Source: Lapillicoccus jejuensis (GTDB lineage Bacteria > Actinomycetota > Actinomycetes > Actinomycetales > Dermatophilaceae). From it: a stretch of 64,000 nucleotides of DNA. The notes beneath the pieces were generated by a model. That model was given only the letters and a program-made list of their open reading frames with translations. It was not told the origin of the DNA and ran no database searches. The translations under genes and the position numbers were made by a program. The stretch's first letter is position 1, and each line of letters begins with the position of its first letter. Shown piece after piece: positions 1 to 64,000 of this stretch. The stretch is taken from positions 1,612,001-1,676,000 of the forward strand of contig NZ_VFMN01000001.1 of assembly GCF_006715055.1 (NCBI RefSeq), read 5' to 3'.

Positions 1-912
1 GGCTTCGCCTCGCCGATCTACGCGTTCCTCATCGGTCTGCTGCTCACGCAGTACACCCTCACCGGGTACGACGCCTCGGCCCACGTCGCGGAGGAGACGA
101 AGAACGCCGCGATCGAGGCGCCCAAGGGCATCATCCGCTCGGTGTGGGTGTCGATCATCGCCGGCTTCCTGCTGCTCGTCACCATCACCGCGGCGATCCA
201 GGACTACGCCGCCGAGCGCAAGACTGACACCGGGTTGCCGCCCGCGCAGATCTTCATCGACGCGGCCGGGCACAACCTCGGCGTCCTCATGCTGCTCATC
301 TGCGGCGTGGCGCAGTTCTTCTGCGGGATGGCCTCGGTGACCGCGAACTCCCGCATGTCCTACGCCTTCTCGCGCGACAACGCCCTGCCCGGCTCGCGGA
401 TGTGGGCCCGGGTCAACCCCCGCACCGGGACCCCGACCAACTCGATCTGGTTCTGCGTCGGCTGCTCGATCGTCCTGACCATCCCGGCCCTGTTCAGCAC
501 AACGGCCTTCTTCGCCGTCACCTCGATCGCCGTCATCGGTCTCTACATCGCCTACGCCACCCCGGTCCTGCTGCGCCGGCTCAACCCGGAGTTCCGCAAC
601 GGCCCGTGGCACCTGGGCCGCTGGAGCGCCGCCGTCGGCTGGGTCGCCGTCGTGTGGGTCGCCATCGTCGTCGTCCTCTTCCTGCTCCCGCAGTACTACC
701 CCGGCACGTTCGGCGACGCGACCTTCAACTACGCCCCGGTCGCCGTCCTCGTCGTCGTGCTCTTCGCCCTCGGCTCGTGGTTCGCCGGCGGACGCACCCA
801 CTTCCTGCACGGCAGCAAGGACGAGCACCTCACCCGGGCTCGCGACGACATCCTTGGCGAGGAGGCCGGCCACGAGGAGGCCCGCCGGCAGATCCTGTCC
901 GAGGACGGCTGA
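1..912 (+). CDS. Amino acid/amine permease, APC superfamily (5' end outside window)
   Basis: C-terminal 303 residues of a multi-spanning membrane transporter; the reading frame is open from base 1, so the start lies upstream. The visible part opens with a hydrophobic helix followed by TGYDASAHVAEETKNA (visible residues 21-36), a signature of APC amino acid permeases, and further helices follow, with a hydrophilic tail. It ends 9 bases before a GntR regulator gene and heads a run of same-strand genes for a glutamylation-type amine pathway, so it probably imports the amine substrate of that pathway. Family assignment is firm; substrate is inferred from neighbours only. Confidence 0.9.
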   Translation, partial: GFASPIYAFLIGLLLTQYTLTGYDASAHVAEETKNAAIEAPKGIIRSVWVSIIAGFLLLVTITAAIQDYAAERKTDTGLPPAQIFIDAAGHNLGVLMLLICGVAQFFCGMASVTANSRMSYAFSRDNALPGSRMWARVNPRTGTPTNSIWFCVGCSIVLTIPALFSTTAFFAVTSIAVIGLYIAYATPVLLRRLNPEFRNGPWHLGRWSAAVGWVAVVWVAIVVVLFLLPQYYPGTFGDATFNYAPVAVLVVVLFALGSWFAGGRTHFLHGSKDEHLTRARDDILGEEAGHEEARRQILSEDG

Positions 913-921
913 CCCGCGCCG

Positions 922-1695
922 ATGCCGTCCTCCCCACGACGCCGGCCGGAGCCCGAGCCCCATCCCGACCCCCCGAGCGGGCTGGGTGACCTCGTGCTCC
1001 GGCCGGTCCCAGCCCACGCCTTCGAGAGCTGCGTCGAGCGGCTGGCCACGGCGATCCGGCTCGGCGTCTACCCGCCGGCGTCGATGCTCCCGCCCGAGCG
1101 CGAGCTCGCCGAGCGGCTCGGGGTGTCGCGCTCCACGCTGCGCGAGGCGATCGCCGCCCTGCGCCAGGCCGGTCTCGTGCGCACCCGGCGCGGGCGACAG
1201 GGTGGGACGGTCGTCTCCTACCGCCCGCAGGAGCCGGTGGAGGCGTCGTACGACGCCTTGCAGCTGAGCGAACGACGCGCCGAGCTGCTCGACTCGCTGC
1301 TCTTCCGCCGCGTCGTCGAGCCGGGCGCCGCCTGGGCCGCCGCCGGACGCTCCCTCACCGCGTCCGAGCGGCTCCTGCTCACCACCTCGCTCACCGAGGT
1401 CGAGTCGGCCCCCGACCCCGGGGCGCACCGGCAGGCCGACTCGCGGCTGCACCTGGCCATCGCCGGGGTCACCGGCTCCCCGCGGATCGTCGCCGCCGTC
1501 ACCGAGGTGCAGGCCCGGCTGCACGAGCTCCTGCTGCGGATCCCCGTGCTGGAGGCCAACATCGCGCACTCCGACCGCCAGCACCGCGCCGTCGTCGGGG
1601 CCGTCCTGCGGGGCGACCCCGCCGCCGCCCGCCGCGCCATGGAACGGCACTGCGACGACACCGCCGCGCTGCTGCGCGGGCTGCTCGCCTCATGA
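922..1695 (+). CDS. GntR/FadR-type transcriptional regulator
   Basis: 257 residues. An N-terminal winged helix-turn-helix (about residues 35-100) carries LPPERELAERLGVSRSTLRE, the standard GntR recognition region, followed by a basic RTRRGRQGG wing. The C-terminal all-helical FCD domain (about 115-245) keeps Asp/His positions (ADSRLHLA, SDRQHRAV, MERHC) that bind metal or carboxylate effectors in FadR relatives. It sits between the permease and the ligase genes on the same strand and is the likely local regulator of the amine cluster. The proline-rich first 30 residues are unusual; a start further downstream is possible. Confidence 0.9.
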   Translation: MPSSPRRRPEPEPHPDPPSGLGDLVLRPVPAHAFESCVERLATAIRLGVYPPASMLPPERELAERLGVSRSTLREAIAALRQAGLVRTRRGRQGGTVVSYRPQEPVEASYDALQLSERRAELLDSLLFRRVVEPGAAWAAAGRSLTASERLLLTTSLTEVESAPDPGAHRQADSRLHLAIAGVTGSPRIVAAVTEVQARLHELLLRIPVLEANIAHSDRQHRAVVGAVLRGDPAAARRAMERHCDDTAALLRGLLAS

Positions 1696-1741
1696 CCTCC
1701 GCCCGTACGACGACCCGCACCCGACCAGCAGGAGGACCCCG

Positions 1742-3106
1742 GTGACCCGCAACGACCGCCACCTGACGACGCAGCGCCTGCGCGACCTCGTCGACTCCGG
1801 CGACATCGACACCGTCGTCGTCGCGCTCACCGACATGCAGGGCCGCCTCCAGGGCAAGCGGCTGCACGGCCGCTACTTCGTCGACGAGGCCCTCGCGCAC
1901 GGCACCGAGGCCTGCAACTACCTGCTCGGCGTCGACGTCGACATGAACACCGTCCCCGGCTACGCGATCACGTCCTGGGAACGGGGGTACGGCGACATGG
2001 CGCTCGTCCCCGACATGCACACCCTGCGCCTGCTGCCGCACCACCCGGCGACGGCGATGGTCCAGTGCGACCTCACGTGGCTCGACGGCACGGCTGTCCC
2101 GCAGTCGCCGCGCACGATCCTGCGCCGCCAGCTCGACCGCGTCGCCGAGCACGGGTGGACCGCCCTGGCCGGCACCGAGCTGGAGTTCATCCTCTTCGAC
2201 GACACCTACGAACGCGCGCACGACCTCGACTACCGCGGCCTCACCCCGTCCAACCAGTACAACGTCGACTACTCGATCCTCGGCACGTCGCGGGTCGAGC
2301 CGGTGCTGCGGGCGATCCGCAACACGACGTACGCCGCCGGGATGCAGGTCGAGGGAGCCAAGGGCGAGTGCAACCTCGGCCAGCACGAGATCGGCTTCCT
2401 CTACGACGAGGCGATGGTCACCGCCGACAACCACGCCGTCTACAAGACCGTCGCCAAGGAGGTCGCGGCGCAGCACGGCAAGGCGCTGACCTTCATGGCC
2501 AAGTACGACGAGCGCGAGGGCAACTCGTGCCACATCCACCTCTCGCTGCGCGGCAAGGACGGATCCCTCGTCTTCTGGGACGAGGAGAAGGGCACCCGCT
2601 CGGCCCTCTACGACCACTTCGTCGCCGGGCTGCTCGCGACGATGGCCGACCTCACCCTGCTCTACGCGCCGAACGTCAACTCCTACAAGCGGTTCGCCGA
2701 CGGCTCGTTCGCCCCGACGACGATCGCCTGGGGCGAGGACAACCGCACCTGCGCCGTCCGCCTCGTCGGCCACGGGCCGTCCGCGCGGCTGGAGAACCGG
2801 GTGCCCGGCGGCGACGTCAACCCCTACCTGGCGATCGCCGCGATGCTCGCCGGCGGCCTGCACGGCATCGAGCACGAGCTGCCGCTCGAGCCGGCGCTCG
2901 AGGGCAACGCCTACACCTCCGGCCGCGCCCAGGTGCCGCGCACCCTGCGCGACGCCCGCGACGCCTTCGCCGGGTCCGCCGTCGCCCGCGCCGCCCTGGG
3001 TGACGACGTCGTCGACCACTACGCGACGATGGCCGACGTCGAGCTGAGCGCCTTCGGGGCGGCGGTCACCGACTGGGAGCGGCGGCGCGGGTTCGAGCGG
3101 ATGTGA
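1742..3106 (+). CDS. Glutamine synthetase-like gamma-glutamyl ligase (PuuA/GlnA4-type)
   Basis: 454 residues, GTG start 46 bases after the regulator, preceded by AGCAGGAGGA. Residue signatures of the glutamine synthetase fold are present: GTELEFILF (metal Glu), EGNSCHIHLSL (metal and ATP His), YAPNVNSYKRF and ENRVPGGDVNPYLAIAAML. It lacks the adenylylation-type features of primary GlnA and looks like the actinobacterial GlnA3/GlnA4 and enterobacterial PuuA class, which couple glutamate to an amine (polyamine, ethanolamine) instead of ammonia. Neighbouring aldehyde dehydrogenase, SDR and class I amidotransferase genes complete a glutamylated-intermediate route. The exact amine is not determinable from sequence. 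Confidence 0.88.
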   Translation: MTRNDRHLTTQRLRDLVDSGDIDTVVVALTDMQGRLQGKRLHGRYFVDEALAHGTEACNYLLGVDVDMNTVPGYAITSWERGYGDMALVPDMHTLRLLPHHPATAMVQCDLTWLDGTAVPQSPRTILRRQLDRVAEHGWTALAGTELEFILFDDTYERAHDLDYRGLTPSNQYNVDYSILGTSRVEPVLRAIRNTTYAAGMQVEGAKGECNLGQHEIGFLYDEAMVTADNHAVYKTVAKEVAAQHGKALTFMAKYDEREGNSCHIHLSLRGKDGSLVFWDEEKGTRSALYDHFVAGLLATMADLTLLYAPNVNSYKRFADGSFAPTTIAWGEDNRTCAVRLVGHGPSARLENRVPGGDVNPYLAIAAMLAGGLHGIEHELPLEPALEGNAYTSGRAQVPRTLRDARDAFAGSAVARAALGDDVVDHYATMADVELSAFGAAVTDWERRRGFERM

Positions 3107-3170
3107 GACCCGCGACGAGCAGGCGCCGTACGCAAGCAGCAGCACGAGAACGAGACCGGAGCACCGAACC

Positions 3171-4535
3171 ATGAGCACGACGTACGCCGTCGTCGACCCG
3201 ACGACCGCGCAGCCCTTCACCGAGGTGCAGCACGCGAGCCTCGAGGAGACCGACGCCGCCATCGAGGCGGCGCACGCCGCCTTCCCCGCCTGGGGCGCGG
3301 TCGCGCCGGCGGAGCGCGGCCGGCTGCTGCGCCGTTTCGCCGCGCTCGTCGACGAGCACCTCGAGGAGCTGGCCCGGCTCGAGGTCCGCAACGCCGGCCA
3401 CACCCTCGGCAACGCGCGGTGGGAGGCGGGCAACGTCCGCGACGTCCTCACCTACTACTCCGCCGCGCCCGAGCGGCTGCTCGGCCGGCAGATCCCCGTC
3501 CCCGGCGGGCTCGACGTCACCTTCCACGAGCCGCTCGGCGTCGTCGGGATCATCGTCCCGTGGAACTTCCCCATGCCGATCGCCGGCTGGGGGATGGCGC
3601 CAGCCCTCGCCGCCGGCAACTGCGTCGTCCTCAAGCCCGCCGAGCTGACCCCGCTCACGGCGATTCGGCTCGGCGAGCTCGGCCGCGAGGCGGGCCTGCC
3701 CGAGGGCGTCCTCACCGTCGTCCCCGGTGAGGGGCCGGTCGTGGGGGAGCGGTTCGTTACGCACCCGCTCGTGCGCAAGGTCGCCTTCACCGGCTCGACC
3801 GCGGTCGGGAAGCGGATCATGCGCGGCTGCGCCGACCAGGTCAAGCGGGTCACCCTCGAGCTCGGCGGCAAGTCGGCCAACATCGTCTTCGCCGACGCCG
3901 ACCTCGAGAAGGCGGCGGCCAGCGCGCCGTACGCCGTCTTCGACAACGCCGGGCAGGACTGCTGCGCCCGCTCGCGGATCCTCGTCCAGCGCAGCGTGTA
4001 CGACGAGTTCCTCGGCCGCATGGAGCAGGCCGTCGCCGCGATGCGGGTCACCGACCCGACGAGCGACGAGGCCAGCGAGATGGGCCCGCTCATCTCGGCC
4101 CGGCAGAAGGAGCGGGTGACCGGCTACCTCGACGGCGTCGAGGTCGCCTTCGCCGGCACCGCGCCCGACACCGACGGCTTCTGGGTGCCGCCGACCGTCG
4201 TCGTGCCGTCGGGCACCGACGCGCCGGTGTGGCGCGAGGAGGTCTTCGGGCCTGTCGTCGCCGTGCTGCCGTTCGACGACGAGGCCGACGCCGTCGCGAT
4301 GGCCAACGACTCCGACTACGGCCTGTCCGGGTCGGTCTACACGCGCGACCTCGGCCGCGCCCTGCGCGTGGCACGCGGCGTCGACGCGGGCAACCTCAGC
4401 GTCAACTCCCACTCCTCGGTGCGCTACTGGACGCCCTTCGGTGGATTCAAGTCCAGCGGTCTCGGGCGCGAGCTGGGCCCCGACGCGCCGAACGCCTTCA
4501 CCGAGGAGAAGAACGTCTTCTTCGCCGACGCCTGA
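3171..4535 (+). CDS. NAD(P)-dependent aldehyde dehydrogenase
   Basis: 454 residues, slightly short for the family (about 480-500) but with all key elements: PWNFPM nucleotide-binding segment, general-base Glu in LELGGKSA (about residue 230), and the nucleophile Cys in GQDCCARSR (Cys264 by the GQxC rule, with an adjacent Cys265), plus the ending FGGFKSSGLGRELG. Soluble cytosolic enzyme oxidising an aldehyde to an acid. In this cluster it would oxidise a gamma-glutamylated amino-aldehyde, the PuuC-like step. ATG start is preceded by a CCGGAG motif. Confidence 0.93.
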   Translation: MSTTYAVVDPTTAQPFTEVQHASLEETDAAIEAAHAAFPAWGAVAPAERGRLLRRFAALVDEHLEELARLEVRNAGHTLGNARWEAGNVRDVLTYYSAAPERLLGRQIPVPGGLDVTFHEPLGVVGIIVPWNFPMPIAGWGMAPALAAGNCVVLKPAELTPLTAIRLGELGREAGLPEGVLTVVPGEGPVVGERFVTHPLVRKVAFTGSTAVGKRIMRGCADQVKRVTLELGGKSANIVFADADLEKAAASAPYAVFDNAGQDCCARSRILVQRSVYDEFLGRMEQAVAAMRVTDPTSDEASEMGPLISARQKERVTGYLDGVEVAFAGTAPDTDGFWVPPTVVVPSGTDAPVWREEVFGPVVAVLPFDDEADAVAMANDSDYGLSGSVYTRDLGRALRVARGVDAGNLSVNSHSSVRYWTPFGGFKSSGLGRELGPDAPNAFTEEKNVFFADA

Positions 4536-4590
4536 CCGCCAGAGCTTTTCCCAGAATCTTCTTCCTCATCCACTTCCCAGGAGGACACTC

Positions 4591-5358
4591 ATGGCCGGAC
4601 GCCTGCAGGACCGCGTCGCCGTCATCACCGGAGGCTGCTCCGGCATCGGCCTCGCCACCGTGCGCCGCTTCGTCGAGGAGGGCGCCAAGGTCGTCGTCGG
4701 CGACCTCGACGACGCCAAGGGCGAGGCCCTCGCCGCCGAGCTCGGCCTCACCTACGTCCACGTCGACGTCACCTCCAAGGAGGAGGTCGACGCGATGTTC
4801 GCGACGGCCAAGTCGACGTACGGCAGCGTCGACATCGCCTTCAACAACGCCGGCATCTCCCCGCCGGAGGACGACTCCATCCTCGACACCGACCTCGAGG
4901 CGTGGCGGCGGGTGCAGGAGGTCAACCTCACCAGCGTCTACCTGTGCTGCAAGGCGGCGCTGCCCTACATGCTCGAGCAGAAGCGCGGCTCGATCATCAA
5001 CACCGCGTCCTTCGTCGCCGTCATGGGCGCCGCGACCTCGCAGATCTCCTACTCCGCCAGCAAGGGCGGCGTGCTGACGATGAGCCGCGAGCTCGGCGTC
5101 CAGTTCGCCCGCGAGGGCGTCCGCGTCAACGCCCTGTGCCCCGGCCCGGTCAACACCCCGCTGCTCCAGGAGCTGTTCGCCAAGGACGAGGAGCGCGCCG
5201 CGCGCCGGCTCGTGCACATCCCCATGGGCCGCTTCGGCGAGCCCGAGGAGATGGCCAACGCCGTGCTGTTCCTCGCCTCCGACGAGAGCTCGTTCATCAC
5301 CGCGTCGACCTTCCTCGTCGACGGCGGCATCAGCGGTGCCTACGTCACCCCGCTCTGA
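4591..5358 (+). CDS. SDR family oxidoreductase (classical)
   Basis: 255 residues. The start ATG at 4591 is fixed by CAGGAGGA eight to fifteen bases upstream; the longer open frame has no such signal. Rossmann motif TGGCSGIG near residues 12-19, NNAG near 84-87, and the catalytic Ser and YSASK further on, then PGPVNTPL and the usual C-terminal DGG. Classical SDRs oxidise or reduce alcohols using NAD(P). Placed after the aldehyde dehydrogenase, it could supply the alcohol-to-aldehyde step on a glutamylated amino alcohol, a step for which a Puu-type cluster would instead carry a flavin amine oxidase; none is visible here. Confidence 0.93.
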   Translation: MAGRLQDRVAVITGGCSGIGLATVRRFVEEGAKVVVGDLDDAKGEALAAELGLTYVHVDVTSKEEVDAMFATAKSTYGSVDIAFNNAGISPPEDDSILDTDLEAWRRVQEVNLTSVYLCCKAALPYMLEQKRGSIINTASFVAVMGAATSQISYSASKGGVLTMSRELGVQFAREGVRVNALCPGPVNTPLLQELFAKDEERAARRLVHIPMGRFGEPEEMANAVLFLASDESSFITASTFLVDGGISGAYVTPL

Positions 5359-5359
5359 C

Positions 5360-6127
5360 GTGGGCTCCGAGGTGGAGGGCACCCGCCCGGTCGTCGGGCT
5401 GTCGTCGTACCGCGAGCCCGCGACGTGGGGCCTGTGGTCGGCGAGCGCCGACCTGCTGCCGACCTCCTACGCGCGCGCCGTCGAGGCGGCCGGCGGGGTG
5501 CCGCTCCTGCTGCCCCCCACGACGCCGTACGGCGACGCGGCCCGCGCCGTCGTCGCCCGGCTCGACGGGCTCGTCGTCTCCGGCGGGGCGGACGTCGACC
5601 CCGAGCAGTACGGCGAGGAGCGGCACCCGACCGTCACCACGACCCGGCCCGACCGCGACGCCTGGGAGCTCGCGCTGCTCGACGCCGCCGAGGAGCGCGG
5701 GCTGCCCGTCCTCGGCGTGTGCCGCGGCATGCAGCTCATGGCCGTCCGCGCCGGCGGCCGGCTCGTGCAGCACCTGCCCGACGTCGTCGGCCACGCCGGG
5801 CACGACCCGGGCGGCGACGCCTACGGGTCGGTGACCGCGCGGGTCGAGCCGGGCTCGCGCCTCGCGACCCTCGTCGGCGACGGACCCGAGCCGGGGCACT
5901 GCCACCACCACCAGGCGGTCGCCGACCACCCCGGCTTCACCCCCGTCGCGTGGGCGCCCGACGGCACCCTCGAGGCGATGGAGCTGCCGGGCGACCGGTT
6001 CTGCCTGGCCGTGCAGTGGCACCCGGAGGAGGGGACGGACTCGACGTCGGACGCCGCCCTGCTCGCCGGGCTCGTCGCCGCCGCCCACGCCTTCGCCGCA
6101 CCGGACACGGGGAACCCCACGTCCTGA
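5360..6127 (+). CDS. Class I glutamine amidotransferase-like hydrolase (PuuD-type gamma-glutamyl hydrolase)
   Basis: 255 residues from GTG 5360, one base after the SDR stop; GTG 5336 (overlapping) and 5372 are in-frame alternatives. The class I triad is clear: nucleophile Cys in VLGVCRGMQL and the His-Glu pair in VQWHPEEGTD. GGADVDPEQYGEE is typical of peptidase C26 gamma-glutamyl-GABA hydrolases. It would release glutamate from the glutamylated product, the last step of the cluster. Its last codons (PDTGNPTS) lie inside a repeated hairpin element that also gives an unrelated methyltransferase (ending at 25859) the same tail. Confidence 0.88.
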   Translation: MGSEVEGTRPVVGLSSYREPATWGLWSASADLLPTSYARAVEAAGGVPLLLPPTTPYGDAARAVVARLDGLVVSGGADVDPEQYGEERHPTVTTTRPDRDAWELALLDAAEERGLPVLGVCRGMQLMAVRAGGRLVQHLPDVVGHAGHDPGGDAYGSVTARVEPGSRLATLVGDGPEPGHCHHHQAVADHPGFTPVAWAPDGTLEAMELPGDRFCLAVQWHPEEGTDSTSDAALLAGLVAAAHAFAAPDTGNPTS

Positions 6128-6169
6128 GGCCGGCCGGCCACCCAGGACGCAGGGTTGCCTGTGTCCGGT
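6100..6169. repeat. Repeated intergenic hairpin, family 1 copy A (bidirectional terminator)
   Basis: Arms 6100-6125 and 6144-6169 form an inverted repeat with 4 mismatches in 26. It lies across the converging 3' ends of the amidotransferase gene and the HxlR gene. A second copy with the same arms is at 25817-25886. Position between converging stops suggests a terminator; it has no U-tract, as is common in actinobacteria. Confidence 0.75.
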
Positions 6170-6860
6170 CAGGCGGCGGGAACTGGCCGGGGCACCCCAC
6201 CGAGGACCGAGTGGCCGAACCACCCCGGCACCTGCTCGGCGACCTCGCGAGGCGCCGTCACCGCGACCGTGCCGTGGCGGACGGCGGCCGCCCACGGCAC
6301 GTCGGCCCGCCAGATCCGGGTCAGCTCGCGCAGCGTCGTCGTCACCGTCGCGGTGACAGGGTGGCCGGGGTCGGTGTCGCAGACGTCGACCGGCTCCGCC
6401 GCCCCCGGGTGCACGACAAACCACCAGTAGCTGCCCCGCCCGCGGCGGTCGGTCAGCACGACCTCGACGACCGTCCGGCCCGCCGGCCACCGGTCGACCG
6501 GCACCGTCCGGCGCATGTCCCACATCAGCAGGTGCGGGTCGAGGTCCTCGTCCCGAGGTCCCCGACCCAGCGGATCCCCCACGCCCCCAGGGACATGACG
6601 ACGTCGTACAGGTCGCGGCCCGCCTCGGTCAGGTCGTACGCCGTCGCCGTCCCCGACCCCTGGCGCACCACGATGCCGTGCCGCTCGAGGGACTGCAGCC
6701 GCTTGCTCAGCAGGGCCGGCGACATCCGCGGCACCCCGCGCCGCAGGTCGCCCCAGTGCCGGCTGCCGAGGAGCAGCTCGCGGACGACGAGCAGCGTCCA
6801 CCGCTCGTCGAGGACCTCCATCGCCTTCGCCACCGGGCAGAACTGGCCGTACCCGCTCAT
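6169..6860 (-). pseudogene. HxlR-family transcriptional regulator, frameshifted
   Basis: Starts at ATG 6860 (MSGYGQFCPVAKAMEVL). The first frame encodes an HxlR winged helix with RWTLLVVRELLLG and the initial Cys of the family, and reads up to WGIRWVGDLG before stopping at 6525. The expected continuation DEDLDPHLLMWDMRR and an SCP2-like C-terminal domain are encoded in another frame, down to stop 6169. One base missing in the CCC run at 6552-6554 (GGG where GGGG would restore GDLGDEDL) explains both halves. Full length would be about 230 residues. Either a real inactivating or phase-variable indel or a sequencing error. Confidence 0.85.
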
Positions 6861-6935
6861 CGCTCCTCCGATCGCCGTACCGCCCCCACCTCGCAGTGTC
6901 GTCGCCCCCCGGCCTCCGGGGCCAGAGCCGAGGCG

Positions 6936-6950
6936 GTTCAGATCGTGAAC
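6936..6950. promoter_or_regulatory. Palindromic operator candidate between divergent HxlR and methyltransferase genes
   Basis: GTTCA-GATCG-TGAAC is a perfect inverted repeat with a 5-base centre in the 165-base divergent intergenic region. Its size and position suit a dimeric HxlR-type regulator controlling the methyltransferase gene at 7026 and itself. Binding is inferred. Confidence 0.55.
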
Positions 6951-7025
6951 TAGCCGCAGTCGCCCGCCCGGTCGGATCCTCGACCCGAGGGCCCGACGGG
7001 CGGGCCCGGCGAACAGGAGGACGTC

Positions 7026-7865
7026 ATGACCAGCGACACGACCACGATCCCGGCCGAGCAGGTGCGGGCCCGGTTGCGGACCCTGTGGGAGCTGGGCGAC
7101 TACCCCCGCGTCGCCCGCACCGTCATCCCCGGCCTGGGTGCCGACCTCGTGCGCGCGGCCGGGGTGCACGCCGGTCAGCGCGTCCTCGACGTGGCGGCGG
7201 GCGCGGGCAACGCGAGCATCCCGGCCGCGCTGGCCGGGGCTCGGGTCACCGCCGTCGACATCGCCCCGGCCCTGCTCGAGGCCGGTCGGGAGGCGGCCGC
7301 CCACGCCGGGCTCGCCGCCGACGCCGTCGACTGGCAGGTCGGGGACGCGGAGGACCTCGACGTCGACGACGCGACGTACGACGTCGTGCTCAGCACCGTG
7401 GGGGTGATGTTCGCGCCGCACCACGAGGCCGCGGCCCGCGAGCTGCGGCGGGCCTGCCGCTCCGGCGGCACCATCGCCCTGGCCTCGTGGACGCCGGCCG
7501 GTTTCGTCGGTCAGCTCCTCGCGACGCTGCGCCCGTACGCCGCCGCGCCCCTGCCCGGGAGCCAACCCCCGCCGCTGTGGGGGGACGAGGAGCACGTGCG
7601 GGCCCTGCTCGGCGACGGGGTCTCGACCCTCTCGGCCCGGACCCGGGTGGTGCACACGGAGCTCGACGGCCCCGAGGCGCTGCGCGACCTGTTCCGGGAC
7701 TCCTACGGGCCGGTGGTCGCCGTCTACGCGCGGACCGAGGAGCCCGAGCGGCGGGCCGCCCTGGACGCGGACCTCATCGCCGTCGTCGAGCGGTTCGGGC
7801 GGTGGGAGGGCTCGCGGTTCGCCATGGACTGGGAGTACCTCGAGGTCGTCGCCACCCGCGCCTGA
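7026..7865 (+). CDS. Class I SAM-dependent methyltransferase (UbiE-like)
   Basis: 279 residues. Start ATG is preceded by ACAGGAGGA. Motif I VLDVAAGAGNASI (about residues 57-69), followed by an acidic post-motif VTAVDIAPALLE and LASWTPAGFVGQLL, a pattern of small-molecule methyltransferases of the UbiE/Coq5 type. Divergent from the HxlR gene; HxlR regulators often control an adjacent enzyme gene. Substrate unknown. Confidence 0.85.
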   Translation: MTSDTTTIPAEQVRARLRTLWELGDYPRVARTVIPGLGADLVRAAGVHAGQRVLDVAAGAGNASIPAALAGARVTAVDIAPALLEAGREAAAHAGLAADAVDWQVGDAEDLDVDDATYDVVLSTVGVMFAPHHEAAARELRRACRSGGTIALASWTPAGFVGQLLATLRPYAAAPLPGSQPPPLWGDEEHVRALLGDGVSTLSARTRVVHTELDGPEALRDLFRDSYGPVVAVYARTEEPERRAALDADLIAVVERFGRWEGSRFAMDWEYLEVVATRA

Positions 7866-7876
7866 GGACGCGAGCA

Positions 7877-7895
7877 GCGGACGTCGACCGTCCGC
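7877..7895. terminator. Short hairpin after methyltransferase gene
   Basis: GCGGACG-TCGAC-CGTCCGC, a perfect 7-base stem 11 bases after the stop at 7865. It may terminate the upstream transcript. It shares TCCGC/GCGGA arms with the family 2 hairpins at 10629 and 12415 but is shorter. Confidence 0.4.
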
Positions 7896-7916
7896 AACCG
7901 GTCCTACGCTGCGCCG

Positions 7917-8525
7917 ATGAGCGACGACGCGACCACCGGACCCGCCGAGCCTCACGTCGACCCGCCGTGGGAGCCGCCGACCCACGGCACCGAGGTCGAG
8001 CACCTGCTCGGCGCGCTCGACCGGCTGCGGACGACGTTCCGGTGGAAGGCCGACGGGCTCGACCAGGAGGGCCTGGCCGCCCGGGTCGGGGCCTCGAGCC
8101 TCAGCCTCGCCGCGCTGCTCAAGCACCTCGCCGTCGTCGAGGACACGAAGAGCACCCGTGCGCTCGACGGCTCGCCGCTGCCCGACGTCTGGGAGGGGAA
8201 CGGGTGGGACGACGACCCGGACTGGGAGCTGACCTCCGCCCCGCACGACGAGCCGGCGGACCTCTACGCGCGGTACGACGACGCCGTCGCGCGGTCCCGC
8301 GCCCGGTTCGCGGCCGCGCTCGCGGCCGGTGGGCTCGACCAGCGCATTGCCCTCGGGGCCCCCGAGTGGCACGTCAGCCTGCGCCGGCTGCTCTTCGACC
8401 TCGTCGAGGAGTACGGCCGGCACACCGGTCACGCCGACCTGCTGCGCGAGGCCGTCGACGGGCGGACGGGGGAGGACCCGGAGCCGGGGTGGCGGCCGGC
8501 GTGCGGTCACTACGCGTTCCACTGA
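7917..8525 (+). CDS. DinB/DUF664 family protein
   Basis: 202 residues. Helical four-helix-bundle protein with LAALLKHLAVVED (first metal-type His), and the ending SLRRLLFDLVEEYGRHTGHADLLREAVDG, where HTGHAD matches the conserved C-terminal His motif of mycothiol-dependent DinB/DUF664 proteins. Members are metal-binding and thought to be thiol-dependent transferases; no specific reaction can be assigned. TACGCT at 7905-7910 lies 6 bases before the ATG with no Shine-Dalgarno, so the mRNA is probably leaderless. Confidence 0.85.
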   Translation: MSDDATTGPAEPHVDPPWEPPTHGTEVEHLLGALDRLRTTFRWKADGLDQEGLAARVGASSLSLAALLKHLAVVEDTKSTRALDGSPLPDVWEGNGWDDDPDWELTSAPHDEPADLYARYDDAVARSRARFAAALAAGGLDQRIALGAPEWHVSLRRLLFDLVEEYGRHTGHADLLREAVDGRTGEDPEPGWRPACGHYAFH

Positions 8526-8532
8526 CCAGCCG

Positions 8533-8552
8533 CGTGTCGGCATTCCGACACG
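8533..8552. terminator. Hairpin terminator after DinB gene
   Basis: CGTGTCGG-CATT-CCGACACG, a perfect 8-base stem with 4-base loop, 8 bases after the stop at 8525. Confidence 0.6.
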
Positions 8553-8733
8553 GGCCCGCGCTCACGACGGGGCCCGTGCGGCCGATGGCGAGAGGACGAC
8601 GCCAACGCCGCCGCCTGCTGCTCCCGGGCCCGGCCCGACCCCGAGCTGGTGAGCCATGTCCCGATGGATCCGGACCGCCGTGTCCTGCCTGCGCCACCGC
8701 GCCGGGCGACACGAGGCGCCGTACGACGTCCGC

Positions 8734-10623
8734 GTGGCACCCCGGCGAGTAGCGTCGCGTCCCGTGGCCCTGCTGCTCGCGGCGGCCAGCACCACGGCCT
8801 CCCTCGTGGTGCTGCCCGCGGCGGCGTCGGTCTCGGCGCCGCTGCCGGCCACGCTGACCGCCACGGTCACGCCGTCCTCGGGCACGGTCGCGGCCGGGCA
8901 GCAGCTGACCTGGGTGGTCGCCGTCACCGACGCCGGTCCGGGCGACGCGGCGGGTCCGCTGACCCTGCGCGCCGCCCTGCCCGCCGGGTTGAGCTTCCTG
9001 TCCGCCGCCGGGTCGGGCTGGTCCTGCCGGGCCGACAACGGCGGCTTCCTCGCCCCCGGGCAGAACCTCGTCTGCTCGCAGACCGACGGCGTCCCCGCCG
9101 GGTCCGCGGCGCCCGCGCTGGAGATCGTCACCCAGGTCGAGCCCGACACCCCGCCCGGGACGTCGACGACGACCGTCACCGTCTCGAGCCTGACGCCGGG
9201 CACGCCCGGGTCGGGTGGTGGCTCGGTGACGGTGTCCCGCGCGGCCGCCCTCACCGTCGTCAAGTCGCACCAGGGCACGGCCGAGGTCGGCGGGACGGCC
9301 GACTTCACCCTCGCCGTGCACAACGCCGGCCCCTCGACCGCGGACGGGATCCGGGTCACCGACCCGCTGCCGGTGGGGCTGACCTACGTCGGCGCCACGG
9401 GGACCGGCTGGACGTGCGCGTCGGCGACCACGGGCGGCGTACAGACCGTCACCTGCGACCTCGCCGGCACGCTCGCCCCGGGCCACGACGCGCCGACGCT
9501 GACCCTCGCCACGTCGGTCGGCGCGGCGGCGTACCCCGCCGCGGCCAACACCGCGACGGTCTCCTCGACCGACCCGGGGCTGACCGGCACGAGCAGCAGC
9601 ACCGACACGCTGCCCGTCGCCCCCCGCACCGGTCTCGTCGTGACCAAGACCCACGTCGGCGACCTCGCCGTCGGGCAGCCCGGGCGGTACGTCGTCTCGG
9701 TCACCCCGACCGGCCCGACCGCCACCCCCGGCCCGGTCACCGTCACCGACACGCTGCCCGCCGGGCTGACCTTCGTCCGCGGGACGGGCGCCGGGTGGTC
9801 CTGCGCCGCGACCGGCCAGGTCGTCACCTGCAGCCGGGCCGGCGCGCTCGCGGTCGGGGTCGCCGCCCAGGTCGCCCTCGACGTCGAGGTCGGCGCCGCC
9901 GCCGCTCCCGGCGTCACCAACTCCGCCGTCGCCTCCGCCCCCGGCGCGACCCCGACGACCGCCGAGGACACCGCCCCGGTGACGCCGCTCAGCCGGCTCA
10001 CCCTCGCCAAGACCCTCGCCGACCAGCACGGTGACGACGTCACCTACCGGCTCGTCGCCACCTCGACCGGCCCGAACCCGACGACCGAACCGGTCGTCCT
10101 CAGCGACCCCGGCGCCACCGGCCTGCGCCTCACCGGTGCCACCGGCCAGGACTGGGACTGCGGCCTCGCCTCCGGCACGGTCACCTGCCGGTACGACGCC
10201 CCGCTCACCCCCGGTGCGTCGGCGCCGCCGGTGACCGTGACCGGCGTACTGACCGCCCCTCCCGGCGCGACCGTGCGCAACGTCGCCTCGCTCACCGGCG
10301 GTGACCCGCAGGGGGCGACGACGCCGAGCAACCCCGCGTCCGCGGTGGTGCCGACCCCGCCCACTCCGCCGACTCCGCCGACCACGCCGCCGACCACGCC
10401 CCCGACCACGCCGCCGTCGGAACCGGCACCGGTGCCGCCGGTCCTCGTGCCGGTGGTCGGCGCCCCGCACGTCCCGGTCGCCCACCCCGTCGCGCGCCCT
10501 GCCCCGGTCGCCCGCCCGAGCCTGCCGCACACCGGCGCCGACCTCGGGCCCGAGGCGCTCCTCGGCGCACTGCTGCTGGGCTCCGGCGGCGTCCTCGTCC
10601 TCGCCCGCCGCCGCCGCGCCTGA
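8734..10623 (+). CDS. Cell-wall-anchored DUF11 repeat surface protein (LPHTG sortase signal)
   Basis: 629 residues from GTG 8734. In-frame ATG 8656 and GTG 8764 are alternatives; 8734 gives a basic n-region before the hydrophobic stretch, while a TAGCGT box 8 bases before 8764 would favour the latter. Four DUF11-like beta repeats follow, each opening with a VTxxxGP segment and carrying PAGL then GxxW(S/T/D)C with a second Cys 15-25 residues on (likely disulfides). A Pro/Thr spacer (TPPTTPPTTPP, bases about 10360-10425) leads to LPHTG, a hydrophobic helix and RRRRA, a complete sortase substrate signal. No sortase gene is visible. Exported structural or adhesive protein by inference. Confidence 0.88.
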   Translation: MAPRRVASRPVALLLAAASTTASLVVLPAAASVSAPLPATLTATVTPSSGTVAAGQQLTWVVAVTDAGPGDAAGPLTLRAALPAGLSFLSAAGSGWSCRADNGGFLAPGQNLVCSQTDGVPAGSAAPALEIVTQVEPDTPPGTSTTTVTVSSLTPGTPGSGGGSVTVSRAAALTVVKSHQGTAEVGGTADFTLAVHNAGPSTADGIRVTDPLPVGLTYVGATGTGWTCASATTGGVQTVTCDLAGTLAPGHDAPTLTLATSVGAAAYPAAANTATVSSTDPGLTGTSSSTDTLPVAPRTGLVVTKTHVGDLAVGQPGRYVVSVTPTGPTATPGPVTVTDTLPAGLTFVRGTGAGWSCAATGQVVTCSRAGALAVGVAAQVALDVEVGAAAAPGVTNSAVASAPGATPTTAEDTAPVTPLSRLTLAKTLADQHGDDVTYRLVATSTGPNPTTEPVVLSDPGATGLRLTGATGQDWDCGLASGTVTCRYDAPLTPGASAPPVTVTGVLTAPPGATVRNVASLTGGDPQGATTPSNPASAVVPTPPTPPTPPTTPPTTPPTTPPSEPAPVPPVLVPVVGAPHVPVAHPVARPAPVARPSLPHTGADLGPEALLGALLLGSGGVLVLARRRRA

Positions 10624-10628
10624 CCCCT

Positions 10629-10672
10629 GCGTCCGCACCGACCGGGCGCCGGTGCCCCACGGATGCGGACGC
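10629..10672. terminator. Family 2 hairpin, bidirectional terminator
   Basis: Arms GCGTCCGCA (10629-10637) and TGCGGACGC (10664-10672) enclose a near-palindromic GGGCGCCGGTGCCCC. It lies between converging genes ending at 10623 and 10695. A close relative is at 12415-12456. Confidence 0.7.
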
Positions 10673-10694
10673 CAGGACGCTGCCGACGAGCGGG

Positions 10695-11729
10695 CTAGGC
10701 GGCGACGTCCCGTCGACGCCGCAGGGGGGCCTGCGTGACCGACGGGCGGGCGTCGTTGTGGTCGCCCGGGGACAGGTCGACCCCCGGGGCGACGACCTCG
10801 TCGACGGCGTCGAGCACGTCGTCGGTGAGGACGACGTCCGCGGCGGCCAGCTGGCTGCGCAGGTGCTCCGGGGTGCGCGGCCCGATGACCGCCGAGGTGA
10901 CCGCCGGGTGGGCCGTGACGAACCCCAGCGCGAGCTGGATGAGGGTGAGACCGGCCTCGCGGGCGATCCCCTCCAGCTGCTCGACCGCGTCGAGCCGCGC
11001 CCGGTTGGCCGGGGTCGACAGGTCGAACCTCGCCGGCATGAAGCCGGCGCGGTTGGTCCCCACCGCCTCGCCGCGCCGTACGGCGCCCGAGAGCCAGCCC
11101 GACGACAGGGGGCTCCACACCAGCACCCCCAGGCCGTAGCCGTCGGTGACCGGCAGGACGTCGGCCTCGGCGCCCCGGTTGAGCATCGAGTAGTGCAGCT
11201 GCTCGGTGACGAAGGGCCGCAGGTGGTGCGTCCGGGCCGCCCACTGCGCCTCGACGATGCGGTAGGCGGGGTAGCTCGACGAGCCGAACAGGCCGATCTT
11301 GCCGGCGCGCTGCAGGTCCGTGAGCGCGGCCAGGGTCTCCTCGTCGCTCGTCGTGGGGTCCCAGCGGTGCACCTGGAAGAGGTCGACGTGGTCCGTGCCG
11401 AGCCGTCGCAGGCTCGCGTCGACGGCGTCGGTCAGCCAGCGCCGTGAGGCGCCGCGGTGGCGGCGGTCGTCGTCCACGGGGAGGCCGGCCTTGGTGGCGA
11501 GGAGCACCTCGTGGCGCCGCCCGGCCAGGGCCCGCCCGACGATCTCCTCCGACTCGCCGCGGCCGTAGACGTCGGCGGTGTCGACGACCGTGACGCCGGC
11601 GTCGAGCGCCGTGCGGACGAGGTCGGTCGCCGCGTCCTGGTCGACGTGGCCGAGGGCGCCGAAGTTCATGGCTCCGAGCGAGAGGGAGCTGGCCTGGACA
11701 CCGGTGCGGCCGAGAGTGCGGTACTGCAT
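10695..11729 (-). CDS. Aldo/keto reductase
   Basis: 344 residues. NADP-dependent TIM-barrel reductase: TVVDTADVYGRGESEE (catalytic Asp and Tyr), LATKAGLPVDDD (catalytic Lys), DHVDLFQVHRWDP (His), and the C-terminal cofactor segment AVIGPRTPEHLRSQL. Closest in look to the AKR11/YajO-like group acting on diverse carbonyls. Divergently transcribed from a TetR regulator with two matching operators in between, so probably induced by a ligand of that regulator. Confidence 0.92.
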   Translation of the reverse strand: MQYRTLGRTGVQASSLSLGAMNFGALGHVDQDAATDLVRTALDAGVTVVDTADVYGRGESEEIVGRALAGRRHEVLLATKAGLPVDDDRRHRGASRRWLTDAVDASLRRLGTDHVDLFQVHRWDPTTSDEETLAALTDLQRAGKIGLFGSSSYPAYRIVEAQWAARTHHLRPFVTEQLHYSMLNRGAEADVLPVTDGYGLGVLVWSPLSSGWLSGAVRRGEAVGTNRAGFMPARFDLSTPANRARLDAVEQLEGIAREAGLTLIQLALGFVTAHPAVTSAVIGPRTPEHLRSQLAAADVVLTDDVLDAVDEVVAPGVDLSPGDHNDARPSVTQAPLRRRRDVAA

Positions 11730-11755
11730 GGGTCACCTCGTGACATCATTGAAGC

Positions 11756-11791
11756 GGAACGTTGTTCCACCAACGTACGGAACGTTGTTCC
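11756..11791. promoter_or_regulatory. Twin TetR operators between aldo/keto reductase and TetR genes
   Basis: Two copies of GGAACGTTGTTCC (11756-11768 and 11779-11791), each a GGAAC-N3-GTTCC palindrome, with centres 23 bases apart, about two helical turns. The flanks AAGC/GCTT extend the whole into one outer inverted repeat. The location between divergent genes fits repression of both by the adjacent TetR protein. Confidence 0.75.
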
Positions 11792-11817
11792 GCTTAGTCA
11801 ATCCCGAGGTGACCTCG

Positions 11818-12408
11818 ATGCCCGGTCCTGCGTCCGCACCCCCGCCCACAGCCCGTCGGGCCGACGCCCGGCGCAACGCCGACGCCCTCGTGCAGGCGGC
11901 GGCCAGCGTCTTCGTCGAGCGCGGCGTCGACGCCCCGGTGCGCGAGGTCGCGGCCCGCGCCGGCGTCGGGGTGGGCACGATCTACCGTCACTTCCCCACG
12001 CGGGCGGAGCTCGTCGTCGCCGTCTACCGGCACCAGGTCGACGAGCTCGTCGACCGGGCGGCGGCCGCCCCGGACCCCGGCGCGTCGCCCGCCGACACCC
12101 TGCGGGCCTGGGTGCACGCCTTCGCCGGGTTCCTCGTCACCAAGCACGGCCTCGCCGGGGCGCTGCACGCGGACGACGAGTCGTCCGCCGCCCTCCACGC
12201 GCTCGTCACCGACCGCCTCGTGCCGGCCTTCGCCGCGCTGCTCGACGCCGCCGTCGAGGCAGGCGAGGCCCGGGCCCCCCTCGAGCCCGCCGTTCTGCTG
12301 CGGGCCATCGGCAACCTCTGCATCGGTGCCGACCCGCAGGGCCCGGTCGGCGGGTACGACGCGCACGCCGTGGTCGACGTCCTGCTCGACGGCCTGCGCC
12401 GCCGCTGA
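11818..12408 (+). CDS. TetR family transcriptional regulator
   Basis: 196 residues from ATG 11818; earlier in-frame codons would run through the operators. N-terminal TetR helix-turn-helix VREVAARAGVGVGTIYRHFPTR (core residues about 42-62) and a ligand-binding C-terminal domain. The divergent aldo/keto reductase gene and the twin GGAAC-N3-GTTCC operators indicate autoregulation plus control of the reductase. The ligand is unknown. Confidence 0.9.
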   Translation: MPGPASAPPPTARRADARRNADALVQAAASVFVERGVDAPVREVAARAGVGVGTIYRHFPTRAELVVAVYRHQVDELVDRAAAAPDPGASPADTLRAWVHAFAGFLVTKHGLAGALHADDESSAALHALVTDRLVPAFAALLDAAVEAGEARAPLEPAVLLRAIGNLCIGADPQGPVGGYDAHAVVDVLLDGLRRR

Positions 12409-12414
12409 CCGGGA

Positions 12415-12456
12415 CGTCCGCAACTGTGGGGCACCGGTGCCCCACGGCTGCGGACG
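12415..12456. terminator. Family 2 hairpin, bidirectional terminator (second copy)
   Basis: Arms CGTCCGCA (12415-12422) and TGCGGACG (12449-12456) around TGGGGCACCGGTGCCCCA, itself a perfect palindrome. It fills the space between converging genes ending at 12408 and 12457 and shares CCGGTGCCCCACGG and the outer arms with the element at 10629. Confidence 0.75.
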
Positions 12457-13452
12457 CTAGGAGCCGGCGGCGGCGAGGGCGCGCTCGCCGAGGGCGCGGA
12501 CCGCGCCCTGCAGCTCGGGCCCGCCGAGGACCTCGTACGACGCCTCGAGGCCGGCGAGCATCTGCGCGTACCAGTGCGGGTTGCTCGTGCTGGCGACGAG
12601 CAGGGTGCCGTCGCCGTCCGCGGTGATCCGCCCGAACCCGCGCGGCAGGCAGCTCTCGACCCGGTCGGGGGCGGCAGCGACCCGGACGCGGACGTCGTAC
12701 TCCCACCCCTGCGCGAGGTGCTCCTCGAGCAGCGCGACCGGGTCGAGGTCGTCGGGGACGAGCACCGGCTGGGGCAGCCGGACGACGTCGCGCATCCGGT
12801 CGACGCGGTAGGCGCGGACGGCGGCGTCGCCCTTGCCGCGGTCGCCGCGGTCGGGCCGCGGCAGCGTCCGGCACAGCAGGTACCACCGGGCGTAGCGCAC
12901 GACGACGGCCCACGGCTCGACCTCGAGGGTCCACTCGCGCCCCGCCTCGCTGCGGTAGGTCAGCCGCAGCCGCCGGTGCTCGGTGCAGGCCCGGACGACG
13001 TCCGCGGTCGTCGTGAGGTCGGGCCGGACGGCGTGGTCGCGCGGCGCGGCGGCCGCCGCCTGCCGGACCAGCTCGGCCTGCGCGGCGACCGCCTCGGGCA
13101 GCGCCCGGGTGATCTTGGCCAGCGCGCTCCCCACCGGGTCGTCGGCGTCGGCGGCGGCGTGCTGCCCGTCGAGGACGGCCATGACGAGACCGAGGGCCTC
13201 CTGCGACGAGAACACCAGCGGCGGGAGCCGGACCCCGCGACCGACGCGGTAGCCGCCGTACGGGCCCCGCTCGGACTCCACCGGGATGCCGGCTTCGCGC
13301 AGGATCCCGATGTAGCGGCGGACGGCCCGCTCGGTGACGCCGAGCCGGTCCGCGAGCCGCTGCGCGCTGATCCCCGGCGAGGACTGGAGGAGCTCCAGCG
13401 CGAGCAGGGCGCGCGAGGTGGGGCTGGTGTCCAGGGCGGCGCCGACCGACAT
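12457..13452 (-). CDS. HTH-WYL transcriptional regulator (YafY/PafBC-type)
   Basis: 331 residues from ATG 13452. N-terminal DeoR-like helix-turn-helix (SAQRLADRLGVTERAVRRYI, about residues 27-46), then ESERGPYGGYRVG typical of these proteins, and a WYL domain around residues 165-235 (RYARWYLLCRTL, YRVDRM). WYL regulators sense small or nucleic-acid ligands. It is divergent from the alpha/beta hydrolase at 13550, a very common pairing in actinobacteria, and probably controls that gene. Confidence 0.92.
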   Translation of the reverse strand: MSVGAALDTSPTSRALLALELLQSSPGISAQRLADRLGVTERAVRRYIGILREAGIPVESERGPYGGYRVGRGVRLPPLVFSSQEALGLVMAVLDGQHAAADADDPVGSALAKITRALPEAVAAQAELVRQAAAAAPRDHAVRPDLTTTADVVRACTEHRRLRLTYRSEAGREWTLEVEPWAVVVRYARWYLLCRTLPRPDRGDRGKGDAAVRAYRVDRMRDVVRLPQPVLVPDDLDPVALLEEHLAQGWEYDVRVRVAAAPDRVESCLPRGFGRITADGDGTLLVASTSNPHWYAQMLAGLEASYEVLGGPELQGAVRALGERALAAAGS

Positions 13453-13549
13453 GCCGACGATGATGCCGCACCTTGTGGAAGCGGACCGTCCGGAACGCCC
13501 CCTAGCGTCGCGGCCACCCCGCAGGACCCACACGATCGAAAGGCACCCG

Positions 13550-14242
13550 ATGGACGTCGTCCTCGTCCCCGGCCTCTGGCTCACCGGCGACTGCTGGAGC
13601 GAGGTGGTCCCCGTCCTCGAGGCGGCCGGTCACCGCGCGCACCCGGTGACCCTGCCCGGCACCGGCAGCGCGGACCCCGGCTCGGTCACGCTGCAGGACT
13701 GCGTCGACACGGTCCTCGGCGCGGCCCCCGGCGACGGGCCCCTCGTCCTCGTCGGCCACTCCGCCGCGGGAGGGGTGGTCTGGGCCGCCGCCGACCAGGC
13801 CGTCGACCGGGCCCACGCCGTCGTCCTCGTCGCGGCGTTCCCGGCCCCCGACGGCGAGCCGATCATGGGGATGGCGGTGACCGACGGCGCGCTGCCGCCC
13901 CCGGACCTCGCGTCCTCCTTCGACGAGGCCGAGCTGCGCGACACCGACGTGCCCGCCCTGCAGGCCCGGCTCGTCGCGTCCCCCGGCTGCTTCTCCACCG
14001 ACCCGGTCCACCTCACCGACGACCGGCGCAACGACCTGCCGGTCACGGTGGTCTCGACGGAGTACGACACCGCGCAGCTCCAGGCCTGGGTGGCCGCAGG
14101 CGAGCAGCCCGTCGCCGAGTTCCCCCGGCTGCACAACGCGACGTACGTCGACCTGCCGACTGGCCACTGGCCGCAGCTCACCCGACCGGCGGAGCTGGGC
14201 GAGCTCCTCGTCGCCGCGGCGGACGGGTCGGCCACGCAATGA
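13550..14242 (+). CDS. Alpha/beta hydrolase
   Basis: 230 residues. Begins directly with the strand MDVVLVPGLWLTG; nucleophile elbow GHSAAGG (about residues 70-76), short cap, and C-terminal His in PTGHWPQL. Esterase- or lyase-like small hydrolase of unknown substrate. A GAAAGG signal lies about 7 bases before the ATG. Its stop overlaps the next start (ATGA at 14239), so the two are translationally coupled. Confidence 0.88.
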   Translation: MDVVLVPGLWLTGDCWSEVVPVLEAAGHRAHPVTLPGTGSADPGSVTLQDCVDTVLGAAPGDGPLVLVGHSAAGGVVWAAADQAVDRAHAVVLVAAFPAPDGEPIMGMAVTDGALPPPDLASSFDEAELRDTDVPALQARLVASPGCFSTDPVHLTDDRRNDLPVTVVSTEYDTAQLQAWVAAGEQPVAEFPRLHNATYVDLPTGHWPQLTRPAELGELLVAAADGSATQ

Positions 14243-15081
14243 GCGAGCCGCGCGAGTTCCATTCCGAGGATCTGACCGGGACGCGCTTCGTCCGCTCGCG
14301 GATGCCGGGCGCGTTCTTCCACGAGCTGCGGATGCCGGGGACGACGTTCCACGACGTCGACCTGTCCGGCTCGACCTTCCGCAGCGTCGGCCTCGTCGAC
14401 GTCCGCGTCGTCGGCTCGCACCTCAAGGGGCTCAGCCTCGACGGCGAGGTCGAGGGACCGTTGCTGGTCAACGGGATCGACGTGACGCCGTACGTCGACG
14501 CGCAGCTCGAGGAGCGGCACCCCGAGCGGGCGCTCCTGCGCCCGCAGGACGCCGCCGGCTTCCGCCGGGCCTGGGACGTCATCGAGCAGGACGTGTGGGC
14601 ACCGACCATCGAGCGAGCGCGGCGGATCGCCGCCACCGACCCGGACCGGCTGCACGCGAGCGTGGGCGGCGAGTGGTCCTTCACCCAGACCCTGCGCCAC
14701 CTCGACTTCGCGCTCGACTGCTGGGTGTCCCGCGTCCTCATGGGGATCCCCCTTCCGTGGCACGACCTCGACCTGCCCTGGGACGAGGCCGAACCCGTCG
14801 AGGGCATGCCGTGGGACAAGGAGGCCCGGCCCGACCTGGAGACCGTGCTGGCCAACCGGGCCGAGCACCACGCGGTTATGCGCGCCGTGCTCGACGACCT
14901 CACCGACGAGCAGCTGGCTGGGGAGACGACGCCGGTCGACGGGCCGGGCCACCCGGAGGCCCGTGCCTACCCGGTGCGGATGGTCCTGCAGGTCGTGCTG
15001 GACGAGGAGTGGTGGCACCACCGCTTCGCCGTCCGCGACCTCGACGCGCTCGAGCCGTCGCCGGGGCCGTCGGCGTCCTGA
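14239..15081 (+). CDS. Pentapeptide repeat - DinB fusion protein
   Basis: 280 residues. Residues about 5-75 form pentapeptide repeats (DLTGTRFVRS, DLSGSTFRSV patterns with alternating Leu/Phe), then a DinB-like helical domain from about residue 100 to the end, with VGGEWSFTQTLRHLDFALDCW and a C-terminal VLDEEWWHHRFAVRDLDAL whose His residues match DinB metal ligands. Similar fusions occur in actinobacteria but have no assigned function. ATGA overlap with the hydrolase gene. Confidence 0.85.
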   Translation: MSEPREFHSEDLTGTRFVRSRMPGAFFHELRMPGTTFHDVDLSGSTFRSVGLVDVRVVGSHLKGLSLDGEVEGPLLVNGIDVTPYVDAQLEERHPERALLRPQDAAGFRRAWDVIEQDVWAPTIERARRIAATDPDRLHASVGGEWSFTQTLRHLDFALDCWVSRVLMGIPLPWHDLDLPWDEAEPVEGMPWDKEARPDLETVLANRAEHHAVMRAVLDDLTDEQLAGETTPVDGPGHPEARAYPVRMVLQVVLDEEWWHHRFAVRDLDALEPSPGPSAS

Positions 15082-15091
15082 GCGACGACGG

Positions 15092-15418
15092 TCAGCGCAG
15101 CATCGTGAAGAAGCGCTCGCCCGGGACGAACGGGTGCGGGTCGGCCCCGAGTCGCACGACGCCGACGGTGGGTCGGTCGCCGTGGTCGAGCCAGCGGTAC
15201 GACGTCTCGACACCACCGGCCCGCGCCAGCTCGCGGCGGACGACGGCGCTGCGCCCGTCGGGACCCCCGCCGTGCGTCCACACGACGGTGCCGCCCGCCG
15301 TGGCGAGCGCGCCGACGGCGTCGGCGATCCGCGTCAGGTCCTCGGCGGCGAGGTTGCCGAGGACGCCGACGAGGAGCAGGAGGTCGGCCGGGACGGCCCC
15401 GCTTGCCAGGCGCTCCAT
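15092..15418 (-). pseudogene. C-terminal remnant of a SAM-dependent methyltransferase
   Basis: 108 residues open from 15418, with a stop codon immediately upstream in frame. The content (DLLLLVGVLGNLAAEDLTRI, GGTVVWTHGGGPDG, ERFFTML) matches the second half of a class I methyltransferase of the kind with LVCGVFGNISDEDV followed by GGTVLWTR. The SAM-binding first half is absent. The break lies at about 15419, where sequence of lower GC carrying a toxin/antitoxin-like pair begins, so the gene was probably cut by that insertion or an associated deletion. Confidence 0.65.
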
Positions 15419-15437
15419 GACAAGTTAACTTTGACAC

Positions 15438-15668
15438 GTGTTCGGTGAGCCGATCATTGCGGCGTCGGCGTTCAAGCAAGGGGTCACGGAGGCGGACATG
15501 GTGCACGCGTACCGGAACCCGGTACGGATCTGGGACCTGGGTGACGGGTTCACGATGGTGGTCGGCCCGGGCGGGACGGCCACCCTCCTCGAGGTCGGGT
15601 ACGTCGAGGGCGACCGAGCCCACGTGATCGTGCACGCGATGCGGGCACGGGAGAAGTTCCTGAGGTGA
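15438..15668 (+). CDS. Small toxin-like protein (BrnT/DUF4258-like)
   Basis: 76 residues, GTG start. The sequence AFKQGVTEADMVHAYRNPVR followed by a short beta-rich core and VIVHAMRAREKFLR resembles BrnT-like RNase toxins in size and layout (helix, then a three-strand sheet ending in a basic helix), but I cannot confirm the family by eye. It overlaps the following HTH gene by one base (TGATG). That gene would be the antitoxin. Confidence 0.6.
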   Translation: MFGEPIIAASAFKQGVTEADMVHAYRNPVRIWDLGDGFTMVVGPGGTATLLEVGYVEGDRAHVIVHAMRAREKFLR

Positions 15669-15943
15669 TGAAGATGCCACGTACGGTTGACGAGATCCTC
15701 CAGCACGCTGAGGAGCTGGCTGCCCGGTTCGAGGACTACGAGCCTCGCGAAGAGGATGAGCTGGACCCCGGCGCGGTCGCGTTGCTGCGCACCGCAGTGG
15801 CGGAACGCTCCGAGGCCGAGCGCCACATGATCGAAGCCGTTCGGCGCGCCCGCGCGGCTGGCCTGTCGTGGAAAGCGATCGGCGGTGTCGTGGGTACCTC
15901 GGGTGAAGCCGCCCGGCAGCGGTACTCCGCGAAGGTTGCCTGA
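15668..15943 (+). CDS. Small helix-turn-helix protein, antitoxin-like
   Basis: 91 residues from ATG 15668; GTG 15665 and ATG 15674 are alternatives. The first half is acidic (EDYEPREEDELD); the second half is a helix-turn-helix, AAGLSWKAIGGVVGTSGEAARQR, of the type that recognises DNA. Overlap with the toxin-like gene, small size and acidic plus DNA-binding layout suggest an autoregulating antitoxin. Less GC-rich at third positions than flanking genes. Confidence 0.65.
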   Translation: MKMPRTVDEILQHAEELAARFEDYEPREEDELDPGAVALLRTAVAERSEAERHMIEAVRRARAAGLSWKAIGGVVGTSGEAARQRYSAKVA

Positions 15944-16068
15944 CTCGATCCTCGACTCTCGCTCGACTCTCGCACTCGGACGGCCGCATTCGCGGTGGTG
16001 CGGGCAACGGGCCTGGATGGCCTTGGCGACCTGTGCGACGCACGTCGCTCGGAACTACCGTGGGCGTC

Positions 16069-16248
16069 ATGACGAACGGCGAAAATCGCGAGGGTCTGCG
16101 CAAGGCGTTCCGTCACTTGACCCGGAACTATCGCCGGATCGACGCGTACAACATGGGCAGGTTGGCGCGTGCAGAAGAACGGAAGAGATCGGCGGGATTG
16201 AGTGACAACCCGTTGGGCGAGGTAGAGCACCGTTCCGACAGCGACTGA
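16069..16248 (+). CDS. Small hypothetical protein
   Basis: 59 residues (MTNGENREGLRKAF...), hydrophilic, with basic middle (HLTRNYRRIDAYNMGRLARA) and acidic end. TACCGT at 16056-16061 lies 7 bases before the ATG with no Shine-Dalgarno, the leaderless pattern seen elsewhere here, which supports it being a real gene. No family recognised. It belongs to the less GC-rich patch with the toxin/antitoxin-like pair. Confidence 0.5.
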   Translation: MTNGENREGLRKAFRHLTRNYRRIDAYNMGRLARAEERKRSAGLSDNPLGEVEHRSDSD

Positions 16249-16255
16249 GCGCGCG

Positions 16256-16984
16256 TCACGGTGTCGAGTGCAGGTCGTCCTCCCGGTCGTGCCCGGGCAC
16301 GACGCGGGCGGGGCCCCACGACCGGTCTTCGAGGGAGCCGAGCAGCCGCACGATCTCGGCCGCCACCGTCTCCGGGTCCACGAGGTGGTGCAGGTGCCCG
16401 CCGTCGAGTCGCGCGACGGGCCAGCCGTACGACGTCGCCGCCGCCACCTCGTCGGCGTAGGTGTCGCCGTACGCGAGGTAGGCGGACGGCCCGTCCGTCC
16501 ACTCCGCCGGGGCGGTGACCGAGGAGTCGACGTACGCCAGCGGGACGCGTGGGCAGTCGGCCTCGACGGCGGCGCGGTGCTCCGCCGGGACGACCGCGGC
16601 GAGGTCCGCCTCGTCCCACCACCTCGTCCACGGCGGCAGCAGCCCGTCGTCGTCGGCGAGCCCGGCGAGGTGGTCGCGGAAGCCGTCGGGGGCCAGGCGG
16701 GTGGTGCCGCGCGCCGGCGGGAGCGCGGCGTCGACCAGCACGAGCGGGTGGCCCGGGTCGACGGCGGCTTGCACGAGGGGCGCGAGGTACCCGGCGTTGC
16801 TGTGGGCGACCAGCGCGTCGGCGCGGCACGCGGCGCCCGCCCACCGGGCGACGAGCTCCGTCCCCGACCCCGGGTCGGACGCGTCGGCGAGCACCGCGTC
16901 ACGGCCGGCCCGGCGCAGCGCCTCGACCAGCGGGCGCGAGGCGCTCGGACCGAGGAACGGGCTCGGCAGCAGCAGCACGGTCAC
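16256..16984 (-). CDS. Alpha/beta hydrolase-like protein
   Basis: 242 residues from GTG 16984. Begins with the strand VTVLLLPSPFLGPS; nucleophile elbow region ALVAHSNAGYLAPL (HSNAG in place of a GxSxG, so the first Gly is Ala-His), and C-terminal DGGHLHHLVDPE with candidate catalytic His. Resembles uncharacterised actinobacterial hydrolases with an altered nucleophile motif. A longer upstream frame exists but has no initiation support. Confidence 0.75.
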   Translation of the reverse strand: MTVLLLPSPFLGPSASRPLVEALRRAGRDAVLADASDPGSGTELVARWAGAACRADALVAHSNAGYLAPLVQAAVDPGHPLVLVDAALPPARGTTRLAPDGFRDHLAGLADDDGLLPPWTRWWDEADLAAVVPAEHRAAVEADCPRVPLAYVDSSVTAPAEWTDGPSAYLAYGDTYADEVAAATSYGWPVARLDGGHLHHLVDPETVAAEIVRLLGSLEDRSWGPARVVPGHDREDDLHSTP

Positions 16985-17069
16985 CCGGCCAGCCTGACAC
17001 CTCGAAGGTCGTCGACGTCGCACAGTGCTCTCCGGGACAACTCCCAGTCTCGGTGCCCAGAATGTCCAG

Positions 17070-17846
17070 GTGGCCACCCTCACCTCCCTGCGGACGCCCG
17101 TCGGCGTGCCCGCCGGGCTGGGGCGGCACCTGCTGGCCGACCTGCGGTGGACCTTCCGGCCGCCGTGGACGTGGCTGAGCGGGGTCGGCGCGAACCTCGT
17201 CCTCGCCGCGCTGTGGTGGGTCGTCGTGCCGTTCGTGCACCACCACCACGGCGACTGGGGCGTCATCGTCGGGACCTACCTCGCCGGGTTCGTCCTCGCG
17301 GACGTCACCTCGACCAACGTCCTCGGCGCGGACCACGAACGGGTCGCCACAGCGCTCGCCGACGGGGTCAGCCTGCGCCGGCTGCTGCTGGTCAAGAACG
17401 TCAGCCTCCTGCTCGTCGTCGCCGTCCCGCTGCTCGTCACGTGCGCCGCGATCTCGTCGGAGCACCGGCACCTGGGCGACCTGGAGGTGGCGCTGCCGCT
17501 CGTGCTCTTCCCCGTCCTCACGTGGCTGGGGATCGGCAACCTGCTCTCGGTCGCACTGCCCGAGCCGGCGCTACCGCTGCGCCGCCGGTGGGAGCAGCGC
17601 CGCCGGTGGCGCACCACCCTGCGCTGGCTGCTCGTCCTCGGGCTGCCCTACGCGCTCAGCCTCGCCGTCGACCCGCTGCGCGTCGTCCCCGACGAGACGG
17701 TGCGCTGGCTGCGCGGGGGCGAGCACGCCGGGGACCTCGCGACCGGGGCGGCGGTGCTCGGGGTCGGGCTGGCTTTCTACCTCGTCGGCACGGCGCTCGC
17801 GCTCACGTGGCACCGCGTCCGCGGTGTGCGCCTCAGCCCGCGGTGA
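17070..17846 (+). CDS. Polytopic membrane protein of unknown function
   Basis: 258 residues from GTG 17070; GTG 17025 is an alternative. About six hydrophobic segments (LSGVGANLVLAALWWVVVP, VGTYLAGFVLADVTST, LLVVAVPLLVTCAAIS, VALPLVLFPVLTWLGIG, WLLVLGLPYALSLAV, a last one near the C-terminus) with an Arg-rich loop (LPLRRRWEQRRRWRTT). It could be an ABC-2-like permease half or an unknown integral protein; no ATPase gene is adjacent. Its 3' end overlaps the converging acetyltransferase by 14 bases. Confidence 0.65.
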   Translation: MATLTSLRTPVGVPAGLGRHLLADLRWTFRPPWTWLSGVGANLVLAALWWVVVPFVHHHHGDWGVIVGTYLAGFVLADVTSTNVLGADHERVATALADGVSLRRLLLVKNVSLLLVVAVPLLVTCAAISSEHRHLGDLEVALPLVLFPVLTWLGIGNLLSVALPEPALPLRRRWEQRRRWRTTLRWLLVLGLPYALSLAVDPLRVVPDETVRWLRGGEHAGDLATGAAVLGVGLAFYLVGTALALTWHRVRGVRLSPR

Positions 17847-18336
17847 GCTCCTTCTTGAACCCGACGTGCGAGGCGACGTACCCGAGCCGCTCGTAGAACC
17901 GGTGGGCGTCCGTACGGCGCACGTCGGTCGTCAGCTGCACCAGCGTCGCCCCTCGGGCGAGCGCCCACCGCTCGGCCCAGCCCAGCAGGGCGCCGCCGAG
18001 CCCGCCGCCGCGCCGGTCGGGCGCGACCCGGACGGCCTCGACGACCACCCGTGTCGTCCCGCGCCGCGAGAGGCCGGGGACGACGGTGAGCTGCAGCGTG
18101 GCGGCCAGGCCGCCGTCGGGGTCGTGGACGACGACGAGCTGGTGGGCGGGGTCCGCGTCGACCCGCTCGAACGCCAGCAGGTACGGCGCGAGGTCGTCCG
18201 GGCTCTCCCGGCCGGCCGCGACGGCGTCGTCGTGCAGGAGGGCCACGATCCCCGCGACGTCGTCGCGGCTCGCCCGGTCGACGGTGAAGGTGGTGCCCGC
18301 GACCTCGAGGCGGTCAGGGGGTGAGGGGTGCGCCAT
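17833..18336 (-). CDS. GNAT family N-acetyltransferase
   Basis: 167 residues. Acetyl-CoA binding motif A is clear: VRVAPDRRGGGLGGALLGWAE (core RRGGGLGGALL), followed by QLTTDVRRTDAHRFYERLGY, the usual C-terminal strand-helix with the Tyr. Acts on an unknown amine. Converges on and overlaps the preceding membrane-protein gene. Confidence 0.9.
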   Translation of the reverse strand: MAHPSPPDRLEVAGTTFTVDRASRDDVAGIVALLHDDAVAAGRESPDDLAPYLLAFERVDADPAHQLVVVHDPDGGLAATLQLTVVPGLSRRGTTRVVVEAVRVAPDRRGGGLGGALLGWAERWALARGATLVQLTTDVRRTDAHRFYERLGYVASHVGFKKELTAG

Positions 18337-18402
18337 GGCGCCATCCTCGCGCCCGGGCGGAACGCACGTGACCGGCGGCGTCCGCGTCGCCATACTCGCG
18401 TC

Positions 18403-19044
18403 ATGCCGTCGTCGAGCCAGTGGGTCGCCTTCCTCGTCGCCTCCGCCCTCTTCATCCAGGTGCCCGGCCCGAGCCTGCTCTTCACCATCGGCCGCGCGCT
18501 CACCGTCGGTCGTCGTGACGCGCTGCTCTCCGTCGTCGGCAACGGGGTGGGCGTCACCGCGCAGGCGGCGGCCGTGGGTGTCGGCCTCGGCGCGGTCGCC
18601 GCGCAGAGCGTCGCGGTCTACTCGGCCATCAAGCTCGTCGGCGCCGTCTACGTCGTGTGGCTCGGGGTGCAGGCGATCCGGCACCGCGCCGACGCCCGGC
18701 TCGCGCTCGCCGGGGCGCTCACGGCCCGCCCCGGCTCGAGCCGGCGCTCGCTGCGCACGGGACTTGTCGTCGGGCTGACCAACCCCAAGACGATGGTCTT
18801 CTTCGCGGCCTTCCTGCCGCAGTTCGTCAACCCGGCGTCGGGCCACTCGGGCGTCTGGATCGTCGTGCTCGGCGCGGTGTTCGGCGCGATGGCGATCTGC
18901 TCGGACAGCCTGTGGGCGCTCGGCGCGAGCCGGGCCAGGGACTGGTTCGCCCGACGTCCGCAGCGCCTCGACCGGCTCGGACTGGCCGGTGGCGTGATGA
19001 TGATCGGGCTCGGCACGACGCTCGCGGTGAGCGAGCGCGCCTGA
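18403..19044 (+). CDS. LysE/RhtB family exporter
   Basis: 213 residues with about six transmembrane helices. Opening WVAFLVASALFIQVPGPSLL contains the family PGP motif, and GLTNPKTMVFFAAFLPQFV is the conserved LysE central segment. Members export amino acids or derivatives. CATACT at 18391-18396 sits 6 bases before the ATG, so the transcript may be leaderless. The following amidohydrolase gene may release the exported amino acid. Confidence 0.92.
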   Translation: MPSSSQWVAFLVASALFIQVPGPSLLFTIGRALTVGRRDALLSVVGNGVGVTAQAAAVGVGLGAVAAQSVAVYSAIKLVGAVYVVWLGVQAIRHRADARLALAGALTARPGSSRRSLRTGLVVGLTNPKTMVFFAAFLPQFVNPASGHSGVWIVVLGAVFGAMAICSDSLWALGASRARDWFARRPQRLDRLGLAGGVMMIGLGTTLAVSERA

Positions 19045-19061
19045 CGCGGAGAGGATCCGCC

Positions 19062-19109
19062 ATGACGATCTCGGTGCCCGTCACCTCGCGCAGCAGGTCA
19101 TCGACATGA
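19062..19109 (+). CDS. Short leader ORF coupled to M20 amidohydrolase
   Basis: 15 codons, MTISVPVTSRSRSST, starting 7 bases after GGAGAGGAT and ending in a TGA that overlaps the ATG of the amidohydrolase at 19106. The amidohydrolase ATG itself has no Shine-Dalgarno-like purine run in its own upstream 15 bases, so it may be reached by reinitiation. Too short to test by content; a role in coupling or attenuation is inference. Confidence 0.45.
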   Translation: MTISVPVTSRSRSST

Positions 19110-20368
19110 CCGACCTGACGACCGATCAGCCCGCGAACCTCTCCGAGGCCTTCGACGCGGCCTCCGTCTACGAGGACCTGCACCGCCACCCCGAGCTGGG
19201 CTTCGAGGAGCACCGCACCGCCGCGCTCGCCGCCCGCCACCTCGAGCGGGCCGGGTGCGCGGTCACCACCGGGGTCGGCGGCACCGGCGTGGTCGGCGTG
19301 CTCGAGCGCGGCGCCGGGCCGACCGTGCTGCTGCGGGCCGACATGGACGCGCTGCCCGTGCGCGAGGAGACCGGCCTGCCCTACGCCAGCACCGCGACGG
19401 TGACCCGACCCGACGGCTCGACCGCGTCGGTCATGCACGCCTGCGGGCACGACGTGCACACGACGTGCCTGCTCGGGGCGGCGTACGAGCTGGGCCGCGA
19501 CCGGTCGTGGGCGGGCCGTGTCCTGCTCGTCGTGCAGCCGGCCGAGGAGCTGGGTCAGGGCGCGCGGGCGATGGTCGCCGACGGGGTCGTCGAACGCTTC
19601 GGCCGGCCCGACGTCGTCCTCGGTCAGCACGTCGCGCCTGTGCCGGCAGGCGTCCTCGGGATCCACCGGGGCCCGGCCTTCGCGGCCTCGGACTCCCTCG
19701 ACGTGCGGTTCTTCGGCCGGGGCGGCCACGGCTCGCGCCCCGAGGCGACGTGCGACCCGGTGCTCATGGCGTCGTCGTTCGTCGTGCGCGTGCAGTCGGT
19801 GGTCTCGCGGATGATCGCCGGGAGAAACATGGCGGTGGTCAGCGTCGGCGCGATCCACGCCGGGGACGCCTACAACGTCATCCCCGACACGGCCGAGCTG
19901 AAGCTGAGCATCCGCACCTTCGACCCGCGGGTCCGCGCGACGGTGCTCGAGGCGGTCGAGCGCCTCGCCCGCTCGGAGGCGGCCGGGGCGGGGGCGCCCC
20001 GCGACCCCGAGGTCGTCAACGTGCAGTCCCACCCGGCGGTGGTCAACGACGTGGCGGCGTGCGACCGGGTCGAGGCGGCGTTCGGCGCGCTGTCGGGGGT
20101 GGCCGTCGTCGACCCGGGGGTCGTCACCGGCAGCGAGGACGTCGGCATCCTCGCCGACGCGGCCGGCGCGCCGTGCGCCTACTGGTTGCTCGGCGGCTCG
20201 GACCCGGCCCTCTTCGCCGGCGCCCGGACGGTGCCGGAGATCGCCGCCGTCGTGGGCGGCCTGCCGAGCAACCACTCGCCGCACTTCGCGCCGTCGCCCA
20301 CGCCCACCCTGGCGATCGGCGTCGCCGCGCTGACGACGGCGGCGTCCGCCTGGCTGCGGACCGGCTGA
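19106..20368 (+). CDS. M20 family metallo-amidohydrolase (HipO/AbgB-like)
   Basis: 420 residues. Metal ligands of the M20D group are visible: MHACGHDVHTT (Cys/His), QPAEELGQGARAM (catalytic Glu pair), QHVAPVPAG (His) and the C-terminal PSNHSPHFAPSP. DLHRHPELGFEEHRT is the typical opening. These cytosolic enzymes hydrolyse N-acyl amino acids (hippurate, N-acetyl, indole-acetyl conjugates). It follows a LysE exporter, suggesting linked handling of an amino acid conjugate. Confidence 0.92.
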   Translation: MTDLTTDQPANLSEAFDAASVYEDLHRHPELGFEEHRTAALAARHLERAGCAVTTGVGGTGVVGVLERGAGPTVLLRADMDALPVREETGLPYASTATVTRPDGSTASVMHACGHDVHTTCLLGAAYELGRDRSWAGRVLLVVQPAEELGQGARAMVADGVVERFGRPDVVLGQHVAPVPAGVLGIHRGPAFAASDSLDVRFFGRGGHGSRPEATCDPVLMASSFVVRVQSVVSRMIAGRNMAVVSVGAIHAGDAYNVIPDTAELKLSIRTFDPRVRATVLEAVERLARSEAAGAGAPRDPEVVNVQSHPAVVNDVAACDRVEAAFGALSGVAVVDPGVVTGSEDVGILADAAGAPCAYWLLGGSDPALFAGARTVPEIAAVVGGLPSNHSPHFAPSPTPTLAIGVAALTTAASAWLRTG

Positions 20369-20387
20369 GCCGTCCCGGGCACCGTCA

Positions 20388-20425
20388 TCACGCCTCGGAC
20401 ACCGTGCTCGGTGCGCGAGGCGTGA
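20388..20425. terminator. Bidirectional hairpin terminator
   Basis: TCACGCCTCG (20388-20397) and CGAGGCGTGA (20416-20425) form a perfect 10-base stem with an 18-base loop between converging genes ending at 20368 and 20444. Confidence 0.65.
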
Positions 20426-20443
20426 CGAGCGTGTGCCAGACGG

Positions 20444-20968
20444 TCAGCGCGGGCACGCGGGGAGGCCCGCGTGCTGCGCCACGAGGTCGGCGACGCGCGG
20501 GGCGTCGTACGCCGACGTGTCGAGGACGAGGCACGCGCCGCGCTCGAGCAGCGGACCGACGACCTCGCGCAGCTCCAGCTCCCGCTCGAGCTCACCGGGC
20601 GCCTTACCCCAGGTGTTGCTCGTGCGGGTGCGCAGCCGCTCGACGGCGACGTCGTCCGGGACGGTGAGCACGACGACGTGCTCGAGCAGCGGGTAGAGCC
20701 GGCCCTGGTGGGTCGAGGTGCCCGAGACGACGAGGACGTCGTCGCCCGACGCGGTCCCGAGCAGCTCCCGGACGGCGTCCTCGCGCCACCGCCAGTCCGT
20801 CGGCGCCTCCCCACCCTCGCTCGCCCGCCCGTACGACGTCTCGTCGGCCACGAGGTGCGACCACGCCCGGGAGTCGAGGTCGACCGCCCGAACGCCGCGC
20901 TCGACCAGCAGCCGGACGGTCGTCGACTTGCCCGTCGCCGACATCCCGGTGACGAGGGTGCGCGTCAC
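20444..20968 (-). CDS. P-loop small-molecule kinase-like protein
   Basis: 174 residues from GTG 20968. Walker A GMSATGKST at residues 8-16, a DLDSRAWSHL acidic segment after strand 2, and a lid-like stretch RLRTRTSNTWGKAPGELE. Resembles shikimate/gluconate-kinase-like AAA proteins that phosphorylate small molecules. It begins 10 bases after the stop of the AceE-like gene on the same strand, so the two are probably cotranscribed. Substrate unknown. Confidence 0.8.
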   Translation of the reverse strand: MTRTLVTGMSATGKSTTVRLLVERGVRAVDLDSRAWSHLVADETSYGRASEGGEAPTDWRWREDAVRELLGTASGDDVLVVSGTSTHQGRLYPLLEHVVVLTVPDDVAVERLRTRTSNTWGKAPGELERELELREVVGPLLERGACLVLDTSAYDAPRVADLVAQHAGLPACPR

Positions 20969-20978
20969 GACCCGCGGC

Positions 20979-23330
20979 TCAGAGCAGGTCGAGGGCGGCC
21001 GCGACCACCGCGTCGGCGTCGATCCCGTGGTGCCGGTAGACCGACGCGAGGTCGCCGGACTGCCCGAACCGCGTGACGCCGAGGTGCGTCGCGCGGGTCC
21101 GGTTGATCCCGGCGAGGAAGGCCAGGGTGTGCGGGTGGCCGTCGAGGACGGTGACGAGCGGGGCGGCCCGACGGGCGGGGAACGCGCTCTCGAGGACCCA
21201 CGGCTCGGCGTAGGGGACGGCCTCGCGGCCGGCGCGCGCCTGGACGGCACCGAAGAGCAGGCCGGGGCTCGTCACGACGACGACGTCGGCGGGGGTGCCG
21301 AGCGAGGCGAGCCGCTCGGCCGCGGCGAGGGCCTCCGGCACGACGGCGCCCATCGTCGCGATGGTCACCGCCGGCTCGCCGTCGCAGCGCACGAGCGGGT
21401 AGGCGCCGGCGACGACCTGGCGGCGCCGGCGCTCGCGGGCGGCCGCGTCGGCCGGGACCGCGGCGAGCGACTGGTCGACCGGGCGGGTCGAGAGGCGCAG
21501 GTACGCCGACGTGCCGTCCTGGCGCCCGAGCCGGGCCAGCGACGCGAGCAGCGTCCACTCGACCTCGACGGCGAAGGCCGGCTCGTAGGTGACGCAGCCC
21601 GGCTGCTCGAGCCCGACCGACGGCGTCGAGATCGACTGGTGCGCGCCGCCCTCCGGCGCGAGCGACACCCCGGACGGCGTGCCGACGAGGATCGACTGGC
21701 CGCCGGCGTAGATCCCGAACGACCACGGCTCGAGGGCCCGCTCGACGAACGGGTCGTACATGACGCCGATCGGCAGCAGCGGCTGGCCCCAGCGCGACCA
21801 CGTCGCCCCGAGCTCGCCGAGGGCGCCGACGAGGTTGGTCTCGGCGATGCCGAGCTCGAGGTGCTGGCCGGTCGGGCGCTCGCGCCAGTGCAGGATCGTC
21901 TCGGGGTCGTCGTCGAACCAGTCGCGCCGCTGCTCGGGCGACCACACGCCGACCTTGTTGACCCAGCCGCCGAGGTTGGTCGAGCTCGAGACGTCGGGGC
22001 TGACGGTGACGACGCGTCGGGCCGCCTCCGGTGCCTCGCGGGTGAGGTCGAGCAGCGTCCGCCCGAGCGCCGCCTGCGTCGTCGCGGTGCCGGTCGGGGT
22101 GCGGCCGATGTCGGCCGGCAGGGTCGGGGCGGGCGAGGCGTCGTACGTCGTCCGGCGCAGCCGCTGCGCCGTCTCGCGGCAGAGCGCCCCGGCGGGCGAG
22201 TCGGCGTCGAACCGCGCCCACGGCGCGTCGACCGAGACCCCCGATCGGGCGGCGAGGTCGGCCATCTGCGCGGCGGTCAGCAGCGAGGAGTGGTTCTGCG
22301 GGTGGCCCTCGCTCGCGAGCCCGAAGCCCTTGACGGTGTAGGCGAAGACGACGGTCGGTCGGGTGTCGTCGATGGCCTCGAAGGCCTCGCCGAGGGCCTG
22401 CAGGTCGTGGCCGCCGAGGTTGCGGACGGCGGCGTGCAGGGTGGCGTCGTCCACACCGGCGACGAGGTCGCGCAGCGCGTCGGCGTCGGGCTGCCCCTCG
22501 GGCAGGCGCTCGCGCAGCTGCGCGGGGGTGCAGCGCAGCAGCCGCTGGTACTCCGGGTTGGGCATCTCGTCGATGCGCCGGCGCAGCGCCTCGCCGCCGG
22601 GGAGGGCGAACAGGCTCTCCAGCAGCGCGCCGTACTTGACGGTGAGGACCTGCCAGCCCGCGGCGGCGAACATGCCCTGCAGCCGGGTGGCGCCGATGTT
22701 GGGCACGACGCGGTCGAGGCTCTGCCGGTTGAGGTCGACGACCCAGACGACCTCGCCCAGCTCGGCGACCATCGGGTCGAGGACGGTCTCCCACACCGCG
22801 CCCTCGTCCAGCTCGGCGTCGCCGACGAGCGACCACTGCCGGCCGGCGCCGACCTGCTCGCCGAGGGTGGTGAGGTAGCGGCGGGCGAGGGCCCCCCAGA
22901 TCGGCGCGGTCGCGCCGATGCCGACCGAGCCGGTCGAGTAGTCGACCGGGTCGGGGTCCTTCGAGCGCGAGGGGTAGGACTGCAGCCCGCCGAACTCGCG
23001 CAGCGTCGTCAGGTGCCGCTCGTCCAGCTCGCCGAGCAGGTAGTTGACCGCGTGCAGCACCGGCGAGGCGTGCGGCTTGACCGAGACCCGGTCGCCGGGG
23101 CGCAGCGCGCCGAACCACAGCGCCGTCATGATGCTCGTCATCGACGCGGACGACGCCTGGTGGCCGCCGACCTTGAGCCCGGTCGGGTTGGGGCGCACCC
23201 GGTTCGCGTGGTCGACGATCGCGGTGGCGAGCCAGCGGACCCGCTGCTCGACCTGGCCGAGGACGGCGAGCGGGCTGTCGTCGGGGGCGCTCGGGGCAGC
23301 GGGGACGGGCGACGGAACGGCGGTGGTCAC
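20979..23330 (-). CDS. Transketolase/pyruvate dehydrogenase E1 (AceE-like) protein
   Basis: 783 residues, ThDP enzyme with both halves in one chain, like homodimeric AceE (about 890) but shorter. GGHQASSASMTSIMTALW is the AceE-type opening, GDAELDEGAVWE...DLNRQSLD is the ThDP/Mg motif, and LELGIAETNLVGALGELG holds the catalytic Glu. Full AceE-type E1 works with E2/E3 partners, none of which lie in this window. It may be a paralogous E1 for another 2-oxo acid or a transketolase-like enzyme. Coupled to the downstream P-loop kinase gene. Confidence 0.82.
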   Translation of the reverse strand: MTTAVPSPVPAAPSAPDDSPLAVLGQVEQRVRWLATAIVDHANRVRPNPTGLKVGGHQASSASMTSIMTALWFGALRPGDRVSVKPHASPVLHAVNYLLGELDERHLTTLREFGGLQSYPSRSKDPDPVDYSTGSVGIGATAPIWGALARRYLTTLGEQVGAGRQWSLVGDAELDEGAVWETVLDPMVAELGEVVWVVDLNRQSLDRVVPNIGATRLQGMFAAAGWQVLTVKYGALLESLFALPGGEALRRRIDEMPNPEYQRLLRCTPAQLRERLPEGQPDADALRDLVAGVDDATLHAAVRNLGGHDLQALGEAFEAIDDTRPTVVFAYTVKGFGLASEGHPQNHSSLLTAAQMADLAARSGVSVDAPWARFDADSPAGALCRETAQRLRRTTYDASPAPTLPADIGRTPTGTATTQAALGRTLLDLTREAPEAARRVVTVSPDVSSSTNLGGWVNKVGVWSPEQRRDWFDDDPETILHWRERPTGQHLELGIAETNLVGALGELGATWSRWGQPLLPIGVMYDPFVERALEPWSFGIYAGGQSILVGTPSGVSLAPEGGAHQSISTPSVGLEQPGCVTYEPAFAVEVEWTLLASLARLGRQDGTSAYLRLSTRPVDQSLAAVPADAAARERRRRQVVAGAYPLVRCDGEPAVTIATMGAVVPEALAAAERLASLGTPADVVVVTSPGLLFGAVQARAGREAVPYAEPWVLESAFPARRAAPLVTVLDGHPHTLAFLAGINRTRATHLGVTRFGQSGDLASVYRHHGIDADAVVAAALDLL

Positions 23331-23435
23331 GGGTCTAGTGCAGCACGCCGTACGGCGTCCTGTGGACCCCGGTCCCGAGGTGGTCCCGACGCAAACCCGT
23401 GGTCACCGGCGGCGGCCCGGGGCTACGGTCCGCGG

Positions 23436-24134
23436 GTGACCGTCCGCCTGCTCGGCCTCAGCCTCGACGTCGCCGACCCCGCCGCCGCGGCGGCCTTCTG
23501 GGGCGGGCTGCTGGCGCGTCCGGTGGAGCGGGACGGGGACGCGCTGCGGCTGCCCGGCGACGAGCGTCAGGTGGGGTTGCGGTTCGTGCCCGCGGAGCGC
23601 ACCCCGGCGCTGCCGCACCTCGTCCACCTGCACGTGACGAGCGACCACGTGGGTGACCAGGACGCGGTCATCCGGCGTGCGCTGGACCTCGGTGCGCGGC
23701 TGCGCGACCCGGCAGCGCGGGTGACGGGCGAGGACCACGTCGTCCTCGTCGACCCGGTCAGCGCGGAGCTGTGCGTCATCGAGCCCACCAACGGCTACCT
23801 CGCCGGGTGCGGCCCGCTCGGCGAGCTCGCCGGCGACGGCAGTCGCGCGGTCGGGCTGTTCTGGTCCGCGGTCCTCGGGTGGCCGCTGGTCTGGGACCAG
23901 GACGACGAGACGGTCGTCCAGTCGCCGTACGGCGGCACGAAGGTCGCCTGGGGCGGCGGTCCCGAGCTGCCGAGGTCCGGGCGCTCCCCGCAGCGGATGG
24001 ATCTCGTGGCCGACGACGTCGACGCCGAGGTCGCCCGGCTCGTCGGGCTCGGCGCGGCCGTCGTCGGTCGCGACGGCGACCTGGTCGAGCTCACCGACCC
24101 CGACGGCACCACCTTCACCCTCGCGGCGGGGTAG
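23436..24134 (+). CDS. Two-domain VOC/glyoxalase family protein
   Basis: 232 residues from GTG 23436. Two consecutive VOC modules: residues 1-115 (LGLSLDVADPAAAAAFWGGLL ... VDPVSAELCVIEP) and 125-232 (VGLFWSAVLGWPLV ... LTDPDGTTFTLAAG). Metal or ligand binding through the beta-alpha-beta-beta-beta repeats; often antibiotic-binding or dioxygenase-like, not assignable here. TACGGT 6 bases before GTG indicates a leaderless mRNA. Confidence 0.85.
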   Translation: MTVRLLGLSLDVADPAAAAAFWGGLLARPVERDGDALRLPGDERQVGLRFVPAERTPALPHLVHLHVTSDHVGDQDAVIRRALDLGARLRDPAARVTGEDHVVLVDPVSAELCVIEPTNGYLAGCGPLGELAGDGSRAVGLFWSAVLGWPLVWDQDDETVVQSPYGGTKVAWGGGPELPRSGRSPQRMDLVADDVDAEVARLVGLGAAVVGRDGDLVELTDPDGTTFTLAAG

Positions 24135-24137
24135 CTG

Positions 24138-24380
24138 TCAGCCGTCGTCTCGCGACAGGTTCTCGGTCAGCGGGTCGATCGCCTCGTCGGCGTTCACGGC
24201 GCGGCGGACCGCCTTCTGCCAGTCCTCCCACCGAGCGGGATCCGACTGCGGGTACTGCCCGAACAGGACGAGACCCTCGCCCGGCTCCCGTTCGAGCGCC
24301 ACGTACTGCTTGGTCAGGAAGAAGGCCGCCCGGAAGGCTTCATCGAGCGTCAGAGTCGTCGGAAGGGCGTCGTCGCTCAC
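24138..24380 (-). CDS. Small hypothetical protein next to YefM-YoeB
   Basis: 80 residues, GTG start. Acidic, with TLDEAFRAAFFLTKQYVALE and QYPQSDPARWEDWQKAVRRAV. No family recognised with confidence. It follows the YoeB gene by 39 bases on the same strand and has the same less extreme codon usage, so it may be carried with the toxin-antitoxin module. Confidence 0.65.
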   Translation of the reverse strand: MSDDALPTTLTLDEAFRAAFFLTKQYVALEREPGEGLVLFGQYPQSDPARWEDWQKAVRRAVNADEAIDPLTENLSRDDG

Positions 24381-24419
24381 AGGGTCAGCCTCGCACCTGA
24401 GCGCCGACGGGCTTCGGGG

Positions 24420-24677
24420 TTACCCGTAGTGATACCGGCAAGCAGCGATGCGGATCTCATCGCCCACGATCTTGTAGACGAGCCTGTGCTCATCGGTGAT
24501 GCGACGTGACCAGTACCCCGCGAAGTCGTGCTTGAGGGCCTCCGGCTTGCCGATGCCGCTGTTCCCGTTCCGGGTGATGTCTTCAACGAGGGCGTTGACC
24601 CGCTTGAGAACCCTGCGATCCTGGGCCTGCCACCACAGGTAGTCCTCCCAGGCGTTCTCGTCCCAGACGAGGAGCAC
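24420..24677 (-). CDS. yoeB: YoeB family ribosome-dependent mRNA interferase toxin
   Basis: 85 residues, GTG start one base after the antitoxin stop. Closely follows the YoeB pattern: WDENAWEDYLWWQAQDRRVL, GKPEALKHDFAGYWSRRI, DEHRLVYKI and the C-terminal CRYHYG. Catalytic residues of YoeB (Glu46 region, Arg65 in SRRITDEHRL, His and Tyr near the C-terminus) are all present, so it should be active. It cleaves mRNA at the ribosomal A site and is neutralised by YefM. Confidence 0.95.
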   Translation of the reverse strand: MLLVWDENAWEDYLWWQAQDRRVLKRVNALVEDITRNGNSGIGKPEALKHDFAGYWSRRITDEHRLVYKIVGDEIRIAACRYHYG

Positions 24678-24678
24678 G

Positions 24679-24936
24679 TCAGTCGGACTCCATCAGGTCG
24701 CGGCGCTCACCGCGTCCGGACTCGAGACGCTCCATCGCGTCGAGCAGACGGCGAGCGTTCGCGGGGGAGCGCATCAGGTAGGCGGTCTCCCTCAGCGACT
24801 CGTAGTCCTCGAGGGAGACGATGACGACCGACTCGTGACCGGCTCGGGTGATGACGACTTCCTCACGGTCATTGACCACCCCGTCAAGGACCTCCGCGTA
24901 CCGGGCGCGGGACTCCGTATAGCTCATGGTCTTCAT
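24679..24936 (-). CDS. yefM: YefM/Phd family antitoxin
   Basis: 85 residues. Opening MKTMSYTESRARYAEVLDGV is the Phd/YefM DNA-binding fold, with VVITRAGHESVVIVSLEDYESLRET in the middle and an acidic C-terminal tail for toxin binding. AGGAGG (complement of 24944-24949) precedes the ATG by 7 bases. A TGTACA-type operator lies directly upstream. It is first in the operon, with the toxin one base downstream. Confidence 0.95.
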   Translation of the reverse strand: MKTMSYTESRARYAEVLDGVVNDREEVVITRAGHESVVIVSLEDYESLRETAYLMRSPANARRLLDAMERLESGRGERRDLMESD

Positions 24937-24947
24937 GGACCACCTCC

Positions 24948-24965
24948 TGTACGGATAACTGTACA
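24948..24965 (-). promoter_or_regulatory. YefM operator (paired TGTAC boxes)
   Basis: The plus strand reads TGTACGGATAACTGTACA: a TGTAC box and a TGTACA box with 7 bases between, just upstream of yefM and touching its Shine-Dalgarno. TGTACA hexamers are the known YefM-YoeB operator element in E. coli, so autorepression by the complex is likely. Confidence 0.75.
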
Positions 24966-24972
24966 GAACGTG

Positions 24973-25800
24973 TCAAGGCTGCCGCGGGGTGAGCGTCCTG
25001 CGGGCACCGAGGTCGTCGAAGCGCTGCGCCGGCCCGGCGAGGACACCGCCGTCCACGGGCAGGACGATCCCGGTCACCCACGACGCGTCGTCGCTGGCGA
25101 GGAACGCGACGGCCGCGGCGATGTCCTCCGGCTCGCCGATCCGTCCCAGCGGGTAGAGCGGGGCCAGCGCGTCGGGCTCGCGGTCGTCCCACACCCGGGT
25201 GCGGACGGTGCCGGGCGCGACGACGGTGAAGCGGACCGGCCGCTCGCCCTCGCCGACCTTGGACGCGCCGTACCGGACCGAGAGGTTCTGCACGAGGCTG
25301 CCGAGTCCGGCCTTCGCGGCGGAGTAGGCGAGCCCGCCGAAGGCGGCGAGCCCGTTGACCGACCCGGTGAGGACGACCGCGCCGCCGTACGGCGACCGCA
25401 GCAGCGGGTGGATCGCGGCCTGGACCGTGATGAGCGCGCCGTGCAGCGTCGGCTCGAGCTGCCTGGCCCAGGCGGCGTCGTCGAGGTCGTCGAGGTCCTC
25501 GCCGCTCGCGACGCCGACGTTGCCGGCGACGACGTCGAGCCCGCCGAACCGGCTCTGCGCGAGCGCGACCGCCGCGTCGACCGTGGCCCGGTCGGTGACG
25601 TCGCACGCGACGCCGACCGTCCGCTCACCCAGGGCCGCCGCTACCTCGGACGCCGCGTCGCCGTCGAGGTCCGCGAGGACGACGGACGCGCCCTCGGAGT
25701 GCAGCCGGTGGGCGATGGCCCGGCCGATGCCGTGCGCGGCGCCGGTGACGAGGGCGGTGCGGCCGGTGAACCGGGCCAGGGGGGTGGGGGTCGCGGGCAT
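24973..25800 (-). CDS. SDR family oxidoreductase
   Basis: 275 residues. Rossmann ALVTGAAHGIGRAIA (about residues 16-30), GNVGVA in place of NNAG, and catalytic AYSAAKAGLGSL. After the active site the sequence SVRYGASKVGEGERPVRFT is longer than usual. C-terminal VLPVDGGVLAG. Substrate unknown. It ends 8 bases past the YefM operator and starts 17 bases from the family 1 hairpin that separates it from the nine-gene operon upstream. Confidence 0.92.
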   Translation of the reverse strand: MPATPTPLARFTGRTALVTGAAHGIGRAIAHRLHSEGASVVLADLDGDAASEVAAALGERTVGVACDVTDRATVDAAVALAQSRFGGLDVVAGNVGVASGEDLDDLDDAAWARQLEPTLHGALITVQAAIHPLLRSPYGGAVVLTGSVNGLAAFGGLAYSAAKAGLGSLVQNLSVRYGASKVGEGERPVRFTVVAPGTVRTRVWDDREPDALAPLYPLGRIGEPEDIAAAVAFLASDDASWVTGIVLPVDGGVLAGPAQRFDDLGARRTLTPRQP

Positions 25801-25816
25801 GCGGGGAGTCTTCCCG

Positions 25817-25886
25817 ACCGGACATAGGAAACCCCACGTCCGGCCCGGGCGCGGCGCGTCAGGACGTGGGGTTCCCTGTGTCCGGT
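25817..25886. repeat. Repeated intergenic hairpin, family 1 copy B
   Basis: Arms 25817-25841 and 25861-25886, 2 mismatches in 25, same arm sequence as copy A at 6100-6169 (consensus begins ACCGGACACAGGGAACCCCA). Here it follows the last gene of the nine-gene minus-strand operon, supplies the stop codon of that gene and probably terminates the operon. Confidence 0.75.
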
Positions 25887-26683
25887 CGGCGGCGGGGACG
25901 GGCCTCGGCGACGATCGCGACGGTGTGGACCCGCCCGGTGTGCAGCCAGCGGCTCCACCGGCGGTGCGTCGTCACGAGGTGCCGGGCCACGAGGACGCCC
26001 GGCGCCGCGGCGGGTCGGGCGGCCAGCTCCTCGTAGGCGCGCAGCAGCGCCTCGACGACCTCGGCGTGCCGGGCCGTCGTCTCCTGGACCGAGACCGGGA
26101 CCAGCCCCGCCCGCTCGAGGTCGGTCAGCAGCGTCGCGAGCGGCGTGACCCAGACGGCCTCACCCGGCGGCAGCCGGCGCCGCTCGTCCCCCGTGAGGGG
26201 TCGACCCACCTCGGCCGTCACGACGAAGCGACCACCGGGGGCCAGCGCCCCGGCGACCGACCGCAGCAGCGTGGCCCGGTCGCGGAAGGCGAGCAGCGTC
26301 TCGAGCAGGAGCACGACGTCGTACGGACCCGGGGGCAGCGGCGGCACCGTGCCGACGACGAAACGCGCTGTGCCGCAGCCTCGCTCGACCGTCGCCACCC
26401 TCGCTCGGGCCACCGACACGGGGGACGCGTCCACCCCGAGGTAGTCGCCGCCGAGCTCGGTGACCAGGACGAGACCCGGGCCGCCGGTGCCGCAGCAGAC
26501 GTCGAGGACGCGGGTGCCGGGCCCGACGCCGGCGCGGCGGGCGAGGCCGAGCAGCTCGGTGCGCGGCAGGAAGCTCTCCTGGCCGACGAACTCGTCGGCG
26601 AGGGCCGCCGCCCGGGCCCGCCACAGGGCGTCGTACGCCGCCGCGGGGTCGGCGACCACGGTCTCCCGCTCGCGGGCGCTCAC
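25859..26683 (-). CDS. Class I SAM-dependent methyltransferase
   Basis: 274 residues from GTG 26683 (GTGA overlap with the preceding stop). Motif I VLDVCCGTGGPGLVL near residues 53-67, then YLGVDASPVSVARAR, and YDVVLLLETLLAF. The family resembles SAM methyltransferases acting on small molecules. Last gene of the operon 34732-25859. Its C-terminal PDTGNPTS is encoded by the family 1 repeat and is shared with the unrelated hydrolase ending at 6127, so that tail is probably not functional. Confidence 0.85.
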   Translation of the reverse strand: MSARERETVVADPAAAYDALWRARAAALADEFVGQESFLPRTELLGLARRAGVGPGTRVLDVCCGTGGPGLVLVTELGGDYLGVDASPVSVARARVATVERGCGTARFVVGTVPPLPPGPYDVVLLLETLLAFRDRATLLRSVAGALAPGGRFVVTAEVGRPLTGDERRRLPPGEAVWVTPLATLLTDLERAGLVPVSVQETTARHAEVVEALLRAYEELAARPAAAPGVLVARHLVTTHRRWSRWLHTGRVHTVAIVAEARPRRRPDTGNPTS

Positions 26684-29088
26684 CGCGGCCCCGCGGCCGG
26701 GCTGCTGAAGGTCGTGAGGACGCGGTCGCGCAGCGCGTCCATCCGCCACACCGGGGCCCCCGCACCCGGTCGCAGACCCGGCGTCCACCCCCAGCCCTCG
26801 ACCGCGCGCAGCACGGCCGGGTCGTGCGCGACGACGGTGACCGGGACGTCGTGCCCGGCCCCGGGACCCGTGACGACGGTCGACGGCTGGTGGTCGCCGA
26901 CGACGAGGACGACCAGGTCGTCGTCGTGCGCGGCGGCGACGAGGTCGACGACGCTGCGCAGCGAGTAGGCGACCGACGTCCGGTAGGCCGCCGGCACCTG
27001 CGACGGGTCCTGCCACAGCTGCGCCGCCGACCGGGCCCGCGCCGCGACCGGGCCGAAGACGCGGCCGTCGCCGAGCGTCTCCGCGGGCACGGTGGTCGGC
27101 AGCGGGGCCCACGGCGCGTGGCTCGAGGTCAGCTCGACCTGGGCCATGACGGGTGGGCCGCCTCGGCGTTCGCGCGGCGCGAGCTCGAGCCGCTGGAGGG
27201 CGGCGAGCGCGTACTGGTCGGGCATCGTCGAGAAGCCGAACGTCGGGCCGGCGTACCCGAGGTCGTCGCGGCCGTAGACCCGGTCGAACCGGTAGAACGC
27301 CCGACCCTGCGGCCAGCTGCCGACCGTCGACGGGACGACGGCGACCGTGCGCCAGCCGTCGCGGGCGAAGACCGACGAGAGGGTCGGGCGGGAGGAGGCC
27401 AGCAGGGCGTCGTACCGGCTCTGGCGGTCGACCCACAGTCCGGACTGGAGCGTGGAGTGCGCGAACCAGCTGCCGGCGCCGAAGGTGCTCGAGGTGAGCC
27501 AGCCGCTGCGCGCGCCGAAGCCGGCGGCGGCCAGCGTGCCCGTCGCCGCGTCGAGCTGGTCGCGCAGCGGCGCGCTCGCGTCGCCCTCGAGGGCGACCCG
27601 GCCGTAGCTCTCGACGACGACGAGCAGGACGTCCTTGCCGCGCAGCCCGGCGAGGTCGGTCGACGCGGCCGACCCCAGCGGGTCGTCGGCCAGCTCGCGC
27701 CGGAAGGTCGCCGCGTCGGCGAGGGCGGCGCGCGCGGAGGTCACCTCCGAGACGACGTACGGCGCCCCGTCGGCCGCGGCGAGCGACGTGCCCGCCGGCC
27801 CGCGGACCCCCGTCGCCGCGAGCAGCGCCCAGCCGGCTGCGGCCGCCGCGACGACGACCGCGGACCGGCGTCGCCGACGACCGGCGGCGCGGGCCGTCCG
27901 GGCGAGCGCCCACGGCGTGCCGAGGACGACGAGCGCGAGCAGCCCGACGACCGCGACCACCGCGCCGGCGGCCACGACCGGACCCTGCGAGTCGCGCAGG
28001 AAGGACAGGCCCGGTCCGAGCGACGACAGGTCGGTGACGACGTCGAACGGCCGGTCGAGCACCGCCGCGCTGCCGAGGTCGAGGAGCCGGGCGAGGACGA
28101 CCAGGCCGAGCCCGAGGCCGAGCACCGTGGCGACGGCGCGGCGCCACCGGTCGGGGGTGACGACGAGCGCCGCCGCGACCGCGACGGCCTCGACCGGGAG
28201 CCGCAATGTTCCGGCGAGGGACAGCCGGTCGGGTCGTCCCGGCAGGAGCAGGGCGCACCACGCCAGGACGAGGAGCGCGGCGGCCAGGACGTGGGCGAGA
28301 TTGCGGCGCAACGGGATGCGGCGGCGAGGCTCCGGTGCGGACGCATCGGGGGTCGGCGCGGCGGGGGCGCGCCGCCGCCACAGCCACAGCACGTCCCGGC
28401 CGAACGACTCGGCGAGCAACCCGAGGACGACGAGCCCGACGACCAGGGCCGCGGCCGACGGCAGCAGACCGGTGGCGAGGACGGTCAGCCCCACCCCGGC
28501 GGCGGCGGCGACGACTTTGCGCCAGTAGCGGAACGGCAGCGCCGCCCCCAGCCACGGCCGCGCCAGACCGGCGGCGCCGAAGGCGTAGCGCACCACCCCC
28601 GCGGCCACCAGCCACCACCCGGCGACCGACCCGGCGGCGACGCCGAGCACGAGGATGAGCGCCGCGTCGGTCTCCCCGTCGAAGCGTGCGCCGAACCGGC
28701 TGACCGTGCCCGTCCGGCGCGCGACCGGCCCGTCCACCGCGTCGAGGGCGAGCGCCATCGCGGCGGTCGTCACGAGCGGCGCGGTGACCGCGCGCCCGGT
28801 GAGCGACTCGGCGGTGAGCGCGGCGACCAGGCAGCCGAGCCCGGCGCGGGTGAGGGTGACGAGGTCGGCCGCGGACAGGCGGGTCCGTCCCGTGTGCTCG
28901 GCGCCGACGTCGACGAGGTGGAGCAGCACCGCGGCGGCCGTGAGCCCCACGACCCACCCGACCGGGCCGACCTGGCCCTCCCCGGCGAGCCCGACCTGCC
29001 CGAGGACGAGCAGGACGAGGGCGCTCACCCGGGCGGTGGTGACCGGGAGCCCGGCGGCGAGGCGTCCGACGGCCGCGGAGGCGGTCAC
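26680..29088 (-). CDS. CDP-alcohol phosphotransferase fused to sulfatase/LtaS-like domain
   Basis: 802 residues from GTG 29088. Residues 116-141 contain the complete CDP-alcohol phosphotransferase signature D-x2-DG-x2-AR-x8-G-x3-D-x3-D, in a membrane domain of several helices (1-235). A second set of helices (about 280-470) leads to an alkaline-phosphatase-superfamily domain (about 485-800) with VVVESYGR, a GSWFAHST segment and VGDHQPS, as in LTA-synthase-type phosphoglycerol transferases. The fusion suggests making and then trimming or transferring a phospho-alcohol head group at the membrane. GTGA overlaps on both sides place it firmly in the operon. Specific substrate unknown. Confidence 0.85.
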   Translation of the reverse strand: MTASAAVGRLAAGLPVTTARVSALVLLVLGQVGLAGEGQVGPVGWVVGLTAAAVLLHLVDVGAEHTGRTRLSAADLVTLTRAGLGCLVAALTAESLTGRAVTAPLVTTAAMALALDAVDGPVARRTGTVSRFGARFDGETDAALILVLGVAAGSVAGWWLVAAGVVRYAFGAAGLARPWLGAALPFRYWRKVVAAAAGVGLTVLATGLLPSAAALVVGLVVLGLLAESFGRDVLWLWRRRAPAAPTPDASAPEPRRRIPLRRNLAHVLAAALLVLAWCALLLPGRPDRLSLAGTLRLPVEAVAVAAALVVTPDRWRRAVATVLGLGLGLVVLARLLDLGSAAVLDRPFDVVTDLSSLGPGLSFLRDSQGPVVAAGAVVAVVGLLALVVLGTPWALARTARAAGRRRRRSAVVVAAAAAGWALLAATGVRGPAGTSLAAADGAPYVVSEVTSARAALADAATFRRELADDPLGSAASTDLAGLRGKDVLLVVVESYGRVALEGDASAPLRDQLDAATGTLAAAGFGARSGWLTSSTFGAGSWFAHSTLQSGLWVDRQSRYDALLASSRPTLSSVFARDGWRTVAVVPSTVGSWPQGRAFYRFDRVYGRDDLGYAGPTFGFSTMPDQYALAALQRLELAPRERRGGPPVMAQVELTSSHAPWAPLPTTVPAETLGDGRVFGPVAARARSAAQLWQDPSQVPAAYRTSVAYSLRSVVDLVAAAHDDDLVVLVVGDHQPSTVVTGPGAGHDVPVTVVAHDPAVLRAVEGWGWTPGLRPGAGAPVWRMDALRDRVLTTFSSPAAGPR

Positions 29089-29780
29089 GCCGGCCACCGC
29101 TCGTCGTCGTCGCGCTCGTCGACCGCCCCGTGGTCCAGCGCTGCGGGCGCCTCGCCGAGCACCCCCAGGGTGTGGCCGCCGCGGGCCTTGGTCGCGAGGT
29201 ACCGGGCGTTGTCGGGGGACCAGTGCACACCGGTCGCGACGCTCGCGCGGACCCGGATCCCGAGGGCGCGCAGCTGGGCGGTCTTGTCGGGGTTGTTGGT
29301 CAGCAGGTCGACCTCGGGCGCGCCCAGGGCGAGCAGCATCTGCGCGGCGACGGTGTAGTCGCGCGAGTCGGCGGGGTGGCCCAGGGCGAGGTTCGCCTCG
29401 TAGGTGTCGAGGCCCTCGTCCTGCAGCGCGTACGCGTCGAGCTTGGCGTAGAGCCCGATCCCGCGACCCTCCTGCCGCAGGTACAGCACGTGCCCGCCGG
29501 CGTCGGCGACCCGCTCGACGGCCTCGCGCAGCTGCGGGCCGCAGTCGCACCGCCGGCTGCCGAGCACGTCGCCGGTGAGGCACTCGCTGTGCAGTCGCAC
29601 GACGGGGGTACGGCGCCGCGTCGGCCCGCCGAGGGTGAGGGCCAGGTGCTCACGCCCGTCGACGAGCCCGGTGAAGCTGCTGACGCGGGCCGTGGTGCGG
29701 TACCCGTCGGGGAAGCGCAGCGGCACCTCGACCGTGGTCCGCACGGCGGCGGGCGGGGGGACGTCGGGACGGGTGCTCAT
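29085..29780 (-). CDS. ribA: GTP cyclohydrolase II (RibA-type)
   Basis: 231 residues. Zinc cysteines HSECLTGDVLGSRRCDCGPQL (core C-x10-C-x-C), catalytic QEGRGIGLYAKL and TNNPDKTAQLRALG are all intact, so it should open GTP to 2,5-diamino-6-ribosylamino-4(3H)-pyrimidinone 5'-phosphate with formate loss. It lacks the fused RibB domain found in many riboflavin enzymes and no rib operon is nearby, so this looks like a second, dedicated copy supplying the product of this operon. ATGA/GTGA overlaps with both neighbours. Confidence 0.92.
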   Translation of the reverse strand: MSTRPDVPPPAAVRTTVEVPLRFPDGYRTTARVSSFTGLVDGREHLALTLGGPTRRRTPVVRLHSECLTGDVLGSRRCDCGPQLREAVERVADAGGHVLYLRQEGRGIGLYAKLDAYALQDEGLDTYEANLALGHPADSRDYTVAAQMLLALGAPEVDLLTNNPDKTAQLRALGIRVRASVATGVHWSPDNARYLATKARGGHTLGVLGEAPAALDHGAVDERDDDERWPA

Positions 29781-30490
29781 CGGTCGGCACCTCCGGGGCC
29801 GTCGAGGTCGAAGCGGTCGGACAGCGCGTAGCGCAGCAGGACGACGTCGCCCAGCCGACGCACCTCGCGCAGGTCGGCGCGGCGGTCGCGGTGCCACGGC
29901 AGCCGACCGTCGGCGACCACGCGGTGGGCGCCCGGCTCGGCGACGAAGAACGGGGCGACGACGACGTGCAGCTCGTCGGCGAGCGACCCGGCCAGCAGCT
30001 GGGTGTGCACCTGCTGGCCGCCCTCGACGAGCAGCCGGCGCACTCCCTGCTCGGCGAGGTCGGCGAGCACCCAGTCCATCGACGGGTGCCGGCCGGCGGC
30101 GACGACCCGGGCCCGACCCGCGAGCCGGGTCCGCGTCTCGCGGGCGACCGCGAGCGGGCAGTAGACCGATGCGCCGCCCTCGCCCGGCGCGAACAGCGCC
30201 GCGGTGGGGGACAGGTCGGCGTGCCGGGTGACGGTGACCCGGTGCGGGGTCGCGGGGCGGCCACTGGCGGTGCGGGCGGCGCGCCGTCGCGGCTCGCGCA
30301 CCTGCAGGCGCGGGTCGTCGGCGCGGACGGTCCCGGCGCCGACGAGGACGGCGTCGCAGGCGGCGCGGACGGCGTCGACGCGGTCGAGGTCCTCGGGGCT
30401 GGAGAGCACGAGCCGGCGGCCGGAGGTGTCGTCGAGGCACCCGTCGAGCGACGCGGCCCAGCTGAGGACGGTGTACGGGCGGTCAGGCAC
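29777..30490 (-). CDS. RibD C-terminal-type pyrimidine reductase
   Basis: 237 residues from GTG 30490. A stand-alone reductase domain of the RibD/DHFR fold: VLSWAASLDGCLDD, CDAVLVGAGTVRADDPRL (NADPH contact), and RRLLVEGGQQVHTQLL. The deaminase half of bifunctional RibD is absent. With the RibA next to it, it would reduce the ribose of the GTP-derived pyrimidine to a ribityl chain, as in archaeal and fungal riboflavin synthesis. Overlaps the upstream flippase gene by 8 bases. Confidence 0.9.
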   Translation of the reverse strand: MPDRPYTVLSWAASLDGCLDDTSGRRLVLSSPEDLDRVDAVRAACDAVLVGAGTVRADDPRLQVREPRRRAARTASGRPATPHRVTVTRHADLSPTAALFAPGEGGASVYCPLAVARETRTRLAGRARVVAAGRHPSMDWVLADLAEQGVRRLLVEGGQQVHTQLLAGSLADELHVVVAPFFVAEPGAHRVVADGRLPWHRDRRADLREVRRLGDVVLLRYALSDRFDLDGPGGADR

Positions 30491-31469
30491 GGGCGGTCTC
30501 CTCCTCGACGGGGGCCGCAACGGGCCGTACGGCGCCCCGTCGGCCCCGTCGGCCCCGTCGGCCCCGTCGGCCCCGGGTCGCGACGACGAGCAGGCCCGGA
30601 AGCGTCGCCGCGAGCCCGAGGGCGCCGTACGCCACGGCGACGGCGAGCCCGGTCGCCGGGGACAGCCCGACGGTGGTGAAGGCCCACGCGGCGGCGCCCT
30701 CGCGCGGCCCCCAGCCGGCGACGTTGATCGGCAGCCCGCCGGCGAGCAGGACGAGCAGCACGGGGCCGAGGAGCCGCGGCGACGGCGCCACCCCGACCGC
30801 CCGCGCGGCGAGCAGGAGCGTCGCGACGTGCGTCGCGAGGACGGCGAGCGAGAGACCCGTGAGCGCGGCGACCGTCCGCGGCGCGGCGAGGGCCCGCAGG
30901 TCGGTGCGCACCACCGCGACCGCCGGACGCCCCCGCCGCCGTACGGCGCCCCGGACCCACCAGGCACCCGCCGCGACCAGCGCCGCGGCGCCGACGACCT
31001 CGAGGACGGTGCCCGACCCCCGCCGGACCGCCACCGCGGTCAGCGCCGGCAGCGCGCACAGCGCGAGGACCACCTGCCCGGCGCTGCGTTCCCAGACGAC
31101 GGCCCGCAGCCCGCGGGCCACGTCGTCGGCGGCCCGGCCCTGCCGGACGGCGCGGCCGACGTCGCCGACCACCCCGCCGGGCAGCACGGAGTTGAGCAGC
31201 TGCGCGCGGTAGCACTCGGCCACCGCGCCGCGCCACGCCAACGGCAGGCCCAGGCGGTCGGACACGACCCGCCACCGCAGGGCGGCCAGCGCCGTCCCGA
31301 CCGCGCCGACGGCGACGGCCGCGGCGACGGTGGCCGGGTCGACCGACCTCAGCCCCCGCCCGGCGGCCGACGGCCCGACCGCGACGACGACGGCCACGAG
31401 GACGACGACCCCGCCGATCACGGACCACCCGGGTCGGTCGGGTCGGTCGGGTCGGCGCCGCCCGGTCAC
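30483..31469 (-). CDS. Flippase-like membrane protein (UPF0104/LPG synthase TM region family)
   Basis: 328 residues from GTG 31469. About eight transmembrane segments with the family motifs RWRVVSDRLGLPLAWRGAV, LLNSVLPGGVVGDVGRAVR and AGGLPINVAGWGPREGAAAW. Such proteins act as lipid or glycolipid translocators or as regulators in envelope synthesis. The C-terminus carries a low-complexity RGRRGRRGRRG tract encoded by a 9-base tandem repeat. GTGA overlap with the methyltransferase upstream. Confidence 0.85.
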   Translation of the reverse strand: MTGRRRPDRPDRPGWSVIGGVVVLVAVVVAVGPSAAGRGLRSVDPATVAAAVAVGAVGTALAALRWRVVSDRLGLPLAWRGAVAECYRAQLLNSVLPGGVVGDVGRAVRQGRAADDVARGLRAVVWERSAGQVVLALCALPALTAVAVRRGSGTVLEVVGAAALVAAGAWWVRGAVRRRGRPAVAVVRTDLRALAAPRTVAALTGLSLAVLATHVATLLLAARAVGVAPSPRLLGPVLLVLLAGGLPINVAGWGPREGAAAWAFTTVGLSPATGLAVAVAYGALGLAATLPGLLVVATRGRRGRRGRRGRRGAVRPVAAPVEEETARA

Positions 31470-32299
31470 CGCTCCTCCCGCGGCCCGGCCAGCAGGTCGG
31501 CGTGCCCGACGCTCGCGCGCAGCCGGCCCTGGGCGGTCTCGGTGCGGCGGCGGGTGAGGTAGGCGGCGGCCTGCCGGGCCAGTCCGGGCTCGTGCTCGAC
31601 GGCCGCCCCGACCCAGCCCTCGAGCCAGGCGAGCAGCAGCGCGGACCCGCCCGGCTCGTCCGGCCCGAGCCGCCAGGGGGACGGGGTGACGTGGACCTCG
31701 CGCCCGGCCGCCTCGAGGAGCGCGGTCGCCCGGGTCGGCGCGTCGGGTCCGAGCAGCGGTCCCCGGGGCGAGACCCGGCGCTGGTGGTCGTCGAAGGCGA
31801 CGGCGAGGACGGCGTCGAGCGGGTCGTCGGGCGCGAGCCGGACCCTGCCGGTCACCGACAGCGCGAGCAGCAGCGGGCACCCGGGGGCGAGGGCCGCCCC
31901 CAGCAGACCCTCGAGCTCGTCGGCGGTGAGCAGGTCGAGCAGCGCCGACGTCGCGACGAGGTCCGCGCCGGCCAGCGCGCCCGCGTCGAGCGCGGCGACG
32001 TCGTCCACCCGCGTCGACACCTCGACCGGCCCGTCGGCGATGGGCGGTCGCTCCTCGGCGAGCGTCAGCAGGTCGGCGTCGATGTCGTGCAGGACCCACC
32101 GTTGGCGCCCGCCCAGCAGCGGGGCCAGCCACCGCCCGAGCGACCCGTCGCCGCTGCCGAGGTCGTGCACGACCGCCACGGCGTCGGACGGCAGCCACCC
32201 GCGCAGCCGCTCGACGAGCTCGACCGACCGGGCCGCCGCGTCGGCGGGCTCGCGCAGCCGCAGCCACGACGGGGCGACCCGGGTGCGCAGCGCGGTCAC
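31466..32299 (-). CDS. Class I SAM-dependent methyltransferase
   Basis: 277 residues from GTG 32299. Motif I VVHDLGSGDGSLGRWLAPLL (core DLGSGDGSLG, about residues 49-58), then VLHDIDADLL and DLVATSALLDLLTADEL. Resembles trans-aconitate/O-methyltransferase-like proteins, substrate unknown. It sits between the glycosyltransferase and the flippase genes with GTGA overlaps at both ends, so its target is likely the glycosylated intermediate of this operon. Confidence 0.87.
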   Translation of the reverse strand: MTALRTRVAPSWLRLREPADAAARSVELVERLRGWLPSDAVAVVHDLGSGDGSLGRWLAPLLGGRQRWVLHDIDADLLTLAEERPPIADGPVEVSTRVDDVAALDAGALAGADLVATSALLDLLTADELEGLLGAALAPGCPLLLALSVTGRVRLAPDDPLDAVLAVAFDDHQRRVSPRGPLLGPDAPTRATALLEAAGREVHVTPSPWRLGPDEPGGSALLLAWLEGWVGAAVEHEPGLARQAAAYLTRRRTETAQGRLRASVGHADLLAGPREER

Positions 32300-33351
32300 G
32301 CCGCCACCCCCGCGGCGACGTCGGCGAGGACGGCGTCGACGGCGTGCGCCGTCGTGTCCCAGCCGGCGAGGTGGTCGCGGCGACGCCGCGCGCGGTCGCG
32401 CCAGCGGGTGCGCCGTCCGGCGTCGGTGAGCCAGCCGAGCAGCGCCGTGGCGAGCGCGTCGGGGCCGGCGGGGACGAGGGTGCCGGGCCGGCCGTCGGGG
32501 GTCGTGCCGAGCGCCTCGGGCAGCCCGCCGACGGCGCTGCCGAGCACCGGCACCCCGTGCCCGAGCGCCTCGGTGACGACCAGCCCGTAGGTCTCGACCC
32601 GCGACGGCACGACGAGCAGGTCGGCGCCCGCCCACGCCGCGTCGAGGTCGGCGCCGGCGAGCGGTCCGGTGAGGGTGACGCGGCCGGCGAAGGCGGCGGC
32701 GCGGCGCCGTACGTCCTCGGCGAAGGCGGGGTCGACGTCGGTGGAGCCGACGATCCGCGCGCTCCAGTCGCGCCGGCCGCGGTCGTCGAGCCGGGCGAGC
32801 GCGTCGAGCAGGACGTCCTGGCCCTTGACCGCCGTCACCGCACCGACGCACAGCAGCCGGCCGCCGGGCCCGTACGGCGCGACCGGCGCGCGGTCCGCGC
32901 CCGGCAGCGCCACCCGCACCCGGTGCGGTTCGAGCCCGTACGACGTCTCCAGCCACCTCGCCGTCCACCGGCTCGTCGTGACGACCGCGTCGACGGCGGC
33001 GAGGACGGCCGACTCGACCCGGACGACCGGTGACCGCGGGTCGGCGCCGACCCCGAGCGGGAGGTGGACGATCACGACGAGGCGCAGCCGCCCCCGGTGC
33101 TCGAGCACCGCGAAGGGCGCTCCGCCGGCGAGCAGGCCGTCGACGACGGCGACCGCCCCGTCTGGCAGCCGGCCGAGTGCCACCTCGAGCGCGACGTCCG
33201 CGCCCGGCCAGGGCCCGGGCACCGGGTCGACGACGACGGTGCGGCCGAGCGCGGTGAGGCTGGCCGCGAGCCGGCGGTCGTAGGTGTTGCCGCCGCTCGG
33301 CCGGCGCGGGTCGTCGACGCCCTGGGGGACGACGAGGTGGACGGTGCTCAC
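32296..33351 (-). CDS. Glycosyltransferase family 4
   Basis: 351 residues, GTG start. GT-B fold: N-terminal LVVPQGVDDPRRPSGGNTYD, linker segment VTTSRWTARWLETSYG, VGAVTAVKGQDVLLDAL, and the donor-binding ESx7E region VETYGLVVTEALGHGVPVLG. Retaining GT4 enzymes move a sugar from a nucleotide donor to a lipid or small-molecule acceptor. In this operon it follows the PTPS-like gene with a 4-base overlap. Donor and acceptor cannot be read from the sequence. Confidence 0.92.
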   Translation of the reverse strand: MSTVHLVVPQGVDDPRRPSGGNTYDRRLAASLTALGRTVVVDPVPGPWPGADVALEVALGRLPDGAVAVVDGLLAGGAPFAVLEHRGRLRLVVIVHLPLGVGADPRSPVVRVESAVLAAVDAVVTTSRWTARWLETSYGLEPHRVRVALPGADRAPVAPYGPGGRLLCVGAVTAVKGQDVLLDALARLDDRGRRDWSARIVGSTDVDPAFAEDVRRRAAAFAGRVTLTGPLAGADLDAAWAGADLLVVPSRVETYGLVVTEALGHGVPVLGSAVGGLPEALGTTPDGRPGTLVPAGPDALATALLGWLTDAGRRTRWRDRARRRRDHLAGWDTTAHAVDAVLADVAAGVAA

Positions 33352-33746
33352 AGCGGTCGCTCGTAGGAGGCCGACGCGACGTGCGACTCGTGCAGGACGA
33401 CCCGCACGCCCGCGAGCCGCGCCGGGTCGGTGCCGAGGTCGCCGCCGTGGGCGCGCTCGACGAGCCGGTCGGCGACGACCTGCGCGAGCCGCTCGGTCGT
33501 CGTCAGCACGCCCGCGAGCGACGGCTCGTCGTCGAGGTTGCGCATCGTCAGTCCGGCGAGCACGTCGTGCAGGACGTCGGCCGCGCGGGCGATGTCGACG
33601 ACGACGCCGAGGTCGTCGAGCTCGGCCGCGCTGATCGTCGCGTCGACGACGTACGTCGCGCCGTGCAGCCGCTGCGCCGGACCGAAGGCCTCCCCGGGCA
33701 GGCTGTGGGCGATCATCATGTGGTCGCGCAGGGTCACGCCGAACAC
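33348..33746 (-). CDS. PTPS-fold protein (6-pyruvoyl-tetrahydropterin synthase-like), active site altered
   Basis: 132 residues from GTG 33746. The fold is recognised from LRDHMMIAHSLPG, RLHGATYVVDATI, VVVDIARAADVLHDVLAGL, MRNLDD, TTTERLAQVVADRL and the final HESHVASASY (Glu/His). However the usual HGH zinc pair is HGA, and the catalytic Cys in the preceding loop is missing (FGPAQRLHG). So it may bind a pterin-like ligand or catalyse a different step from QueD or PtpS. 13-base overlap with the dehydrogenase, 4-base with the glycosyltransferase. Confidence 0.82.
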   Translation of the reverse strand: MFGVTLRDHMMIAHSLPGEAFGPAQRLHGATYVVDATISAAELDDLGVVVDIARAADVLHDVLAGLTMRNLDDEPSLAGVLTTTERLAQVVADRLVERAHGGDLGTDPARLAGVRVVLHESHVASASYERPL

Positions 33747-34732
33747 GGGTCCTCCTCGTCGTAGCGGATGGTGTGGCACAGCGCCGGCAGCCGGCCGTCG
33801 GTGAGCCGGGGCAGGACGTCGGGCAGGTCGGCGAAGGGCGACTCGCCGGTGAGCAGCCCGTCGAAGGCCGGGTCGTCGAGCAGCCGCAGCGCCAGCTCGA
33901 GCCGGTCGCGGGTCGTGCGTCGCGTGCGGCGGACGGGCGAGACGGCGCCGACCTGGCTGGCGCGGACCGCGAGCCGACCGCTGTGGAACCGGCCGCCCAG
34001 CCGGAGGGTGACGGGCGCGTCGCCGTACCAGCTGAGGTCGAGCACCTCCCCCTCGTCGCCGAGCAGGTCGAGCGCCAGCTGGAGCCCGGCCGAGGTGGCG
34101 CTCGCGTGGACGACGAGGTCCTGCCCGCCGTCCGCGTCCTCCGGGACCGCGAACCGCGCGCCGAGCCGGGCGGCGACGTCGGCCCGCTCGGGCCGGACGT
34201 CGACCACGGTGACCTCCACCCCCGGCAGCCGCGCGAGCAGCCGCGCCGTCGCGAGCCCGACCATCCCGCCCCCGACGACGGTGACCCGGTCGCCGACGAG
34301 CGGGGCGGCGTCCCACAGCGCGTTGACCGCCGTCTCGACCGTGCCGGCGAGGACGGCCCGCCGGGCCGGGACGCCGTCGGGGAGGGGGACGACGGCGGCG
34401 GCGGGCACGACGTACGCGCTCTGGTGCGGGAACAGGCAGAAGACGTCGCGGCCGAGCAGGGTCCGCGGGCCGCGCTCGACGCGGCCGACGCTGAGGTAGC
34501 CGTACTTCACCGGGCCCGGGAAGTGCCCGTCCTGGAACGGTGCTCGCATCCGCTCGGCCTCGCCGGGGGGCACCCGTCCGGCGAAGACGAGCGTCTCCGT
34601 GCCGCGGCTGACCCCGGTGTGGGTCGTGCGGACGAGGACGTCGTCGGGTCCGGGCTCCGGGAGGGGCACCGTGCGCAGCTCGCCGACGCCGGGCTCGCGC
34701 AGCCAGAACGCCCTGGCCACCAGGTGGGTCAC
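33734..34732 (-). CDS. Zinc-type (MDR) dehydrogenase, BchC-like; first gene of operon
   Basis: 332 residues from GTG 34732. Medium-chain dehydrogenase: HTGVSRGTETLVFAG in the catalytic domain, then Rossmann VTVVGGGMVGLATARLL and VTVVDVRPERADVAARLG. The first-shell Cys of typical zinc alcohol dehydrogenases is replaced by the SRGTE motif, as in BchC-like members, so it may be zinc-free. Likely oxidises or reduces a side-chain alcohol of the pathway intermediate. It starts the tightly overlapping operon running to 25859. Confidence 0.85.
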   Translation of the reverse strand: MTHLVARAFWLREPGVGELRTVPLPEPGPDDVLVRTTHTGVSRGTETLVFAGRVPPGEAERMRAPFQDGHFPGPVKYGYLSVGRVERGPRTLLGRDVFCLFPHQSAYVVPAAAVVPLPDGVPARRAVLAGTVETAVNALWDAAPLVGDRVTVVGGGMVGLATARLLARLPGVEVTVVDVRPERADVAARLGARFAVPEDADGGQDLVVHASATSAGLQLALDLLGDEGEVLDLSWYGDAPVTLRLGGRFHSGRLAVRASQVGAVSPVRRTRRTTRDRLELALRLLDDPAFDGLLTGESPFADLPDVLPRLTDGRLPALCHTIRYDEEDPCSA

Positions 34733-34836
34733 CGCACCTCCTCGTCCGCACCTCCCCCGACCCTGAGGACGACGGCGGTGGCGAAACGGTTCACGCAACG
34801 AGCGACCTGGGATCCTGCGCGTCGGGGCGCGATCCC

Positions 34837-34842
34837 TAGGGT
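34837..34842 (+). promoter_or_regulatory. -10 box for leaderless alpha/beta hydrolase transcript
   Basis: TAGGGT ends 6 bases before the ATG at 34849, no Shine-Dalgarno between. The 116-base region 34733-34848 must also hold the promoter of the divergent nine-gene operon. Confidence 0.55.
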
Positions 34843-34848
34843 GGGTCG

Positions 34849-35700
34849 ATGGAGAGCGGCGACCTCACCCTGGCCGACGGACGCACCCTGCACTGGTACG
34901 ACGCCGGCGGCGACGGCGCGCCCGTGGTCTGGCACCACGGCACCGGCAACACCGGCGAGCCGCCGCAGCCGCTGCTCGCCGGGGCGGCGCGCCGCGGGCT
35001 GCGGTTCCTGGGCCTCGACCGGCCGGGGTACGGCGGCTCGACCCCGCTCACCGGGCGCGACGTCGCCGAGGCGGCCCGGCTGACCCAGGCGCTCGCCGAC
35101 CACCGCGGGCTGGGGCGGTTTGCCGTCCTCGGGCACAGCGGCGGCGGGCCGCACGCGCTCGCCTGCGGCGCGCTGCTCGGCGACCGGGTGACCGCGGCGG
35201 TGTCGGTCGCCGGGCCGGCGCCGCTGGGGCCGGTCGCCGCCGAGGGCCGCGACTGGTACGCCGGTTTCGCGCCGTACGGCGCCGCGTCGCTGCGAGCGGC
35301 GGAGCAGGGTCGCGCCGCGCGGATGGCCTACGAGGAGTCGGGCGCCGACGACGACTTCGGCTTCCTGCCCTCGGACGAGGAGGCGCTGCGCGGCGAGTGG
35401 TCGTGGTTCCTCACCGTCGTGCGCAGCGGCAACGCCAACGGTCCCGGCCCATCGGTCGACGACGACCTCGCGACGGTCACCGCCTGGGGGTACGACGTCG
35501 AGGACGTCGCCTGCCCGACGCTGCTCGTCCACGGCGCCGAGGACCGGGTCGTCCCCGCCGCGCACTCGCGGTGGCTGGCCCGGCACGTGCCCGGTGCGCA
35601 GCTGTGGGAGGAGCCGGAGGTCGGCCACCTCGGCGTCCTCGTCCGGCGGGGGGACGACGTCCTGGGATGGGTGCAAGCCCAGGCGCCGGATTCTGAGTAA
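34849..35700 (+). CDS. Alpha/beta hydrolase
   Basis: 283 residues. VVWHHGTGNTGEPPQPLL oxyanion region, LDRPGYGGSTP, nucleophile elbow VLGHSGGGPHAL (Ser about residue 101), acid LVHGAEDRVVP and base His in EVGHLGVL: a complete catalytic triad. Broad-specificity esterase/peptidase-like enzyme; substrate unknown. Last codons run into the operator of the antitoxin gene that follows. Confidence 0.9.
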   Translation: MESGDLTLADGRTLHWYDAGGDGAPVVWHHGTGNTGEPPQPLLAGAARRGLRFLGLDRPGYGGSTPLTGRDVAEAARLTQALADHRGLGRFAVLGHSGGGPHALACGALLGDRVTAAVSVAGPAPLGPVAAEGRDWYAGFAPYGAASLRAAEQGRAARMAYEESGADDDFGFLPSDEEALRGEWSWFLTVVRSGNANGPGPSVDDDLATVTAWGYDVEDVACPTLLVHGAEDRVVPAAHSRWLARHVPGAQLWEEPEVGHLGVLVRRGDDVLGWVQAQAPDSE

Positions 35701-35718
35701 GAACGGTACGATTCTTAC
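35697..35718. promoter_or_regulatory. Operator/promoter of AbrB-PIN toxin-antitoxin genes
   Basis: GTAAGAA (35697-35703) and TTCTTAC (35712-35718) form a perfect 7-base inverted repeat immediately upstream of the antitoxin start, the only AT-rich patch here. A further GATTCTGA upstream repeats half of it. Fits autoregulation by the antitoxin-toxin complex. Confidence 0.65.
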
Positions 35719-35722
35719 CGTG

Positions 35723-35947
35723 ATGGTGACGGACAAGGGGCAGGTGACGATCCCCAAGCACCTGCGGGACGAGCTGGGCATCGGGCCAGGCACCTCGGTC
35801 GAGTTCGAGCTCGAGGGGGATCGCCTGGTCGTGCGCAAGGCCGTGGACCGTCCCAGCCGAGGACAGCGCCTCGTCGAGCGGATGCGGGGACGGGGCGATG
35901 TGTCCCTGACGACCGACGAGATCATGGCGCTCACCCGGGCCGACTGA
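35723..35947 (+). CDS. AbrB/MazE-type antitoxin (VapB-like)
   Basis: 74 residues from ATG 35723; GTG 35720 also fits. Swapped-hairpin AbrB DNA-binding opening VTDKGQVTIPKHLRDELGIG with VEFELEGDRLVVRK, then a C-terminal toxin-binding tail (RGDVSLTTDEIMALTRAD). One base separates its stop from the PIN toxin gene. Neutralises the toxin and represses the operon. Confidence 0.92.
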   Translation: MVTDKGQVTIPKHLRDELGIGPGTSVEFELEGDRLVVRKAVDRPSRGQRLVERMRGRGDVSLTTDEIMALTRAD

Positions 35948-35948
35948 C

Positions 35949-36374
35949 GTGGAGACGCTCGTCGACAGCAACGTCATCCTCGACGTGTTCACCGACGACC
36001 GAGTGTGGGGTGACTGGTCGGCGACGGCCTTGGCCCAGGCCGCGGACCGAGGCCCGTTGATCATCAACCCCATCATCTACGGCGAAGTGTCCACGCGATT
36101 CGTCCGCGTCGAGGACCTCGACGACGCGCTGCCGGCTGAGGGTTTCCGACGCGACGCGCTGCCCTGGGACGCAGCGTTCCTGGCCGCCAAAGCCTTCGCC
36201 GACGACCGACGGCGCGGAGGCATCCGCACCTCCACGCTCCCTGATTTCCTCATCGGTGCCCACGCAGCGGTGCGAGGGTTCACCCTGCTGACGCGGGACG
36301 TCGCCCGGTATCGGACGTCCTACCCCACGGTGGCGCTGATAGCGCCGCGCGCGGAAGGTCGATCCTCGTCCTGA
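35949..36374 (+). CDS. PIN-domain ribonuclease toxin (VapC-like)
   Basis: 141 residues, GTG start. Acidic PIN residues are intact: LVDSNVILDVF (first Asp), NPIIYGEVSTRF (Glu), LPDFLIGAHAAV (Asp) and LLTRDVARYRTSYP (Asp), so the Mg-dependent RNase site should work. Paired with the AbrB-type antitoxin. Third-codon GC is lower than in the flanking housekeeping-like genes, compatible with horizontal acquisition. Confidence 0.93.
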   Translation: METLVDSNVILDVFTDDRVWGDWSATALAQAADRGPLIINPIIYGEVSTRFVRVEDLDDALPAEGFRRDALPWDAAFLAAKAFADDRRRGGIRTSTLPDFLIGAHAAVRGFTLLTRDVARYRTSYPTVALIAPRAEGRSSS

Positions 36375-36394
36375 CTGCGTGACAGAGTGACGCC

Positions 36395-37546
36395 ATGGTG
36401 ACCTTCGCGCTCGACGACGAGCAGCGGGCCTGGCAGCAGACGGCGCGCGACTTCCTCGAGAAGGAGGTCGTGCCGTTCCGCGCCGAGTGGGACCGGCGTG
36501 AGTCGGTCGACACCGCCGTCATCCCGAAGATGGGGGAGGTCGGCTTCTTCGGCCTCACCGTCCCCGAGGAGTACGGCGGTCTCGGCGGCGACTACGTGTC
36601 CTACGTCCTGGGGATGGAGGAGCTCGGCCGCGCCGACTCCGCCGTCCGCGGCATCGTGTCGGTGTCGATGGGCCTGGTCGGCAAGATCGTCCTCGAGCAC
36701 GGCAGCGAGGAGCAGAAACAGCGCTGGCTGCCCGGCATCGCCGCCGGCACGACGCTCGGGTGCTTCGGCCTCACCGAGCCCGACCACGGCTCGGACGCCG
36801 GCCACCTGCGCACCCGCGCCCGCCGCGACGGCTCGGACTGGGTCATCGACGGGACGAAGATCTTCATCACCAACGGCACCTGGGCCGACGTCGCCCTCGT
36901 CTTCGCCCGCACCGGCGAGGACGGCCCCCGCGGCATCTCGGCCTTCCTCGTCCCGACCGACAGCCCCGGCTTCGAGCGGCGCGAGATCACCGGCAAGCTC
37001 GGGCTGCGCGGCCAGGCGACGGCCGAGCTGACCTTCACCGGCTGCCGCGTCCCCGCCGACGCGCTGGTCGGCGAGGAGGGCAAGGGCTTCCGCTACGCGA
37101 TGGCCTCGCTCGACAAGGGGCGCGTCTCCATCGCCGCCAGCTGCGTCGGCCTGGTGCAGGCGGCGCTCGAGGAGTCGGTGCGCTACGCAGGGGAGCGGCG
37201 CCAGTTCGGCAAGCCGATCGCGTCGTACCAGCTCGTGCAGGAGCTCATCGCCGACATGTCCGTCGACGCCGACGCGGCGCGGATGCTCGTCTGGCGGGCG
37301 GCCGACCTCATCGAGCGCGGCCAGCCGTTCACCGTCGCGGCGAGCAAGGCGAAGTACTTCGCCTCCGAGGCCGCGGTCCGCGCCGCCAACAACGCGATCC
37401 AGGTCTTCGGCGGCTACGGCTACGTCGACGACTACCCGGTGCAGAAGCTCATGCGTGACGCCCGGGTGATGACGCTGTACGAAGGCACCTCGCAGATCCA
37501 GAAGCTCATCATCGGTCGCGCGGAGACGGGGATCAGCGCGTTCTGA
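36395..37546 (+). CDS. Acyl-CoA dehydrogenase
   Basis: 383 residues. CFGLTEPDHGSDAGHLRTRA and WVIDGTKIFITNG are the FAD and substrate motifs; ASCVGLVQAALEESVRYAGERRQFG follows, and the catalytic base Glu is in LYEGTSQIQKLIIGR near the C-terminus. Typical short/medium-chain or branched acyl-CoA dehydrogenase for fatty acid or amino acid catabolism. Electron acceptor ETF is not in the window. Confidence 0.95.
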   Translation: MVTFALDDEQRAWQQTARDFLEKEVVPFRAEWDRRESVDTAVIPKMGEVGFFGLTVPEEYGGLGGDYVSYVLGMEELGRADSAVRGIVSVSMGLVGKIVLEHGSEEQKQRWLPGIAAGTTLGCFGLTEPDHGSDAGHLRTRARRDGSDWVIDGTKIFITNGTWADVALVFARTGEDGPRGISAFLVPTDSPGFERREITGKLGLRGQATAELTFTGCRVPADALVGEEGKGFRYAMASLDKGRVSIAASCVGLVQAALEESVRYAGERRQFGKPIASYQLVQELIADMSVDADAARMLVWRAADLIERGQPFTVAASKAKYFASEAAVRAANNAIQVFGGYGYVDDYPVQKLMRDARVMTLYEGTSQIQKLIIGRAETGISAF

Positions 37547-37549
37547 CCG

Positions 37550-37834
37550 TCACGACCGGACGAGGTCGGCGTAGTCCGGGTGCCGCTCGATCCACGCCCT
37601 GATGAACGGGCAGAGCGGCACGACGGCGAGCCCGCGGGCCCGGACGTCGTCGAGCGCGCCACGCGCCAGCGCCCCGCCGATCCCCTGGCCCTCGAAGGCG
37701 GGATCGACCTCGGTGTGGGTGAAGACGACGGCGTCCGGCTGCAGCCGGTAGGCGGCGAAGCCGGCGAGCCCGCCGCCGAGCAGGGCGTCGTACCGGCTCT
37801 GCGCGGGGTCGTCCTGGACGGTGACGTCGGCCAT
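37550..37834 (-). CDS. GNAT-like N-acetyltransferase, short (YjdJ-like)
   Basis: 94 residues. Single-domain acetyltransferase of the Gcn5-related YjdJ/DUF1794-like type: VVFTHTEVDPAFEGQGIGGALARGALDDVRARGLAVVPLCPFIRAWI, with acetyl-CoA motif GQGIGGALA and the PxCPF pattern typical for this small group. Converges with the acyl-CoA dehydrogenase gene, 3 bases apart. Confidence 0.88.
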   Translation of the reverse strand: MADVTVQDDPAQSRYDALLGGGLAGFAAYRLQPDAVVFTHTEVDPAFEGQGIGGALARGALDDVRARGLAVVPLCPFIRAWIERHPDYADLVRS

Positions 37835-38002
37835 GGGCCGATGCTGCCAGAGGCGGCGTGCGAGGTGTCGCCCGGAGGTCGACAAGAATTTGCCGTCCTC
37901 CCGGCGCGGATGGGGCGTTCTCCCAGCGTCCTCGCAGCAGGCCGCGACAGGTTCGACCCGGCCCCGACGGACGGTCGGGCCCCGCCTGCCCGGAGGAGAA
38001 CC

Positions 38003-39508
38003 ATGTCCCGTCGGTCGTCCTTGTCCGCCCCACGCCGCCTGGCCGCGGCGTCCGCCGCCGTCGCGCTCGGCGTCGGCGCCCTGCTCGCCGGGGGAGGCGC
38101 GGTCGCCTCGGCCTCCGCCCCCGCCCGGGCCACCACGGCCACGCCGCCACTGCCGAAGATCGGCCACGTCTGGACGATCATCTTCGAGAACAAGTCGTTC
38201 GAGTCGACCTTCACCGGCCTCAACCAGAACGACTACCTGTGGAAGACCCTGCCGTCGTACGGCGAGCTGCTGCGCCAGTACTACGGCACCGGCCACTACT
38301 CGCTCGACAACTACATCAGCCTCGTCTCCGGTCAGGCGCCCGCGCCGGCCAACCAGGCCGACTGCCCGCAGTACGTGAACGTCGCGCCCGGCTTCCCCGC
38401 GCCCGACGGCCAGACCTACGCCTCCACCGGCTGCGTCTACCCGAAGCAGGTCAAGACGCTCTTCAACCAGCTCGACCAGGTCGGCAAGACCTGGAAGGTC
38501 TACGCGCAGGACATGGGCAACGACCCGACCCGCGAGAACCCGTACCAGTGCGGCATCCCCGGCATCCCCGACGGCGCCGGCGTCCCGGACCCGGGCGGCG
38601 CGACCCCGACCGACCAGTACGTGCCGAAGCACAACCCGGCCGCGTGGTTCCACTCGATGATCGACTCGCCGCGCGACTGCAAGCGGGTCGTGCCGCTCGA
38701 CGGCTACGCCGCGACGACCGGGCACGCCGCCATCCCGAGCATCGCCGACGACCTCAAGAGCGTCGACACGACCCCGGCGATGTCGTGGATCACGCCGAAC
38801 AACTGCTCGGACGCGCACGACGCGACCTGCAAGGGCGACAACCTCTCCGGTGACCCGAACAACCACCAGGGCGGGCTCTACGCGGCCGATCGTTTCCTGG
38901 AGAAGTACATCCCGATGATCATGCAGTCCCCGGCCTTCCAGAAGGACGGCATGATCCAGGTCCTCTTCGACGAGGCCTTCCCGCCCTACAAGATGTACGG
39001 CAACTCGATCGCCGACGCGGCCTACGCCGGCGACGCGGGGCTCGGCACCGACTCGGCCACCGGCAACCCGGTCCAGGCCGAGGCGAACACCGCCCAGTCC
39101 GTCATCGCCTGCTGCAACGAGCTGCCCGGCCCGAACACCACGCAGCCCGGCTTCCAGGCCTTCAACCAGGACACCACCCCCGGCGGCGGCATCACGGGCG
39201 CGGTCTTCATCAGCCGCTTCATCACGCCGGGCTCGGTGAGCGACCAGCCCTACAACCACTACAGCTGGCTGCGCAGCATGGAGGACCTCTTCGGGGTCAC
39301 CTCCGGCGGGGCGGACGGCGCCGGGCACCTCGGGTACGCCGGCCAGGACGGCCTGCGCACCTTCGGCGCCGACGTCTACACCAACCGCTCCGGCCGGGCC
39401 CTGCAGCCCGCCCCCATGGGCAGCTCGGTCTACCCGGCGACCGCGACGGCGGCCGAGGCCCCGTCGCCCAAGGTCGTGCACGCCGCCGTCCCCGTGGGGT
39501 CGCACTGA
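38003..39508 (+). CDS. Secreted phosphoesterase (phospholipase C/acid phosphatase superfamily)
   Basis: 501 residues, ATG preceded by CGGAGGAGA. An N-terminal signal peptide (RR...LAAASAAVALGVGALLAGGGAVASASA) targets export, possibly Tat given the paired Arg. The phosphoesterase domain begins at KIGHVWTIIFENKSFESTF (the family ENxSF motif), with GTGHYSLDNYISLVSGQ, MSWITPNNCSDAHDA and LVFISRFITPG-type segments later (ISRFITPGS). Likely hydrolyses phosphate or phospholipid esters outside the cell. The next gene encodes a small lipoprotein coupled to it. Confidence 0.88.
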   Translation: MSRRSSLSAPRRLAAASAAVALGVGALLAGGGAVASASAPARATTATPPLPKIGHVWTIIFENKSFESTFTGLNQNDYLWKTLPSYGELLRQYYGTGHYSLDNYISLVSGQAPAPANQADCPQYVNVAPGFPAPDGQTYASTGCVYPKQVKTLFNQLDQVGKTWKVYAQDMGNDPTRENPYQCGIPGIPDGAGVPDPGGATPTDQYVPKHNPAAWFHSMIDSPRDCKRVVPLDGYAATTGHAAIPSIADDLKSVDTTPAMSWITPNNCSDAHDATCKGDNLSGDPNNHQGGLYAADRFLEKYIPMIMQSPAFQKDGMIQVLFDEAFPPYKMYGNSIADAAYAGDAGLGTDSATGNPVQAEANTAQSVIACCNELPGPNTTQPGFQAFNQDTTPGGGITGAVFISRFITPGSVSDQPYNHYSWLRSMEDLFGVTSGGADGAGHLGYAGQDGLRTFGADVYTNRSGRALQPAPMGSSVYPATATAAEAPSPKVVHAAVPVGSH

Positions 39509-40101
39509 ACGCCGTACGGCGTCTCGCCGTCGCCGGTCTGCTCGTGGCCGGCGCCGGCTGGATCGCCGGGTGCACCACGTCGTCCCCGCCGGCCGCCACC
39601 GCCACCACGTCGGTGAGCGCCCAGCAGGTCGTCGCCTCGCTCGGTGCGGTGCCCATCCCGACGCCCGGCACGGAGCAGGCGCCGGCCACCGCCCGGCCCG
39701 GCCACCCGGCCGTGCTGGCGATGGGCGACCGGGTCGTCGTCGTGCAGAAGTCGGGGGCGACCGTCCTCGCCGAGGCCCTCGGGCCCCAGCAGGACACGAT
39801 GAACCCGATCATCCCGACGCCGGGCAAGCCGCCGCCGTCGACGCCGGCGACGATCCAGCTGCAGGTGAAGGACACCGGTCGCACGCCGGTGACCCTGCAC
39901 ACGGCCGACCTCGTCTCGCGCGACGACACCGGCGCGACCATCCGGCTCACGCCGGTCGGGGCCTCGTCGGTGACCGTCGCGCCGGGCCGCCAGGCGACGG
40001 TCACGGTGCGCGGGACCTTCCAGAGCAGCTCGGCCCAGGTGACGTGGAGCCCCGACGGGGTCCCGCTCGCCGTGTGGGACTTCACCATCGAGCTCGACTG
40101 A
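39505..40101 (+). CDS. Small lipoprotein, copper-chaperone-like or unknown; probable CTG start
   Basis: 198 residues if translation starts at CTG 39505, which overlaps the phosphoesterase stop as CTGA. That start gives NAVRRLAVAGLLVAGAGWIAGC: basic n-region, hydrophobic core and lipobox IAGC at Cys23. The first ordinary start codon in frame, GTG 39544, would cut the signal sequence in half, so CTG (or another rare codon) is more credible. The mature part (VAVGASSVTVAPGRQATVTVRGTF-like beta strands) resembles a small beta-sandwich, possibly PCu(A)C-like, unproven. Confidence 0.65.
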   Translation: MNAVRRLAVAGLLVAGAGWIAGCTTSSPPAATATTSVSAQQVVASLGAVPIPTPGTEQAPATARPGHPAVLAMGDRVVVVQKSGATVLAEALGPQQDTMNPIIPTPGKPPPSTPATIQLQVKDTGRTPVTLHTADLVSRDDTGATIRLTPVGASSVTVAPGRQATVTVRGTFQSSSAQVTWSPDGVPLAVWDFTIELD

Positions 40102-40119
40102 TCACCTCCGTCACGCGCG

Positions 40120-40142
40120 GGGCCCGGCATAGTGCCGGGCCC
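40120..40142. terminator. Rho-independent-type hairpin
   Basis: GGGCCCGGCA-TAG-TGCCGGGCCC, perfect 10-base stem with a 3-base loop, 18 bases after the lipoprotein stop. No long U-tract. Confidence 0.8.
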
Positions 40143-40159
40143 TGCGTCGTTGAGCGGAC

Positions 40160-40642
40160 GTGCCCCAGCAGACCTCCGCGCAGACCGTCGTCACCGCGAT
40201 CCACGTGGCGCCTGGCACCCGGCTACCGACGAAGAGCGTCACGTCCGTCGAGGCCGAGGAGGGGCGTGGCCTGGTCGGCGACCGTTACCACGGCAGCCGG
40301 CACCGGCACGTGACCGTGCAGCGCCAGCAGGACCTCGACGCCGCCGCGGCCGACCTCGGTCGGCCCGTCGACCCCGGGCTGACCCGTCGCAACGTCACCG
40401 TCTCGGGCCCGGACCGGCTGCCCACCCGTCCGGGCGAGCGGCTGCGGGTCGGCGACGTCGAGCTCGAGGTCGTCCGCAAGGCGGCGCCGTGCCGGCTGCT
40501 CGACGACGGGCTCGGTCCGGGGGCCGCGCGCGCGATGCACGAGCGAGGCGGGACGGTCTTCCGGCTGCTGTCGTCGGGGACGATCAGCGTCGGCGACCTC
40601 GTCGAGCAGCCCGCCACCGAGCGGACGGACGAGACCGCCTGA
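40160..40642 (+). CDS. MOSC domain protein
   Basis: 160 residues, GTG start. MOSC core motifs: VEAEEGRGLVGDRYHG near the start, LTRRNVTVSG, and RKAAPCRLLDDG with the conserved Cys that binds a sulfur carrier or molybdenum-type ligand in MOSC/YiiM proteins. It lacks the N-terminal beta-barrel extension, so it is of the short type. Role is unspecified; related proteins reduce N-hydroxylated compounds. Confidence 0.88.
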   Translation: MPQQTSAQTVVTAIHVAPGTRLPTKSVTSVEAEEGRGLVGDRYHGSRHRHVTVQRQQDLDAAAADLGRPVDPGLTRRNVTVSGPDRLPTRPGERLRVGDVELEVVRKAAPCRLLDDGLGPGAARAMHERGGTVFRLLSSGTISVGDLVEQPATERTDETA

Positions 40643-40694
40643 CGGGACGCCGTACGGGGTGCACGAGGACGGCCCGCGGGGTACGTGGCCGGTC

Positions 40695-41588
40695 ATGGAC
40701 CGCACGCAGCTCGAGCGCATCAGGACCGGCCACGGCTTCTTCGCCGCGTTGGACCAGAGCGGGGGCAGCACCCCGAAGGCGCTCGCGGAGTACGGCGTGG
40801 ACGAGGACCGGTGGTCCAGTGACGCCGAGATGTTCGACCTCGTCCACGCCATGCGGACCCGGGTCGTCACCGACCCCGCCTTCGACGGCCGGCGCGTCCT
40901 CGCCGCGATCCTCTTCGAGCAGACGATGGACCGCGAGGTCGAGGGGCTGCCGACCGGTCGCTACCTGTGGGAGCGGCGGCAGGTCGTGCCGTTCCTCAAG
41001 GTCGACAAGGGTCTGGCCGACGAGGCGCAGGGCGTGCAGCTGATGAAGCCGATCGACACCCTCGACGACCTGCTCGAGCGGGCCGTCGCGCACGGCATGC
41101 TCGGCACGAAGATGCGTTCGGTCGTCCACGACGCCGACGAGGCCGGCATCCGCGCGATCGTCCAGCAGCAGCTGGAAGTCGGCGGGCGGATCGCCGCCGC
41201 CGGCCTCGCGCCGATCCTCGAGCCCGAGGTGAGCATCGACAGCCCGCACAAGGAGGAGGCCGAGCAGCTGCTGCACGACGCCCTCCTGGAGGGCGTGCAG
41301 GCGCTGCCCGACGACGCGACGTACCTGCTCAAGCTGACCATCCCGACGCAGCCCGGCCTGTACGCCGACCTGGCCGCCGACCCGCGGGTCGTGCGGGTGC
41401 TGGCGCTGTCGGGCGGCTACGACCGCGACGAGGCGTGCGAGCGGCTGCGTCACGAGCCGGCGATGATCGCCAGCTTCTCGCGAGCCCTGCTGGAAGGGCT
41501 GCGCGACGACCAGTCCGACGAGGAGTTCTCGGCGACGCTCGAGCGCTCGGTCGAGGAGATCCACCGGGCGTCGGTCGACAAGACCTGA
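40695..41588 (+). CDS. fda: Class I fructose-bisphosphate aldolase
   Basis: 297 residues from ATG 40695. Near-identical in layout to staphylococcal class I aldolase: GFFAALDQSGGSTPKALAEYGV opening, ILFEQTMDREVEGLPTG, VVPFLKVDKGLADEAQGVQL, GLAPILEPEVSI and YLLKLTIPTQPGLYADL with the Schiff-base Lys region. Glycolytic cleavage of fructose 1,6-bisphosphate. Stand-alone gene. Confidence 0.95.
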   Translation: MDRTQLERIRTGHGFFAALDQSGGSTPKALAEYGVDEDRWSSDAEMFDLVHAMRTRVVTDPAFDGRRVLAAILFEQTMDREVEGLPTGRYLWERRQVVPFLKVDKGLADEAQGVQLMKPIDTLDDLLERAVAHGMLGTKMRSVVHDADEAGIRAIVQQQLEVGGRIAAAGLAPILEPEVSIDSPHKEEAEQLLHDALLEGVQALPDDATYLLKLTIPTQPGLYADLAADPRVVRVLALSGGYDRDEACERLRHEPAMIASFSRALLEGLRDDQSDEEFSATLERSVEEIHRASVDKT

Positions 41589-41626
41589 CCGCGCCCGGCG
41601 GCCCGTTCTCGGCCGACCCTCGCCGG

Positions 41627-41989
41627 TCAGACCTGGCCGAAGCCGATGATCGCGGCGACGAGCGACAGCACGCCGAGGACCGCGGGCGCGGCCGGCGACT
41701 CCTTGCGGCGCACGTGGACGACGACCGCGCCGACCATGACGGCCGCGAGGCCGAGGGCGGCGAGCGGGCTGAGGACGGGGGCGATACCGAGCAGCTTGGG
41801 CAGCACCAGGCCGAGGGCGCCGACGACCTCGAGGGCGCCGATGCCCTTGACGGCGCCGTCGCTGAAGTCGGCCGCCCAGCCCATGCCCTTCTCGGCGAGC
41901 GCGGCGCGCGGCTGGGCCAGCTTCATCACGCCGGCGGCGAGGAACGCGAGGGCGAGGACCGCGTCGAGGACCCAGGAGACGACGTTCAT
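41627..41989 (-). CDS. DoxX family membrane protein
   Basis: 120 residues from ATG 41989. Four hydrophobic segments: VVSWVLDAVLALAFLAAGVMKL, GIGALEVVGALGLVLPKLLG, LSPLAALGLAAVMVGAVVVH and APAVLGVLSLVAAIIGFG, the DoxX-like pattern. Divergent from the MarR regulator with two palindromes between, so probably controlled by it. DoxX-like proteins associate with thiol stress in actinobacteria; the exact role is open. Confidence 0.88.
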   Translation of the reverse strand: MNVVSWVLDAVLALAFLAAGVMKLAQPRAALAEKGMGWAADFSDGAVKGIGALEVVGALGLVLPKLLGIAPVLSPLAALGLAAVMVGAVVVHVRRKESPAAPAVLGVLSLVAAIIGFGQV

Positions 41990-42006
41990 GTGGAGCTCCG
42001 ATGAGT

Positions 42007-42060
42007 GAACTGGTTCGAGCAAGTGGACGATAGCCAGGAACTACTTCAACGCTCAAGTTC
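42007..42060. promoter_or_regulatory. Two inverted repeats between DoxX and MarR genes
   Basis: GAAC-TG-GTTC (42007-42016) and GAACT-N13-AGTTC (42038-42060) share GAAC half-sites. The first lies just upstream of the DoxX start, the second over the MarR promoter. Fit two operators of the divergently encoded MarR protein. Confidence 0.5.
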
Positions 42061-42091
42061 TTCCCGGCTCGACGACCGGCACACTGTCGAC

Positions 42092-42577
42092 GTGCCCCGA
42101 CCCCGATGGCTGACCCCGCAGGAGCGCGAGCTCTGGCTCGTCCTCAACCTGCTGACCGAGGGGCTGCAGGCCGGCGTCGACGCCCAGCTGCGCCGCGACC
42201 ACGGGCTGACCCAGTTCGAGTACTACGCGCTCGTCCGGCTCAGCGGGTCACCGGACCGGACGGCGTCGATGAGCGACCTGGCCGGGATGGTCAACGGGTC
42301 GCTCTCCCGGCTCTCGCACGCCGTGGGTCGGCTCGAGACCCGGGGGTGGGTGCTGCGCCGGCCGTCCGAGCAGGACCGGCGCACCTCGCTGCTCACCCTC
42401 ACCGACACCGGGTACGACGCACTGGCCGCCGCGGCCCCCTCCCACGTCGAGCAGGTGCGGCGGCTCGTCTTCGACCGGCTGGATCCCGGCTCCGTCCCCC
42501 GCCTGGTCGAGCTGCTCCGGCAGATGCTCGACCCGGAGCGGAGGGCCCTCGTCGACGACGTCAAGCACCGACCGTGA
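42092..42577 (+). CDS. MarR family transcriptional regulator
   Basis: 161 residues from GTG 42092; an upstream in-frame start at 42005 would run through the operators. Winged helix MSDLAGMVNGSLSRLSHAVGRLETRGWVLRRPSEQDRRTSLLTLTDTG with a GLTQFEYYALVRLS dimer helix before it. Ends at 42577, one base before the large palindrome preceding the TetR gene. Probably represses itself and the divergent DoxX gene; ligand perhaps oxidant or phenolic, as is usual for the family. Confidence 0.92.
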   Translation: MPRPRWLTPQERELWLVLNLLTEGLQAGVDAQLRRDHGLTQFEYYALVRLSGSPDRTASMSDLAGMVNGSLSRLSHAVGRLETRGWVLRRPSEQDRRTSLLTLTDTGYDALAAAAPSHVEQVRRLVFDRLDPGSVPRLVELLRQMLDPERRALVDDVKHRP

Positions 42578-42615
42578 CGTTGCACTGATCGTCGCATCGT
42601 GCAAAAATACACGAT

Positions 42616-42633
<18 letters not shown>
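42578..42633. promoter_or_regulatory. Large palindromic operator overlapping the TetR start codon
   Basis: Two 24-base arms (42578-42601 and 42610-42633) match at 23 of 24 positions around an 8-base AT-rich centre (CAAAAATA). The arms contain TGCACTGATCGTC; the GTG start of the TetR gene (42616) lies in the right arm. AAAAAT in the centre is a plausible -10. This implies autorepression by occluding both promoter and start codon. Confidence 0.8.
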
Positions 42634-45046
<2,413 letters not shown>

Positions 45047-45071
45047 GCGCCGCCGTACGGGCGGGGGCTGC

Positions 45072-45101
45072 GCTGAGATCCATCAATTGGTGGATCTCAG
45101 C
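45072..45101. terminator. Inverted repeat after MFS gene
   Basis: GCTGAGATCCA-TCAATTGG-TGGATCTCAGC, an 11-base stem 25 bases after the MFS stop. Part of it (CAATTGGTGGATCTCAGCAG, 45084-45103) is repeated almost exactly at 45135-45154. Confidence 0.65.
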
Positions 45102-45224
45102 AGCACTCGTACCGGGCGCTGTGCTGACCGCCAGCAATTGATGGATCTCAGCAGTACCGGCGCGGGGCGCGCTGAGCAGGCTGCCACCACGGGGTGGGCG
45201 TCAGCGGGACGGGACGGGGACGAC

Positions 45225-45258
45225 ACGGCCCCCGACCACCGTGGTGGTCGGGGGCCGT
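45225..45258. terminator. Strong bidirectional hairpin before ohr
   Basis: ACGGCCCCCGACCACC (45225-45240) pairs perfectly with GGTGGTCGGGGGCCGT (45243-45258), loop of 2. It lies 19 bases beyond the ohr stop (minus strand) and terminates it, and perhaps transcripts from the left. Confidence 0.8.
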
Positions 45259-45277
45259 CGTACGGCGTCGCCTCAGG

Positions 45278-45685
45278 TCACTCGGCGACGAGCTCGACCG
45301 GGATGTTGCCGCGGGTGGCGTTGGAGTACGGGCAGACCTGGTGGGTCGCCTCGAGCAGCTGCTGGCCCTGCTCGGCCGAGATGCTGTCCGGGAACTCGGT
45401 GCGCAGCACGACGTCGAGGCCGTAGCCCGGGCCGCCCTCGAGGGGGCTGAGCCCGACCTCGGCGGTGATCGAGACGTCGGAGACGTCGAGCTTCATCCCG
45501 CGGGCGACCATCTTCATGGCGCTGGCGAAGCAGGCGGCGTAGCCCGCGGCGAAGAGCTGCTCGGGGTTCGTGCCGGTGCCGTCCTGCCCGGGCGGGGTGA
45601 GGGTGACGTCGAGCCGGCCGTCCGAGCTGACGGCACGGCCGTCACGGCCGCTCGCGGTGGCGACGGCGGTGTAGATGCGGGCCAT
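45278..45685 (-). CDS. ohr: Organic hydroperoxide resistance protein (Ohr)
   Basis: 135 residues. OsmC/Ohr fold with both redox cysteines: AAGYAACFASAM (about Cys52) and THQVCPYSNATRGN (about Cys118, in the VCPYSxATRGN motif). Cysteine-based peroxidase reducing organic hydroperoxides with a dithiol. Upstream is a TetR gene in the opposite direction and two palindromes, so its control is by that TetR regulator rather than an OhrR. Confidence 0.95.
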   Translation of the reverse strand: MARIYTAVATASGRDGRAVSSDGRLDVTLTPPGQDGTGTNPEQLFAAGYAACFASAMKMVARGMKLDVSDVSITAEVGLSPLEGGPGYGLDVVLRTEFPDSISAEQGQQLLEATHQVCPYSNATRGNIPVELVAE

Positions 45686-45702
45686 GGTGCTCCTCCTGGG
45701 GT

Positions 45703-45746
45703 AGACAGGTCTGTCTGCTTCGACCTCAGACTAGACAGACCTGTCT
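45703..45746. promoter_or_regulatory. Twin palindromic operators between ohr and TetR genes
   Basis: AGACAGGTCTGTCT (45703-45716) and AGACAGACCTGTCT (45733-45746) are reverse complements of each other and each is nearly palindromic; centres are 30 bases apart. The right one ends 2 bases before the TACCGT -10 box of the TetR gene. Confidence 0.75.
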
Positions 45747-45760
45747 GTTACCGTCAACTC

Positions 45761-46321
45761 ATGGCCACCGTCCCCGCCCGCGACCGTCTCGTCGGCACCG
45801 CGACGGCGCTCTTCTACGGGCACGGCATCCACGCCGTGGGGATCGACCGGATCATCGCCGAGGCCGGCGTCGCGAAGGCGACCTTCTACCACCACTTCCC
45901 GACCAAGGACGCGCTCGTCGCGGCCTACCTCACCGACCAGAGCCGGCTCCAGCGCGAGGCGATGGCCGGGCTCGCCGACCTCGCCCCGCGCGACGCGCTG
46001 CTCGCGTTCTTCGACGCGGTCGCCGACTCCACCCGCGACCCCGTCTTCCGCGGGTGCCAGTTCGTCAACGCGGCCGCCGAGTTCCCCGACCCCGGGCACC
46101 CCGTACGGCGCGTCGTCGCCGAGCACCGCGCCTGGCTGCGCGGCGTGCTGCGCGACTGGCTCGTCGCCGACGGCTGCGACGACCCGGACGTCGTCGCCGA
46201 CCTGCTCGTCGTCGTGCGGGACGGCATCGTCGTCGGGGGCGACCTCGACGGCACCGACCGGGTCCGGGCGGTCGTCCGGGCCGCCGTCGAGCGGGTCCTC
46301 GGGCCGGACCGCGAGGGCTAG
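45761..46321 (+). CDS. TetR family transcriptional regulator
   Basis: 186 residues from ATG 45761; TACCGT at 45749-45754 lies 6 bases upstream, so a leaderless mRNA is likely. HTH IDRIIAEAGVAKATFYHHFPTKDAL at residues about 25-49. C-terminal domain with RGCQFVNAAAEFPDPGHPVRR, in which the Cys may sense oxidants (untested). Controls itself and ohr through the AGACAG palindromes. The stop overlaps the converging VOC gene by 4 bases. Confidence 0.92.
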   Translation: MATVPARDRLVGTATALFYGHGIHAVGIDRIIAEAGVAKATFYHHFPTKDALVAAYLTDQSRLQREAMAGLADLAPRDALLAFFDAVADSTRDPVFRGCQFVNAAAEFPDPGHPVRRVVAEHRAWLRGVLRDWLVADGCDDPDVVADLLVVVRDGIVVGGDLDGTDRVRAVVRAAVERVLGPDREG

Positions 46322-46692
46322 CCCCAGTTCTTCGCGTCGGTGAGGCAGAAGGGGTGCCCGCTGGGGTCGACGAGCACCCGCCACGTCTCCCCGCCCTGCG
46401 GGTCCGCGACGGTGGCCCCCAGCTCGACGGCCCGCGCCTCGGTGGCCGCGATGTCCTCGCAGGCCAGGTCGAGGTGGAACTGCTTCGAGCCGTGGGTGTT
46501 GGGCCAGGCCGGGGCCTCGTAGTCCTCGAGGGTGCCGAAGCCGACCCGCAGCCCCGAGCCGTCGGCGAGCATCGCGTAGCCGTCACCGCTCATAACGACC
46601 TCCCAACCCATGAGGCCGGACCAGAACTCCGCCGCCCGCGCCGCGTCCGCGCAGTCGATGGTCAGCATGCCGAGGGTGGGTCGGGCGCTCAT
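46318..46692 (-). CDS. VOC family protein
   Basis: 124 residues. Glyoxalase/bleomycin-resistance fold: LGMLTIDCADAARAAEFWSGLMGWEV, KQFHLDLACEDIAATEARAVELGA and RVLVDPSGHPFCLTD, with His and Glu-type metal positions partly kept. Converges with the TetR gene. Reaction unknown. Confidence 0.88.
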   Translation of the reverse strand: MSARPTLGMLTIDCADAARAAEFWSGLMGWEVVMSGDGYAMLADGSGLRVGFGTLEDYEAPAWPNTHGSKQFHLDLACEDIAATEARAVELGATVADPQGGETWRVLVDPSGHPFCLTDAKNWG

Positions 46693-46897
46693 GGGTGCTC
46701 CTCCGAGAGTGGTCGGGCGTCGCCGTCGACGCCCGTGCTCGCGCCCACGCTAGGCCCGGCCACCGACACCGTGGGGGTCCGGGTGTGAGCCGGGCCACAG
46801 CCTGTCGGGTCGGGGATGACGAGCGGGTACGTGCCGGTTGCCACCACTGGATGATTCGTCAACTACCGGGCCCCGCCCGGACGCAGGAAGGACCTCG

Positions 46898-47992
46898 ATG
46901 AGCACCACCCCCGAGCAGCAGTCCCCCGCCCTCCAGCCCGCCACCGTCGGTGCCTGGACGCTGCCGCAGCGCTTCGTCATGGCGCCGCTCACCCGCAACC
47001 GCGCCGGTGAGGGCGGGGTCCCGACCGAGCTCAACGTCGAGTACTACCGCCAGCGCGCCACCGCCGGCCTCATCATCACCGAGGGCACCCAGCCGTCCGC
47101 GGTCGGCCAGGGCTACCTCGACACCCCCGGCATCCACTCCGACGAGCAGGTCCGGGGCTGGCGCGCCGTCACCGACGCGGTCCACGCCGAGGGCGGGCGG
47201 ATCGTCGTCCAGCTCATGCATGCCGGTCGCATCGCCCACCCGGACAACAAGAACGGCCTCGAGTCGGTCGCGCCGAGCGCCATCGCCGCGCCGGGCCAGA
47301 TGGTCACCGCCGACGGGCAGAAGGACCACCCGACCCCGCGGGCCCTCGACACCGACGAGATCCCCGGCATCGTCGAGGACTTCGTGCACGCCTCCCGCCA
47401 GGCGATCGCCGCCGGCTTCGACGGCGTCGAGATCCACGCCGCCAACGGCTACCTGCTGCACCAGTTCCTCGCGCCGTCGAGCAACACCCGCACCGACGCG
47501 TACGGCGGCTCGCCCCAGAACCGCGCGCGCCTCACCGTCGAGGTCACCCGGGCCGTCGCCGACGCGATCGGCGCCGAGCGCGTCGGGATCCGCATCTCGC
47601 CCGCCCACAACATCCAGGGTGTCCTCGAGGAGGACGCGGCCGACGTCGTCGCGACGTACGAGGCCGTCGTCGAGGGCATCGCGCCGCTCGGCCTGGCCTA
47701 CCTCAGCATCCTCGCCGACCCGCGCTCGGACCTCGTACGCGACCTGCGCAAGCGGTTCGCCGGACCGGTGGTCCTCAACTCCGGCTTCTCGTCGGTCACC
47801 CAGCTCTCCGACGTCGAGCAGATCCTCGACGAGGACCTCGGTGACCTCGTCGCCGTCGGCCGCGAGTTCCTCGCCAACCCCGACCTCGCCCGCCGCTGGC
47901 GCGAGGGCCTGCCGCTCAACGAGCCGAACGACAAGACGTTCTACGGCGGCGGCGCCGAGGGCTACACCGACTACCCCTTCGCCGCGGCCTGA
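46898..47992 (+). CDS. Old yellow enzyme-type ene-reductase (NADH:flavin oxidoreductase)
   Basis: 364 residues from ATG 46898 with AGGAAGGAC just upstream. FMN barrel: MAPLTRNRAGEGGVPTELNVEYYRQRATAGLIITEGTQ, QLMHAGRIAHPDN, active-site His and Asn in EIHAANGYLLHQFLAPSSN, and TRTDAYGGSPQNRARL. Reduces activated C=C bonds of enones or nitro compounds (OYE/NemA group). Confidence 0.95.
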   Translation: MSTTPEQQSPALQPATVGAWTLPQRFVMAPLTRNRAGEGGVPTELNVEYYRQRATAGLIITEGTQPSAVGQGYLDTPGIHSDEQVRGWRAVTDAVHAEGGRIVVQLMHAGRIAHPDNKNGLESVAPSAIAAPGQMVTADGQKDHPTPRALDTDEIPGIVEDFVHASRQAIAAGFDGVEIHAANGYLLHQFLAPSSNTRTDAYGGSPQNRARLTVEVTRAVADAIGAERVGIRISPAHNIQGVLEEDAADVVATYEAVVEGIAPLGLAYLSILADPRSDLVRDLRKRFAGPVVLNSGFSSVTQLSDVEQILDEDLGDLVAVGREFLANPDLARRWREGLPLNEPNDKTFYGGGAEGYTDYPFAAA

Positions 47993-48006
47993 CCGATCCT
48001 GGTGCC

Positions 48007-48786
48007 GTGACCGACGTCGACTCCTGGCAGGGCCCCCTCCTCGCTGCGGAGGGGGCCCCGCTGCGCGGTCCGGCGATCATGAACCAGTGGTGGCACGACC
48101 TGTGCTTCCTGCACTGGCGCGTCGACCCGGACCTCGTGCGCCCGCACCTGCCGCGCGGCGTCCGGCCCGACGTCGACGCCGACGGGTCCGCGTGGGTCGG
48201 GCTCATCCCGTTCCGGATGGTCGGGGCGGGCGTCGGTCCCCGGTGGCCCGCGCCGTACCTCGGCACCTTCCTCGAGCTCAACGTGCGCACGTACGGCGTC
48301 GACGACGCGGGCCGGCACGGCGTCGTCTTCTGCTCGCTCGAGGCCCAGCGCGCCGCGGTGGTGGCGGGCGCGCGGGCCGTGTTCGGGACGGCGTACATGT
48401 GGTCGCGGATGCGTCTGGAGCGGCGCCACCCCGGGCCCGACCGCGAGGTGCTCGACTGGCGCAGCCGACGGCTGCCGCCGCACTCCCCGCGGGCGACGAG
48501 CCGGATCGTCGTCGAGACCGGCGACCGTCTGGCCGAGCCGACCGCGCTCGACCACTTCCTCACCGCCCGCTTCGGTCTGCACACCACGGTCCTCGGCCGC
48601 ACGCTGTGGGTGCCCAACACGCACTCCGCGTGGCCGCTGCACGCGGCCCGACTGCTCGACCTCGACGACGGGCTGCTCGCCGCGGCCGGGTTCCCCGGTC
48701 TCGCCGACCGCGAGCCCGACGTCGTGCGCTGGTCGCCGGGGGTCCGGACGTGGTTCGGCATGCCGCAGCGCGTCGACGTCCCGTGA
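48007..48786 (+). CDS. YqjF family protein (DUF2071)
   Basis: 259 residues, GTG start 14 bases after the OYE stop. Characteristic opening MNQWWHDLCFLHWRVDPDLVRPHLPRGV, then FLELNVRTYGVDDAGRHGVVFCSLEAQR and a middle RMRLERRHPG. The family has no biochemical assignment. Stop overlaps the next start (GTGA). Confidence 0.88.
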   Translation: MTDVDSWQGPLLAAEGAPLRGPAIMNQWWHDLCFLHWRVDPDLVRPHLPRGVRPDVDADGSAWVGLIPFRMVGAGVGPRWPAPYLGTFLELNVRTYGVDDAGRHGVVFCSLEAQRAAVVAGARAVFGTAYMWSRMRLERRHPGPDREVLDWRSRRLPPHSPRATSRIVVETGDRLAEPTALDHFLTARFGLHTTVLGRTLWVPNTHSAWPLHAARLLDLDDGLLAAAGFPGLADREPDVVRWSPGVRTWFGMPQRVDVP

Positions 48787-49202
48787 GCCACCCGACGCTG
48801 GCGGCGCTCGTGCTGGCCGCGACCGCGCTGCACGCCGGGTTCCAGGTCACCGTGACGGCGCTGGTCTACCCGGCGCTGCTCGCCGACGGGCGCGACTGGA
48901 CCGCCCGGCACGCCCGGCACAGCCGCCGCATCACCCCGCTCGTCGGGGCGACGTACGTCGTCCTGCTCGCCGTCGGGGTCCCCGCCCTGCTCACCTCCCT
49001 CGGCTGGGGCGTGGCCGTGGCGGCGGTCGGCGCCGTGGTCAGCCTCGCGACGACGGCCGTCGTCGCGGCCCCGCTGCACGGGCGCCTCGGTCGGGGCTGG
49101 GACCCGGCGCTGGCGCACCGGCTGCTGGTCGCCGACCGGGTCCGGGCCGTCGGTGCGGTGGTCGCGCTCGCCGGCGGCGTGCTCGCCGTCGCCACCGGCT
49201 GA
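48783..49202 (+). CDS. Small integral membrane protein
   Basis: 139 residues, GTG start. Four hydrophobic segments (LAALVLAATALHAGFQVTV, GATYVVLLAVGVPALLTSLG, VAVAAVGAVVSLATTAVVAA, VGAVVALAGGVLAVATG). Charged loop RDWTARHARHSRRI. Coupled to the YqjF gene by GTGA. No function assigned. Confidence 0.75.
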   Translation: MSHPTLAALVLAATALHAGFQVTVTALVYPALLADGRDWTARHARHSRRITPLVGATYVVLLAVGVPALLTSLGWGVAVAAVGAVVSLATTAVVAAPLHGRLGRGWDPALAHRLLVADRVRAVGAVVALAGGVLAVATG

Positions 49203-49241
49203 CCTTCCCCGGACGACGGCGGGCGGCCTAGGGTCCGGGGG

Positions 49242-49649
49242 ATGGCGCACCCGCAGATGTTCGACGACGACGACCCGGTGCTGGCCCGTGTCCGGGTCCT
49301 CGCGCTCGGGCTGCCGGAGGCCAGGGAGAAGGTGTCGCACGGCCGACCGGCGTTCTACACCGGCAAGGTCTTCGCCTACTACGGCGGCTCGACCCGGGTC
49401 GACGGCCGGTGGGTCAGCCACGACCGGTCGCTCATGGTCCTGCCCGACGAGGGCGACCGTCGTGCGCTCCAGGAGGACCCACGCGTCTACGTCCCCGCCT
49501 ACCTCGGCCCGTCCGGCTGGCTCGGGATCGAGCTGCCGGGCGCCCGTGGGTCGAAGGCCGCCTGGGCCGAGGTCGCCGAGCTGCTCGACGCGTCGTACCG
49601 GCGCACCGCCCCGGCCCGGCTGGTCCGCACGCTGGCCTCGCCGGACTAG
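49242..49649 (+). CDS. MmcQ/YjbR family DNA-binding-like protein
   Basis: 135 residues. LALGLPEAREKVSHGRPAFYTGKVFAYYGG is the MmcQ/YjbR motif region; C-terminal WLGIELPGARGSKAAWAEVAELLDASYRRTAPARL. Fold binds nucleic acid in some members; role unknown. TAGGGT 7 bases before the ATG indicates a leaderless transcript. Confidence 0.88.
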   Translation: MAHPQMFDDDDPVLARVRVLALGLPEAREKVSHGRPAFYTGKVFAYYGGSTRVDGRWVSHDRSLMVLPDEGDRRALQEDPRVYVPAYLGPSGWLGIELPGARGSKAAWAEVAELLDASYRRTAPARLVRTLASPD

Positions 49650-49686
49650 GTCGGGCTTCGCCGGACAACGGTTCTCCGGCGGAGGC

Positions 49687-49715
49687 GGACATTATCGGGC
49701 GACCCGATAAAGTCC
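49687..49715. terminator. Bidirectional hairpin TTATCGGG-CGA-CCCGATAA
   Basis: Core TTATCGGG (49692-49699) and CCCGATAA (49703-49710) with a 3-base loop; GGAC/GTCC extend the stem to both sides with one mismatch (49687-49715). Between converging genes ending at 49649 and 49722, with AT-rich base pairs next to the loop arms. Confidence 0.65.
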
Positions 49716-49721
49716 AGGACC

Positions 49722-50222
49722 TCAGACGAGCTCGGGGGGGACGTACGTCGCGTCGGCGGCCTTCTGCGCGGCCCAGATCCGGGGCGGGACCTGGGGGCTG
49801 CCGGCGCTCGTCTGGTCGTACTCCTCGCGGACCTCGTCGAGCCGGGCGCGCAGGTCGGGGTCGGTCAGGCCCAGCGCACCGAGCTCGCCGAGCCGGCGGC
49901 GGACCACACCGAAGCGGCGCGACGCGGTCTCGTGCGCGAGGCGCCGGTCGTCGAGGCGCAGGAAGGTCTGCAGCGCGGTGAGCGACGCGGCGAGCAGGCT
50001 GACCAGGGCGATGACCCACCGGTGACCCGCGAAGGCGTCGGCGGCGAGCGCGCTGCCGGCGACGAGACCGAGGACCACCGGCGGGATCCCGAGGAGCAGG
50101 AACGTCGTCCGGGCCCGCGCCGCCGCCCGCGCGTGCGCCTCCTGCGCGGTGCGCGCGCGGCGGTACCAGGCGAGGACCAGCGCCCGGGCCGCCTCCTCGT
50201 CGCCGCTCGCCGGACCCGTCAC
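49722..50222 (-). CDS. SLATT-like two-helix membrane protein
   Basis: 166 residues from GTG 50222. N-terminal helix RTAQEAHARAAARARTTF, two transmembrane helices (LLLGIPPVVLGLVAGSALA; WVIALVSLLAASLTALQTFL), then RLDDRRLAHETASRRFGVVRRRLGELG. This layout matches SLATT domains, which elsewhere act as pore-forming effectors of nucleotide-signalling defence systems. No SMODS or cyclase gene is adjacent, only a VOC gene overlapping by 4 bases. The family call is by pattern and not proven. Confidence 0.65.
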   Translation of the reverse strand: MTGPASGDEEAARALVLAWYRRARTAQEAHARAAARARTTFLLLGIPPVVLGLVAGSALAADAFAGHRWVIALVSLLAASLTALQTFLRLDDRRLAHETASRRFGVVRRRLGELGALGLTDPDLRARLDEVREEYDQTSAGSPQVPPRIWAAQKAADATYVPPELV

Positions 50223-50626
50223 CCGTGGGGCACCGCGATGTTGGCCATCCACGGGACGCCGAACCGGTCGGTGAGCGTGCCGTACTCGTCGCCCCACGGC
50301 ATCGGCGTCAGCGGCATCTCGACGGTGCCGCCCTCGCCCAGCGCGGCGAAGAACCCGCGCAGCTTCTCGGTGTCGTCGCCGCTGAGCGAGATGGTCGAGC
50401 GGCCCTCGGGCAGCGGCATGTGCTCCGGCACGTCGGAGCCCATGAGGACGTAGCCGTCCGGGGTGGTCAGCTGGGCGTGCATGAGCCAGTCGCCGGGCGC
50501 GCCCTCCATCCCGAACTCCTCGAAGCGCGTCGTGGTGAGGTCGCCGCCGAAGACGGACCGGTAGAACTCCATCGCCTCGGCGGCCTGGCCGCGGAACGCG
50601 AGGTAGGGGTTGAGCGAGCTGGACAT
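50219..50626 (-). CDS. VOC family protein (PhnB-like)
   Basis: 135 residues. NPYLAFRGQAAEAMEFYRSVFGGDL is the PhnB/YjdN-type glyoxalase-like opening; MHAQLTTPDGYVLMGSD and MPLTPMPWGDEYGTLTDRFGVPWMANIA at the end. No known enzymatic activity. Its stop overlaps the SLATT start by 4 bases, but the upstream gene direction is the same, so they are cotranscribed. Confidence 0.9.
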   Translation of the reverse strand: MSSSLNPYLAFRGQAAEAMEFYRSVFGGDLTTTRFEEFGMEGAPGDWLMHAQLTTPDGYVLMGSDVPEHMPLPEGRSTISLSGDDTEKLRGFFAALGEGGTVEMPLTPMPWGDEYGTLTDRFGVPWMANIAVPHG

Positions 50627-50677
50627 GTCGACTCCCTGGTCTCGGTGCCACCCCCGCCCGAGGTGGTGCGCGGAAGA

Positions 50678-51454
50678 CTAGTGGCGGGCGGGGACATCGG
50701 GGCGGGCCCCGACGCCGCCGACCGCACCGCTGACCCGGCGCAGGCTCGCCCGCATCGTCTCGAGGGTGAGCGCGAAGTGCGCCTGCGCGCACCGGCCGGC
50801 CGCGTCGGCCTCGCCGCGGACGATGTGACCGACGAGCTCCTCGTGCTGGTGGCGCGCCTCGTCGAGGAAACCCGGCTCGTAGGGCTCGGCCCCGAAGCCC
50901 AGGGTCGCCTCGGCGGTGAGGTGCGCGCTGAGCGTCGTCAGGTGCGGGTTGCGCGCGGCCTCGCAGACCAGCCCGTGCAGCCGGCGGTCGATCGCGCGCG
51001 CGTCGATCATCGAGCGCGCCGAGCGGAAGTCCTCGAGCGCCTCGCGCAGGCTCGAGCAGTCGTCAGCGGTACGACGCTCCGCCGCCGCGCGGGCGATCAT
51101 GCCCTCGACGAGGCAGCGGTAGTCGAACAGGTCGCGCAGCCGCGGCAGCTCGACCTCGAGGGTGCGCCGGGCCGTGTCGGGCGCGACGTGCTCCCAGGAC
51201 GCGGAGGAGACGAAGCTGCCGCCGCCGCGGCCGCGGCGGACCTCGATGAGCCCGAGGTCGGCGACCGCCTGCAGCGCCTGCCGCAGGGTGGCGCGGCTGA
51301 CGCCGAGCTGCTCGGCGAGCTCGCGCTCGGGCGGCAGCCGCTCGCCGGGGGAGAAGGTGCCGACGGCGATCCCGGTCACCAGCCGGTCGACGAGCGAGGT
51401 CGCGACCGGCGCGCGGGTACGACGCCCCGCCACCAGCTCGTGCCCTCCGCCCAC
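50678..51454 (-). CDS. GntR/FadR-type transcriptional regulator
   Basis: 258 residues. wHTH LPPERELAEQLGVSRATLRQALQAV (about residues 38-62), DVEVRRGRGGGSFV wing, and FCD domain with metal-type residues (RLHGLVCEA, ARHQHEELVGHIVRG, CAQAHFALTLE). Divergent from the hydrolase-permease-amidase operon at 51559, with an AAAGGT-N11-ACCTTT palindrome between; probably its regulator. Confidence 0.92.
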   Translation of the reverse strand: MGGGHELVAGRRTRAPVATSLVDRLVTGIAVGTFSPGERLPPERELAEQLGVSRATLRQALQAVADLGLIEVRRGRGGGSFVSSASWEHVAPDTARRTLEVELPRLRDLFDYRCLVEGMIARAAAERRTADDCSSLREALEDFRSARSMIDARAIDRRLHGLVCEAARNPHLTTLSAHLTAEATLGFGAEPYEPGFLDEARHQHEELVGHIVRGEADAAGRCAQAHFALTLETMRASLRRVSGAVGGVGARPDVPARH

Positions 51455-51477
51455 GGCCGGAGACTACACAGGACGCG

Positions 51478-51500
51478 AAAGGTATTGTCTCCAGACCTTT
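51478..51500. promoter_or_regulatory. Operator candidate AAAGGT-N11-ACCTTT
   Basis: Perfect 6-base inverted repeat in the divergent region between the GntR gene and the hydrolase operon, and about the only AT-rich stretch there. Fits the GntR/FadR operator position; sequence specificity is untested. Confidence 0.6.
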
Positions 51501-51558
51501 ACGGTGCTTGACTGCGCGACGTCCCGACCCGTCCCCGCACCTCAGCGCAGGAGGCCTC

Positions 51559-52497
51559 GTGCCCATCACCGTCGACAGCCGCTTCCCCGACGCCACCACC
51601 ACCGGCCGGCTCCGCACCGAGCACGGCGAGACCTGGTACCGCGTGACCGGCGAGCTCACCCCCGGCGAGGGCCCCGCGCCCCTCGTCGTCCTGCACGGCG
51701 GCCCCGGCGCCGCGCACAACTACACGCTGATGATGGCCAACCTCTCCGCCGACGGCCGCGCCGTCGTCCACTACGACCAGCTCGGCTGCGGCGAGAGCAC
51801 CCACCGGCCCGACGCCCCCGCCGACTTCTGGACGGTCGAGCTGTTCGTCGCCGAGCTGCGCGCCCTCGTCGAGCACCTCGGCATCGGCGACCGCTTCCAC
51901 CTGCTCGGCCAGTCCTGGGGCGGGATGCTCGCGCCCGAGGTCGTCCTCGCCGACGAGCGCGGCGTCCTCAGCCTGACCATCTGCGACTCGCCCGCCTCGA
52001 TGGCGCTGTGGCTCTCGGCCGCGAACGCCCTGCGCGAGGAGCTGCCGGCCGACGTGCAGCAGACGCTGCTGCGCCACGAGGAGGCCGGCACCACCGACTC
52101 GCCGGAGTACCTCGAGGCCATGCAGGTCTTCTACGACCGGCACGTGTGCCGCGTCGTGCCCAACCCGCCCGAGGTCACCGACTCCTTCGCCCAGATCGAG
52201 GAGGAGCCGACGGTCTACCACACGATGAACGGGCCCTCCGAGTTCCACGTCGTCGGCACCCTCAAGGAGTGGAGCGTCGCCGAGCGCGTCGGTGGCATCC
52301 GCGTCCCGACCCTCGTCGTCGCCGGCGCCCACGACGAGGCGCGACCCGAGGTGTGGGCCCCCTTCGTCGACGGCATCCCCGGCGCGGTCAGCCACGTCTT
52401 CCCCGAGTCGAGCCACATGCCCCACGTCGAGGAGCCCGAGGCGTTCCAGCAGGTGGTCGGCGACTTCCTGCGCGCCCACGACGGCGGTGCCCGATGA
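51559..52497 (+). CDS. Proline iminopeptidase-like alpha/beta hydrolase (S33)
   Basis: 312 residues from GTG 51559, with CAGGAGG 5-11 bases upstream. VVLHGGPGAAHNYT oxyanion motif, DQLGCGESTHRP, nucleophile LLGQSWGGMLAPEV (GxSxG), acid Asp in AGAHDEARPE and His in ESSHMPHVEEPE, so it is catalytically complete. Likely amide, aryl-amide or amino-ester hydrolase. First gene of a coupled operon with a permease and an acetamidase/formamidase (ATGA overlaps). Confidence 0.9.
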   Translation: MPITVDSRFPDATTTGRLRTEHGETWYRVTGELTPGEGPAPLVVLHGGPGAAHNYTLMMANLSADGRAVVHYDQLGCGESTHRPDAPADFWTVELFVAELRALVEHLGIGDRFHLLGQSWGGMLAPEVVLADERGVLSLTICDSPASMALWLSAANALREELPADVQQTLLRHEEAGTTDSPEYLEAMQVFYDRHVCRVVPNPPEVTDSFAQIEEEPTVYHTMNGPSEFHVVGTLKEWSVAERVGGIRVPTLVVAGAHDEARPEVWAPFVDGIPGAVSHVFPESSHMPHVEEPEAFQQVVGDFLRAHDGGAR

Positions 52498-53915
52498 CCG
52501 ACGCCCCCCGCGCCCGGACCACCGTGGGCGACACGGCCGACCACGGGCTCGAGCAGTTCGGCTACAAGCAGGAGCTGAGCCGCGGCCTGTCCACGACCGA
52601 CCTCGTCGTCTACGGCCTGGTCTTCATGGTGCCGATCGCCCCCTGGGCGATCTACGGCACCGTCTACAACGAGGCGAACGGCATGGTGCCGCTCGTCTAC
52701 CTCATCGGCCTCGTCGCCATGGTCTTCACCGCGTCGTCGTACGCGCAGATGTCGCGCGCCTTCCCCATCGCCGGCTCCGTCTACTCGTACGTCGGCCGCG
52801 GGATCCACCCGCAGCTCGGCTTCCTCGCGGGCTGGACGATCCTGCTCGACTACCTGCTCGTGCCGACGCTGCTCTACGTCTTCGCCGCCGAGTCGATGGT
52901 CGGCATCTTCCCGGGCGTCCCGCGCTGGGTGTGGGTCGTCGTCTTCCTCGCGGCCAACACCGCGGTCAACTACATCGGGATCTCGTTCACGGCGCTGGTC
53001 AACCGGCTCTTCCTCGTCGCCGAGGTCCTCTTCATCGTCATCTTCGTCGTCATGGCCGTCGTCGCCGTCGCCAAGGGCACCAGCGGCGCCGAGTTCACGA
53101 CCAAGCCGCTCTTCGACTCCGCGACCTTCAGCCCCGGCCTCGTCGCGACGGCGCTGTCGATCGCGGTGCTGTCCTTCCTCGGCTTCGACGGGATCGCCAC
53201 GCTGTCGGAGGAGACCAAGGGCGGTCGCGGGTCGGCCGGGTTCGCGATGATCACCGGTCTGGTCATCGTCGCCTTCTTCTTCGTCACGCAGACCTGGCTC
53301 GCCGGGATGCTCGTCCCGACGACGACGCAGTTCGAGGGGGACTCGGCCAACAACGCGTTCTTCGACATCGTGCAGAAGGTCAGCAACCACGGGTGGCAGA
53401 TCGCCTTCTTCGCCATGAACGCGCTCGCCGTCGGCATCGCCAACGCCGTCGCGGCGCAGTCGGCCACGTCCCGGCTGCTGTTCTCGATGGCCCGCGACGG
53501 GCGGCTGCCGCGCTTCCTCGCCCACATCTCGCCGCGCAAGGTGCCCGAGCGGGCGATCCTCCTGGTCGCCGGGCTCACCCTCGTCCTCGGTCTCGTCTTC
53601 GTCGGCCAGATCGGCACCATCTCGTCGCTCGTCAACTTCGGCGCCCTGACGAGCTTCCTCCTGCTGCACGTCAGCGTCGTCGTGTACTTCGGCGTGCGCC
53701 GCGGCTCGCGCAACGTCCTCCTGCACTACGTCTTCCCGGTCATCGGCTTCCTCATCATCGGTTACGTCCTGTGGAACGCCGAGGCGGCCGCGAAGATCGG
53801 CGGGATCATCTGGCTCGTCGTCGGCGTCGTCGTCATGCTCTACTACCGCTGGCGCGGGACGGACATCCTCCCCGAGCACGCGTTCGACGCGGACGCGACG
53901 GAGGCGACCCGATGA
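52494..53915 (+). CDS. APC superfamily amino acid/amine permease
   Basis: 473 residues, about twelve transmembrane helices. Consensus APC opening GLSTTDLVVYGLVFMVPIAPW, YAQMSRAFPIAGSVYSYVGRG, and SFLGFDGIATLSEETKGGRG (the conserved ETKGG segment). It is coupled on both sides by ATGA overlaps, between a hydrolase and an acetamidase/formamidase, so it should import an amide- or ester-containing amine that the enzymes process. It belongs to the same general superfamily as the permease at 1-912 but the C-terminus differs. Confidence 0.95.
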   Translation: MTDAPRARTTVGDTADHGLEQFGYKQELSRGLSTTDLVVYGLVFMVPIAPWAIYGTVYNEANGMVPLVYLIGLVAMVFTASSYAQMSRAFPIAGSVYSYVGRGIHPQLGFLAGWTILLDYLLVPTLLYVFAAESMVGIFPGVPRWVWVVVFLAANTAVNYIGISFTALVNRLFLVAEVLFIVIFVVMAVVAVAKGTSGAEFTTKPLFDSATFSPGLVATALSIAVLSFLGFDGIATLSEETKGGRGSAGFAMITGLVIVAFFFVTQTWLAGMLVPTTTQFEGDSANNAFFDIVQKVSNHGWQIAFFAMNALAVGIANAVAAQSATSRLLFSMARDGRLPRFLAHISPRKVPERAILLVAGLTLVLGLVFVGQIGTISSLVNFGALTSFLLLHVSVVVYFGVRRGSRNVLLHYVFPVIGFLIIGYVLWNAEAAAKIGGIIWLVVGVVVMLYYRWRGTDILPEHAFDADATEATR

Positions 53916-54844
53916 CCGACCACTTCCTGGGCAAGGACCTCGGCTCGGCCGGCTTCGACGCCGCCCGCGAGCCCGTCCTCACCGTCCGCCCCGGCGCGGG
54001 CGACCGGATCACCTTCGAGACCGACGACGCCGCCTACGCCGAGATGGAGCGGTACGGGGACCTCGCACAGGTCACCGCCACGATCAACCCGGTGACCGGG
54101 CCGGTGCTCGTCGAGGGGGCCGAGCCGGGCGACGCGCTCGCGGTCACCATCCACGACATCGCGCTCGCCGAGCAGGGCTGGAGCGTCTACCTGCCCGGCG
54201 CCGGCGCGCTGACCGGGCGGATGGGCGAGGCGATCCGGACGAGGCGGATCCCCGTACGGGACGGGGTCGTGCACCTCACCGACACCCTCACCTGCCCGGT
54301 CGCGCCGATGATCGGCTGCCTGGGGGTGGCGTCGGCGAGCGGCACGATGTCGACGGTCATGCCGTCGTACCCGACCGGCGGCAACATGGACCTCACGGAC
54401 GCCCGACCGGGGGCCACGGTCCTGCTGCCCGTCGAGGTGCCCGGCGCGCTGCTGTCGGTCGGTGACCTGCACGCGGTGATGAGCCGCGGCGAGTCGAGCT
54501 TCGTCGCCATCGAGATCGCCGGGCGCGCCACGCTGAGCGTCGACCTCGTCAAGGGAGCCGGGCTGCGGACCCCGCGGATCGACACCGGGGACGAGTGGGT
54601 GACCGTCGGCCTCGGCGACCCCGTGCAGGACTCGGTGCAGGTGGCCTACGAGGCGATGTTCGACCTGCTGACGCGGGAGCAGGGTCTGGACGACATGGAC
54701 GCGTACGTCGTCATGTCCGCCCTGGCCCACACCGAGCTCGGCGGCCCCACGGGCAGCGCCGAGCCGGACCCGCTGCACCCGTTCCGACCGGTCGGTGCGG
54801 TGACCCTCGCCCGGCTGGCCAAGGCGGCGATCGCCGCGCGGTGA
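53912..54844 (+). CDS. Acetamidase/formamidase family protein
   Basis: 310 residues. FmdA/AmdA family: opening VLTVRPGAGDRITFETDDA, VEGAEPGDALAVTIHDI, and PMIGCLGVASASGTMSTVMPSYPTGGNMDLTDARPGATVLLPVEVPGALLSVGDLHAVM with the characteristic GxxxxxGGNMD and GDLHA motifs. Hydrolyses formamide or acetamide to ammonia and acid. ATGA overlap with the permease. A hairpin terminator follows at 54865. Confidence 0.95.
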   Translation: MTDHFLGKDLGSAGFDAAREPVLTVRPGAGDRITFETDDAAYAEMERYGDLAQVTATINPVTGPVLVEGAEPGDALAVTIHDIALAEQGWSVYLPGAGALTGRMGEAIRTRRIPVRDGVVHLTDTLTCPVAPMIGCLGVASASGTMSTVMPSYPTGGNMDLTDARPGATVLLPVEVPGALLSVGDLHAVMSRGESSFVAIEIAGRATLSVDLVKGAGLRTPRIDTGDEWVTVGLGDPVQDSVQVAYEAMFDLLTREQGLDDMDAYVVMSALAHTELGGPTGSAEPDPLHPFRPVGAVTLARLAKAAIAAR

Positions 54845-54864
54845 GCGCGTCGTGATCTGCGTGG

Positions 54865-54900
54865 CCGGTGGTGGCGCCGAGGCAGCGGCGCCACCACCGG
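54865..54900. terminator. Hairpin terminator after amidase gene
   Basis: CCGGTGGTGGCGCC (54865-54878) and GGCGCCACCACCGG (54887-54900) form a perfect 14-base stem with 8-base loop, 20 bases after the operon's last stop. The next 180 bases hold no clear gene. Confidence 0.8.
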
Positions 54901-55082
54901 GGGCTCCGAGGCGATGGGGGTCTCCTCGGCTCCCTCCGGGTCCGTCGGCGGGCCGACGACCCCGGTCCTGCGCCGCACGGACCGGGTGGGGGTAGGGGTC
55001 CGGCGGACGGCGGACGCTCCCACGTCCAGGTCCGGTGACTCGTCCAACGAGCCACGGACCGGGAGGTCACGGGGTCACGCGG

Positions 55083-55559
55083 TCAGGGGGTCGACCAGTC
55101 GAGCTCGGTGACGTGCCCGTCGCCGACCCGGACCTCCTGGCTGGTGCCCGACTCCGGCTCGGTGAGGCGGTAGCCGCCGACGGGGAGCGAGGGGAACACG
55201 GCGCTGTGGACGACGGAGCCGTCGGGGGCGGGCCGGGGCACGACCGCGACGTGCGGCCGGTGGCCGTGCTCGCGGCCGTGCTCGTGGTGGTGCTCGTGGT
55301 GGTGCTCGTGGTGGTCGTGCTCGTGCTCGTGCTCGTGCGGGTGGTCGTGGTCGTGCCGCTCGACGGCCGTGTCCCCGCCGTGCCCGTGGGGCACGACCTG
55401 GCCGTCGAGCGGCTCGACCTCGATCTCCGCGCCCGCCCAGTCGGGCGGGCACGTGACGACGACGGCGCCGACCCCGTCCCCGATGTCGAGGAGGACCGCA
55501 CCCTGCCCGGCCCAGGGGTTCTCCGCGAGGTTCGCGGCCCGCTGCGGGGTCAGCGCCAT
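55083..55559 (-). CDS. Histidine-rich protein of DUF4331 module
   Basis: 158 residues. Residues about 57-100 are dominated by HDH/HEH repeats (HEHEHEHDHHEHHHEHHHEHG pattern), encoded by a CTCGTG/GTGGTG-rich DNA stretch at 55264-55362. Flanking parts are ordinary (MALTPQRAANLAENPWAGQGAVLLDIGDG). Likely metal-binding (Zn, Ni or Cu). Located 11 bases downstream of the DUF4331 gene on the same strand, so the product may assist that protein. No signal peptide. Confidence 0.75.
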   Translation of the reverse strand: MALTPQRAANLAENPWAGQGAVLLDIGDGVGAVVVTCPPDWAGAEIEVEPLDGQVVPHGHGGDTAVERHDHDHPHEHEHEHDHHEHHHEHHHEHGREHGHRPHVAVVPRPAPDGSVVHSAVFPSLPVGGYRLTEPESGTSQEVRVGDGHVTELDWSTP

Positions 55560-55569
55560 CGTCGTCCCC

Positions 55570-56952
55570 TCACGCCGCCGGCGTGCCCGGCATGGACTCC
55601 GAGCCGCTGGCCGGGTTCCCCAGGTAGGGGAACGAGGACAGCGTGCGCAGGTTCGTGTCGGTCGTGCCGTCGGTGACCTTGGACGCCGCCCCGTCGGGGG
55701 TGAAGGTCGGGTCGACGAGCGGGATGGTCAGACCGGCCACCGCGCGCAGCTCGATCGTGACGACGTCGTCCTCGATCCGGCGCCCGTTGGGGAAGCCGGC
55801 CGGGTCGCCGCCGATGAGCCCGAGCGGGTTGGGCTTGGCGGTCGGCTTGACCGCGACGTTGAGCCGCAGCATGTCGGCCTGCACGGGCCCGGTGTAGTTC
55901 TGGAAGCCGGGGACGACGCCCTCCGGGATGCCGGTGAGCAGGATGGCGGCCAGGTCGGCCCGCGGCTTGGTGTAGGCCGCGAGGTTCGGGAAGACCCCCG
56001 GGTACAGCACCGGCAGCAGCCCCGCCAGCTCGGGCTTGGTGACGTACTGCGCGAACTGGCTGTCGTTGTTGGGGCCCTGGTAGTTCCAGCGGTCCTTCTC
56101 CGCCATCGGCACGATGACCTCGTTGAACAGCGGGTTGGCCAGGCGCGAGACCTGGATCCACGAGCCGGCGCCCACCCACTGGTTCGTGCCCGCGTCCCAG
56201 ACCCGCGACTTGCGGCGCAGCGCGGTCGCCCACACGCCGATGGTGGCCTTCGGGTCCATGACGTCGGTCGGCACCGAGCCGTCCGCCGTGAGGTCCGAGA
56301 TCGGCACCTTGATGGCGATGGTGTGCACGTTGAAGCCCTGCACCCCGTTGACGCCGGCGGCGGCCGCCGACGGGATGAGGTGCGCGGCCTGGAACGGGCG
56401 CAGCGTGCCGAGGTCGAAGATCGAGCCCAGGTCGACGTGGAAGGCGTCGGAGCGCTGGCCGGCGAAGACCGTCCGGCCGCCCTTGACGTCGTGGACGCCC
56501 TGTCGCCCGAGACGGGGGTAGTTGGGCGTGCTGCGCCGGCCGACGTTGACCGGGGGGACGGTGAGGTTGCGCCCGATCAGCTCGCTGTTGCCGCCGTTGC
56601 GCGTGGTGCGCCGGACCGTGTAGGTCTGCGGACGGTTCCAGGTCGTGTCCGTGATGTTGTTGATCGGACCGGTGTTGTAGAGGAAGGTCTTGGGGTTGCG
56701 GATCGTCGTCGTGAAGTTGAACTGGTAGGAGACGTCCGGCACCCCGTCCCCGCTGTGGCAGATGTGGATCTTGTAGGTGACGTCGTCACCGAACTCGAAG
56801 AAGTTCGGCCCACCCCACGGTGCCTGGAGCGGGATGAAGTTGGCGATGAGCGTCACGGTCGACGGGTCGTCGGGGCTGACGAACGCGTAGGTGTCGGTGT
56901 TGTCGGCGACGGGATCCTTGGAGATCTCCGGGGCTTCGCGGTGCGAGCTCAT
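55570..56952 (-). CDS. DUF4331 domain protein
   Basis: 460 residues. Starts MSSHREAPEISKDPVADNTDTYAFVSPDDP, the conserved DUF4331 opening (SHREAP...D...DTYAF), and includes NFIPLQAPWGGPNFFEFGDDV and HICHSGDGVPDVSYQFNF. No N-terminal signal. Homologues are widespread and uncharacterised; some occur with heavy-metal or stress genes. Overlaps the Tat-type protein gene by 4 bases, then is followed by the His-rich gene, giving a three-gene module. Confidence 0.92.
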   Translation of the reverse strand: MSSHREAPEISKDPVADNTDTYAFVSPDDPSTVTLIANFIPLQAPWGGPNFFEFGDDVTYKIHICHSGDGVPDVSYQFNFTTTIRNPKTFLYNTGPINNITDTTWNRPQTYTVRRTTRNGGNSELIGRNLTVPPVNVGRRSTPNYPRLGRQGVHDVKGGRTVFAGQRSDAFHVDLGSIFDLGTLRPFQAAHLIPSAAAAGVNGVQGFNVHTIAIKVPISDLTADGSVPTDVMDPKATIGVWATALRRKSRVWDAGTNQWVGAGSWIQVSRLANPLFNEVIVPMAEKDRWNYQGPNNDSQFAQYVTKPELAGLLPVLYPGVFPNLAAYTKPRADLAAILLTGIPEGVVPGFQNYTGPVQADMLRLNVAVKPTAKPNPLGLIGGDPAGFPNGRRIEDDVVTIELRAVAGLTIPLVDPTFTPDGAASKVTDGTTDTNLRTLSSFPYLGNPASGSESMPGTPAA

Positions 56953-57239
56953 CGGGTGGCCTCCGTCCCGAGGTCGCGGGCGTGCCGGGTGATGGCGCGG
57001 ACCAGCGCGGGGTCGTGCACGACGACCTCGCGCTCACCGCGCATGACGGTGACTTGGCCCTTGGCCGCGTCGTGGACGAGGACGACGAGCGGCCCCGTCC
57101 CGGACGACCGGCCGTCGTCCGTGGTGCTCGTGCTCTCCGACTGACCGCTGCCGGAGGCGAAGGCGATCGGTGCTACCGCGACCGTCGCCACCCCCGCTCC
57201 GCTCGCGGCGAGGAATCCTCGCCGGGTGGCGTCCTTCAT
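56949..57239 (-). CDS. Tat-exported small protein of DUF4331 module
   Basis: 96 residues from ATG 57239, preceded by GGGAG. Twin-arginine signal TRRGFLAASGAGVATVAVAPIAFA: RRGFL plus an Ala-rich hydrophobic stretch. The mature part is short (VVLVHDAAKGQVTVMRGEREVVVHDPALVRAITRHARDLG). First gene of the module. The 113-base upstream region (57240-57352) is comparatively AT-rich (GATTGGATTATCGG) and holds its promoter. Confidence 0.8.
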   Translation of the reverse strand: MKDATRRGFLAASGAGVATVAVAPIAFASGSGQSESTSTTDDGRSSGTGPLVVLVHDAAKGQVTVMRGEREVVVHDPALVRAITRHARDLGTEATR

Positions 57240-57352
57240 CGCAACTCCCATGTTCGATGTGGTCTTCCCCCTGTGCAGGGGGCGTTCGGAGCGTAGGTGA
57301 GAGCGGATTGGATTATCGGAGAACGAATTTCACGCTACCCTTTGTCCGGCTT

Positions 57353-58285
57353 TCAGCCCTTCCGAACGGTGCCCGGGAGGACGCCGGCGACGATGACGGC
57401 CTTGGAGAAGGGGCGGAAGGCGGCGATGACGTCCTCCGCGTCGTCGACGCCCACCCAGACCGACGCGGACGCGTCGTCGGTGGCGTCCTCGACGGCGTCG
57501 CGCAGGACGCGACCCCGCTCGGTGACGGTGGGGGAGCCGCCCGCCTCCACGGCGGGCAGCGAGTCCGGCTCGACGAGGCCGAGGTCGGCGAGCCGGTGCG
57601 CCGCGGCGACCCACTCCTCGTCCGACCACTTGCGGGTCGGCTGGAGGAACGCCCGCCCGCGGCCCTGCGCGGCCCGCTCGGCCGGGAGCCAGGCGTCGTA
57701 CAGGAGCAGGGCGTCGACCGGGGGCAGGCCGTGCGCGACGAGCGCGGCGTTGTGCGCGTCGCCGCGCCACTCGCGCCACAGGGTGGCCGCGTGCCACAGG
57801 GCCAGGTGCGGCTCGTCGGGCCACGGCAGGGCGGCGTACGACGCCGCGAGGGCACGGCCGCCGAGGTCGGCGCGCTCGATCACCGCCCGCATCCGCTCGG
57901 CCTGCCGCGCGAGCTCCGGCGAGCCGACGAGGTCGCCGAGGTAGGTGCGCAGGCCGGTGTCGACGACCCGGGTGCGCAGGGCGTCGTACGCCGACGGGTC
58001 GTGCGCGCCCAGGGCGAGCCGCCAGGCCTTGTCGACGGCGCGCGGGTGGAAGCCGTAGAAGGTGGCCGCGACGACGGCGCCGGGGACCGGCCCGAGGGGT
58101 GCCGCCCGCATCCCCGTGTAGGAGCCGAGCCAGCCGATGCCGAGCTCCTCGCGCGCCGCGTCGACCGGCGGGCCGAAGTAGGCGACCAGGTGCAGCGGCT
58201 CGAAGGTCTGGTACGCCGCGCGGGCCAGCCCCCGCTCGCGCTCGCCGTGCCGGAAGGACGTGCTGGTGCCGCTGCCGCTCTGCAT
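57353..58285 (-). CDS. SCO6745 family protein
   Basis: 310 residues from ATG 58285. AAYQTFEPLHLVAYFGPPVDAAREELGIGWLGSYTGMRAAPLG is the family hallmark of this actinobacterial group; further PFLQPTRKWSDEEWVAAAHRLADLGLV and WVGVDDAEDVIAAFRPFSKAVIV. No function is known. Convergent to nothing; it shares the space upstream with the acyl-CoA dehydrogenase pair on the other strand. Confidence 0.88.
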   Translation of the reverse strand: MQSGSGTSTSFRHGERERGLARAAYQTFEPLHLVAYFGPPVDAAREELGIGWLGSYTGMRAAPLGPVPGAVVAATFYGFHPRAVDKAWRLALGAHDPSAYDALRTRVVDTGLRTYLGDLVGSPELARQAERMRAVIERADLGGRALAASYAALPWPDEPHLALWHAATLWREWRGDAHNAALVAHGLPPVDALLLYDAWLPAERAAQGRGRAFLQPTRKWSDEEWVAAAHRLADLGLVEPDSLPAVEAGGSPTVTERGRVLRDAVEDATDDASASVWVGVDDAEDVIAAFRPFSKAVIVAGVLPGTVRKG

Positions 58286-58453
58286 GCCGCGGACCCTACT
58301 GCGGGTCGCCCGGGAGGGGTACGCGCGAGACACCGGCGAGGGATGTCACACCCCCCTCGCTACCGGCCGGTAGGTCCGCGGGCCATGATGGACGGGTACG
58401 TGCGCGGCGCCCGTCCCCCGGCGCCGCCCCCCGAGGGAAGGGCGACGACGCTC

Positions 58454-59587
58454 ATGCAGCTGCAGCTGTCCGACGAGGACCGCGAGTTCCGCGCCACCAT
58501 GCGCGAGTTCTTCACGACGAAGGTGCCCCAGGAGATCCGCGACAAGGTCGCCGAGGGCCGCGAGCTCTCCAAGGAGGACATCGTCGCCTCCCAGAAGGCG
58601 CTCAACGACGCCGGGTACGCCGTCCCGCACTGGCCCGTCCAGTACGGCGGCCAGGACTGGACCCAGCTCCAGCGGCACATCTGGAACGAGGAGATGCAGG
58701 CCGCGAGCGTCCCGCCCCCGCTGGCCTTCAACACCTCGATGATCGGCCCGGTGCTCGCGCAGTTCGGCAGCGACGAGCTCAAGGAGCGCTTCCTCGCGCC
58801 GACCGCGAGCCTCGACATCTGGTGGAGCCAGGGCTTCTCCGAGCCCGACGCCGGCTCCGACCTCGCCTCGCTGCGCACCCGCGCCGTCAAGGACGGCGAC
58901 GACTGGGTCGTCAACGGCCAGAAGACGTGGACGACCCTGGGCCAGTACGGCGACTGGATCTTCACGCTCGTGCGCACCGACCCGGACGTCAAGAAGCAGG
59001 CCGGCATCTCGATGCTCCTCATCGACATGACCCTGCCCGGCGTCGAGGTCCGCCCCATCGAGCTCATCGACGGCGGCCACGAGGTCAACGAGGTGTGGTT
59101 CACCGACGTCCGCGTCCCGGGTGACATGCTCGTCGGCGAGGTCAACCAGGGCTGGACCATCGCGAAGTTCCTCCTCGGCAACGAGCGGGTCGGCGTCGCA
59201 CCGGTCGGCTCGACCAAGCGCAACCTCGCGCGGGCCAAGCGCCTCGCGCAGGAGTCCGGGCTGCTGTCCGACCCGCTCTACGCGGCGCGCGTCGCGGAGC
59301 TGGAGAACGAGCTGCTCGCGCTCGAGCTGACCGCGCTGCGCGTCGTCGCCAACTCCGCCGAGGGCGCCCCGCACCCGGCCTCCTCGGTGCTCAAGCTCAA
59401 GGGCACCGTGCTCCAGCAGGCCGTCTCCGAGCTGCTCGTCGACGTCGCCGGCCCGCAGTCGGTCGGGGGGGACGGCTGGGGGGCGCGCTCGACGCCGACG
59501 TACCTCAACCTGCGCAAGGCCTCGATCTACGGCGGGTCCAACGAGGTGCAGCGCCAGATCATCGCCAAGACCATCCTCGGGCTGTAG
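58454..59587 (+). CDS. Acyl-CoA dehydrogenase, subunit 1 of a pair
   Basis: 377 residues from ATG 58454. FAD motifs WWSQGFSEPDAGSDLASLRTRA and WVVNGQKTWTT; the C-terminal segment reads YGGSNEVQRQIIAKTILGL, where the usual catalytic Glu in YEGTS is Gly. This pattern is that of the FadE26/FadE28-like members of heteromeric dehydrogenases, whose base lies elsewhere. It is followed at 59597 by its partner, 9 bases apart, with an AGGAGAG signal in between. Confidence 0.92.
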   Translation: MQLQLSDEDREFRATMREFFTTKVPQEIRDKVAEGRELSKEDIVASQKALNDAGYAVPHWPVQYGGQDWTQLQRHIWNEEMQAASVPPPLAFNTSMIGPVLAQFGSDELKERFLAPTASLDIWWSQGFSEPDAGSDLASLRTRAVKDGDDWVVNGQKTWTTLGQYGDWIFTLVRTDPDVKKQAGISMLLIDMTLPGVEVRPIELIDGGHEVNEVWFTDVRVPGDMLVGEVNQGWTIAKFLLGNERVGVAPVGSTKRNLARAKRLAQESGLLSDPLYAARVAELENELLALELTALRVVANSAEGAPHPASSVLKLKGTVLQQAVSELLVDVAGPQSVGGDGWGARSTPTYLNLRKASIYGGSNEVQRQIIAKTILGL

Positions 59588-59596
59588 GAGAGACAC

Positions 59597-60742
59597 GTGG
59601 ACTTCGAGTACACCGACGACCAGGACTCGCTGCGCGAGGCCGCGCGGGCGCTGCTGACCAAGGCCTACGGCGACTACGGCAAGCGCCGGGCCGTCACGCA
59701 GGCCGACCCGGGCTACTCGACCGAGACCTGGTCCCGGCTCGCCGAGCTCGGCGGGCTGGGGCTGCCGTTCTCCGAGGAGGACGGCGGCGCCGGAGCCGGG
59801 TGGATCGAGGCGGCCGTCGTCGCGCAGGAGCTGGGGCGCGTCGTCGCCCCCGAGCCGTACGTCGTCTCGGTCGGTCTGGCCGGGCGGCTCGTCGCCGACG
59901 CCGGGACCGCCGAGCAACGCGCCGAGGTCCTCGGGGCGATCGCCTCGGGCGAGCGCCTCGTCGCCGTCGCGCACGACGAGCCGGGCCGGCGCTGGTCGCC
60001 GACCGCGGGCGACACCAAGGCCACGCAGGACGGCGAGGGCTGGACCATCGAGGGCGTCAAGGAGCCCGTCGTCCAGGGCGGTGTGGCCGACCTGTTCGTC
60101 GTCTCGGCCGTGCTGCCCGAGGGGGGCACCGGCCTGTTCCTCGTCGAGGGGGACGCGTCCGGTGTGGAGCGCGAGTCGTTCCCGGCGGCCGACGGCGGCC
60201 GGGTGGCCCGGGTCACTTTCACCGCCGCGACGGCCGTGCCGCTCGGCTCGGCCGGGGAGAACCGCACCGCGACGATCGCGACCGCGCTCGACACCGCGCG
60301 GATCCTCGCCGCCAACGAGGCGGTCGGGATCATGGAGGTCGCCCTGCGGATGACGACCGAGTACCTCAAGAGCCGCAAGCAGTTCGGCGTCACGCTCAAC
60401 ACGTTCCAGGCGCTCACCTTCCGCGCGGCCGACATGTACGTCTCGCTCGAGCTCGCGACGAGCATCACCCAGTGGGCGACGATGGTCCTCGAGGACGGTG
60501 ACGCCGCGGCGATCTCGGCGGCCGCCCGCCGGGTGGCGCTGCAGGTCAGCCGCGCCGGCCGGCACATCGGGCAGGAGGCCATCCAGCTGCACGGCGGCAT
60601 CGGCATGACGGCGGAGTACGCCGTCGGCGCCTACACGACGCGCCTGACGACGCTGGACCACCTCTTCGGTGACGGCACCTACGCCCTCGGCGCCCTCGCC
60701 GACGGCGTCGGCGGCTACGACGCGGTCGACCCCCTGTCATAG
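59597..60742 (+). CDS. Acyl-CoA dehydrogenase, subunit 2 of a pair
   Basis: 381 residues, GTG start. MDFEYTDDQDSLREAARALLTKAYGDYGKRRAV opening with a short N-terminal helix domain; the C-terminus has LKSRKQFGVTLNTFQALTFRAADMYVSLEL and GQEAIQLHGGIGMTAEYAVG. The FAD and substrate motifs are degenerate, as in the FadE27/FadE29-type subunits that bind FAD across the dimer. The two-gene arrangement is that of steroid- or branched-side-chain-degrading alpha2beta2 dehydrogenases; the substrate here is unknown. Confidence 0.9.
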   Translation: MDFEYTDDQDSLREAARALLTKAYGDYGKRRAVTQADPGYSTETWSRLAELGGLGLPFSEEDGGAGAGWIEAAVVAQELGRVVAPEPYVVSVGLAGRLVADAGTAEQRAEVLGAIASGERLVAVAHDEPGRRWSPTAGDTKATQDGEGWTIEGVKEPVVQGGVADLFVVSAVLPEGGTGLFLVEGDASGVERESFPAADGGRVARVTFTAATAVPLGSAGENRTATIATALDTARILAANEAVGIMEVALRMTTEYLKSRKQFGVTLNTFQALTFRAADMYVSLELATSITQWATMVLEDGDAAAISAAARRVALQVSRAGRHIGQEAIQLHGGIGMTAEYAVGAYTTRLTTLDHLFGDGTYALGALADGVGGYDAVDPLS

Positions 60743-60755
60743 GTCGCGAGGGGGG

Positions 60756-60811
60756 ACACCCCACATGTTGCTGACTCTGGACGTGTCCGGACCCAGCAAC
60801 ATGTGGGGTGT
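60756..60811. terminator. Long perfect hairpin, bidirectional terminator
   Basis: ACACCCCACATGTTGCTG (60756-60773) pairs with CAGCAACATGTGGGGTGT (60794-60811), 18 of 18 bases, 20-base loop containing GGAC-GT-GTCC. Between the converging dehydrogenase and pentapeptide genes. Confidence 0.85.
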
Positions 60812-60832
60812 TCTGCTGTGACCGGGCGCGCC

Positions 60833-61618
60833 TCAGCCCTCGAGGGAGGTGCCGGTCGTGGCGTCGGTGCGGGCGGAGGCCAGCTGCGGGGCGGTGAGGA
60901 AGAGCGCGCCGCGCAGGTCCGCGCCGCGCAGGTCCGCGTCGCGAAGGTCCGCCCCGAGCAGGTCGGCCCGCCCCAGCCGGGCCCCGCGCAGGTCGGCGGC
61001 GACGAGCAGGGCCCCGCGCAGGTCGGCGCCGCGGGCGTCGACGCCGCGCAGGTCGACCCCGACGAGGTCGGCCCGGGCGCGCAGCCGCCGGTCGCCGCGG
61101 GACGACGCCCCGCGCACGTGCGCGCTGGCCGCGGCGAACAGGTCGCCGGCGCGGCGTCGTACGTCGGGCAGGTCGGTCGCCAGCAGCAGGTCCGGGCCGA
61201 GCCCGACCCGGTCGGCGACCTCGTCGGCCAGCGCGGCGAGCGGCCGCGCGAGGTCGGTGGGTAGGTCCCACCCCAGCGCCTCGGTCGCGTGCCGCAGCAC
61301 CTCGTGCAGCGCCCGCGCGACGGGGAAGACGGCGAACATCGACGCCGCCGTCGACGGCTCGTCGCGCCACGACCGCCCGCGGAAGATGACCTGCGAGACC
61401 TGCTGGCCGGCGCCGAAGCACTCGTAGGCGACGCACCCGCGGTAGCCGCGGTCGAGGAGCGAGTCGTGCACCCGGCAGGCGTGGTCGACGGCGAGGAACC
61501 GGCACGGCAGGCCGGCCGGCTTGTCGTCCGGGAACCCGCCCGCCCGCTCGAAGGGCAGGGCGACGCAGCACAGCCCGAAGCACCGCGCGCAGTCCGCGCG
61601 GGTCGCCGGCGTGCTCAC
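60833..61618 (-). CDS. Cys-rich pentapeptide-repeat protein
   Basis: 261 residues from GTG 61618. Residues 1-70 contain eight cysteines: C10, C13, C17, C18, C39, C48, C62, C67, with ARCFGLCCVAL and HACRVHDSL, GYRGCVAYECFG; this may bind an Fe-S cluster or zinc. The C-terminal part (about 175-245) is A(D/N)LxGAxLR pentapeptide repeats (DLRGALLVAADLRGARL pattern). The family is known in actinobacteria without assigned function. Confidence 0.85.
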   Translation of the reverse strand: MSTPATRADCARCFGLCCVALPFERAGGFPDDKPAGLPCRFLAVDHACRVHDSLLDRGYRGCVAYECFGAGQQVSQVIFRGRSWRDEPSTAASMFAVFPVARALHEVLRHATEALGWDLPTDLARPLAALADEVADRVGLGPDLLLATDLPDVRRRAGDLFAAASAHVRGASSRGDRRLRARADLVGVDLRGVDARGADLRGALLVAADLRGARLGRADLLGADLRDADLRGADLRGALFLTAPQLASARTDATTGTSLEG

Positions 61619-61625
61619 CGGGCGC

Positions 61626-62420
61626 TCACCGGGCGCGGCCGGGGGCGTACGGCGTCGTCGTGCCGAGCTCGACGAACCCGAGCCGCGCCAGGATGGGCCG
61701 GCTCGGCGGGAGCGCGTCGACCTGGAGCCAGCGGAACCCGGCGTCGGCGGCGACCCGGGACCGGTGCGCGACGAGGGCCCGGAAGACGCCCCGGCCGCGC
61801 CACTCGGGCAGCGTCCCCCCGCCCCAGATGCTCGCGAACGGCGTCCCGTGGTGCAGCTCCAGCCGCCCCGACGACACGGGGAGGTCGCCGGCCGAGGCGA
61901 CGACCGCGGCGGTCGTCGGCGGGTCGGCGGCGAGCCCCTCGAGCACCCGGCGGCCGACCGACGCGTGGTCGCCGCCGAAGACGGCGTCGTGGACGGCGAC
62001 GAGCCGTGCCGCCCCCTCCGGTCCGGTGACCGGCTCGAGCCGGACCCCGTCGGGCGGCCGCACGTCGAGGTCGAGGTCGGAGATCTCGGCGACCATGAGG
62101 GCCTCCTCCTGCTCCGGGGCGAGTCCGGCGGCGACCAGCCGCCGAGGCAGGTCGGTGGGGGCGTCGTACGAGTGCAGCTTCCACTCCCAGTCGGTGCCGG
62201 CGAAGCGCTCGACCTGCGCGGCGACGACGGCGTCGACCCGGGCCGGCGCGAGGCCGTCGAGGTCGGACCACAGGACCGCCTGCCACGCCTCGGTGTCGCC
62301 CGGGTCCGCCGCGACGACCCGCACCACCGGGCCGTCGACCTCGAGCCGCCCGCGGGGGCCGGGGTCGGCGCGGCGGCGCAGATGCTCGTCGTACGCCGCG
62401 CGCACCTCGACCGGGTCCAT
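61626..62420 (-). CDS. GNAT family N-acetyltransferase
   Basis: 264 residues from ATG 62420. N-terminal extension with WEWKLHSYDAPTDLPRRLVAAGL, then the acetyl-CoA core ASIWGGGTLPEWRGRGVFRALVAHRSRVAADAGFRWLQVDAL (RGRGVFRAL is motif A) and the final GFVEL. Starts 32 bases past a poorly defined promoter; the pentapeptide gene starts 8 bases after its stop, so the two are likely cotranscribed. Confidence 0.9.
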   Translation of the reverse strand: MDPVEVRAAYDEHLRRRADPGPRGRLEVDGPVVRVVAADPGDTEAWQAVLWSDLDGLAPARVDAVVAAQVERFAGTDWEWKLHSYDAPTDLPRRLVAAGLAPEQEEALMVAEISDLDLDVRPPDGVRLEPVTGPEGAARLVAVHDAVFGGDHASVGRRVLEGLAADPPTTAAVVASAGDLPVSSGRLELHHGTPFASIWGGGTLPEWRGRGVFRALVAHRSRVAADAGFRWLQVDALPPSRPILARLGFVELGTTTPYAPGRAR

Positions 62421-62513
62421 ACGCCCACCCGACCAGAGCCGCGCCCCCCGCACAAGCACGGTCGCGCCACGACCCCGCGGTCCGGCCCGGGGAGGCGGGC
62501 TTACGGTGGGGGC

Positions 62514-63383
62514 ATGGCCGCCTCGACCCTCACCGCCGGGCCCGGTCTGGTGTCCGTCCCCGGCGGCGACCTCGCCTTCGAGGTGCACGCCGGGGAGACC
62601 GCGCCGGTCCTCGCCGTCCACGGCGTCAGCAGCACCCGCCGGCTCTGGTCGTGGGTGCACGCCGCCGCCCCCGAGCTGACCCTCGTCGCCCCCGACCTGC
62701 GCGGCCGCGGCGACAGCGTCGACGTGGCCGGACCCTTCGGCCTGCGGCGGCACGCCGACGACCTCGTCCGGCTGCTCGACCACCTCGGCCTCGCGCAGGT
62801 CGTCGTCGCGGGGATGTCGATGGGCGCGTTCGTCGCCGTCCACCTCGCCGACCGGCACCCCGACCGGGTCTCGAGCCTCGTCCTCGTCGACGGCGGGTTC
62901 CCGATGCCGGTGCCGCCGGGCCTGACCCGGGAGAACGTCGCCACCGCCTTCGCCGACCGCACGAGCCGGCTCGAGCACCCGTGGCCGTCGGTGTCGTCGT
63001 ACGTCGAGCACGTCGTCGCGACGACGACCCCGCTGCTCGACCCGGCCGACCCGGTCCTGCAGCACTGCCTCGCCCACGACCTCGACGCCGACGGGCGGGT
63101 CCGGCTCAGCGCCGAGGCGCTCGTCGAGGACGCGCGCTCGGTCTTCTTCGGCGACACCCCGTGGGACGCGCTGGTCCACCCGGTCCGCTTCCTGCACGCG
63201 CAGTGGAGCGTCGGGCGCGACACCCCGCCCGCGTACGACGCCGCCGCCGTGCGCCGCTACTCGGCCGTCTGCACCCGCGTCGTCCCGCTGCCCGGCGCCG
63301 ACCACGCCGCCACCGTCATGTCCGCCCGCGGCGGTCTGGAGACCGCCGACCTCATCCGCGAGGCCCTCGAGGAGACCGCATGA
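62514..63383 (+). CDS. Alpha/beta hydrolase
   Basis: 289 residues. VLAVHGVSSTRRLWSWV oxyanion region, APDLRGRGDSV, nucleophile elbow VVAGMSMGAFVAVHLA (Ser in GMSMG), Asp in the third strand region near HAQWSVGRDTPP, and His in PGADHAATVM. TACGGT 6 bases before the ATG and no Shine-Dalgarno suggest a leaderless mRNA. Its stop overlaps the next gene (ATGA), so it is coupled to the oxidase. Confidence 0.9.
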   Translation: MAASTLTAGPGLVSVPGGDLAFEVHAGETAPVLAVHGVSSTRRLWSWVHAAAPELTLVAPDLRGRGDSVDVAGPFGLRRHADDLVRLLDHLGLAQVVVAGMSMGAFVAVHLADRHPDRVSSLVLVDGGFPMPVPPGLTRENVATAFADRTSRLEHPWPSVSSYVEHVVATTTPLLDPADPVLQHCLAHDLDADGRVRLSAEALVEDARSVFFGDTPWDALVHPVRFLHAQWSVGRDTPPAYDAAAVRRYSAVCTRVVPLPGADHAATVMSARGGLETADLIREALEETA

Positions 63384-64000
63384 GCGAGCAGCTGCTGGAG
63401 GCCCTGGGCCGCGAGATCCCGACCGACCGGCTCGTCACCGACGTCGACGTCGTCGCCAGCCTGTCGGCCGACGACGCCGAGTGGGCGCCGGTCGGCAAGG
63501 CCGCCGTCGCCCTGCGCGCCCGCACCGAGCAGGAGGTGGCCGACGCCGTCCGGATCTGCGCTGACCTGCGGGTGCCGGTCGTGCCGCGCGGCGCCGGGAC
63601 GGGCCTGTCCGGCGGGGCGAACGCGGTCGACGGCTGCCTCGTCCTCGACCTGTCGCGGATGACCGCGGTCAAGGAGGTCGACGCCGACAACCTCGTCGCC
63701 GTCGTCGAGCCGGGGATCGTCAACGACGACCTCAAGGCGATCCTGCGCGAGCAGGGGCTGTGGTACCCGCCGGACCCGGCCAGCGCGCCGTGGTCGACGA
63801 TCGGCGGCAACGTCGCCACCAACGCCGGCGGCCTGTGCTGCGTGAAGTACGGCGTCACCCGCGACTACGTCCTCGGGATGCGCGCCGTGATGGGTGGCCC
63901 GGCGGGCTACGGCAACGTCGTCCGGCTGGGGCGTCGTACGGCCAAGGGGGTCGCGGGCTACGACCTCACCGCGCTCATGGTCGGCTCCGAGGGCACCCTC
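63380..64000 (+). CDS. FAD-linked oxidase, glycolate-oxidase/D-lactate dehydrogenase type (3' end outside window)
   Basis: 207 residues visible, open at base 64000. FAD-binding PCMH domain: VVPRGAGTGLSGGANAVDGCLVLDLSRM, AVVEPGIVNDDLKAILREQGLWYPPDPAS, STIGGNVATNAGGLCCVKYGVTRDYVLGMRAV and TAKGVAGYDLTALMVGSEGTL. These oxidise 2-hydroxy acids. Coupled to the alpha/beta hydrolase, which may release the hydroxy acid. Confidence 0.93.
   Translation, partial: MSEQLLEALGREIPTDRLVTDVDVVASLSADDAEWAPVGKAAVALRARTEQEVADAVRICADLRVPVVPRGAGTGLSGGANAVDGCLVLDLSRMTAVKEVDADNLVAVVEPGIVNDDLKAILREQGLWYPPDPASAPWSTIGGNVATNAGGLCCVKYGVTRDYVLGMRAVMGGPAGYGNVVRLGRRTAKGVAGYDLTALMVGSEGTL

Follow-up and report, generated by a model that had tools for sequence, protein, structure and literature searches.

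Specialized metabolites can start from enzymes of the riboflavin pathway, as toxoflavin does in Burkholderia, and we know of no phosphotransferase, flippase or PTPS-fold partner in the pathway of toxoflavin or in that of the plant compound vicine. Vicine likewise starts from riboflavin-pathway enzymes, according to one report (PMC12202586). In Streptomyces coelicolor, the genes SCO6650 to SCO6655 include one that codes for a PTPS-fold protein of solved structure (SCO6650, PDB 3d7j) and one annotated as GTP cyclohydrolase II (SCO6655; PMC2853524), and the function of the PTPS-V subfamily is described as unclear (PMC5041015).

Here we analyzed a 64,000-nucleotide stretch of the Lapillicoccus jejuensis genome (the window), in which a sequence-only reading had proposed a fully overlapping nine-gene operon for an undescribed pterin/pyrimidine glycoconjugate pathway. 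The word "undescribed" holds in part: SCO6650 and SCO6655 had been characterized and annotated as above, and a literature search confined largely to open-access papers found no description of the cluster or its product. Four terms looked up in a study of Streptomyces synteny (PMC13118837) gave no mention of the cluster genes.

Organization and conservation of the locus

On the minus strand, from 34732 to 25859, nine co-directional ORFs overlap at all eight junctions, by 13, 4, 4, 4, 8, 4, 4 and 4 bases in the order g1 to g9, which confirms the fully overlapping arrangement (4 to 13 bases). An alternative GTG start of g2 at 33737 would reduce the g1/g2 overlap from 13 to 4 bases. GTG is the start codon of eight genes and ATG that of RibA (g7); all nine end with TGA. 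Pfam and NCBIfam assignments agree with the gene names that had been given:

33734–34732, minus strand: g1, medium-chain dehydrogenase, BchC-like, 332 aa (Pfam, NCBIfam, AF2 model)
33348–33746, minus strand: g2, PTPS-fold protein without PTPS catalytic residues, relative of SCO6650 (PDB 3d7j), 132 aa (Pfam, alignment)
32296–33351, minus strand: g3, GT4 glycosyltransferase, 351 aa (Pfam, NCBIfam)
31466–32299, minus strand: g4, SAM methyltransferase, 277 aa (weak Pfam match)
30483–31469, minus strand: g5, flippase-like multi-pass membrane protein (LPG_synthase_TM), 328 aa (Pfam, NCBIfam)
29777–30490, minus strand: g6, RibD_C reductase without deaminase domain, 237 aa (Pfam, NCBIfam)
29085–29780, minus strand: g7, GTP cyclohydrolase II (RibA) with the Tyr equivalent to E. 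coli Tyr105, 231 aa (Pfam, NCBIfam, alignment)
26680–29088, minus strand: g8, fusion of an N-terminal CDP-alcohol phosphotransferase and a C-terminal membrane-anchored sulfatase-fold domain, 802 aa (Pfam, model)
25859–26683, minus strand: g9, SAM methyltransferase, accessory, 274 aa (Pfam)
25815–25888, minus strand: terminator-like hairpin without a T-run, overlapping the end of g9 (folding versus shuffles)

The hairpin has a folding energy of −56.8 kcal/mol (z −6.35), which none of 200 shuffles equaled; scans for promoters and T-tailed terminators found none. Knoellia sinensis has the same nine genes in the same order, with overlaps of 4 to 8 bases at six of the eight junctions and 4-base gaps at the other two, figures that depend on the start codons we chose. 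Conservation is stronger evidence than the overlaps that the nine genes form one unit.

Gene content was compared across 86 loci, 64 of which have flanks of 7 kb or more on each side. The dehydrogenase g1, the PTPS-fold protein g2 and the GT4 enzyme g3 were present in all of the best 80 loci, g5 in 71 and g4 in 62 of these 80. This core and the order kept in Knoellia sinensis show that gene set and order are conserved in relatives. As a unit of nine, the proposal stands for the core and falls short for g9, an accessory member found in only 7 of the 86 loci (once as a weak match), and for the linkage of RibA, which is absent from 27 of the 86 loci and unlinked in 14 of the 64 well-flanked ones. 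Among these 64, RibD_C was absent from 20 (16 of them with a creatininase-family gene), g4 from 11, the phosphotransferase from 6 and the flippase-like gene from 5. The Thiodictyon locus has neither RibA nor the flippase, and the Methylosinus locus shows only g1 to g4 and RibD. Nearly the whole set is found on the Agrobacterium plasmid pAt, which has genes for a dehydrogenase, a PTPS-like protein, GT4, a methyltransferase, RibD, RibA, a phosphotransferase, a flippase-like protein and a sulfatase.

Across 97 genomes, our own included, g1 and g2 co-occurred in 29/30, g8 (either half) and g2 in 24/25, and g6 and g2 in 12/13. The phosphotransferase half of g8 was found in 23 of the 29 g2-bearing genomes and in 0 of the 68 others. 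One of the 24 genomes with g8 and g2 (G037) has only the sulfatase half, as has genome G035; in another (G063) the phosphotransferase lies on a separate contig (>200 kb), and the co-occurrence still holds. A PTPS-like gene on a plasmid of S. anthocyanicus stands without the cluster, an observation that counts against obligatory linkage.

In Streptomyces relatives, the order is CDP-alcohol phosphotransferase, g1, g2, g3, g4, g5, creatininase, RibA, which by count would fit SCO6650 to SCO6655, judging from the DNA of these relatives. The Streptomyces loci have a non-Tyr RibA and a creatininase, whereas in the Lapillicoccus window RibA is of the Tyr type and RibD_C is linked; the window also has a phosphotransferase that, unlike in the S. 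coelicolor-type cluster, is fused to a sulfatase-fold domain.

Proposed entry enzymes and the creatininase association

The product of g7 matches PF00925 with 183.7 bits (cut-off 23.3) and NF001591 with 247 bits (cut-off 148), and TIGR00505 with 182 bits, under the cut-off of 206. All three zinc cysteines (SEC/CDC) are retained and a Tyr aligns with E. coli Tyr105; family match, cysteines and catalytic Tyr together mark g7 as a predicted GTP cyclohydrolase II. The g6 protein matches PF01872 (120.6 bits), has no deaminase domain and scores 114.5 bits with TIGR01508, under the cut-off of 186. Its motif residues, which we take to be the SxDG, TxxxDxPxL and EGG motifs of RibD_C/Rib7, are conserved at at least 97% in 55 rows, and the solved chains nearest in sequence are 5xv5/5xux, presumably archaeal Rib7. 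We list g6 as a member of the RibD_C/Rib7 reductase family, with DARoPP as its predicted substrate.

From what is known of these families, a RibA and a stand-alone reductase without a deaminase suggest two first steps: g7 would open GTP to 2,5-diamino-6-ribosylamino-4(3H)-pyrimidinone 5'-phosphate (DARoPP), and g6 would reduce the ribosyl chain to the ribityl form (DARiPP). Since g6 would act without deamination, the 2-amino-4-oxo ring would stay. By family and motif, these steps are like the first two of riboflavin biosynthesis (RibA, Rib7/RibD reductase), which differs in that the cluster is without the deaminase and the later enzymes and instead combines these steps with glycosyl- and methyltransferases and membrane enzymes. 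In clusters without RibA, DARoPP may come from the housekeeping enzyme.

A creatininase-family gene was present in 23 of 23 loci with a non-Tyr RibA and in 0 of 37 with a Tyr RibA (36 loci and the window; 32 of the 36 have at least 7 kb on each side, and the flanks in the window were inspected from 23500 to 43900). On the tree, the RibA type changed about twice and the presence of the creatininase four times; independent pairs were too few to be tested, and we discarded the notion that the correlation reflects many independent events. The reaction of SCO6655 reportedly stops at the formamide. BrbF, a member of the creatininase family, deformylates a formamide intermediate to DARoPP, according to its description (PMC9478397); thus, both RibA arrangements could converge on DARoPP. 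The only creatininase-family protein scored, that of locus L113, matches PF02633 with 218 bits; in NCBIfam it reached 141 bits for MftE, 100 for creatininase and 37 for ArfB, all under cut-off and nearer to MftE than to ArfB, and no BrbF model was among its matches. Eight of ten creatininase-bearing genomes examined have a g6-like reductase (49–54% identical) outside the recovered locus; of the other two, one (L041) has it inside the locus and S. natalensis has only a divergent one there. In one locus (L037), RibA and RibD_C are fused.

The dehydrogenase and the PTPS-fold protein

The best NCBIfam model for g1 is bchC, with 53.6 bits as against a cut-off of 291.25, which places it outside BchC proper. 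Its AF2 model (mean pLDDT 87) has the MDR fold, nearest to threonine, alcohol and polyol dehydrogenases; the usual zinc-ligand motif was not seen by eye.

The g2 protein aligns with SCO6650 from end to end (E 4e-44) and bears the FGPAQ.LHGAT signature, and it belongs to the SCO6650 subfamily. The structure paper on SCO6650 is said to report no zinc and no PTPS activity. With the PTPS/QueD proteins of COG0720, g2 shares the fold and a Glu close to the C-terminus (Glu120, conserved at 97% or more across 87 rows), presumably the ring anchor of the PTPS fold. However, the second His of HGH and the His of DHxNLD are replaced with respect to 1b66, 2g64, 3i2b and 4ntk, and the catalytic Cys with respect to 1b66 and 2g64 (in 4ntk this residue is Ala, and the 3i2b alignment stops short of the site). 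PTPS/QueD equivalog scores in NCBIfam are under cut-off, and in a PHROGs search g2 had a single weak match, QueD-like, while RibA had none. Membership of g2 among the PTPS/QueD enzymes was rejected, the catalytic Cys, one zinc His and the triad His all being replaced. Because these active-site residues are lost, a PTPS-type reaction is unlikely as the way in which g2 would shape a side chain.

A candidate pathway and its alternatives

On sequence grounds, we consider it somewhat probable that the locus encodes a dedicated pathway of specialized metabolism that branches before riboflavin and leads to an exported or membrane-linked product. Beyond DARiPP, every step, its order and the lipid linkage are conjectural. 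The altered g2, with its Glu kept, would bind the pyrimidine, the polyol-dehydrogenase-like g1 would oxidize the side chain, and g3 and the methyltransferases (g4, here also g9) would decorate the pyrimidine. The N-terminal half of g8 would attach a phosphatidyl group to the product or link it to lipid in another way, and g5 would carry it to the other side of the membrane, where the sulfatase-fold domain might remodel it.

That the early enzymes instead form a second riboflavin supply or a flavin-secretion module is highly improbable. RibA and RibD_C are riboflavin enzymes, but Pfam found no deaminase, DHBP synthase, lumazine synthase or riboflavin synthase among the nine genes, and none of the remaining genes is known to take part in making flavins. 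A complete operon (ribD/ribE/ribBA/ribH) lies elsewhere in the same genome, at about 4.339–4.344 Mb, which rules out a second riboflavin operon. The RibA and reductase of the cluster are thus not the sole riboflavin enzymes of the genome, and the proposed GTP branch outside the riboflavin operon is supported. Pterin synthesis, with g2 as a PTPS/QueD or DARoPP ring-closing enzyme and subsequent glycosylation, is improbable to a lesser degree. The fold, Glu120 and the clusters without RibD_C argue for it, as does the fact that, in chemical terms, DARoPP lies on the path that GTP cyclohydrolase I takes toward pterins; the replaced residues of g2 count against it, GTP cyclohydrolase I is absent from the nine genes, and the Amadori step would be blocked by g6 reduction.

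The genes for a CDP-alcohol phosphotransferase, a flippase-like protein and a sulfatase-fold domain point to a product linked to the membrane and support the membrane component that had been proposed. The g8 chain combines CDP-OH_P_transf and Sulfatase domains (Pfam). Its N-terminal half matches PF01066 with 37.8 bits (cut-off 22) and has an intact DxxDGxxARx8GxxxDxxxD motif, the residues of which are conserved at at least 97% in 73 rows. The domain model (pLDDT 94) is by TM nearest to PGP synthase (7drk; 0.63/0.70), although the Foldseek E-values are weak (best 0.009, to a serine transferase); motif and modeled fold point to a class I CDP-alcohol phosphotransferase. The sulfatase-fold domain is presumably LtaS-like by its motifs. 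PgsA and LtaS, which serve phosphatidylglycerol synthesis and phosphoglycerol transfer, would be a comparable enzyme pair, here in one chain; similarity in sequence to that pair is weak. The data may fit either a lipid or a CDP-activated soluble alcohol as phosphotransferase partner.

A soluble glycoside of a pyrimidine or pterin that is secreted, in the manner of vicine or of bacterial pterin glycosides, with the membrane genes serving export and envelope housekeeping and no lipid link, is possible but on the whole unlikely. The most constant core is that of the dehydrogenase, PTPS-like and GT4 genes, a few loci (Methylosinus, Xenophilus L106) are without membrane genes, and there is a plant parallel in vicine, whose entry comes from the riboflavin enzyme VC1 (PMC12202586). 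Export alone, however, needs less than the phosphotransferase half that tracks g2 and the g5 gene of most loci. Also unlikely, though novel, is a phospholipid or other conjugate with lipid that bears a ribityl-diaminopyrimidinone, glycosylated and methylated, as its head group. The PGP-synthase-like phosphotransferase would then use DARiPP, which is a phosphorylated polyol, as acceptor, and transfer of the phospho-head group by the sulfatase-fold domain would follow outside the cell, in parallel to PgsA and LtaS. In Streptomyces the compound would belong to aerial hyphae and spores; SCO6652, which by count holds the g4 position, is upregulated by log2 4.3 at 48 h and 4.1 at 72 h (PMC3610822).

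The gene set occurs in many Actinomycetota and some Proteobacteria, partly on plasmids, and apparently converts a precursor of riboflavin into a compound that is exported or linked to the membrane. This would assign a role to the SCO6650 PTPS-fold family and to extra RibA copies usually counted as riboflavin enzymes, and could be tested in standard laboratory Streptomyces. The Pfam match of g4 (25.3 bits) is just below the cut-off of 27, and profile searches returned only generic methyltransferases for it. Anti-phage defense was discarded, PADLOC having matched only mads_2, for g4 and g9.

Operon organization and gene assignments

The nine genes described in the sequence-only reading (g1–g9: dehydrogenase, PTPS-like protein, GT4 glycosyltransferase, methyltransferase, flippase-like protein, RibD_C reductase, RibA, the g8 fusion, and a second methyltransferase) were recovered as minus-strand open reading frames running from 34732 to 25859. 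The names given to them were backed by Pfam and NCBIfam, with the methyltransferase match of g4 slightly below the cut-off. Successive junctions overlap by 13, 4, 4, 4, 8, 4, 4, and 4 bases. One structural feature lies at the distal border:

25888-25815, minus strand, long hairpin overlapping the end of g9 (−56.8 kcal/mol, z −6.35, 0 of 200 shuffles as good)

An SDR gene begins after a gap of 58 bases beyond g9; given the hairpin, it probably lies outside the operon, and only 6 of 80 related loci (the best 80 of at least 576 relatives) gave SDR-type matches. A motif scan yielded no match to a T-tailed terminator or a sigma-70-type promoter. Farther on, past the SDR gene, a small minus-strand ORF (24670-24935) resembles, by eye, a YefM/Phd-type antitoxin (MKTMSYTESRARYAEVLDGV...), and a toxin-antitoxin pair may begin there. 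Also by eye, the plus strand at 35594-36374 shows a small AbrB-like ORF and, after it, a PIN-domain-like (VapC-type) ORF, on the far side of an alpha/beta-hydrolase-like gene transcribed divergently from the operon.

The g1 product is a medium-chain dehydrogenase for which the top NCBIfam model, bchC, scores far under its cut-off; the usual zinc-ligand motif was not seen by eye, and the closest structures to its AF2 model (mean pLDDT 87) are threonine, alcohol, xylitol, butanediol, sorbitol, and idonate dehydrogenases. The PTPS-fold protein g2, encoded by the only PTPS-family gene in the genome, has a full-length relative in SCO6650 of Streptomyces coelicolor (PDB 3d7j). Alignment of g2 with solved PTPS/QueD chains shows, against all four of them (1b66, 2g64, 3i2b, and 4ntk), other residues in place of the second His of HGH and of the His of DHxNLD. 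The PTPS Cys is replaced relative to 1b66 and 2g64, the 3i2b alignment stops short of it, and 4ntk has Ala there; Glu120 is conserved in at least 97% of 87 rows. The single g8 chain consists of a CDP-alcohol phosphotransferase with an intact motif, more membrane helices, and a sulfatase-fold domain, and the two halves are separate pieces in many relatives. The phosphotransferase model (pLDDT 94) best matches PGP synthase (TM 0.63/0.70), with Foldseek E-values of at least 0.009.

Conservation, co-occurrence, and spread

A scan of one genome per species (84,980 species) with 21 PTPS-like queries returned at least 576 relatives. In tblastn searches with the window proteins across the best 80 of these loci, some of them cut by contig ends, g1, g2, and g3 were present in all 80, followed by g5 (71), g8 (69), g4 (62), g7 (57), g6 (49), and g9 (7). 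Profiles applied to 86 loci (the best 80 plus six plasmids) gave 86 for g2, 85 each for g1 and g3, 74 for g5, 73 for the N-terminal half of g8, 69 for g4, 59 for g7, 54 for g6, 35 for the C-terminal half of g8, 25 for creatininase, 7 for g9, and 2 for cytochrome b. Among the 64 loci that extend 7 kb or more to both sides, RibA is absent from 14 and RibD_C from 20 (16 of which have creatininase), so that both of these first-step enzymes are usual, not universal, neighbours. Absences of the phosphotransferase (6), the flippase-like gene (5), and g4 (11) were counted in the same 64 loci. Of the 396 Actinomycetota genomes sampled, 34 match at E <= 1e-20, 19 of them above 190 bits; the 15 weaker matches are possibly other PTPS families.

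Co-occurrence was analyzed across 97 whole genomes, comprising our own and 96 relatives, with g2 counted in 29 and a weak thirtieth (G006) left out. The dehydrogenase g1 occurs in 30 genomes, 29 of them shared with g2 (Fisher p 7e-24), g8 in 25, 24 shared (p 8e-17), and g6 in 13, 12 shared (p 8e-7), all p values being from kin genomes that are not independent. The sole exception for both g6 and g8 is one assembly of 760 contigs (G035). The phosphotransferase half of g8 was found in 23 of the 29 g2-bearing genomes vs. 0 of the 68 others, and one g2-bearing genome (G037) has the sulfatase half without it. In another genome (G063), g2 is on one contig and the phosphotransferase on another, each of more than 200 kb; therefore, the association does not reflect physical linkage alone.

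The cluster is patchy, since g2 is missing in both congeners, a distribution that fits either gain by transfer or repeated loss. Matches were present on 21 plasmid records, six of which were examined. The core genes on large plasmids of Alphaproteobacteria, L115 (Methylosinus OB3b) and L116 (Agrobacterium), suggest horizontal spread. The Agrobacterium plasmid carries dehydrogenase, PTPS-like, GT4, methyltransferase, RibD, RibA, phosphotransferase, flippase-like, sulfatase, and cytochrome b genes, and the Methylosinus plasmid g1–g4 and RibD only. The Thiodictyon cluster is without RibA and flippase, the Microbacterium cluster is without RibA, and the S. fungicidicus plasmid has the Streptomyces arrangement. 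The S. anthocyanicus plasmid has only the PTPS-like gene of the cluster, a member of this family (L118 9001-9426), which adjoins MEKHLA- and cupin-domain genes. A cytochrome b561-type gene lies within the cluster on two Proteobacterial plasmids (L114 and L116).

Proposed first steps from GTP

The sequence-only reading would have been refuted had the RibA and reductase of the operon been the only riboflavin enzymes of the genome; this is not the case, because a second RibA is present in a separate riboflavin locus at about 4.339-4.344 Mb (ribulose-phosphate epimerase, ribD with deaminase, lumazine-binding riboflavin synthase, a PnuC-type gene, ribBA, and lumazine synthase). At the position equivalent to E. 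coli Tyr105, g7 keeps Tyr. Across 60 rows (59 loci and the window), RibA is of the Tyr type in 37, and a creatininase-family gene occurs in none of these within the locus stretches (32 of the 36 loci extend 7 kb or more to each side, and the window was searched from 23500 to 43900). In the other 23 rows this position is Met (14), His (7), Gln (1), or Cys (1), and a creatininase-family gene is present in every one of them. The RibA type changed twice on the tree, so that the pattern reflects one natural swap or two rather than a large number.

The reaction of SCO6655, of the Streptomyces locus, reportedly stops at the formamide. BrbF, a creatininase-family formamidase, deformylates the formamide intermediate to DARoPP (2,5-diamino-6-ribosylamino-4(3H)-pyrimidinone 5'-phosphate; PMC9478397). 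Both arrangements, Tyr-type RibA and non-Tyr RibA with creatininase, could therefore converge on DARoPP. The single creatininase-family protein tested with NCBIfam was placed in no formamidase equivalog.

The reductase g6 is without a deaminase domain; among solved structures, it is closest to 5xv5 and 5xux (archaeal Rib7). In a search of 14 genomes, ten of them creatininase-bearing, a g6-like gene was found outside the locus stretch in 8 of these ten and inside the locus in L041; the creatininase-bearing S. natalensis has only a divergent g6-like gene, inside the locus. In the Pseudonocardia acidicola cluster (L037 14049-15233), RibA and RibD_C form one open frame; in this clade, the RibA of most rows that bear one is of the creatininase type.

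Proposed pathway, and expression in Streptomyces

Most likely, the cluster encodes a specialised branch that starts from GTP and yields a decorated product for export. GTP would be converted to DARoPP and this to DARiPP, the reduced, not deaminated ribityl form, early steps that we consider probable; DARiPP would then be carried to the final product in a substrate order that we infer only. Lipid linkage of the product is a tentative proposal; a novel possibility, compatible with the evidence, would be a lipid whose head group derives from a riboflavin precursor.

SCO6655 is described as a GTP cyclohydrolase II (PMC2853524). With this assignment and SCO6650 as g2, counting along the Streptomyces locus would make SCO6652 the g4 methyltransferase. 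PMC3610822 places SCO6652 among the conserved genes of unknown function differing most between mycelial stages (log2 0.8, 4.3, and 4.1 at 24, 48, and 72 h). SCO6655 appears in PMC2853524 among genes with expression anticorrelated to predicted flux; in stationary phase, expression of most of these genes goes up. The expression of SCO6652 and SCO6655 suggests that the cluster product may belong to differentiation, not growth.
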